Origin: a virus
DNA length: 23,483 bases
IMG/VR virus record: IMGVR_UViG_3300044951_000572
Span: 1 to 23,483 of that record
Reading direction: 5' to 3' (one strand)
Of this stretch, positions 1-23,483 are shown in pieces. The notes beneath the pieces are model-generated. The model had not been told where the DNA came from, did no database searches, and was given only the letters and a program-made list of their open reading frames with translations. A program made the translations under genes and the position numbers. Numbering within the stretch: the first letter of the stretch is position 1; every line of letters starts with the position of its first letter.

Positions 1-1
1 C

Positions 2-76
2 ATCTATGTTTGCACTTTTGGTTCCCGCCTAATTGCAGTTGCGCCCCCTGCCCTAGTGGTGGGGGGACTTTTTTAA
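2..76 (+). CDS. 3' end of an upstream gene, possibly major capsid protein (partial)
   Basis: This would be the last 24 codons of a gene that begins left of the window, read in the frame that stops with TAA at 74-76 and containing FGSRLIAVAPPALVVGG. The choice rests on the protein-like look of this frame and on position just before a decoration-like gene, where phage capsid genes usually end. A competing frame stops earlier, at 30-32, and would leave the terminator hairpin at 44-66 non-coding, which is the more usual arrangement. Which frame is used cannot be decided from this fragment, and the capsid identity is inference only. Confidence 0.3.
   Translation: MYVCTFGSRLIAVAPPALVVGGLF
44..76 (+). 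terminator. Intrinsic terminator upstream of decoration-like gene
   Basis: A GC-rich stem pairs 44-52 with 58-66 (CCCCC against GGGGG plus two wobble and two further GC pairs, loop CTAGT) and is followed by ACTTTTTT. It is a textbook hairpin plus T-tract. Only about 20 bases separate it from the next ribosome site, so no independent promoter fits between; it may be a leaky attenuator that lowers expression of downstream genes relative to the upstream one. Confidence 0.65.
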
Positions 77-96
77 CCTAATTAGGAGAAATCAAA

Positions 97-423
97 ATGG
101 CAGCAGCAACCGCAGTCGTTTCCCGCCGTGGTAACGATCAATTTCGTGGCCTTTTTACAGACACTTGGGATGTGGCTTGTACTCTAGATAGCGCCTTAAT
201 CGCTACTACTGCTACGGCAACTGACACAGTGACTGTTCCAGGCGTTGCTTTGGGTGACATGGTTCTTGGTATGTCAGTTGGTGTGAGTGAAGCAGGATTG
301 GTTCGTAGAGCCTATATCTCTGCCGCTAACACTGTGACTATCGTGACCTACAACCCAACAGCAGGTGATGTTAATTTGGCATCAACCACATTGCAACTGG
401 TGATTGGTCGGGCAGTGCTTTAA
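97..423 (+). CDS. Putative head decoration / small virion protein
   Basis: This 108-residue protein is Thr/Val/Ala-rich with alternating beta-type segments (TVTVPGVALGDMV near 43-56, YISAANTVTIVTYNP near 71-85, LASTTLQLVIGR near the end). It resembles the small conserved virion proteins that follow the capsid gene in uncultured marine and freshwater podoviruses; that comparison is from memory. AGGAGA lies a few bases before the ATG. It stands alone between two intrinsic terminators, which suggests separately tuned, high-level expression as expected for a protein present in many copies per head. A role as capsid decoration or head fibre is inferred from position and composition, not from any catalytic motif. 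Confidence 0.6.
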   Translation: MAAATAVVSRRGNDQFRGLFTDTWDVACTLDSALIATTATATDTVTVPGVALGDMVLGMSVGVSEAGLVRRAYISAANTVTIVTYNPTAGDVNLASTTLQLVIGRAVL

Positions 424-427
424 GAAT

Positions 428-455
428 AGGGGGGTTCGTCCCCCCTTTCTTCGTT
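428..455 (+). terminator. Intrinsic terminator after decoration-like gene
   Basis: Seven pairs (A plus six G at 428-434 against six C plus T at 440-446) close a TTCGT loop, followed by TTCTTCGTTTT. The hairpin begins five bases after the stop codon of the preceding gene and precedes the ribosome site of the next one (GGAG at 458-461). The T-tract is interrupted by C and G, so read-through to the following head/tail genes is likely. Confidence 0.65.
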
Positions 456-468
456 TTGGAGTTAATCA

Positions 469-675
469 ATGGCAACTTTTCGCTGTCTTCAGTCTGGTAA
501 CACAGTAAGTTTTACCTTGCAACATGACATTGACTCAATGAAGGGTCATCAAGGTTATGTTCGTATTGACGAGCAAGAAGTGTCTGACATTCCTGATGAA
601 GTGAGGAAAGATACTCCCTTCATGCCGCCAGTTGTAAGGCGCATGGGTCGCCCAAGGAAAGTTGCAAATGTCTGA
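469..675 (+). CDS. Small protein of unknown function with AT-hook-like C-terminus
   Basis: A 68-residue product not assigned to a family. The N-terminal part is mixed (ATFRCLQSGNTVSFTLQHDID), the middle is acidic (RIDEQEVSDIPDEV) and the last 12 residues are basic: RRMGRPRKVANV. GRPRK matches the core of an AT-hook, a minor-groove DNA-binding motif, but short motifs of this kind also arise by chance. The ribosome site is TGGAG about seven bases before ATG. It overlaps the next gene by eight bases. Its place among virion genes suggests a virion-associated or assembly role, which is inference. Confidence 0.6.
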   Translation: MATFRCLQSGNTVSFTLQHDIDSMKGHQGYVRIDEQEVSDIPDEVRKDTPFMPPVVRRMGRPRKVANV

Positions 676-871
676 TATAGACGCTAGAGATTTTGGAAAA
701 CTGGAGGCCCAAGTTGAGGCTCTCCAGGCAGAAGTTCACTCTTTGAGCAAAGATGTTAAAACTTTGTTGGAACTTGCTAACAAAGGCAAAGGTGGGTTTT
801 GGATGGGTATGACTATCGCTTCATTCATGGGCGGTGCGATTACCTTTGTTGCTGATCGTGTCTGGAAATAA
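668..871 (+). CDS. Coiled-coil protein with C-terminal membrane segment (XhlA/holin-accessory-like layout)
   Basis: The start is taken as ATG at 668 because AAGGAAAG lies eight bases upstream; an in-frame TTG at 662 is less likely. The 67-residue product has an N-terminal heptad-type helix (FGKLEAQVEALQAEVHSLSKDVKTLLEL) and a C-terminal hydrophobic segment (GFWMGMTIASFMGGAITFVA). That order, coiled coil then one membrane helix, is the layout of haemolysin XhlA-type holin accessory proteins, but it sits among head genes far from the lysis cassette, so a virion or injection role is equally possible. It overlaps the previous gene by eight bases. Confidence 0.6.
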   Translation: MSDIDARDFGKLEAQVEALQAEVHSLSKDVKTLLELANKGKGGFWMGMTIASFMGGAITFVADRVWK

Positions 872-882
872 AGGAGAACGCT

Positions 883-1068
883 ATGCCTATGGTTGGAAAA
901 AAGAAGTTTCCCTACTCTGAAAAAGGCGAGAAAGAAGCCAAAGAGTACGGCAAGAAAAAGGGTGTTCCTGTGACCATTATGGTTGCGATTGGTAAACCAA
1001 AAGGCTTGCCTATGCGTGGTGGTCGCACTGCTACCAACATGATGAAGAAGTCTTCAAGAGGTAAATAA
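883..1068 (+). CDS. Small lysine-rich conserved phage protein
   Basis: A 61-residue very basic protein opening with MPMVGKKKFPYSEKGEKEAKEYGKKKG, a type I recognise from uncultured marine phage genomes but without known function. AAGGAGAACGCT provides a strong ribosome site. It is the first of four small Lys/Arg-rich products encoded between 883 and 2004, interrupted only by the neutral beta-type gene at 1068. The stop codon overlaps the next ATG (TAATG). Positive charge and position suggest binding to packaged DNA or to the capsid interior; this is inference. Confidence 0.7.
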   Translation: MPMVGKKKFPYSEKGEKEAKEYGKKKGVPVTIMVAIGKPKGLPMRGGRTATNMMKKSSRGK

Positions 1069-1385
1069 TGTCTACATTCCAACTTGACCCCAACCAAGTC
1101 GCTTATGGAGTAGCCAGCCATAGCACAACACAAGTGGCAACAGTAACCAGCAGTAGCGTTCAAATGACTGCTTTTGGTGCTACCACTACTATGATTCGCA
1201 TTGCTTGTAGTCAGGGTCATGCCCACTATGCTATTGGCACTAATCCAACTGCAAGCGTTACAACATCAGCCATGATTCCAAACAATTGCGTTGAAATTGT
1301 GCGAGTAAGTCCTGGACAAAAGATTGCGTTCATCAAGGATGCGGCAATTACCACTTCAACTGTTTCTGTAACGGAATTGGTATGA
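1068..1385 (+). CDS. Small beta-rich putative virion protein
   Basis: This 105-residue protein is rich in Thr, Val, Ser and Ala with no charged clusters. Segments such as IRIACSQGHAHYAIG, MIPNNCVEIVRVSPGQKIAFI and TSTVSVTELV look like strands of a compact beta fold found in small structural proteins of marine-type podoviruses (similarity recalled, not computed). Translation is coupled to the preceding gene through a TAATG overlap, and to the following gene through ATGA. AGAGGT provides a moderate ribosome site. A decoration or head-fibre role is plausible from composition and location only. Confidence 0.65.
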   Translation: MSTFQLDPNQVAYGVASHSTTQVATVTSSSVQMTAFGATTTMIRIACSQGHAHYAIGTNPTASVTTSAMIPNNCVEIVRVSPGQKIAFIKDAAITTSTVSVTELV

Positions 1386-1546
1386 AAACCAAGGCACAAA
1401 AGAAGGTGGGCAAAGTAATGCGTGAATATAAGGAAGGTACTTTGCATTCAGGCAAGGGTGGGAAGGTTGTAAAGAATCCTCGCCAAGCAGTTGCCATTGC
1501 CTTGTCTGAAGCTGGTATGACTAAACCTAAGAAGAAGATGAAATGA
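1382..1546 (+). CDS. DUF6496-like small basic protein
   Basis: A 54-residue gene. The product contains KVMREYKEGTLHSG, then GGKVVKNPRQAVAIALSEAG and ends in a lysine run. The order KVM-E-K-G-LHSG followed by VKN-QA-AIALSEA is the signature I associate with the DUF6496 family, which is common in phages and some bacteria and has no known activity. The ATG overlaps the previous stop (ATGA at 1382-1385) and its own stop overlaps the next ATG, so it is part of a tightly coupled run. The charge suggests DNA or RNA contact, by inference. Confidence 0.7.
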   Translation: MKTKAQKKVGKVMREYKEGTLHSGKGGKVVKNPRQAVAIALSEAGMTKPKKKMK

Positions 1547-1701
1547 AGCCTGGACTTTATGCCAACATCAATGCCAAACAAGCCCGTATCAAGGCTGGTT
1601 CTGGTGAGAAGATGCGGAAGGTAGGGGCCAAGGGTGCGCCTACTGCTGCTGACTTTAAACAAGCTGCAAAGACTGCAAAGAAGGTTAAAAAGGTGAAGTA
1701 G
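1543..1701 (+). CDS. Small basic conserved phage protein (MKPGLYANI type)
   Basis: A 52-residue protein beginning MKPGLYANINAKQARIKAGS and continuing through EKMRKVGAKGAPTAADFKQAA to a lysine-rich tail. This pattern (LYANI, RIKAGSGEKMRK, GAPTA) is recurrent in environmental podovirus genomes; no function is known to me. It begins on an ATGA overlap with the preceding gene and stops directly before the next ATG (TAGATG). Lysine plus arginine make up roughly a third of the residues, so electrostatic binding to DNA inside the head is a reasonable guess and nothing more. Confidence 0.7.
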   Translation: MKPGLYANINAKQARIKAGSGEKMRKVGAKGAPTAADFKQAAKTAKKVKKVK

Positions 1702-2004
1702 ATGAAATCTCCTGTTTGGCAAACAAAAGCTGGTCAAAATCCAAAAGGCGGCTTGAATGCCAAGGGCAGATCATCTTATAATGCGGCAACTGGTGGCAAT
1801 CTCAAAGCACCAGTAAAGTCGGGGGACAACCCTCGCAGAGCAAGTTTCTTGGCTCGAATGGGTGGTAATGATGGCCCTGAGTTCAAGAATGGTGAACCAA
1901 CGAGACTGCTTCTTTCGCTAAAGGCATGGGGTGCTAACTCCAAGGCTGACGCAAAGGCAAAAGCTAAAGCTATATCCGCAAGGAACAAGGCAAAGGCGAA
2001 ATGA
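1702..2004 (+). CDS. DUF6321-like basic protein
   Basis: This 100-residue protein carries the ordered motifs WQTKAGQNPKGGLNAKGRSSY, LKAPVKSGDNPRRASFLARM and LLLSLKAWGANSKADAKAKA, which match the DUF6321 domain of phage proteins (WQ-EGKNP-GGLN-GR, then PRR-SF-ARM, then LRAW). The function of that domain is unknown. The C-terminus is an Ala/Lys helix resembling histone H1-type tails. It starts immediately after the preceding TAG and ends on an ATGA overlap with the next gene. It is the largest of four very basic products encoded in this run. Confidence 0.75.
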   Translation: MKSPVWQTKAGQNPKGGLNAKGRSSYNAATGGNLKAPVKSGDNPRRASFLARMGGNDGPEFKNGEPTRLLLSLKAWGANSKADAKAKAKAISARNKAKAK

Positions 2005-2336
2005 GAGCATTATCAGTTGGTGTTAGTCCTACAGCGGCAGTAGACACAACAGTCTATACCTGTCCAAAGGGCTACTACGCCAAATTTACCGTCATGTATA
2101 TACACAATACAGGCGGCTCTACCAAGCATATAACTGTTCAATGGTATGACGCAAGTGCTAGTACAACCCTTGATATATTGACTGCTCTTGATTTCAGCAC
2201 TAAAGAATATTTGCAGTTTGATGGCAATGCCTACATTGTTTTAGAAGAAGATGACAAAATAAAAATAACTACTCAGGCAGGAAGCTCCTTTAGTTTTATA
2301 GCCACATTTGAACAAGAAGGGTTGGCAAGAGCATGA
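2001..2336 (+). CDS. Small beta-rich putative virion protein
   Basis: A 111-residue protein with alternating strands: VDTTVYTCPKGYYAKFTVMYIHN, STKHITVQWYDASAS and YIVLEEDDKIKITTQAGSSF. This sequence of features is typical of small proteins encoded just before the adaptor gene in environmental podoviruses and suggests a beta-sandwich that decorates the capsid or connects head parts. It starts on an ATGA overlap with the DUF6321-like gene and ends on an ATGA overlap with the adaptor gene, so it is translationally coupled to both. The structural role is inferred from context. Confidence 0.65.
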   Translation: MRALSVGVSPTAAVDTTVYTCPKGYYAKFTVMYIHNTGGSTKHITVQWYDASASTTLDILTALDFSTKEYLQFDGNAYIVLEEDDKIKITTQAGSSFSFIATFEQEGLARA

Positions 2337-2980
2337 CACTACTAGAACTTGTCAACGATGTGTTGATCCGCTTGCGTGAACCAGTTGTAACCACTTTCAA
2401 CGAAACCACCTATTCCACTCTGATTGCCAAGTTTGTCAATGACACAAAGCGTCAGGTTGAAGATGCCTTTGGTTGGAATGCACTTGGTCAAACAGTTACT
2501 GTGACTACTGTAGCTTCAACCCCATCATATTCACTCACTGGTGCTGGTCAAAAGTTTCAGGTGATGGATGCCATCAACACAACCAGTAATGTTGGCTTGA
2601 CTAACATCACATTTGTGGACATGAACCGCAAACAGAACTTTTTGCCCTTGGTCAACTCAATTCCTACAGAATTTACTTTTGATGGAATAGATGGTTCTTA
2701 CGACACCAAAGTCAGCTTGTTCCCAATTCCTGATGGCGTGTACACACTGAAATTCAGTCTGACGATACCCCAGGCAACTTTGGCGGCTGACAGCACTGTT
2801 GTGCTTGTGCCTGATGTAGTTGTTGCTCAAGGTGCGTATGCCAGGGCATTGGTTGAGCGTGGTGAAGATGGTGGATTGTCTTCATCAGAGGCATACACAT
2901 TGTTCCGATCCATGCTCTCTGACTACATTGCTTTAGAGGCAAATCGGTATCCAGAAAATCAGCAATTTGTATCAACATGA
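2333..2980 (+). CDS. Head-tail adaptor protein (SU10-type / gp6-like connector)
   Basis: The 215-residue protein starts with an amphipathic helix (TLLELVNDVLIRLREP), has a second helix (LIAKFVNDTKRQVEDAFGWNAL), a beta-rich centre (TVTVTTVASTPSYSLTGAG; KVSLFPIPDGVYTLKFSLT) and a C-terminal helical pair (VVAQGAYARALVERGEDGG; YTLFRSMLSDYIALEANRYP). This layout is that of the adaptor proteins that form a dodecameric ring below the portal in SU10/phiEco32-like and uncultured podoviruses. It directly precedes the nozzle-like gene and overlaps it by four bases, matching the assembly order portal, adaptor, nozzle. Adaptor assignment is fairly secure; sub-family is from memory. Confidence 0.75.
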   Translation: MTLLELVNDVLIRLREPVVTTFNETTYSTLIAKFVNDTKRQVEDAFGWNALGQTVTVTTVASTPSYSLTGAGQKFQVMDAINTTSNVGLTNITFVDMNRKQNFLPLVNSIPTEFTFDGIDGSYDTKVSLFPIPDGVYTLKFSLTIPQATLAADSTVVLVPDVVVAQGAYARALVERGEDGGLSSSEAYTLFRSMLSDYIALEANRYPENQQFVST

Positions 2981-4533
2981 GCCAGCAAATCCAGACCTTT
3001 TCTGTATCGGCTCCAGGCTTCTTTGGACTCAATACACAAGACTCTCCGCTTGATTTAGCGGCTGGATACGCTGCGATTGCTACAAACTGCGTGATTGACC
3101 AGTACGGGCGCATTGGCTCTCGCAAAGGCTTTTCAAGGGTTAACACATCCTCTGGTAACCTTGGTGCAAACAATGTAACAGTCATCCATGAGTTGGTTCA
3201 GACTGATGGCACTCTGACTGTTTTGTTTGCTGGAAACAACAAGCTATTTAAACTGAGTGGCGCTACTGTTACTGAGTTGACCTATGGGGGGGGAGGTACT
3301 GGCCCCACCATTACCGCAAGCAATTGGCATTGTGCTTCTTTGAATGGAATCACATATTTCTTTCAGTCAGGGTATGACCCACTGATCTATGACCCTGCTG
3401 TAAGCACCACCACATACAGGCGTGTGAGCGAGAAAAGTGGTTATGTTGCGACTGCTCCACAAACCAACATTGTTATCTCTGCCTATGGTCGCTTGTGGAC
3501 TGCTAGTAGCACTGCTGACACTGTAACTGTCTATTTCTCTGACTTACTGGCAGGGCACATCTGGTCAACAGGAACTGCTGGTTCTTTGGACATTTCACGG
3601 GTGTGGCCCAATGGGTCTGATGAGATTACAGGGTTGGCGGCTCACAATGGGTTCTTGTTTATCTTTGGCAAGCGTCAAGTATTGATTTATGCAAATGCGA
3701 CTACCCCATCAAGTCTGTCTCTGAGTGACACCATAAGCAACATTGGTTGCATTGCAAGGGACTCCATTGCCAATACAGGCAGTGATGTGGTTTTCTTGTC
3801 AAACAGTGGTGTGCGCTCATTGCTCAGAACCATTCAAGAGAAGTCTGCACCTTTGCGGGACTTGTCTAAGAATGTGCGCGATGACTTGATGACGATTGTG
3901 AATGCTGAGACATTGGCAAACATCAAGGCAGTCTATTCAGAGTCAAATGCCTTCTACCTGATTAACTTTCCGACTGCAACCCAGACCTATTGCTTTGATA
4001 CCAAGGCGGCATTGCAAGATGGTTCTTCACGGGTAACTGTGTGGGATTCCATCACGCCAACGGCTTTCCTTGCTAAACGCAATGGAGACTTGTTGATTGG
4101 CAAGAATGGTTATGTGGGCAAGTATGGCACTTACCTTGACCATGCAAGCACATACAGATTGCAGTATTTCACCACCTATGCTGACCTGGGTGCGCCCAAT
4201 GTCACATCTATCCTGAAGCGCATTGCTGTAGTAGTGATTGGTGGCTCAAGCCAAGGCTTCATCATCAAGTGGGGATATGACTTCACGGGTCAGTATTACG
4301 CCACCACATTGCAAATTCCTCAGTCTACTGTTGCTGAATATGGTACTGCTGAGTATGGGGCAAATGGTGTTCCTGTTGCTTACTACTCAGATGGCATTTC
4401 TTTGCAGACTTTGGTTGGTCAAACATCAGGTTCTGGCAAGACTGTGCAGACGGGTTATGAAGTGCAGATCAATGGGTATCCTGTGAGCATTCAAAAGATT
4501 GAGATACAAGCCAAGAATGGCAAACTGGTTTAA
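2977..4533 (+). CDS. Tail nozzle / tail tubular protein B-like
   Basis: A 518-residue beta-rich protein. The N-terminus contains FGLNTQDSPLDLAAGYAAIATNCVIDQYGRIGSRKGF, the conserved opening of nozzle-type proteins in environmental podoviruses, where the chain runs from the adaptor ring into the tube. The rest shows repeated strand patterns with Trp/Tyr-rich turns (WTASSTADTVTVYFS, NGFLFIFGKRQVLIYAN, NAFYLINFPTATQTYCFD), consistent with a propeller-like body. It is translated from an ATGA overlap with the adaptor gene. It probably closes the tail exit channel until adsorption. No enzymatic motif was seen. Confidence 0.7.
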   Translation: MSQQIQTFSVSAPGFFGLNTQDSPLDLAAGYAAIATNCVIDQYGRIGSRKGFSRVNTSSGNLGANNVTVIHELVQTDGTLTVLFAGNNKLFKLSGATVTELTYGGGGTGPTITASNWHCASLNGITYFFQSGYDPLIYDPAVSTTTYRRVSEKSGYVATAPQTNIVISAYGRLWTASSTADTVTVYFSDLLAGHIWSTGTAGSLDISRVWPNGSDEITGLAAHNGFLFIFGKRQVLIYANATTPSSLSLSDTISNIGCIARDSIANTGSDVVFLSNSGVRSLLRTIQEKSAPLRDLSKNVRDDLMTIVNAETLANIKAVYSESNAFYLINFPTATQTYCFDTKAALQDGSSRVTVWDSITPTAFLAKRNGDLLIGKNGYVGKYGTYLDHASTYRLQYFTTYADLGAPNVTSILKRIAVVVIGGSSQGFIIKWGYDFTGQYYATTLQIPQSTVAEYGTAEYGANGVPVAYYSDGISLQTLVGQTSGSGKTVQTGYEVQINGYPVSIQKIEIQAKNGKLV

Positions 4534-4542
4534 GGAAGAAAC

Positions 4543-4818
4543 ATGGCAAATTACACCAAAACCACCAACTTTGCGGCTAAAGATGCTTTGTCGCCAGGGA
4601 ATGCAAGCAAGGTTGTCAAGGGAACTGAGATTGATACTGAGTTCACCAACATTGCCACTGCCATTGCAACCAAGGCAGATGGAACCTTCACCAATTTCAG
4701 CTTTGTTGAGAGTGGGTCTAATCTGCTTATTCGTCACTCAGGAACTGATGTAATGAAGATTGACAGTTCAGGTAACTTGACTGTGTTGGGCAACATCGTG
4801 GCTAACGGCACTGTTTGA
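4543..4818 (+). CDS. Short tail-fibre-base-like protein
   Basis: The 91-residue protein opens with ANYTKTTNFAAKDALSPGNASKVVKGTEIDTEFTNIATAI, which strongly resembles the N-terminal anchoring region of tail fibres in uncultured podoviruses; those proteins normally continue for several hundred residues. Here it ends after a short beta segment (IRHSGTDVMKIDSSGNLTVLGNIVANGTV) typical of the repeats that start fibre shafts. Either a minimal tail appendage or a fibre truncated after its anchor is possible. GGAAGAAAC gives a good ribosome site. Its place after the nozzle gene agrees with attachment of fibres to the tail. Confidence 0.6.
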   Translation: MANYTKTTNFAAKDALSPGNASKVVKGTEIDTEFTNIATAIATKADGTFTNFSFVESGSNLLIRHSGTDVMKIDSSGNLTVLGNIVANGTV

Positions 4819-4828
4819 GATAAACATA

Positions 4829-7123
4829 ATGCCTGAAAACATTATTCCAAAAGTTGGAACTCCTACTTGGAACTATGCCTATGAGGACAATAGGTTAGCA
4901 AGTGTTACTGGAGAAGACGGGAAAGAGTATTTCTTTGTTCCGCAAAGCTATGTCCAAAAAGGACAGGTTTTGGGAGACTTTCAACAATACAATAAAAAGT
5001 TTCTTGACCCAAATACATTCAAAAATGCAGTTGCATTTGAGTTGCCAGAAGGGATGCAATCAAGGCTAGAGAACAAAGGCTTTCTTTGGCCTGCTGATGA
5101 ATTCAATAAATTAGGGTTAGAGCAATATGGCGGCTATACCATTGATGCAAATAATCCGCCAATTGTTGGTTTAGGAAATCCGCATCCAAGTATGCAAGTT
5201 GGTGCGCCAATTTCATACATTACACAACCAAAACTTGCCCCTGGTGGTGAGCGTGTTCAACAAGATTGGATAACGGCGGCTGATGGTCGCCAGGGTGGGT
5301 TGGGTCAATATGCGTATTACAAATACCAAGGCCCATTAGCTGATGCCGCCCGTGGTGGATTACAGGCAATTGGCCCACTTGCTCCGATTTTGTTGGAATA
5401 TGCGGCTCCTGGCATGGGACTAGGCTTTGCCTATTCTGCCGGAAATGCTGCTGGTAAATTGGCAACTGGTCAGCCTGGAGCCGCTGAGTCATTAGCAACA
5501 TCTGTTGTTTTGTCTCAATTGGGTGTTGGGTCTGGTGTTGCAGAAGCCACTGGTTCTACTGTTGCTGGTCAAGTTGCCCAAAGCACTGCCACAGGATTGC
5601 TAACTGGTAAAACGCCAGAACAAGCACTTACTGGTGCCGTACAAGGCGTTGCAATTGATAGCCTTATGCCAAACCAAGGCGCAACAGTAAAGACAGAACA
5701 AGAGGTTCTTGCTGGACAACAGGATTTGCAGAATCAGTTGGCTCCTTTTGAGGTAGACACAACTGCATCATCATTTGACACAAAAGACATTATTAATGAT
5801 GGTTCTGGATTCACACCACCTACACCAACACCGCAAACACCGATTACTGGAAATACTGGAGGAAATATGGCAACCTACGATGAAGAGATGAATGCTCCTG
5901 CGACTGAGCTAGAGGATACTACTCCTTTTAATTACACTCCTGAAGAACAGCAATTGATTTATCAGTTGGCGCAAGAAGCTGGTGGTACTCAAAACATCAG
6001 TGATGCGTATGCTGCACTTACTCAAGCCGCACAACAAACAGCAACTCAGTCTGGGCTAAAAGTTGGTGATGTATTGAAGTTTTTTCAATCTAATCCAAAT
6101 GTAACAAAAGGATTGGTTACTGCTGGAATTAGTACTGCTGGTGGTTTATTGAGGAATCAAGCCAATGTAGAGGCTGCACGAATCTCTGCTCAAGCAATGC
6201 GGGATGCGGCAGCAACAGCGGCAGAAGCACAGAAGTTTCGTCCTGTTGGCGTTACCACGCGCTTTGGCGCATCACAGTTTGGGTTTGATCCTACAACTGG
6301 TCAATTGACAAGTGCTGGTTATCAGTTAACACCAGAACTCAAGGCGATGCAAGACCGCATCATGGCTTTGTCTGGTCAAGGCTTGACTGAGGCAGAACAA
6401 GCTGGTGGTCGGTATGCTCCTTTGACTACTGGCGCACAGGGCTTGTTTAGTTTGGGTCAACAGTATCTGGCTAAGTCTCCAGAGCAAGCTGCTGCTGATT
6501 ACATGGCTAAACAACAAAACTTGTTGGCCCCTAGCCGTGAGCGTGAATTTGCTCAACTGCAAAACAGATTATTTCAAACGGGTCGTGGTGGCTTATCTGT
6601 TGGTGGCACTGGTATGCGCCCAGGTGGTGGTGAAGGTCTACGGGCGGCATCTCCTGAGATGGAAGCCTACTACAACGCTTTGGCCCAACAGGATGCTCAA
6701 TTGGCTGCACAAGCACAGACAGAAGGACAGAGACAAGTTCAATTTGGCGCTGGGTTGTTAGGAACTGGCTCTAACTTACTTGGGTCTTATAGAGAAGGTT
6801 TAACAGGTGCTTACTCGCCATTCAGCACTGGCATTGGTGTGGGTTCAGCACTAGAGTCCTTGGGCCAAGCACCTTTGGACATTGGCGCACAGTTGGGTGG
6901 TAGGTCTGCCCAGGCTGGTGCTAATGTTGGACGAACATTGTTTGAGGGTGGTATTGCTGGAGCCAGAACGACTCAGGCGGCATCTGGTGTTAGTCCTTTT
7001 GGAACTGCATTGACCAGATTTGCAGATAGTCCTGAAGCACAACAAGCATTGCTTGGAATGTTTACTGGTGGCACAGAATATGGAACTGACACTCGTAGAT
7101 ACAACAGAGACACAAATTTCTAA
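4829..7123 (+). CDS. Large internal virion / ejection-type protein, possibly fused
   Basis: A 764-residue Ala/Gly/Gln-rich protein. Residues 1-170 are a mixed domain rich in Tyr and Trp, about 177-215 form a small-residue hydrophobic stretch (GPLAPILLEYAAPGMGLGFA), then a Pro/Thr linker near 331-340 leads into a helical C-terminal part (EAARISAQAMRDAAATAAEA; QDAQLAAQAQTEGQRQVQFG) and a glycine-rich end. Such composition is typical of podoviral proteins stored in the head and ejected with the DNA. The ribosome site at the annotated start is weak, whereas a strong one precedes in-frame Met347, so a separate 418-residue product or an old gene fusion is possible. Exact family not recognised. Confidence 0.6.
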   Translation: MPENIIPKVGTPTWNYAYEDNRLASVTGEDGKEYFFVPQSYVQKGQVLGDFQQYNKKFLDPNTFKNAVAFELPEGMQSRLENKGFLWPADEFNKLGLEQYGGYTIDANNPPIVGLGNPHPSMQVGAPISYITQPKLAPGGERVQQDWITAADGRQGGLGQYAYYKYQGPLADAARGGLQAIGPLAPILLEYAAPGMGLGFAYSAGNAAGKLATGQPGAAESLATSVVLSQLGVGSGVAEATGSTVAGQVAQSTATGLLTGKTPEQALTGAVQGVAIDSLMPNQGATVKTEQEVLAGQQDLQNQLAPFEVDTTASSFDTKDIINDGSGFTPPTPTPQTPITGNTGGNMATYDEEMNAPATELEDTTPFNYTPEEQQLIYQLAQEAGGTQNISDAYAALTQAAQQTATQSGLKVGDVLKFFQSNPNVTKGLVTAGISTAGGLLRNQANVEAARISAQAMRDAAATAAEAQKFRPVGVTTRFGASQFGFDPTTGQLTSAGYQLTPELKAMQDRIMALSGQGLTEAEQAGGRYAPLTTGAQGLFSLGQQYLAKSPEQAAADYMAKQQNLLAPSREREFAQLQNRLFQTGRGGLSVGGTGMRPGGGEGLRAASPEMEAYYNALAQQDAQLAAQAQTEGQRQVQFGAGLLGTGSNLLGSYREGLTGAYSPFSTGIGVGSALESLGQAPLDIGAQLGGRSAQAGANVGRTLFEGGIAGARTTQAASGVSPFGTALTRFADSPEAQQALLGMFTGGTEYGTDTRRYNRDTNF
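5858..5869 (+). promoter_or_regulatory. Internal ribosome binding site and in-frame start in the ejection-type gene
   Basis: GGAGG at 5858-5862 is followed after four bases by ATG at 5867-5869, in frame with the surrounding gene (codon 347). It lies just after the Pro/Thr-rich linker, exactly where a second domain would begin. Gly-Gly-Asn-Met coding could produce this by chance, but it is a better ribosome site than the one at the annotated start of the whole gene. Confidence 0.4.
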
Positions 7124-7132
7124 GGAATAATT

Positions 7133-8467
7133 ATGGCATCAGAAATTGTTGGAAGTTTATTCGGGGTGACTCCTGAGTTGTATCAAGAACAGCGTGACTT
7201 GATGCGTCAAAAGCAAGCAATGGAGTTTGCTCAACAAGACCCACGCACACAGGCGACCTATGCTTTTGGTCGTGCTGGTCAACAGTTGGGTCAAGCCTTT
7301 GGTGGTCTGATGGGTGTAGAAGACCCTCAGATGCGTCTGATTAGCCAACGCAATGCCTTGGCAAAGCAGTTTGATGTAAGCACTCCAGAGGGTCTTGCTC
7401 AATATGGAAAGGCTTTGCAACAAGTTGGAGACACTCAAGGTGCAGTAGCAATTTCATCTGAGTTGAGAAAAATTCGTTCTGAAACATCAAAACAAGAATT
7501 AGAGCAAGCCCAAGCAATCAAAGCACTGATGCCGCCTAAATTGACGGGTGATGAACGATATATTGCTGACTTACGAATTGTTGAGTCAATGGTTCGTGCT
7601 GGAAAAGAGCCATCCAAAGAACAATTATCAAATGCAAATATTGCAGCACAAATGTTGTCAAAGCCCCGTAGTTTCTACGACCAAGCAAGTGGGCAAACAA
7701 TTACGATTCCTGCGACAGACCCGTCAAAAGCATTTCCGCTAACATTTGAATTGGAGGAATTCCAACCATTAGTGGCAAAAACAGGAACAACAACAGCGCA
7801 AGTTACTGGAGGAAATCTTCCAACCGCTTCTCAAACCTCAATTGCTGAAATTGATGCTAATTTGACAAAACTAGGTAATTCAAAGCCTGAGTTACAAGGA
7901 TTTTTAGATGCGCTGAAGTCTGGTCAAGTCAAATACAACGCAACATCAAACACATTAGATTTGCTTGGGGCAACTGTTTTGCCAGCATTTGGATTAAAAG
8001 AAAAAGGCGATCAAGTCAAAAAAGATGAGATTCAACGGGCGCTTGTAGAACGAGTAAATACGCTTTTAATACAAGCAAAAGGAACTCAGACTGAAGGCGA
8101 TGCGACAAGGGCAAAAGATCAAATTGCAAGCTCAACAACTTATCTGAGCCAAGCCAGGATGACGGGTGCAATTGAAAGCCTTATGAGGGTTGAAGACAAA
8201 CTTGCAAAAGAACTTGAAGCAAAGAAAAAGGCTTTGCAAGCACAGGGAAAAACTGTTGCTCCCAATGTTCCTGCAAGACAAGCACAACCCCAAACTCAAC
8301 CGCAACCGCCAGCACAACCGCCAGCACAGGCCCGTGCACAACCAAGTCCACAACAGCCGCAACCACAATATACAGATGACCAAAAAATTCAACTCTTTAT
8401 GAGAGCAAATCCCAAGGCAAGTCGGGAACAAGCAATTGCTGCTCTTAAAAGAGCTGGAAAACTCTAA
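7133..8467 (+). CDS. Internal virion protein with coiled coils and Pro/Gln linker
   Basis: This 444-residue protein is Gln/Lys/Ala-rich. The N-terminal part has helical segments (LYQEQRDLMRQKQAMEFAQQ; ELRKIRSETSKQELEQAQAI), the centre is mixed, and residues 382-412 form a Pro/Gln linker containing repeated QPPAQPPAQ units. The last 32 residues (DDQKIQLFMRANPKASREQA onward) look like a short helical domain. AAGGAATAATT precedes the ATG. Flanked by two other large virion-type genes, it is probably one of three proteins that form the inner core or are ejected with the DNA. No lysozyme or transglycosylase motif was found. Confidence 0.55.
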   Translation: MASEIVGSLFGVTPELYQEQRDLMRQKQAMEFAQQDPRTQATYAFGRAGQQLGQAFGGLMGVEDPQMRLISQRNALAKQFDVSTPEGLAQYGKALQQVGDTQGAVAISSELRKIRSETSKQELEQAQAIKALMPPKLTGDERYIADLRIVESMVRAGKEPSKEQLSNANIAAQMLSKPRSFYDQASGQTITIPATDPSKAFPLTFELEEFQPLVAKTGTTTAQVTGGNLPTASQTSIAEIDANLTKLGNSKPELQGFLDALKSGQVKYNATSNTLDLLGATVLPAFGLKEKGDQVKKDEIQRALVERVNTLLIQAKGTQTEGDATRAKDQIASSTTYLSQARMTGAIESLMRVEDKLAKELEAKKKALQAQGKTVAPNVPARQAQPQTQPQPPAQPPAQARAQPSPQQPQPQYTDDQKIQLFMRANPKASREQAIAALKRAGKL

Positions 8468-8481
8468 TCAAGGAAATCATC

Positions 8482-10545
8482 ATGGGCTTATTTGATTCGT
8501 GGGAAAACAAAACAGATGCAAGTAAGTTGCAGGAAAAGTACCTTACTGACTTTCAAAAAGGCAAGGTAAACAAGGCCAATGAAATTGCAGAAGGCATCAT
8601 GCAATCTGTTTTAGAACTTGGCACATCCATTGGATTGACCAAGCAACAAACGCTTGATAAATTTAACGCTCAACTTGCAAAACAATCAGATCGGTTGCCA
8701 TACGACAACAGAGTTTTGGGTGCTGCTGGTGAAATAGTTGGCGAATTGATGGTCGCGGCTCCATTGTCCACAATGGGGTGGTTTGGTGCTGGTGGTAAGG
8801 TTGCTCAAATCTTCAAACAAGGATTGTTTGGTGGGCTTTGGGATGGCATTACAAAACCTGTTTCTGAAGGCCAAAGCAGGACTGAACAAGCTGGTACTGC
8901 CGCAGCTATTTCTGGTGGCGCAACAGCAGTTCTTGGTGCTTTAAGTAGGCCCATTGAAAAAGTAACAAACTTTGATTTCAAAGCCAACATTCAATCTGTA
9001 AAAGATGCGTCAGCTTCACTTGGGGTTAGTCCTCAATTGCTTGGCGACTTTACTGGCAGGGAAATAACACGGGCTGCTGAAGCAACCAATCGGGCTAGAG
9101 GTGGTGGTGTTGTTGAAAGACTAAAAACCAACATCAGTGAACTTAGCAATGCAGCGGCAAAGGTTGAGCAAAAATACACTGGTGGCAGAGCTTATTCTGG
9201 AGAAGCGGGTAAAAATGTTGCCACCGCAGTGCAGACCAACTATAAAAATGCAACCGCAGAAGGAAACAAACTTTATAAAAAACTAGATGCTCTTTCTGAG
9301 TCAACTGGTTTGACAAAGATAAATCCAACAGAAACCAAAGCCGCAGTTAATCAAGTTTTAGATGAGTATGGAGACTTGTTTAAAGCACTTGAAAGACCTG
9401 CTCTTGCATCAAAATTTGAGGCAATGGCTGGCAGACTTGGCAAAGAAGAAGTAAAACAGGCTCAAGGCGCAATTGTGGATGAGTTTGGTCGCCCAATGAT
9501 TCCTGAAATAAAAGGCCCAAAAGAATTTACATTCAAGGACATACGACAAGCCAGAGAAGGTTTGGTTGATGCTTTGCAATCTGCAAAACAACGCAATGTT
9601 TTTGGCCCAGTTGAGTCTGTAAGACTTAGCAACATTATTGAGGCTTTGGATAAAGACATTGATAACTGGGGCATTGCGGCATCTAAAAATGAAGAAATTG
9701 CAGATGCTTGGGGTGCTGCCAGAAACTACTGGAAAGGAAATGTTGTTCCTCTGCGGGATGCTGACCTTGCAATCACAATGATTCGTGATCCAAATTCTGG
9801 TGAGTTAAAGACTGACATTTCAAAACTTGCTGGGAAGATTGTTTCCTCTGAGTCAACTGGTCAAGAGGGTGCAAAAAGAGCGTCAATGATGATTGCCAAG
9901 GTTTTGCCTATAGATATTAAAGAAGATGTAGCTGCATACACATTTGATGTTGCTAGAAAAGAGGCGACTGATGCTCAAGGCGTATTCAACCCAATCAAGT
10001 TTTCATCATTTTTACAAGCAAGAAAGCAGAATCTTCAACCATTTGTTGAGGACAACCTAGACACGCTTCTTAATAAATATAGTTTCCTTTCTCAATCGCT
10101 CACAAGGAACGCTGGCAATATGGGCGCTGATGAAGCGGGAACTCAAATGTTGAGGCTTGCGGCTGGATCGGCTGTTGGCGGCCCAGTTGGGGCTGCTGTT
10201 ATGGCAACTCCTGTAAACAGAATCATGGAGGCTATTTCTAGAAATGCTTTTGATTCAAAAGCTGGAAGATTAATCATGCTTTCTGGAAAAACATTGGATG
10301 ACTTCAGGCCTTTGGTTACTGGAGCAACATTGTCAGATCAAGTGACTGAGATGGAGCCTCAGTGGGTTATGCCACCAGAATTGGGTGGAACCACAGAACC
10401 TGGGATGCAAGAAGAGGAATTTATCATGCCACCAGAACTGCAAGAAAGAGCGACTCCAGAAAAAATTGGATTCGGCGCTGAAGATGTTGCACCATCAATG
10501 AGTCCTATGAGTGGAATAAACCCACAACTTCAGCCAACCATGTAA
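8482..10545 (+). CDS. Large internal virion / DNA ejection-type protein
   Basis: A 687-residue, mostly helical protein. An N-terminal helix-rich region contains a Gly/hydrophobic segment near 78-118 (VGELMVAAPLSTMGWFGAGG; FKQGLFGGLWDGI), there are long charged helices in the middle, and a second hydrophobic small-residue segment lies near 557-577 (LRLAAGSAVGGPVGAAVMATP). The C-terminus is acidic with repeated MPPEL units (VMPPELGG and IMPPELQE). Two membrane-compatible stretches separated by long helices fit proteins that cross the cell envelope during genome delivery. AAGGAAATC gives a clear ribosome site. Family assignment is by context and composition only. Confidence 0.55.
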   Translation: MGLFDSWENKTDASKLQEKYLTDFQKGKVNKANEIAEGIMQSVLELGTSIGLTKQQTLDKFNAQLAKQSDRLPYDNRVLGAAGEIVGELMVAAPLSTMGWFGAGGKVAQIFKQGLFGGLWDGITKPVSEGQSRTEQAGTAAAISGGATAVLGALSRPIEKVTNFDFKANIQSVKDASASLGVSPQLLGDFTGREITRAAEATNRARGGGVVERLKTNISELSNAAAKVEQKYTGGRAYSGEAGKNVATAVQTNYKNATAEGNKLYKKLDALSESTGLTKINPTETKAAVNQVLDEYGDLFKALERPALASKFEAMAGRLGKEEVKQAQGAIVDEFGRPMIPEIKGPKEFTFKDIRQAREGLVDALQSAKQRNVFGPVESVRLSNIIEALDKDIDNWGIAASKNEEIADAWGAARNYWKGNVVPLRDADLAITMIRDPNSGELKTDISKLAGKIVSSESTGQEGAKRASMMIAKVLPIDIKEDVAAYTFDVARKEATDAQGVFNPIKFSSFLQARKQNLQPFVEDNLDTLLNKYSFLSQSLTRNAGNMGADEAGTQMLRLAAGSAVGGPVGAAVMATPVNRIMEAISRNAFDSKAGRLIMLSGKTLDDFRPLVTGATLSDQVTEMEPQWVMPPELGGTTEPGMQEEEFIMPPELQERATPEKIGFGAEDVAPSMSPMSGINPQLQPTM

Positions 10546-10555
10546 GGGGCATAAG

Positions 10556-11257
10556 ATTGATCCTCTCACCCTTCTGGCAATGGCAAATGGCTGTGTCGCA
10601 GCTATTCGCAAAGGCTGTGAACTCTATAAAGAGGTCAAGGGAACTGTTGCCGCAGCCCAGAAGACTGTTAAAGAGGTCACGGCTATTGCTGAAGAAGTGG
10701 GTGGCTTCTTTGGGTTCTTCAAGAAGAAAAAGCCCAAGCCCACAGCCCCTGTTGTTGCTCCCAAAGCAAAAAAGGCTGAGCCAGAGGTTTGGGATGAGAA
10801 CAAGGTTGTCTCTGACTTGGCGGCTAATCTGTCGCAGTTCTTCAAAGTTCAGCAACAGCTTGCAGACCACATTCGTGAGGAAGAAGAAAAGTCTAAGACT
10901 GTTTATGACCCAAGTCAGAACATCATGGAGTCGGCGCTAAACAGGGAACTTGCCAAGACGCAGTTTGAGAAGTTAGCCAAAGAGATTCGAGAGATTATGG
11001 TGTATCAGTCACCCCCAGAGTTGGGGAACTTGTACACACGGGTGAACCAAATGAGGGTCATCATCATTGCTGAACAAGAAGAAGCAAGGTTGGCCCAGGA
11101 AAAGAAACAGCGAGAGGTTGAATGGCAACGCAGAAAGGTAATCAGCGCAATCCAAGACAAGGCAATCTACGGGGTAGCTTGTTTAGTGTTCGTCCTTTAC
11201 CTAGTCCTGTTCTTCAGCCTTCTAATAATGGATCGAAAGGTAAGATGGGGTTTCTAG
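10556..11257 (+). CDS. Membrane-anchored coiled-coil protein, probable ATT start
   Basis: The first in-frame ATG (10580) has no ribosome site, but AGGGG at 10545-10549 is correctly spaced for the ATT at 10556, which would give an N-terminus reading MDPLTLLAMANGCVAAIRKG. Related phage proteins, as I recall them, begin MIDPLT; the codon before ATT is AAG, one base from ATG. The 233-residue product has an N-terminal amphipathic helix, a FFKKKKPKP basic linker near 53-61, long charged helices and a C-terminal membrane segment (residues about 203-227) followed by a basic tail. It leads a set of membrane genes upstream of lysis. Function unknown; 10580 remains the alternative start. Confidence 0.6.
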   Translation: MDPLTLLAMANGCVAAIRKGCELYKEVKGTVAAAQKTVKEVTAIAEEVGGFFGFFKKKKPKPTAPVVAPKAKKAEPEVWDENKVVSDLAANLSQFFKVQQQLADHIREEEEKSKTVYDPSQNIMESALNRELAKTQFEKLAKEIREIMVYQSPPELGNLYTRVNQMRVIIIAEQEEARLAQEKKQREVEWQRRKVISAIQDKAIYGVACLVFVLYLVLFFSLLIMDRKVRWGF

Positions 11258-11439
11258 TCGCATTAGTTGCTATGGTGCTGGTCTTTGTCCTACTGCTTCC
11301 GCTGTTGGGGAGCATTTACTATGACACATTGGCTGCACAAAAGGAAAGCAAAATGCAGATTGACCGCATGGAGAGACTGCGCCAACAGTTAGAGTACGAG
11401 CGTCAACAACTAGATAGGCAACGCAATGAATCAAAATAG
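11245..11439 (+). CDS. Small membrane protein with C-terminal coiled coil
   Basis: The start is placed at ATG 11245 (ribosome site AAAGGTAAG) rather than further upstream, where the reading frame would run 136 bases inside the previous gene. The 64-residue product has one strong membrane helix (residues 3-24, LVALVAMVLVFVLLLPLLGS) and then a charged heptad-type helix (MERLRQQLEYERQQLDRQRN). It overlaps the preceding gene by 13 bases and the next by 14. The layout resembles small inner-membrane lysis accessory proteins, but no family is recognised. Confidence 0.6.
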   Translation: MGFLVALVAMVLVFVLLLPLLGSIYYDTLAAQKESKMQIDRMERLRQQLEYERQQLDRQRNESK

Positions 11440-11674
11440 GTTTCTATGGGGCGTGATTGTTGTATCCATTGCGGTGGTTCTTTTGCTGGGTGGATGTGAA
11501 GACAGATACCGCTATGTTTGCCAAAATCCTGATAAATTTGACCTGCCTGAGTGTCAAAAGCCCAGATGCTTATTCACTCAAACCTGTCCTGAATACCTTG
11601 TAGCACCTATCTTGACCACGAAAATTGAACCCCCAAAGGTTGAAGAAAAGAAGGCCGATGATGACAAAAAGTAA
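11426..11674 (+). CDS. Cysteine-rich lipoprotein
   Basis: The 82-residue product has a lipoprotein signal peptide (hydrophobic residues 8-22 and a lipobox LGGC with Cys24). The mature part begins EDRYRY and has four further cysteines (C32, C43, C48, C54) in a compact region with CQNPDKFDLPEC and CLFTQTCPE, then a Lys/Asp-rich tail. I recall similar EDRYRY...C...C...C...C proteins next to lysis genes in marine podoviruses; their function is unknown. It overlaps both neighbours out of frame. Glutamate, not aspartate, follows the lipidated Cys, so outer-membrane sorting is possible. Confidence 0.65.
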   Translation: MNQNRFLWGVIVVSIAVVLLLGGCEDRYRYVCQNPDKFDLPECQKPRCLFTQTCPEYLVAPILTTKIEPPKVEEKKADDDKK

Positions 11675-12146
11675 ATACTCTCCTGAAGACCTAGAAGTTC
11701 GCATTTGGGGCTTTGTGGTGGTGATGATTACCATCATTTTGTTTGGCATCGTGTTCTCATTGCTCTATTCGGTTACTTTTGTAACTCAGCCTATCAAGAG
11801 CATGGCTCCCATCGATCAAGCCTATACCAAGATGCTGAACGATATTGTTCTTCTCATTGTTGGCGGTATCGGTGGGATTGTTGGCAAACGGGCTGTAGGG
11901 ACTGTAAATAGCCCAACGCCTACACCTCAGATTTCAGCGCCTTCTACGCCTGTTCCTGCCCCTCCTAGCCCTCCTGCAACCTCTACATGGACTGCTCCAT
12001 CTGGTGCTTTACCTGCTTGGGTCAATCCTCCGCTTGATGAAAGCTGGACTCCCCCACCTCCCCCCACCACCCCACCCCAACATTTAGAAGCTGACTCAGT
12101 GCGGGAAGAAATCGCCCTTGCTAGACAAGAGGTGAAGAATGGTTAA
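11661..12146 (+). CDS. Holin-like two-helix membrane protein with proline-rich tail
   Basis: Start chosen at 11661 (AAGAAGG upstream; ATG 11658 is an immediate alternative). The 161-residue protein has a short charged N-terminus, a membrane helix at about 16-41 (IWGFVVVMITIILFGIVFSL), a conserved loop (TQPIKSMAPIDQAYTKMLND) and a second helix at about 60-75 (IVLLIVGGIGGIVG). Residues 83-145 form a long proline-rich tail, ending in an acidic helix. Position directly before the spanin and endolysin genes supports a holin or holin-like role, releasing endolysin through the inner membrane. The Pro-rich tail is unusual for a holin. It overlaps the spanin gene by eight bases. Confidence 0.55.
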   Translation: MTKSKYSPEDLEVRIWGFVVVMITIILFGIVFSLLYSVTFVTQPIKSMAPIDQAYTKMLNDIVLLIVGGIGGIVGKRAVGTVNSPTPTPQISAPSTPVPAPPSPPATSTWTAPSGALPAWVNPPLDESWTPPPPPTTPPQHLEADSVREEIALARQEVKNG

Positions 12147-12627
12147 CCCATACTTCATCATTGGGGCCATGATTGCTGTGGGCGGTGCTTACGGCTATGG
12201 GCATCATGTTGGATGGGGTGACAGGGATGCTGAGATGCAAGTCGAGATTGCCAAAAAGAATGATGAAGCACGGGAAAAAGAGCGTGAACTTGCCCAACAA
12301 CTGAATGACCAATCAACCAAACTTTCGGAGGCCAATAATGTCATCAATCAAAAGCAATCTAGTCTTGATTCTGCTATTCGTGCTGGTAGGTTGCGGCTCC
12401 CGTCCACAAGTTGTGTACAAGCCCCCACAAATGCCCCCACTTCCACCGGAGATAGCCCAAAAGAGAGAAGTGAACCTGTCAGACAGGTTTATGAAACTTC
12501 TGACTCCGACAGAGCAACCCTCGCAGCCATTGCCGAAATCATCGCCCAAGGCGACAGAAATACGGCCCAATTGAATGCGTGTATCGACAGTTATAACAAG
12601 GTAATGGGGGTGATAAATGGTAAATAG
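12139..12627 (+). CDS. Rz: i-spanin (Rz-like)
   Basis: The 162-residue product has an N-terminal membrane anchor (PYFIIGAMIAVGGAYGYG) and a long periplasmic charged helix (AEMQVEIAKKNDEAREKERELAQQL and on), then AIRAGRLRLP, a segment often seen in Rz proteins. Rz proteins span from the inner membrane to meet Rz1 and disrupt the outer membrane at the last stage of lysis. The diagnostic evidence is genetic: a small lipoprotein gene is wholly embedded in another frame. The start has GAGGTGAAG upstream and overlaps the holin-like gene. Confidence 0.85.
   Translation: MVNPYFIIGAMIAVGGAYGYGHHVGWGDRDAEMQVEIAKKNDEAREKERELAQQLNDQSTKLSEANNVINQKQSSLDSAIRAGRLRLPSTSCVQAPTNAPTSTGDSPKERSEPVRQVYETSDSDRATLAAIAEIIAQGDRNTAQLNACIDSYNKVMGVINGK
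12338..12574 (+). CDS. Rz1: o-spanin (Rz1-like lipoprotein), embedded in Rz
   Basis: Start at ATG 12338, six bases after a perfect GGAGG; an upstream in-frame ATG at 12305 would add 11 residues in front of the signal. The 78-residue product has a type II signal peptide (NLVLILLFVLVGC, lipidated Cys19) and a proline-rich mature part of 60 residues (YKPPQMPPLPPEIAQ), as in known Rz1 proteins, which sit in the outer membrane and bind the i-spanin. Gly-Ser after Cys fits outer-membrane sorting. The gene lies entirely inside the i-spanin gene in a different frame, the classic lambda-type arrangement. Confidence 0.85.
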   Translation: MSSIKSNLVLILLFVLVGCGSRPQVVYKPPQMPPLPPEIAQKREVNLSDRFMKLLTPTEQPSQPLPKSSPKATEIRPN

Positions 12628-13216
12628 TGAGCAACTAAAGAAACTCCACATTGGGGTTGAGTGGGTTGATGCCCTCAATGAAACCTTCAACACTTTTGGC
12701 ATTAACACACAGCGCCAGCAAGCTGCCTTTATCGGGCAGTGTGGGCATGAATGTGGGAACTTTAAGACCCTGGAAGAGAACCTTAACTATCGTGCTGAAA
12801 CCCTGATGAAGTTGTGGAAGGCAAGGTTTCCAACGATGGAGATTGCCAATCAGTATTCCAAAAATCCTAAGAAGATTGCAAACAAGGTGTACAGCAGTCG
12901 TATGGGAAACAGGGATGAAGCATCTGGTGACGGGTATCGGTTCAGAGGCCGTGGGTGCATCCAGTTGACGGGCCATGCAAACTACTTCCATGCTGGACAA
13001 GCACTGGGAGTTGACTTTGTAATGGAGCCTGACCTTGTGGCAACGCCCAAGTATGCGGCACTGACTGCTGGTTGGTTCTGGTCAACCCACAATTGCAACA
13101 ATCTTGCTGAAGCTGCTGATTGGGTTGGATTGACCAAGAAGATCAATGGTGGGACTATTGGCCTAGATGACCGAATCAAGCACACTAACGAGGCTTTTGC
13201 GGTGCTTGGCTCTTGA
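12617..13216 (+). CDS. Endolysin, glycoside hydrolase family 19
   Basis: The 199-residue enzyme matches phage GH19 endolysins (chitinase-like lysozymes cleaving peptidoglycan glycan chains). GQCGHECGNFKTLEENLNY holds the catalytic pair, Glu45 (in HE) and Glu54 (in ENLNY), and GYRFRGRGCIQLTGHANY at 106-123 is the family substrate-binding signature. AGWFWSTHNCNNLAEAADW and TKKINGG complete the conserved core. There is no signal peptide, so it depends on a holin for release. The start has GGGGGTGAT upstream and overlaps the i-spanin gene by 11 bases; its 3' end overlaps the opposite-strand HTH gene by 32 bases. Confidence 0.9.
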   Translation: MVNSEQLKKLHIGVEWVDALNETFNTFGINTQRQQAAFIGQCGHECGNFKTLEENLNYRAETLMKLWKARFPTMEIANQYSKNPKKIANKVYSSRMGNRDEASGDGYRFRGRGCIQLTGHANYFHAGQALGVDFVMEPDLVATPKYAALTAGWFWSTHNCNNLAEAADWVGLTKKINGGTIGLDDRIKHTNEAFAVLGS

Positions 13217-13400
13217 GTTTTCCACGATTGAATATCTTGTGTTTCTTGAAGAAGTACAAGACAGCTTGGTAAGCAACACCAAACCTTTTGGCAATCTCTT
13301 TCTTGCTAACACCATCTTTCCATAGCGTCAATGCTCTGGATTCGCTGATTTGAGTGGGTTTCCTGCCACTTCCAGGTCTTGCGCCACCCTTAGTCTTCAT
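13185..13400 (-). CDS. Small helix-turn-helix DNA-binding protein
   Basis: A 71-residue basic protein. After KTKGGARPGSGRKPTQISES, the segment ALTLWKDGVSKKEIAKRFGVAYQAVLYFFKKH (about 24-55) reads as a three-helix HTH of the resolvase/Hin or terminase-small-subunit type (GVSKKEIAKRFGV then a recognition helix). The GGARPGSGRK opening is common in phage terminase small subunits and related DNA-binding proteins, but at 71 residues it lacks their oligomerisation domain. It is the last gene of the leftward operon, converges on the endolysin gene and overlaps its end by 32 bases. Its start overlaps the preceding gene by 11 bases. Confidence 0.65.
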   Translation of the reverse strand: MKTKGGARPGSGRKPTQISESRALTLWKDGVSKKEIAKRFGVAYQAVLYFFKKHKIFNRGKLKSQAPQKPR

Positions 13401-13494
13401 TCAAGGCCATCCAAACCATGATGCAAACGCCTCCAATGGCTAACGCAATGCCTAAAAATCCTATGGCAAAGATTGTGATGATTGTCTCGATCAC
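13390..13494 (-). CDS. 34-residue single-pass membrane peptide, GTG start
   Basis: The start is GTG at 13494, preceded by a strong GAGGGGAG ribosome site and overlapping the previous gene's stop (ATGTGA). A longer frame upstream has no ribosome site. The product is almost entirely one membrane helix (TIFAIGFLGIALAIGGVCIM) with a short acidic end (ALNED). Small phage membrane peptides of this kind may modulate host membrane proteins or lysis timing, but no family is recognised and there is nothing else in the sequence to assign a role. Confidence 0.55.
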   Translation of the reverse strand: MIETIITIFAIGFLGIALAIGGVCIMVWMALNED

Positions 13495-13643
13495 ATAACT
13501 CCCCTCATTTCCCACCCCAATAAAAAGTAATTCCAACGAGTAACGATGGCAGAGTTTGTAAACTTCTTCCCGTCCCATTGAAGTTCATCCGGTGTGTAGC
13601 CTTTGCCTATCATTAGGGCTATGAATACTTGTCGTGCTTTCAT
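13491..13643 (-). CDS. Small protein of unknown function (50 residues)
   Basis: Start at ATG 13643, with AAAGGTGA four bases upstream and an ATGA overlap with the stop of the preceding gene. The product, KARQVFIALMIGKGYTPDEL followed by QWDGKKFTNSAIVTRWNYFLLGWEM, is mixed and partly aromatic with no membrane helix or metal site. It is similar in style to small hypothetical phage genes transcribed with replication functions. Its end overlaps the membrane peptide gene. Evidence for being real is the ribosome site and coupling on both sides. Confidence 0.55.
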   Translation of the reverse strand: MKARQVFIALMIGKGYTPDELQWDGKKFTNSAIVTRWNYFLLGWEMRGVM

Positions 13644-13855
13644 GTGTTCACCTTTGGTGGCACTGGTTGTGCGTCCAACATATTTCGACACGCAATAATG
13701 GATGCAATGTCATCAGGCTCTTGCTCTGTGCGCTGTGCTGGCTGTGCCAATCGTTCTTTGAGTACGCCAATGGCTTTTTCATAGATTGATCCACGCTCAA
13801 TCATTAGCGTTTTCAACGCATCAAGCGCTATTGCCATTGCTTCTCTGTCAGTCAT
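13640..13855 (-). CDS. Small conserved phage protein (MTDREAMAIALDALKTL type)
   Basis: Start taken at ATG 13855, where TAGGAGAACAAGC precedes it and the codon overlaps the upstream stop. The 71-residue product begins TDREAMAIALDALKTLMIER, GSIYEKAIGVLKERLAQP, a two-helix module I recognise as frequent in betaproteobacterial and other phage genomes, sometimes as a domain at the front of longer proteins. It probably forms a helical hairpin; no function is known. The second half (RTEQEPDDIASIIACRNMLDAQP) is acidic and low in conservation signals. Confidence 0.6.
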   Translation of the reverse strand: MTDREAMAIALDALKTLMIERGSIYEKAIGVLKERLAQPAQRTEQEPDDIASIIACRNMLDAQPVPPKVNT

Positions 13856-14070
13856 GCTTGTTCTCCTACAACCCACACAGCTTTACCCCCAGTAGGCTCA
13901 TATTCATCAAACTTCAAGCGGATGTACTGCTGTCCAGGTATACCCGCAGATTGCACATATCCTTGAATGCCAAAACTCTTGAGTTCTGTCACCACGACCA
14001 TGCAAGCACCAAACATTTCTTTGTCTGGTGTGACTTGCACAATGTCTCCAATTTTTAAATCTTGTGTCAT
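13852..14070 (-). CDS. Small conserved phage protein, beta-barrel-like (72 residues)
   Basis: The product starts TQDLKIGDIVQVTPDKEMFG, ACMVVVTELKSFGIQGYV and ends IRLKFDEYEPTGGKAVWVVG. The order KIGDIVQV-DK-MFGACMVVVTELKSFG-QGYV matches a recurrent small phage protein with an SH3-like beta-barrel look; its function is unknown to me. GAGGGAAGC lies directly before the ATG and the start overlaps the preceding stop by four bases, so translation is probably coupled to the 80-residue gene upstream. Confidence 0.65.
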   Translation of the reverse strand: MTQDLKIGDIVQVTPDKEMFGACMVVVTELKSFGIQGYVQSAGIPGQQYIRLKFDEYEPTGGKAVWVVGEQA

Positions 14071-14309
14071 GCTTCCCTCGCTTTCAGCATTGCGTCTGCC
14101 ATTTGATAAGCCGCACCTGCATAAACTTGTGGAGATGCAGTTTCTTTACTGTTTGGATGAGCAAGCATGGATTGCATCGCCTTTGCCGCAAAGTAATCGC
14201 GCAGGGTCATGCCGTTTTGGTCAATCTCATATTCTTTGGCAATGTCTGAATGTTCAGACTTTATGAGCAGTGCTTTTTGTTTGCCTGGAAATGCTGGTGG
14301 GTTATTCAT
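14067..14309 (-). CDS. Small conserved phage protein with GMTLRDYFAAKAMQ motif
   Basis: Start at ATG 14309, overlapping the previous stop; a longer upstream frame (to 14378) lies wholly inside the preceding gene. The 80-residue product runs NNPPAFPGKQKALLIKSEHS, GMTLRDYFAAKAMQSMLAHP and VYAGAAYQMADAMLKAREA. PPAFP near the start and GMTLRDYFAAKAMQ are hallmarks of a very widespread small phage protein family of unknown role. The C-terminal YQMADAMLKAR helix is also typical. Its ribosome site is weak, in line with coupling. Confidence 0.7.
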   Translation of the reverse strand: MNNPPAFPGKQKALLIKSEHSDIAKEYEIDQNGMTLRDYFAAKAMQSMLAHPNSKETASPQVYAGAAYQMADAMLKAREA

Positions 14310-14530
14310 TTTGTTTTCATTCTTCTGATGTACACAGTAAACGATTGAATCGTGTCTTTGCCAAACGCTAGAGTGCATTTCTCAATGTGTTGGGCAACTT
14401 CTTCAATCACTTCATTCCTGGCATTGTTCTCAGCAAATCTAATGATCTGGTGCTTGCGTGACCCTTGCAGACCCCAATCACCTTGACGCTTTGCAAGTTC
14501 ATCAAAAGCCTCGTCTTCAGGTTCTTTCAT
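14306..14530 (-). CDS. Small protein of unknown function (74 residues)
   Basis: Start at ATG 14530 with AAGGAAA six to nine bases upstream. The charged, helical product begins KEPEDEAFDELAKRQGDWGL and contains NNARNEVIEEVAQHIEKCTLAFGKDTI and a short beta end (TVYIRRMKTK). Phage proteins with the order DEAFDELAKRQG... followed by a helix ending in FGKDT(I/V) are familiar as small hypothetical genes. It overlaps the preceding gene by 14 bases and the following by four. Confidence 0.6.
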   Translation of the reverse strand: MKEPEDEAFDELAKRQGDWGLQGSRKHQIIRFAENNARNEVIEEVAQHIEKCTLAFGKDTIQSFTVYIRRMKTK

Positions 14531-14777
14531 CTGCAATTTCCTTGTCGTTACGCTTGATTTCATGCTTGAGATATGCCAAATCAGCATAGGACAACTCATC
14601 TGTTATGTCCTTAATTTCCAGGTTAAAGCGCATCCACTTGACTGTTTTCTCACAGTATGCGATTAAGCCAACAGAGTCATCTGCTTCATGCCATTGGTAA
14701 TCAACCTCAATTCGGTCAATCTCTGGATTAAAGTCATCGTCTACCCACTCAAAAGGCACAAATTCAATTGTTTGCAT
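14517..14777 (-). CDS. Acidic small protein of unknown function (86 residues)
   Basis: The ATG at 14777 has AGGAGT five bases upstream; a second ATG directly before it (14780) would be too close. The product is acidic and beta-rich at first (TIEFVPFEWVDDDFNPEIDR, IEVDYQWHEADDSVGLIAYC) and ends in a charged helix (YLKHEIKRNDKEIADER). No motif was recognised. It overlaps the preceding 58-residue gene by 14 bases and the next gene by 14 bases. Confidence 0.55.
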   Translation of the reverse strand: MQTIEFVPFEWVDDDFNPEIDRIEVDYQWHEADDSVGLIAYCEKTVKWMRFNLEIKDITDELSYADLAYLKHEIKRNDKEIADERT

Positions 14778-14940
14778 CATTCACTCCTATCTGTTCAATG
14801 TCTTGTGCGGCAAGGAGGGCATCCAGGGCCACAGATTTAAGGATTACAAGGGCAGTCTCTAGCGAGGATGGATTGAGAGCCTTGTGAGCCTCTACATCCT
14901 GCCAGAAAGCATTTAAACGGGTTGTTTGTTGTTGGTTCAT
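14764..14940 (-). CDS. Small helical protein of unknown function (58 residues)
   Basis: The product begins NQQQTTRLNAFWQDVEAHKA, continues with a leucine-rich helix (LETALVILKSVALDALLAAQ) and ends DIEQIGVNDANN. It could form a helical hairpin. The ribosome site is weak (AAGGCAG about 13 bases upstream). Support for reality comes from continuous coding between two genes on the same strand and a 14-base overlap with the next gene. The TAGGG-N5-CCCTA palindrome at 14975-14989 ends 34 bases upstream of its ATG and may be its control element. Confidence 0.5.
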   Translation of the reverse strand: MNQQQTTRLNAFWQDVEAHKALNPSSLETALVILKSVALDALLAAQDIEQIGVNDANN

Positions 14941-14974
14941 GCGTCAATTCTGCCTTGTCTGACAGAGATTGGAA

Positions 14975-14989
14975 TAGGGATTTACCCTA
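14975..14989 (-). promoter_or_regulatory. TAGGG-N5-CCCTA palindrome, copy 1
   Basis: Perfect five-base arms TAGGG and CCCTA around ATTTA. On the leftward strand it reads TAGGGTAAATCCCTA and includes the stop codon of the winged-helix gene, 34 bases before the next ATG. Similar elements occur at 16835, 17699, 22531 and 23241. Confidence 0.45.
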
Positions 14990-15320
14990 ACTTACGCATA
15001 ACCCTTTGGAGCCGCCCAGAAACGCCTTTACGGGTTCCAATGACCTCAATGAAGCCCTTGTCAATCAGCGCCTTGTATCGGGCTGTGACGCTGGAATAGG
15101 GCAGAAATGGCAGTTTGGCAAGTACATCATCTGAGATGCAACCATCTGGGCCATAGGCGGCAATGGTTTCATACACCAGTGACTCCATCTTTGTGGTGTC
15201 GATTGCCTGTGCTGCCATGTGGGAAGTGGCGGGGTCTTCTCTGCGAGACAGTTTAAACGGCGCAGTTCCAAAGAACTTCTCTACTGCACCACCAAACCAA
15301 GATTGATCTAATTTTGTCAT
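14982..15320 (-). CDS. Winged-helix DNA-binding protein
   Basis: Start chosen at the second of two ATGs (15320), six bases after AGGAG. The 112-residue protein has a conserved REDPATSHMAAQAIDTTKME segment and then a winged helix: VYETIAAYGPDGCISDDVLA, LPYSSVTARYKALIDKGFIE, TRKGVSGRLQRVMR. The pattern helix, GP-GCISD, helix, YSS-TARY-AL-DKG-IE, wing matches a phage family with MarR-like or replication-linked winged helices. It probably binds DNA, perhaps as a regulator of this operon. It follows the SSB-tailed gene after a stable hairpin and its stop lies inside a TAGGG-N5-CCCTA element. Confidence 0.7.
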   Translation of the reverse strand: MTKLDQSWFGGAVEKFFGTAPFKLSRREDPATSHMAAQAIDTTKMESLVYETIAAYGPDGCISDDVLAKLPFLPYSSVTARYKALIDKGFIEVIGTRKGVSGRLQRVMRKLG

Positions 15321-15339
15321 CATCAACTCCTATTAAATT

Positions 15340-15353
15340 GGGGCCGTAGCCCC
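15340..15353 (-). promoter_or_regulatory. Stable hairpin with UACG tetraloop between two leftward genes
   Basis: GGGGC and GCCCC close a four-base loop; on the leftward transcript the loop reads TACG closed by C-G, one of the exceptionally stable UNCG tetraloops. It lies after the stop of the SSB-tailed gene and before the ribosome site of the winged-helix gene. AATTTAAT follows, too mixed for a strong terminator, so it may be a weak terminator or an mRNA-end protector. Confidence 0.45.
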
Positions 15354-15363
15354 GTGAGGTTTA

Positions 15364-15600
15364 TCAAAAGGGAATATCGTCATCCGCATAAACTATCTTT
15401 TTCGGATTAGCTGCTGGAGGTTGTCCATCTTTGGGATTGACTGCCAAGCCCATGAACTTGCCACTCTTGCCTTCTTTGATCCACGCTGAGAGCCAATACT
15501 CTTGACCATCAACAGTTATGTTACCTTTGTAATCTGGCTGGTTAGCCGATTCCTTTTTGTCGTTCTTAAACAAAACGCCAGAGTTGTCTTTCTTTTCCAT
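15364..15600 (-). CDS. Putative single-strand DNA-binding-like protein with SSB C-tail
   Basis: Start at ATG 15600 (AAGGTG six bases upstream; a GTG two codons earlier is less likely). The 78-residue product contains NSGVLFKNDKKESANQPDYK, GNITVDGQEYWLSAWIKEGK and GKFMGLAVNPKD, an arrangement like small OB-fold or DUF736-related phage proteins, and ends DDDIPF, identical to the last six residues of E. coli SSB, the tip that recruits replication and repair proteins. The gene is two genes downstream of the recombinase region, which fits a role with Sak3 on single-stranded DNA. The OB fold is inferred. Confidence 0.6.
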   Translation of the reverse strand: MEKKDNSGVLFKNDKKESANQPDYKGNITVDGQEYWLSAWIKEGKSGKFMGLAVNPKDGQPPAANPKKIVYADDDIPF

Positions 15601-15618
15601 TTTCACACCTTAATGTTG

Positions 15619-15855
15619 TTAAGTTTTTCCACCAAGAGGCAAGTCACCCATTGCAGGAATGGTTTTGCCTATCTCATTGCTAAACATAGCAATTTTAGTT
15701 TCACTATACAAACTTTCGCTAATGTTTTTAGCAAGTTTATGTAGCGTCATTGCTTTCTCTATATCCAAACTTCCGTCCAAGACACTTTTGGCAGCATTGG
15801 CAAGCAATTGCCTCAGTTGTCCTGTTGTTTTGATTTCCTGATTTTCTTTTTTCAT
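15619..15855 (-). CDS. Small helical phage protein of unknown function (78 residues)
   Basis: The product runs KKENQEIKTTGQLRQLLANA, AKSVLDGSLDIEKAMTLHKLAKNISESLYSE and KIAMFSNEIGKTI. TGQLR-(x)LL-N...V-DG-LD--KA--L-KLA--I-ES is a pattern common in small phage proteins next to recombination genes; a function is not known to me. The first 119 bases overlap the end of the zinc-finger-like gene in another frame, an unusually long overlap. The ribosome site is weak (GAAAG). Confidence 0.6.
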   Translation of the reverse strand: MKKENQEIKTTGQLRQLLANAAKSVLDGSLDIEKAMTLHKLAKNISESLYSETKIAMFSNEIGKTIPAMGDLPLGGKT

Positions 15856-16123
15856 TTATTGCTTTCATTAGTTTGTTTACAAATGTTGTTAATTCATCAA
15901 TGTCACGCAAGGCATGAAGAAGTGGGGCAATATCATAAGCACAATTCAAGCAAAAATCACCCAAGTTTGGCCTTACTCGTCCAGCGTAAAGATGATCTAG
16001 CAAAGGCCAATAATCCGCTTCACTATGAACTCCACCACAATCGTCATTGTCATAATCCATTGAAAAATTACTTTTGCATCTATCACATTGATAATAAAAT
16101 CCTTCTTCATCAAGACTTGCCAT
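15737..16123 (-). CDS. Zinc-finger-like protein, C-terminus overlapping next gene
   Basis: The 128-residue product has two CxxC pairs, YQCDRCKSNF (C13, C16) and DFCLNCAY (C58, C61), about 40 residues apart, a spacing expected for a zinc ribbon. Between them is an acidic, aromatic segment (DYDNDDCGGVHSEADYWPLLDHLYAGR). From about residue 90 onward the reading frame lies on top of the next gene and has a low-complexity look (GNQNNRTTEAIACQCCQKC), so the true domain probably ends near residue 88 and the tail is a read-through of an older stop. No enzymatic motif was found. Confidence 0.6.
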   Translation of the reverse strand: MASLDEEGFYYQCDRCKSNFSMDYDNDDCGGVHSEADYWPLLDHLYAGRVRPNLGDFCLNCAYDIAPLLHALRDIDELTTFVNKLMKAINEKRKSGNQNNRTTEAIACQCCQKCLGRKFGYRESNDAT

Positions 16124-16139
16124 GACACTTATCTTCTTG

Positions 16140-16781
16140 TTATTTCAAAGATTCGCCATGTTTTTTCAATGCGCTGCGGACATTACTTGGAAGCAATGCC
16201 CATAACGCCACCTTCTCCTCCTGGTCATGGATTCCCAGGTATTCTTCATAAGCCCCGATCAAGTCGCTTGCCTCGAATCTATCTTGAACAGCAATGGCAA
16301 CATCTGCAATGATGTTTTTCCTATCTTTGGAGACAATAGCGCCATCAGTTGGCTTGATAACAGCTTCACCTTCTGGAATATCCTCTCCAGCATAGATGTA
16401 CAAGCCAAGGCCATGCAATGACAATGCCTTAGTCATGCAACGCATGATGGCAGTGTTAACAGCAAATGCGTCTGGGGTTGGTATTGCCTTGTTGCGATAG
16501 TCCATCACAGGCAGTTGGCAGGTCATTGGCTTGGCAAACATGGTGACAGTTACAAACACCATTGCAGTGCCGTTAATGTCCATAAAGCACTTGTCGCCAA
16601 ACATCTCCACCTTGTAGGTTGCGTTTGCATCAGCCTTTAAAGCCTCTGCCCATGCCCAAGCCCATGATAGGTATGTGAGATTGTTTTTCTTCTCTGTGTG
16701 ATTGTTGACATTGGTGGCAAGAAGTTCTTTGATTGCTTCTTTCCTGTCAAACATTGTGCCGACTATTGTTGTTGAGGTCAT
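16140..16781 (-). CDS. Single-strand annealing recombinase, Sak3 / DUF1071 type
   Basis: This 213-residue protein matches the phage annealing-protein family Sak3 (DUF1071), part of the RAD52-like recombinases that pair single strands during recombination-dependent replication. Diagnostic segments are YLSWAWAWAEALKADANATY at 37-56, MDINGTAMVFVTVTM at 67-81, and DAFAVNTAIMRCMTKALSLHGLGLYIYAGEDIPEGE at 104-139. CAGGAGTTACGAA precedes the ATG at 16781; Met10 is an alternative start. A TAGGTGTTTTCCCTA element ends 53 bases upstream, inside the previous gene. No paired exonuclease gene was recognised in the window. Confidence 0.85.
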   Translation of the reverse strand: MTSTTIVGTMFDRKEAIKELLATNVNNHTEKKNNLTYLSWAWAWAEALKADANATYKVEMFGDKCFMDINGTAMVFVTVTMFAKPMTCQLPVMDYRNKAIPTPDAFAVNTAIMRCMTKALSLHGLGLYIYAGEDIPEGEAVIKPTDGAIVSKDRKNIIADVAIAVQDRFEASDLIGAYEEYLGIHDQEEKVALWALLPSNVRSALKKHGESLK

Positions 16782-16812
16782 TTCGTAACTCCTGTTGAAA
16801 ATTAAGATTTAA

Positions 16813-17025
16813 TCAGACTTTGTTGAGAATTCTATAGGTGTTTTCCCTAACTTGTTCACATTGGGCTTGTGTGATCCACATTGTCAGCAAGGTCAGTTGG
16901 CTTTGAATTGTTTGAATGTCAGCCGTGAACCCTGCGTAGTTTTTGTTTAGACACTTGTTCTCCAGTGCTTTGGTCTTTTGCTCGATTGAGATTAGCATCG
17001 TGCTGTAATCGTTGAAGTCGCTCAT
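16813..17025 (-). CDS. Small helical protein of unknown function (70 residues)
   Basis: The product is one long helical pattern (SDFNDYSTMLISIEQKTKAL, FTADIQTIQSQLTLLTMWIT, QCEQVRENTYRILNKV) with no conserved motif recognised. AAAAGGC lies seven bases before the ATG. Its first 107 bases are overlapped by the end of the upstream gene in another frame, and its last codons contain copy 2 of the TAGGG-type palindrome. It sits immediately upstream of the annealing recombinase. Confidence 0.55.
   Translation of the reverse strand: MSDFNDYSTMLISIEQKTKALENKCLNKNYAGFTADIQTIQSQLTLLTMWITQAQCEQVRENTYRILNKV
16835..16849 (-). promoter_or_regulatory. TAGGG-N5-CCCTA-type palindrome, copy 2
   Basis: TAGGTGTTTTCCCTA is a one-mismatch version of the TAGGG-N5-CCCTA palindrome and, with the preceding A, identical over 16 bases to copy 3 at 17699-17713. 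It is inside the end of the 70-residue gene and 53 bases before the Sak3 ATG. The flank AAGTTAGGG on the leftward strand is shared with copy 1. Confidence 0.45.
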
Positions 17026-17131
17026 CTTTAGCCTTTTGAAATGTTTGAGTTATGTCTGTGCAAGAAGCATTTTTGTAGACAAATTTAGGATCGGTGATTG
17101 CCAGGGTTGGCAGGGTCATCCTTGCTGGCAT
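16919..17131 (-). CDS. Small phage protein with TDPKFVYKNASCTDITQTF segment
   Basis: Start proposed at ATG 17131 (GAGAGACAAA upstream); Met5 is an alternative and a longer frame runs to 17239. The 70-residue product contains LPTLAITDPKFVYKNASCTD followed by ITQTFQKAKDERLQRLQHD. TDP-F-Y-(N/A)---TDV--T(W/F) is a short motif I recognise from small genes in betaproteobacterial phages, where a C-terminal part is usually shorter. The gene overlaps its upstream neighbour by 47 and the downstream one by 107 bases, so the C-terminal half may be read-through. Weaker than its neighbours. Confidence 0.45.
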   Translation of the reverse strand: MPARMTLPTLAITDPKFVYKNASCTDITQTFQKAKDERLQRLQHDANLNRAKDQSTGEQVSKQKLRRVHG

Positions 17132-17270
17132 TTTGTCTCTCAGCAAGATAGGCAAGCTGGGTTGCGAGATCACAATCTCGAAATAAGATAGGACTCGTTT
17201 GATCGCAATCGTCAAATGTTTCATCTGAATTGTCTCCAATAATGTCTTGCAGTCTAGATTTCATTTTCAT
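17085..17270 (-). CDS. Small acidic phage protein (61 residues)
   Basis: Start at ATG 17270 with GAGG five bases upstream; an earlier in-frame ATG at 17285 overlaps the previous stop but has no ribosome site. The product is KMKSRLQDIIGDNSDETFDD followed by CDQTSPILFRDCDLATQLAYLAERQ and an Asp/Pro-rich end. CDQTSPIL-RDC-LA--LA is a pattern I associate with small phage hypothetical proteins; the two Asp-Cys pairs could coordinate a metal but no partner residues are evident. Confidence 0.55.
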   Translation of the reverse strand: MKMKSRLQDIIGDNSDETFDDCDQTSPILFRDCDLATQLAYLAERQNASKDDPANPGNHRS

Positions 17271-17277
17271 GTTGTCC

Positions 17278-17628
17278 TCACTCATCAAACATTTGTTGAA
17301 AAGGGCCATCCATTTTAGCTTCCATGATCTTTCGCTCATCAAGGGCTTTTTGGACTCGCTCAATGCGGAGATTGCGATAGTGCTGGAGTTCTTCAATGTC
17401 ATCAATCCAAGGGGTCTTGACAACATCAAACACTCGCAGTTCAGCCCTGCGGCGAACCTTCAGTTCTACTCTGTTCATCACGATGCTTGCAACATCTTCA
17501 GCATGGTTTGCTTTGATGGCTTCCACCAGGGCAACGCTGTCTTGGATAGCATCAGCGATATCATCTGGGTCTAACTCCTGGACAATCGCCCAGCACTCGT
17601 ATTTAAATTTTTCCTCATCGGTTGCCAT
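17278..17628 (-). CDS. First gene of the leftward operon, helical protein of unknown function
   Basis: The 116-residue product starts ATDEEKFKYECWAIVQELDP, continues DIADAIQDSVALVEAIKANH, VASIVMNRVELKVRRRAELR and ends in a charged helix (RIERVQKALDERKIMEAKMD). It is acidic overall with no metal site and no known motif. ATG 17628 has CAGGAG upstream; the frame stays open to 17763 but that extension crosses the divergent control region. As first gene of the operon it is nearest the presumed leftward early promoter. Confidence 0.6.
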   Translation of the reverse strand: MATDEEKFKYECWAIVQELDPDDIADAIQDSVALVEAIKANHAEDVASIVMNRVELKVRRRAELRVFDVVKTPWIDDIEELQHYRNLRIERVQKALDERKIMEAKMDGPFQQMFDE

Positions 17629-17763
17629 ATATTCACTCCTGTTGACCACTGCCAAATAGCAGTGATAGGACTTTCGCACAGAAAAAAGATGCAGGGAATA
17701 GGTGTTTTCCCTAGTGCAAAAACTTGTAAAACCCATCATACTGAGGTTTTTGGAGACAAGCAA
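17629..17763 (+). promoter_or_regulatory. Divergent control region between leftward and rightward early operons
   Basis: This 135-base gap separates two divergent operons and must hold promoters for both. Visible elements are a perfect hairpin CACTGC-CAAATA-GCAGTG at 17647-17664 just upstream of the leftward ribosome site, the TAGGTGTTTTCCCTA palindrome at 17699-17713, and a possible rightward promoter GTGCAA (17714-17719), 17 bases, CATACT (17737-17742), whose -35 abuts the palindrome. The promoter match is only moderate. The palindrome placed between both directions fits an operator for a phage or host regulator. Confidence 0.5.
17699..17713 (-). promoter_or_regulatory. TAGGG-N5-CCCTA-type palindrome, copy 3
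   Basis: TAGGTGTTTTCCCTA, 70 bases upstream of the first leftward gene, also overlapped by a GGGAA-N8-TTCCC inverted repeat (17694-17711). Of all copies it has the clearest promoter position, lying directly beside the candidate rightward -35 box. Confidence 0.5.
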
Positions 17764-18126
17764 ATGCGTTTAAACCTCACCCATCGAACATTGCTCAAGC
17801 GCCTATCAGGTGGCCCCAGGACAATGCTTGAGATGACCCACAGCCACACAGACAACAACTCTGTATCGTTTCACTATCAAAGATACCTGCCCGATTTGGA
17901 GCAATTTGGGTATGTAATTAACCATCAAGAGAAGTGGCATCTGACTGAGTATGGGCGCATGGAGATGAACAGGGCCATCAGTGGTGCAGCTATGCGGATT
18001 GAGAATGGGTCTGTCAAAGAAATCTATGATGGCAAGGAATTGCGTAGGAATGTTCAACGCCGTGGTTGCTATGATTTCTTGAAGTATCCAAGTCGCTTTG
18101 GCGACAATCAGATTTACAAAGCCTGA
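17764..18126 (+). CDS. Putative winged-helix regulatory protein (120 residues)
   Basis: The product starts RLNLTHRTLLKRLSGGPRTM, then HYQRYLPDLEQFGYVINHQE and WHLTEYGRMEMNRA, which reads as helix, helix, recognition helix and a wing ending in W-LTE-G, a typical winged-helix pattern (compare LTx-GR/LTEKG in many phage and archaeal regulators). The C-terminal part (YDGKELRRNVQRRGCYDFLKYPSRFGDNQIY) resembles a tail common to small phage proteins. GGAG lies eight bases upstream of the ATG. First gene of the rightward early operon and next to the control region, so an early regulator is plausible. Confidence 0.6.
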   Translation: MRLNLTHRTLLKRLSGGPRTMLEMTHSHTDNNSVSFHYQRYLPDLEQFGYVINHQEKWHLTEYGRMEMNRAISGAAMRIENGSVKEIYDGKELRRNVQRRGCYDFLKYPSRFGDNQIYKA

Positions 18127-18127
18127 T

Positions 18128-18208
18128 ATGATGTTTGGGAATCCGGCTAGGGTAGCTCCTGAAAAGACGATTAGTCCCCGTCCTGCCGTAAATTCCCTTG
18201 GTGACTAA
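18128..18208 (+). CDS. Possible 26-residue peptide
   Basis: Tiny reading frame starting one base after the preceding stop, product MMFGNPARVAPEKTISPRPA then VNSLGD. No ribosome site is visible. It occupies most of the 102-base gap before the initiator-like gene, which otherwise shows no hairpin or clear promoter. Its protein-like composition is the only support. Confidence 0.25.
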   Translation: MMFGNPARVAPEKTISPRPAVNSLGD

Positions 18209-18228
18209 ACCTATGACTTAAGGTTGAT

Positions 18229-18963
18229 ATGCAATTAATTCCCAAAAACTGGGTTTCTTTCCAGCACTATAAGCATCGCTCTCCACCCTGGATAAAGTTT
18301 CATCGTTCGATTCTGAATGACAGAAGCTATATGAGCTTGCCACTTGCTAGCAAGGCGCTAGCACCATTAATGTGGTTGCTTGCATCAGAGTCCAAAGATG
18401 GAACTTTTGATGGCTCACTGGATGAGCTTGTGTTCAGACTCCACATTACCCCAAAAGACTATCAAGATGGTGTTAAGCCATTGATTGATAAGGGATTCTT
18501 TATTGTTGCTAGCGGAGTGCTAGCAGATTGCAAGCAACTTGCTATCCCAGAGATAGAGACAGAGAGAGAGATAGAGACAGAGAAGAGACAGAGAGCAACT
18601 AGCGTTGCACCGCCTGACGGCGTTTCACAATCTGTTTGGCAGGAATTCGTTAATCATCGAAAGTCAAAGAAAGCCCAGGTCACCCAGTTGGTGATTGATG
18701 GAATCCAAAAGGAAGCTAACAAGGCTGGGTTTAGCCTTGAAGATGCCCTGAAGGAAGTCGTTGTAAGAAATTGGCAAGGTTTCAAAGCTGAGTGGGTTTT
18801 ACCAAAGCCCACCTTTGGCGACATGGCGAGGGTATCTGTTGCACCCATTCAAGGCCGTGATCCTGCTTTACTCAAGCTGGATGAAGACAAAAAGCACACA
18901 GGCCCACCACCGCCAGAAATCATGGCACAAATCAGAAATGCGTTGAAAGGAAAAGTAACATGA
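18229..18963 (+). CDS. Replication initiator / helicase-loader-like protein
   Basis: The 244-residue protein begins with a phage replisome-type module: WVSFQHYKHRSPPWIKFHRS, MSLPLASKALAPLMWLLASE, FDGSLDELVFRLHITPKDYQ and VKPLIDKGFFIVASG form a winged helix (about 8-100). A Glu/Arg linker (residues 107-124) is followed by SVWQEFVNHRKSKKAQVTQL and AGFSLEDALKEVVVRNWQGFKAEW (about 136-188), the C-terminal domain of DnaT/phage-O-like loaders. AAGGTTGAT precedes the ATG. It probably binds the origin and recruits a helicase; the gene itself carries repeats suited to an origin. The C-terminal -FKAEW- motif is the strongest link to phage replication proteins. Confidence 0.7.
   Translation: MQLIPKNWVSFQHYKHRSPPWIKFHRSILNDRSYMSLPLASKALAPLMWLLASESKDGTFDGSLDELVFRLHITPKDYQDGVKPLIDKGFFIVASGVLADCKQLAIPEIETEREIETEKRQRATSVAPPDGVSQSVWQEFVNHRKSKKAQVTQLVIDGIQKEANKAGFSLEDALKEVVVRNWQGFKAEWVLPKPTFGDMARVSVAPIQGRDPALLKLDEDKKHTGPPPPEIMAQIRNALKGKVT
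18345..18608 (+). other. Candidate phage replication origin (palindromes and direct repeats inside initiator-like gene)
   Basis: Within the initiator-like gene lie two perfect TGCTAGC-N5-GCTAGCA palindromes (18345-18363 and 18507-18525), a GCAAG-CAA-CTTGC inverted repeat (18530-18542), two identical 17-base purine-rich direct repeats with 18-base period (18549-18565 and 18567-18583) plus a partial third, and GCAAC-TAGC-GTTGC (18595-18608). In lambda the origin lies within the O gene between the DNA-binding and partner-binding domains, the same position as here. Origin function is inferred. Confidence 0.5.
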
Positions 18964-19124
18964 CAGAGCAACAATTCGAGCAAGCAATGGATGGTTATCA
19001 GTTAGATAGCCAATATGCGGAGTTCATCATGGATCAACAAACAGTTGGGAATGGTCATGTTTTGACCACATTGATGGAACGAGGGGATTATTATGAAGCC
19101 TTCAAAGAAAAGATGGTGACATGA
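18960..19124 (+). CDS. Small paralogue A (MTEQQFE type, 54 residues)
   Basis: The product is TEQQFEQAMDGYQLDSQYAE, then FIMDQQTVGNGHVLTTLMER and GDYYEAFKEKMVT. It starts on an ATGA overlap with the initiator-like gene and has AAAGGA upstream. It is a tandem paralogue of the next gene: both start MTEQQFE-AM and end GDYYE-FKEKM. Function unknown; small acidic helical proteins of this kind are common between replication genes. Confidence 0.7.
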   Translation: MTEQQFEQAMDGYQLDSQYAEFIMDQQTVGNGHVLTTLMERGDYYEAFKEKMVT

Positions 19125-19303
19125 CTGAACAGCAATTTGAAGCCGCAATGAGAACATTTAATCTCGAATTGGAATATAGAGACTACATCATGGAGAGGGC
19201 CAACCTTGAAAATGGTGATGGTATTTTCCGATTGATGAACAGTGGTGATTATTATGAAGGCTTTAAAGAAAAAATGACAGGAAACCAAAATGACCAAAGA
19301 TGA
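19121..19303 (+). CDS. Small paralogue B (MTEQQFE type, 60 residues)
   Basis: The product TEQQFEAAMRTFNLELEYRD, YIMERANLENGDGIFRLMNS, GDYYEGFKEKMTGNQ aligns along its full length with the preceding 54-residue protein (shared MTEQQFE, AM, Y-(E/D)(F/Y)IM, G-G, L-M--GDYYE-FKEKM). The start overlaps the preceding stop by four bases; it has a few extra C-terminal residues and overlaps the next gene by 14 bases. The pair appears to be an old tandem duplication that has diverged strongly. Confidence 0.7.
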   Translation: MTEQQFEAAMRTFNLELEYRDYIMERANLENGDGIFRLMNSGDYYEGFKEKMTGNQNDQR

Positions 19304-19551
19304 AGCCCACCACTTGCTCAACAAAAGAAAACAAGGGCTTGCAGTCCCACTCTACCTTGTCAACAGAGCCTTACTTGTATCAGGAGACCTTGGAATGGCT
19401 TGTTCACCTTGCCAAGCAACCAGGGTGGAAAGCACAAGCATGGCACAGGGCGAAGGAATTAGAGAAATGCCCAACATACCTATGGCTTGGGATTTCGACC
19501 GATTTAATCAACACCATGAAAGCCCACAATGACGATTTGGATAGGGCTTGA
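19290..19551 (+). pseudogene. Conserved small phage gene interrupted by a one-base frameshift
   Basis: The first part, from ATG 19290 (AGGA upstream), reads TKDEAHHLLNKRKQGLAVPL YLVNRALLVSGDL and then loses sense. The frame one base on continues from about 19390 as EWLVHLAKQPGWKAQAWHRA KELEKCP and LWLGISTDLINTM to the stop at 19551. I recall one continuous phage protein with exactly this order (VNRAL--TGDL---LVHLAKQPGWK-YAWHRAKEL---LW-GI--DL). The break lies at GACCTTGGAA (19386-19395), which has one base too many. Either a true disrupting insertion, a sequencing error or an unusual frameshift. Both halves remain open, with the second frame free of stops from 19300. Confidence 0.6.
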
Positions 19552-20023
19552 CCCTGGCAGCATTAGTGGCGCAGTTGGTGCATTGGATTCAAATGGTGAT
19601 TATTTAGATTCTTTTATGATCGAGCATAAAGATAAGAATATATTGCCCCTCGTATTCAAAAACATGATTCTCAGGTGCATCGACCCAAGGGAAGGGGCAG
19701 AGATTTGCATGGAATCAGTCCATTCAATGCCAGGGCAAGGGGTTGCAAGCAGTTTCCAGTTTGGCAGGGCAGTAGGCGTTATCTCAGCGGTGGCTGAATT
19801 AACCCGTTACCCTTTTCACTTGGTAACGCCTCAGAAATGGAAAAAGTATTTCCACCTGACAAGCGATAAAAACGAAAGCCTAGACCTTGCCCGATCATTT
19901 TGGCCTGAAGCTAAGCTAATCAGGAAAAAAGATGGAAACAGGGCAGAGGCATTATTAATTGCACTTTATTGGCGTGAGCAGTTGAATGGCAAACAAGATA
20001 AACCCATTAAGAACCCAGACTGA
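19529..20023 (+). CDS. RuvC-like Holliday junction resolvase
   Basis: The 164-residue enzyme has the RNase H fold signature of RuvC-like resolvases: WIGLDPGSISGAVGAL with Asp8, ICMESVHSMPGQG with Glu62, a FGRAVGVISAVAEL helix, and DGNRAEALLIALYWRE with Asp135 and Glu140 supplying the last acidic residues. Such phage enzymes cut branched DNA before packaging and during recombination, in line with a Sak3-type recombinase in the same genome. The start overlaps the preceding frameshifted gene by 23 bases and has a weak ribosome site, implying coupling. Confidence 0.85.
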   Translation: MTIWIGLDPGSISGAVGALDSNGDYLDSFMIEHKDKNILPLVFKNMILRCIDPREGAEICMESVHSMPGQGVASSFQFGRAVGVISAVAELTRYPFHLVTPQKWKKYFHLTSDKNESLDLARSFWPEAKLIRKKDGNRAEALLIALYWREQLNGKQDKPIKNPD

Positions 20024-20210
20024 TTTAAAACTGGATTTAAGCGCAGAGCAAAGGGCTATTTTAGAAACCCTTGGCAGGGGCAACATGACCCAGGGAATCA
20101 GGGTAGCCATTGACCAAGCAGGGCACTTCTTCAATTGTGGGCTGGAGCCAGAAATGGACTTGCGTTATGTGGGCTTGGTCACCACTATCCCAGGCCATGA
20201 TGATGATTGA
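19986..20210 (+). CDS. Small conserved phage protein (LSAEQRAILETLGRGNMTQGIRVAID type)
   Basis: The 74-residue product contains LDLSAEQRAILETLGRGNMT followed by QGIRVAIDQAGHFFNCGLE. LS-EQRA-LE-LG-GNMT-GIR-AID is a recurrent phage motif that resembles a ribbon-helix-helix pattern (strand, two helices) and may therefore bind DNA. The acidic C-terminus (EMDLRYVGLVTTIPGHDDD) varies. It overlaps the end of the resolvase gene by 38 bases, and has only a weak ribosome site. Confidence 0.6.
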   Translation: MANKINPLRTQTDLKLDLSAEQRAILETLGRGNMTQGIRVAIDQAGHFFNCGLEPEMDLRYVGLVTTIPGHDDD

Positions 20211-20298
20211 CCACAAAAAGGCTTACCAAAGGGCTTTAAAGGGGCTTTTAAGGGGCTTTTGTTGGTATTGGTGGACAGTGAGAGAGGGTAAGACATGA
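20203..20298 (+). CDS. Possible 31-residue peptide before the HNH gene
   Basis: Starting at the third of three consecutive ATGs (20203; AGG eight bases upstream), the product is IDHKKAYQRALKGLLRGFCW followed by YWWTVREGKT. It overlaps the previous stop by eight bases and its own stop overlaps the next ATG (ATGA), the coupling style used throughout this genome. An aromatic-hydrophobic stretch (GFCWYWWTV) could associate with membranes. Part of the coding sequence is a GGGGCTTTTAA tandem repeat. Confidence 0.4.
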   Translation: MIDHKKAYQRALKGLLRGFCWYWWTVREGKT

Positions 20299-20756
20299 CA
20301 AACGCTAAAAAAGACCGCAAGCAAAGGGAATTCTTGCTCAAAACTTACGGCAAGCGATACGATAGGCATTGGAGTGGACGACCTGGGTGTTTTTATTGTG
20401 GAGACAAATGGTTAGAGCTTGACCATTGTCCGCCTTTAAGTTGGTGCGAAGCAAAAGAGCATAAGTGGTTTAAAGAGCGCAAAATCGGTTTTTATTTGGT
20501 TAACTCATGCTCAGACTGTAATAGGATGCTATCAAATAGAGCATTATTTACACTGCAAGAGAGGGCAGAATTTATCCGCATAAGGTTAGAGCGCAAAACA
20601 GAGAAAATTGTAATTTGGTCAAATGATGAAATAAAAGAAATGAGCGAGCGATTTCAAAAGACCATAAAAGCCCGACAACAAATGCAAAACACGCTATTAG
20701 ATCGGCTTAGATATTCGCAAGAAATGCAATATAGGGCAGATGATTTTCCCCTTTAA
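20295..20756 (+). CDS. HNH endonuclease-like protein
   Basis: The 153-residue protein has a basic N-terminus, then GCFYCGDKWLELDHCPPLSW (C32, C35, Asp43-His44) and VNSCSDCNRMLSNR (C72, C75, Asn81). Two CxxC pairs bind zinc and LELDHCPPL supplies the catalytic His of a beta-beta-alpha metal HNH fold; a third conserved residue is probably an Asn in the second motif. The long charged C-terminal helix is not recognised. Last gene of the rightward early operon, near the resolvase; it may help DNA processing or packaging, or be a mobile-type nuclease. Confidence 0.7.
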   Translation: MTNAKKDRKQREFLLKTYGKRYDRHWSGRPGCFYCGDKWLELDHCPPLSWCEAKEHKWFKERKIGFYLVNSCSDCNRMLSNRALFTLQERAEFIRIRLERKTEKIVIWSNDEIKEMSERFQKTIKARQQMQNTLLDRLRYSQEMQYRADDFPL

Positions 20757-20771
20757 CCCTACATGGTAGGG
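20757..20771 (+). terminator. Hairpin after the HNH gene
   Basis: CCCTAC-ATG-GTAGGG, six pairs with a three-base loop, starting directly after the stop. It is not followed by a T-tract, so it is a weak terminator or an mRNA-stabilising hairpin. The following 65 bases up to the next coding end hold the leftward terminator at 20794-20820. Confidence 0.35.
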
Positions 20772-20793
20772 CTTGCAAGGGCTTAAAAGTGGG

Positions 20794-20820
20794 CAAAGAA
20801 AAACCGCCCGAAGGCGGCTT
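20794..20820 (-). terminator. Strong intrinsic terminator of the leftward accessory operon
   Basis: On the leftward strand CCGCC-TTCG-GGCGG is followed by TTTTTCTTT: a stable UUCG tetraloop hairpin with a clear U-tract. It lies 20 bases after the stop of the last leftward gene. On the rightward strand the hairpin lacks a T-tract, so it mainly insulates the rightward operon from leftward transcription. Confidence 0.8.
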
Positions 20821-20839
20821 AGTTAGTGGTTAATAACTT

Positions 20840-21178
20840 TTAAATTGTCGGAACCCAATAATCCCCCTCTGAGCCATTAACAATGCGATCATGGAAACCC
20901 AGCCACAATTCTGCCTCAATAATATCGCCCATTAGCCACCAGCGGAAAATCTGGGCATTGGGCATAAGCCCGTAAACATGTACCTCACCATTTCGGGTAA
21001 TTCGATAATTTCTTGGACCATATTTTGTGCGTAACGCATTACGCAATTCTGTGCGTGATATTTTTTTAATTTGTACCATTAAATTTTGCAAGCCATCATC
21101 TTTCATATAGCAGCCATTTATATGGTCAATTTCATATATTTCTTTTTTTAAATGTTCTTGATATTTTTCGGTATTCAT
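20840..21178 (-). CDS. Protein of unknown function (112 residues), last gene of accessory operon
   Basis: The product begins NTEKYQEHLKKEIYEIDHIN, has NLMVQIKKISRTELRNALRT, KYGPRNYRITRNGEVHVYGL MPNAQIFRWWLMGDIIEAEL and ends GFHDRIVNGSEGDYWVPTI. The second segment (TRTEL-NALR-KYG--NYRI---GEVHVYG-MPN) looks like a small alpha-beta domain recurrent in phage and plasmid hypotheticals. AAAGGATTAAA gives a good ribosome site. It is followed by the operon terminator. No catalytic motif is visible. Confidence 0.6.
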   Translation of the reverse strand: MNTEKYQEHLKKEIYEIDHINGCYMKDDGLQNLMVQIKKISRTELRNALRTKYGPRNYRITRNGEVHVYGLMPNAQIFRWWLMGDIIEAELWLGFHDRIVNGSEGDYWVPTI

Positions 21179-21238
21179 TTTAATCCTTTCATTTTTTGCG
21201 GGTTAGGATGCGGAGAATAAGTGCAAGGGTGGCATAAA

Positions 21239-21457
21239 TCAATGGTTTTCCCCTTTTATTGGATTTCCTGATTTATCCCAAATATCAAACCATGTTGACA
21301 TTTGGCAATGATCGCATTTGATGCAATATCTACCCCGCCCATTTGCAAACCCATCATCTTTTACATTTTGAGGGTTTAAGGGCTTGAGGCATTGCAAACA
21401 ACCCCATGTGGCTGCTGCATTTGCATTTTGATATTGTGGAAATTGTGGGGCATTCAT
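21239..21457 (-). CDS. Zinc-ribbon-like protein (72 residues)
   Basis: Start at ATG 21457, overlapping the preceding stop; an upstream TTG (21472) is less likely. CLQC (C20, C23) and CIKCDHC (C45, C48, C51) give two cysteine pairs about 21 residues apart, expected for a small zinc ribbon; the region between is Asn/Gly/Asp-rich. The C-terminus (TWFDIWDKSGNPIKGE) is a short beta-like tail. It may bind nucleic acid or a partner protein, but no family was recognised. The start has no strong ribosome site, in line with coupling. Confidence 0.55.
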   Translation of the reverse strand: MNAPQFPQYQNANAAATWGCLQCLKPLNPQNVKDDGFANGRGRYCIKCDHCQMSTWFDIWDKSGNPIKGENH

Positions 21458-22032
21458 GCGTATGCCGTCCAATGAGATGCCGCAAACAATTGTTTGTTTC
21501 CAACCTTTGCAATGGGTTTAATGCGATAGGCGCTGCAATAGCTTGCAATTCTCACGCTTGGCTCATCATTCCACATTGAAACCTTTTTTTTCATGGGTTT
21601 GCCAATGTAATGGCCTGGGCTTGGCACACACTCGCCAGACATAAAGCCATTTTCTTCACTCATTTGCCCAATTTCACAGATTTCAATCATGGCACCGATA
21701 ACCCTGGTGCATTCGTAATAGTCGATATTAGTTTGATCGTAGCCCCATGATGCCCTAAAAATGTCGCCCACTTGGACATTGTTGGGTTGGCTGCGCTTGG
21801 CTTTTAAATCGGCCTTCAATTGCAACGATTGCATAAACCCTTGTAAGGTTTCTTCAATTTTGGTCTTCAATCGTGTTTCATCTTTGAATCCAAAATGCCA
21901 ATCGGGTTTGGTGCGCTTTCCGCCAAATGCCATTGCAACAATGCGTTGGCTGTTTAATTGATAAACCTCAAACCCAAATCGCTCATCTTTAGCGATCAAT
22001 GTGTACCCTTGGGGAATGTATCTCTGTTTCAT
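21454..22032 (-). CDS. Conserved accessory protein with SWGYDQTNIDYY motif
   Basis: The 192-residue product opens with KQRYIPQGYTLIAKDERFGF and contains KPDWHFGFKDETRLKTKIEE, VQVGDIFRASWGYDQTNIDYYECTRVIGAM, and MSGECVPSPGHYIGKPMKKKV with VRIASYCSAY. I recognise PDWHF-F, GDI--ASWGYDQTN-D-Y-V and FIG-P---R(V)---VRI-SY--A as a conserved arrangement found in plasmid and phage accessory genes of proteobacteria; no activity is known to me. AAAAGGC precedes the ATG. It is preceded by two hairpins (22056-22093) in the 5' leader. Confidence 0.6.
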   Translation of the reverse strand: MKQRYIPQGYTLIAKDERFGFEVYQLNSQRIVAMAFGGKRTKPDWHFGFKDETRLKTKIEETLQGFMQSLQLKADLKAKRSQPNNVQVGDIFRASWGYDQTNIDYYECTRVIGAMIEICEIGQMSEENGFMSGECVPSPGHYIGKPMKKKVSMWNDEPSVRIASYCSAYRIKPIAKVGNKQLFAASHWTAYA

Positions 22033-22055
22033 GTGAAAGCCTTTTGAAGTGAAAC

Positions 22056-22093
22056 CCTGGAAAAGCCCAGGCCAAAGGGGACATAATCCCCTT
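22056..22093 (-). promoter_or_regulatory. Double hairpin in leader of the 192-residue gene
   Basis: AAGGGGA-CATAA-TCCCCTT (22075-22093) has seven perfect pairs; CCTGG-AAAAGC-CCAGG (22056-22071) follows on the leftward transcript. Neither is followed by a clean U-tract. They occupy the same place, between previous stop and next ribosome site, as the GGGGC hairpins of the other leftward leaders. Confidence 0.45.
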
Positions 22094-22111
22094 GAGCCTT
22101 GGTTTTATGCG

Positions 22112-22381
22112 TTATTCGTCAGCGTATGCCGACTCTATACGCTCGTTTGTGTCATCGCAATATAAACCCGAATCCTCCCAATTTATATCGCATCCCACCA
22201 CTTGCCAACCATCATTTAATGATTCATTGATTGAATCAATTATCAATTTTTGATTATGTATGGCTGATTTATATGAAATTGCCGCACCATCTGAGATTAT
22301 GAAATAGCGTGGATAACCTCCAGGCCAAGCATAAGGCTGGCAAAGGTCTTGTTTAAATTGTTCGATAGTATATTGACGCAT
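22112..22381 (-). CDS. Conserved small phage/plasmid protein (AWPGGYP type, 89 residues)
   Basis: The product contains PYAWPGGYPRYFIISDGAAI, NDGWQVVGCDINWEDSGLYC and NERIESAYADE. AWPGGYP-YF--SDG, DGW-VVG-D-NWED--LYCD---ERIESAYAE is a conserved order in phage and plasmid genes of proteobacteria; as I recall, relatives often carry extra zinc-binding Cys pairs around the second and last motifs that are missing here. AAAAGGCTTAAATC precedes the ATG. The gene follows the 26-residue peptide gene after 12 bases. Confidence 0.6.
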   Translation of the reverse strand: MRQYTIEQFKQDLCQPYAWPGGYPRYFIISDGAAISYKSAIHNQKLIIDSINESLNDGWQVVGCDINWEDSGLYCDDTNERIESAYADE

Positions 22382-22393
22382 GATTTAAGCCTT

Positions 22394-22474
22394 TTAAGTT
22401 GTCCACATGATGAATGCCAAGGCAAGGAAAGCCAGGGCTGAACCGATTAAAACGATTTTGTCTGCTGGGTGCAT
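22394..22474 (-). CDS. 26-residue membrane peptide
   Basis: The product HPADKIVLIGSALAFLALAF IMWTT is a single membrane helix with a short polar N-terminus. Support for being a real gene is the leader: it has the same TAGGCGTTACATC-ATG ribosome region as the ArdC-like gene 700 bases away, plus the same GGGTTTATCC element and GGGGC hairpin. Function is unknown; small accessory membrane peptides may act on host membrane proteins. Confidence 0.6.
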   Translation of the reverse strand: MHPADKIVLIGSALAFLALAFIMWTT

Positions 22475-22542
22475 GATGTAACGCCTATGAAGTGAAGTTG
22501 AATGATAGGGGCAAAAAGCCCCTATGCAATTAGGATAAACCC
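22475..22542 (-). promoter_or_regulatory. Repeated 5' leader module, copy B
   Basis: In leftward order: previous stop TGA, GGGTTTATCCTAATT (element copy at 22531-22543), a seven-pair hairpin TAGGGGC-loop TTTTT-GCCCCTA (22506-22524), a pyrimidine/adenine spacer (TCATTCAACTTCACTTC) and ATAGGCGTTACATC before ATG. It aligns along its length with the leader at 23181-23253. Confidence 0.6.
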
Positions 22543-22791
22543 TCACTGTATGCGATTGGCCCATGCTATGCCATCATTGGTAGCATGATAGGTGTGACAA
22601 TCGGCATCATGGTTTATAAACCCATGTTTAACCAGTGTGTCCATGATTGATTCAAACTGAGACAATGATGCCCCATGGCCCATTAAAGCGGCATAAATGA
22701 CCCCACTAGGCGCACCAGTAGGGCTAAGATTAGAAGATTCAATGATGCCCTTACCGATTGATTGAAGGGCTTTAATTTGCTGGTTTGTCAT
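22543..22791 (-). CDS. Small conserved protein, helical (82 residues)
   Basis: The product begins TNQQIKALQSIGKGIIESSN, continues GAPSGVIYAALMGHGASLSQ FESIMDTLVKHGFINHDAD and ends HTYHATNDGIAWANRIQ. GAP-G-(I/L)YAALM-HG-(T/S)L-QF--IM--LV--G is a pattern known to me from plasmid and phage accessory genes, and reads as a small winged-helix-like or helical module; function unknown. CATAGGTGTAACG before the ATG belongs to the repeated ribosome-site pattern of this operon. Confidence 0.6.
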   Translation of the reverse strand: MTNQQIKALQSIGKGIIESSNLSPTGAPSGVIYAALMGHGASLSQFESIMDTLVKHGFINHDADCHTYHATNDGIAWANRIQ

Positions 22792-22880
22792 CGTTACACC
22801 TATGAAGATTGATTGAAAACCCTAGGAAACCCCTAGGCCATAAACCCCTAGAATTAATCCAAGGGTTTACAGTCTATGGT
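22792..22880 (-). promoter_or_regulatory. Repeated 5' leader module, copy C (divergent)
   Basis: Contains CCTAGG-AAACC-CCTAGG (22821-22837), a second TAGG...CCCTA arrangement at 22834-22850 and three direct CCCTAG repeats within 30 bases, followed on the leftward strand by TTTTCAATCAATCTTCATAGGTGTAACG and ATG. It has the same architecture as the other leaders but a different hairpin sequence. Confidence 0.45.
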
Positions 22881-23180
22881 TTATTGAATCGGGTCGGTTT
22901 GCGAGATATGGAATACAGTGACTGAGCGACAAAGTTTATCGGGTTTGCCATCTTTATTGGTTTCAATCCAAGTGACGCACTTAATACCCTTTTCCCCTTT
23001 TCGCACTTGACGGTTTAAGGCTTTCCAAGCGTTATAAGTAAAGATATTTACCCTTGGCACAATGTCATTGTGGGCTATGCCCTTGGCTGCAAAGCCTTGC
23101 ACGATAGCAGGGTAATTTAAGAGTGAATCCCCTTGCTTGGCACGATTAAGGGAATCGATTGATTGTGTGATTTTGTCCAT
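22881..23180 (-). CDS. Stand-alone ArdC N-terminal-domain protein (possible anti-restriction)
   Basis: The 99-residue product contains VNIFTYNAWKALNRQVRKGE KGIKCVTWIE at 44-73 and SVTVFHISQT at 86-95, the conserved core of the ArdC N-terminal single-strand DNA-binding domain. Full ArdC proteins (about 300 residues) add a C-terminal metalloprotease-like domain that is absent here. Stand-alone N-domains have been described as hypothetical proteins in phages and plasmids; some ArdC proteins protect incoming DNA from type I and II restriction. Anti-restriction action here is inference. CACTTAATAGGCGTTACATC precedes the ATG. It is the second gene of the operon as seen from the right. Confidence 0.7.
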   Translation of the reverse strand: MDKITQSIDSLNRAKQGDSLLNYPAIVQGFAAKGIAHNDIVPRVNIFTYNAWKALNRQVRKGEKGIKCVTWIETNKDGKPDKLCRSVTVFHISQTDPIQ

Positions 23181-23253
23181 GATGTAACGCCTATTAAGTG
23201 AGTGAGTGAGAATTTTAGGGGCGATTAAGCCCCTTGGAAATAGGGATAAACCC
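23181..23253 (-). promoter_or_regulatory. Repeated 5' leader module, copy D
   Basis: In leftward order: previous stop TAA, GGGTTTATCCCTATT (TAGGG-type element 23241-23255), a hairpin AGGGGC-loop-GCCCCT (23217-23234), a CTCACTCACTCACTTA spacer and ATAGGCGTTACATC before ATG. Element, hairpin and last 16 bases before the ATG match copy B almost exactly although the genes they serve are unrelated. Confidence 0.6.
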
Positions 23254-23451
23254 TTAGATATGCTCAGGGTGATCGGGATAGTATTCTGTTTGGCTTATGT
23301 CCCAAGCAGTGACCCATTGACCATCACGGGTTTTACCCATTAGGTAAGGGGTTTGATGGAAAAAAGCCCCTTCAATTGAGAAGTCAACAAAGTCACAATC
23401 TGGCAGGGTTTTCAGATAATTGAGTGCTTGCAGTGCAGTTTTGGGATACAT
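23254..23451 (-). CDS. Small accessory protein of unknown function (65 residues)
   Basis: Start at ATG 23451 with AAGGTGTGACC upstream; a GTG two codons earlier is less likely. The product begins YPKTALQALNYLKTLPDCDF and continues FVDFSIEGAFFHQTPYLMGK, TRDGQWVTAWDISQTEYYPD. It looks like a compact alpha-beta protein with no known motif. It is followed by leader copy D of the ArdC-like gene. The 32 bases right of it (23452-23483) hold only its ribosome site and leader. Confidence 0.6.
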   Translation of the reverse strand: MYPKTALQALNYLKTLPDCDFVDFSIEGAFFHQTPYLMGKTRDGQWVTAWDISQTEYYPDHPEHI

Positions 23452-23483
23452 GGTCACACCTTTCAGTTTGTTTATGAACCACT

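Follow-up and report, generated by a model that had tools for sequence, protein, structure and literature searches.

Does the initiator-like gene of this virus harbour a replication origin to which its own product would bind? We addressed this question in a stretch of 23,483 nucleotides from IMG/VR record IMGVR_UViG_3300044951_000572 (hereafter the window), following up a preliminary description that had predicted the initiator-binding sites of a lambda-O-like origin inside this gene.

The gene (18229..18963, + strand) encodes 244 amino acids and was assigned from PHROG matches and an AlphaFold2 model. Residues 1-120 match phrog_26426, 'replication protein' (E=7.5e-30), and residues 115-193 match phrog_678, 'replication initiation O-like' (E=1.1e-18). 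The model, built on a 43-sequence alignment and of low overall confidence (pTM 0.37), predicts an ordered N-domain (residues ~1-95) that resembles a small helical DNA-binding domain, a disordered linker (~97-125) and a helical C-domain (~134-190). The protein has no Pfam or NCBIfam match, a PDB sequence search with the family profile returned nothing below E=0.65, and Foldseek of the model against the PDB gave nothing significant, a DnaD-like domain appearing only at E=6.8. Among BFVD structures, the matches named 'Replisome organizer' are weak (E=0.025 and 1.5), the stronger ones being phage replication and DUF1376 proteins.

The gene belongs to a short rightward block that follows a divergent leftward block, and is flanked by a Sak-type annealing protein gene on its left and a RuvC-like gene on its right. 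No helicase or loader gene (P or dnaC) was recognised beside it in a non-exhaustive look at the 23.5-kb fragment; a related gene adjoins the replicative helicase gene in phages Cr-LKS3 and ctEw122, and dnaC in PhiPLPE. A search of the window against Rfam gave no match, and a promoter and terminator scan of 17600-19100 was uninformative. GC skew, which had been suggested as a check, proved equally uninformative: it tracks gene direction, shows nothing distinctive at the initiator-gene site and gives no independent support for an origin.

Palindromic boxes at helical-turn spacing

The preliminary description had noted two copies of TGCTAGC-N5-GCTAGCA, 162 bp apart. Both are present (18345-18363 and 18507-18525) and exceed chance: a search for the 19-bp palindrome with up to 3 mismatches gives 6 matches against 1.07 expected, a count reached in 0/100 shuffles, and the two copies together were recovered in 0/50,000 codon shuffles that preserve protein and codon usage. 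The sequence thus stands, but not the 19-bp palindrome as the unit. The repeat unit is a 6-bp palindromic hexamer of GCTAGC type, occurring once per helical turn, with further degenerate boxes in phase, and forms two arrays within the gene. Pairing of GCWWGC at 11, 22 or 33 bp was matched in a single one of 50,000 codon shuffles of the same kind. All four copies of GCTAGC in the window lie inside the initiator-like gene, and across the window and six phage genomes exact 11-bp motif pairs are confined to the initiator gene. Elsewhere in the window, a separate short tandem repeat, GGGCTTTTAAG, occupies 20231-20260 with a period of 11 and 2.7 copies.

No strand is assigned to the boxes. Array A, with steps of 11, 11 and 21 bp, comprises A1 (GCTTGC, 18335..18340), A2 (GCTAGC, 18346..18351), A3 (GCTAGC, 18357..18362; GCTAGC, GCTTGC or GATAGC in relatives) and, two turns further on, A4 (GCTTGC, 18378..18383; GCTAGC in many relatives). 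It sits under the helix formed by residues 39-53 of the predicted protein. Array B, stepping by 11 bp throughout, comprises B1 (GCTAGC, 18508..18513; in some relatives GCTAGT, TCTAGC or others), B2 (GCTAGC, 18519..18524), B3 (GCAAGC, 18530..18535; GCTATC or GCTTGC in relatives) and B4 (GCTATC, 18541..18546). With steps of 11 bp, the reading frame changes from one box to the next. The previously described element GCAAG-CAA-CTTGC (GCAAGCAACTTGC) can indeed be read at 18530, but it arises merely where B3 runs into B4, and relatives do not keep it.

The suspected nucleotide-level constraint was borne out. The full N-domain is common to 58 sequences (the window and IMG/VR loci), of which 38 remain after removal of near-duplicates. 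The boxes persist at synonymous sites in every relative with this N-domain, and the refuting outcome named in the preliminary description, their loss in close relatives under a conserved protein, was not observed. GCTAGC at both 18346 (A2) and 18519 (B2) is kept in 38/38. Within the first 108 codons, synonymous sites differ in 0.14 of pairs in the boxes and in 0.43 outside them (p=5e-5, stratified permutation within degeneracy classes; the test placed A4 at 18379 instead of 18378, exchanging codon 50 (0.22) for codon 52 (0.23), which leaves the result unchanged). Leu98, within B2, is encoded by CTA in all 38 sequences, a codon that accounts for 7.7% of leucines in the other genes of the window, and codons 101-108, which include B4, show zero synonymous change among relatives. 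The constraint on the boxes therefore acts at the DNA level. Conservation alone does not identify what binds there, because box mutations usually alter the protein too.

A purine-rich tract and two stem-loops

Codons 94-127, which mostly encode the disordered linker, hold array B, a hexanucleotide tract and a first stem-loop. The CAGAGA tract (18549..18594, + strand) was delimited by TRF with a 6-bp period, and also encodes the charged linker. Purines make up 84-89% of its coding strand in the two clades compared below, with a mean of 89% among relatives, while its AT content is no higher than that of the gene (54% vs 53%). No AT-rich element was found beside the boxes; a local AT peak lies upstream, at ~18201-18256, and stays below the 99th percentile of the window. 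The two 17-base direct repeats described previously, AGAGATAGAGACAGAGA at 18549 and 18567, are present, but their 18-base period is one length variant of the hexanucleotide tract, whose length varies between relatives. We consider the tract a candidate opening or helicase-entry zone.

Two adjacent tetraloop stem-loops (18595-18622) follow at the junction between linker and C-domain. Stem-loop 1, GCAAC-TAGC-GTTGC (GCAACTAGCGTTGC; 18595..18608, + strand), was correctly picked out earlier, and its stem shows compensatory change: relatives have GCCAC/GTGGC, GCCGC/GCGGC, GCGGC/GCCGC or ACAGC/GCTGT. In an alignment of hand-picked sequences, double changes in this stem number 18 against 5.0 in shuffles (0/500). 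Stem-loop 2 (CGCC-TGAC-GGCG; 18611..18622, + strand) comes immediately after. Genes with other C-domain types carry different stem-loops at a similar place, and some sequences have none. The excess of stems over codon shuffles reaches z=2.8, 8.2 and 4.5 in three sets, values that overstate the independent evidence because the sequences are related.

Boxes that change with the N-domain

A sister N-domain clade comprises 80 viral contigs and four phages (DC33, ctEw122, ct2t2046 and PBR31), the phage N-domains being 29-40% identical to that of the window. In the homologous place these genes carry GATATC at exactly 11 bp and no GCTAGC in array B, and the boxes are followed by the same GAGACA-type tract as in the GCTAGC clade. 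When all 64 palindromic hexamers were scanned at 10-12 bp, only GCTAGC and GATATC emerged, both at 11 bp and one per clade, with 17 exact pairs in 18 genes and 79 exact pairs in 50 genes, respectively. With one mismatch allowed, the means per gene are 3.9 pairs for GCTAGC (0.10 in codon shuffles) and 2.0 for GATATC (0.21). Array A is largely missing from the GATATC clade, and its role is therefore less certain. One hybrid from a bacterial genome (L249:4001-4705) combines a GATATC-clade N-domain and GATATC in array B with GCTAGC at 11 bp in array A, and is perhaps an evolutionary intermediate. Related genes also occur at 37 loci in bacterial genomes (Proteobacteria, Planctomycetes, Gemmatimonadota, Nitrospira and others), where GCTAGC boxes at 11 bp are kept in many and GATATC in several; prophage-like loci that retain such GCTAGC boxes occur in Planctomycetes, Alphaproteobacteria, Gemmatimonadota and others. 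As an aside, the record of Limnohabitans phage DC33 (PQ492659.1) places it in the Inoviridae; with a 39-kb genome, a peptidase lysis gene and very long genes, this placement looks wrong.

Exchanges of the N-domain give a second comparison. Nineteen relatives possess a C-domain of the window type (most 89-99% identical) joined to a different N-domain, termed T2 or T3, and GCTAGC is missing from all of them. In blastn comparisons of these swapped relatives, similarity is lost from 18109-18233 and resumes, in nine of them, at 18611-18613, starting at the first base of stem-loop 2; the flanking pieces are mostly 82-97% identical. T3, whose N-domain is unrelated, has TGYATRCA-like palindromic boxes at 10, 11, 20, 21, 30 and 31 bp at the end of the N-domain, followed by a ACCGAAAC-type tract. 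T2 is of DUF1376 type (Pfam E=1.3e-23), and its repeats vary by sub-clade (GTTCAAC at 11 bp, CCCCCYATA at 12 bp, or CCSANTSGG-like), in numbers too small to support any claim. Altogether, as far as these sequences tell, boxes appear, vanish or change sequence together with the N-domain, which amounts to a natural swap experiment.

In DUF1376-type initiators (loci L286-L365), the sub-clade repeats precede an AACCATA tract that encodes an NNHKP linker. Moreover, one 16-kb contig (IMGVR_UViG_3300020044_006362) carries two initiator genes with different N-domain types in opposite orientation, which may mean either two origins or a chimeric assembly.

A probable origin within its initiator gene

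The boxes, their spacing, the nucleotide-level constraint, the correlation with the N-domain, the boundary of the exchanged piece and the covarying stem are all seen directly. From these we infer N-domain binding, strand opening, helicase loading and origin activity. We propose that the gene probably contains a replication origin that would be bound by the N-domain it encodes and inherited with it as one specificity cassette, a reading to which we give a probability of about 80%. That the origin would be bound by its own N-domain is proposed because the arrangement matches those of lambda, SPP1 oriL and TP901-1/Tuc2009, namely sites matched to the N-domain within the initiator gene, beside a strand-asymmetric tract, with helicase or dnaC adjacent in other phages. 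The comparative evidence thus strongly supports the predicted initiator-binding sites of an intragenic origin.

In the proposed mechanism, the N-domain would bind short palindromic boxes (GCTAGC in this clade), one per helical turn and on one face of the DNA. Binding would take place at array B (18508-18546), array A (18335-18383) forming a second cluster. Once assembled, the complex of protein and DNA would strain the adjoining strand-asymmetric tract (18549-18594), to which the C-domain would bring the helicase or its loader, and the stem-loops may delimit the opened region or aid priming. N-domain, boxes, tract and linker would form one cassette exchanged as a unit at stem-loop 2, so that binding specificity would always travel with its sites.

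Sites within the gene that follow the N-domain type would arise equally if the boxes were operators, the N-domain binding its own gene to block transcription or translation while the origin lies elsewhere, and the modelled resemblance of this domain to small helical DNA-binding domains would suit such autoregulation. However, operators are normally found at the promoter and the boxes lie 100-320 bp inside the gene. Moreover, the hexanucleotide tract beside the boxes recurs in another form in the unrelated T3, which looks like an origin layout, and both the PHROG matches and the neighbours found in other phages (helicase, dnaC) point to replication. We therefore regard autoregulation as unlikely. 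It is even less probable that the locus is a site for swapping initiator halves in which replication plays no part. Its sharp right-hand breakpoint at stem-loop 2 is what such module exchange would produce, but this breakpoint is away from the boxes; the boxes belong to the piece that is exchanged and are not alike from module to module, which prevents them from acting as shared homology.

We give almost no credence to the idea that codon bias or constraint on the protein makes the hexamers by chance. The residue pairs Ala-Ser and Leu-Ala are indeed common, and conservation extends to several of the residues concerned; nevertheless, one and the same hexamer falls in different reading frames at steps of 11 bp, the sister clade keeps the spacing and changes the sequence, and both the codon shuffles and the frozen synonymous sites contradict this explanation.

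Beyond this clade, an N-domain with its own one-per-turn palindromic boxes, a strand-asymmetric hexanucleotide tract and a stem-loop might form an exchangeable cassette placed before a shared C-domain, the boxes belonging to each DNA-binding N-domain. We advance this common plan tentatively, at slightly less than even odds. If it holds, the low-complexity linkers seen in phage replication proteins (ETETETK, TVTETKT, NNHKPITNN) would be a side effect of the origin DNA that encodes them, and the stem-loop would be a structural part of the origin. The origin reading would also supply a rule for locating origins in many uncultured phages whose N-domain is of this or a related kind. Finally, GCTAGC, GATATC and TGYATRCA, with their initiator domains, would form a matched natural series on conserved scaffolds; a change of origin specificity is therefore testable by domain and box swaps.

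The lambda origin has four 18-bp iterons, all of them hyphenated inverted repeats, together with a high-AT region of 39 bp (PMC6022878). The present locus is similar to lambda O/ori-lambda in that repeats and putative opening zone lie inside the initiator gene, between its N- and C-parts: the boxes (18335-18546) precede the C-part (after ~18600), and the repeats are thus N-terminal to the presumed helicase-loading part, as in lambda-type origins. It differs by its 6-bp palindromes 11 bp apart in place of four 18-bp hyphenated iterons, by a tract that is purine-rich and not AT-rich, and by an N-domain without recognisable homology to that of lambda O, the C-part alone matching the 'O-like' phrog_678. 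The earlier label 'lambda-O-like' therefore applies to how the locus would work, and not to 18-bp iterons, an AT-rich element or N-domain homology. Stx phages have six iterons, with 13 extra residues, and their repeat number varies in frame (PMC7466680); similarly, one GATATC-clade gene (L087:2180-2959) has six boxes because 33 bp (11 codons) of the array are duplicated in frame.

SPP1 gp38 binds direct repeats within its own gene, at oriL (PMC6316719), and the genes for TP901-1 ORF13 and Tuc2009 Rep2009 contain the cognate origin, which is rich in direct repeats (PMC8965321). As in SPP1 and TP901-1, direct repeats here lie within the cognate gene, and they follow the N-domain type. SPP1 differs in having another origin, oriR, and in an opening element that is rich in AT, and a sequence relation to it forms no part of the likeness. 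The likeness to TP901-1/Tuc2009 is one of layout; structural matches to 'replisome organizer' proteins are weak. Homologous N-domains are found in proteins of phrog_26426 type, such as gp04 of Iodobacter phage PhiPLPE and replication protein O of Cylindrospermopsis phage Cr-LKS3. Both phages have GCTAGC boxes at the window's gene positions +117, +128, +149 and +290, with additional boxes at +197 in both and at +230 in Cr-LKS3, while the C-domain of PhiPLPE differs from that of the window. The PhiPLPE and Cr-LKS3 records that we viewed carry no origin annotation, and no description of these hexamers was found in the open-access literature searched. Origins within initiator genes are already known; what is new here is the use of palindromic hexamers at 11 bp, an arrangement with no AT-rich element, and a specificity that is switched together with the N-domain.
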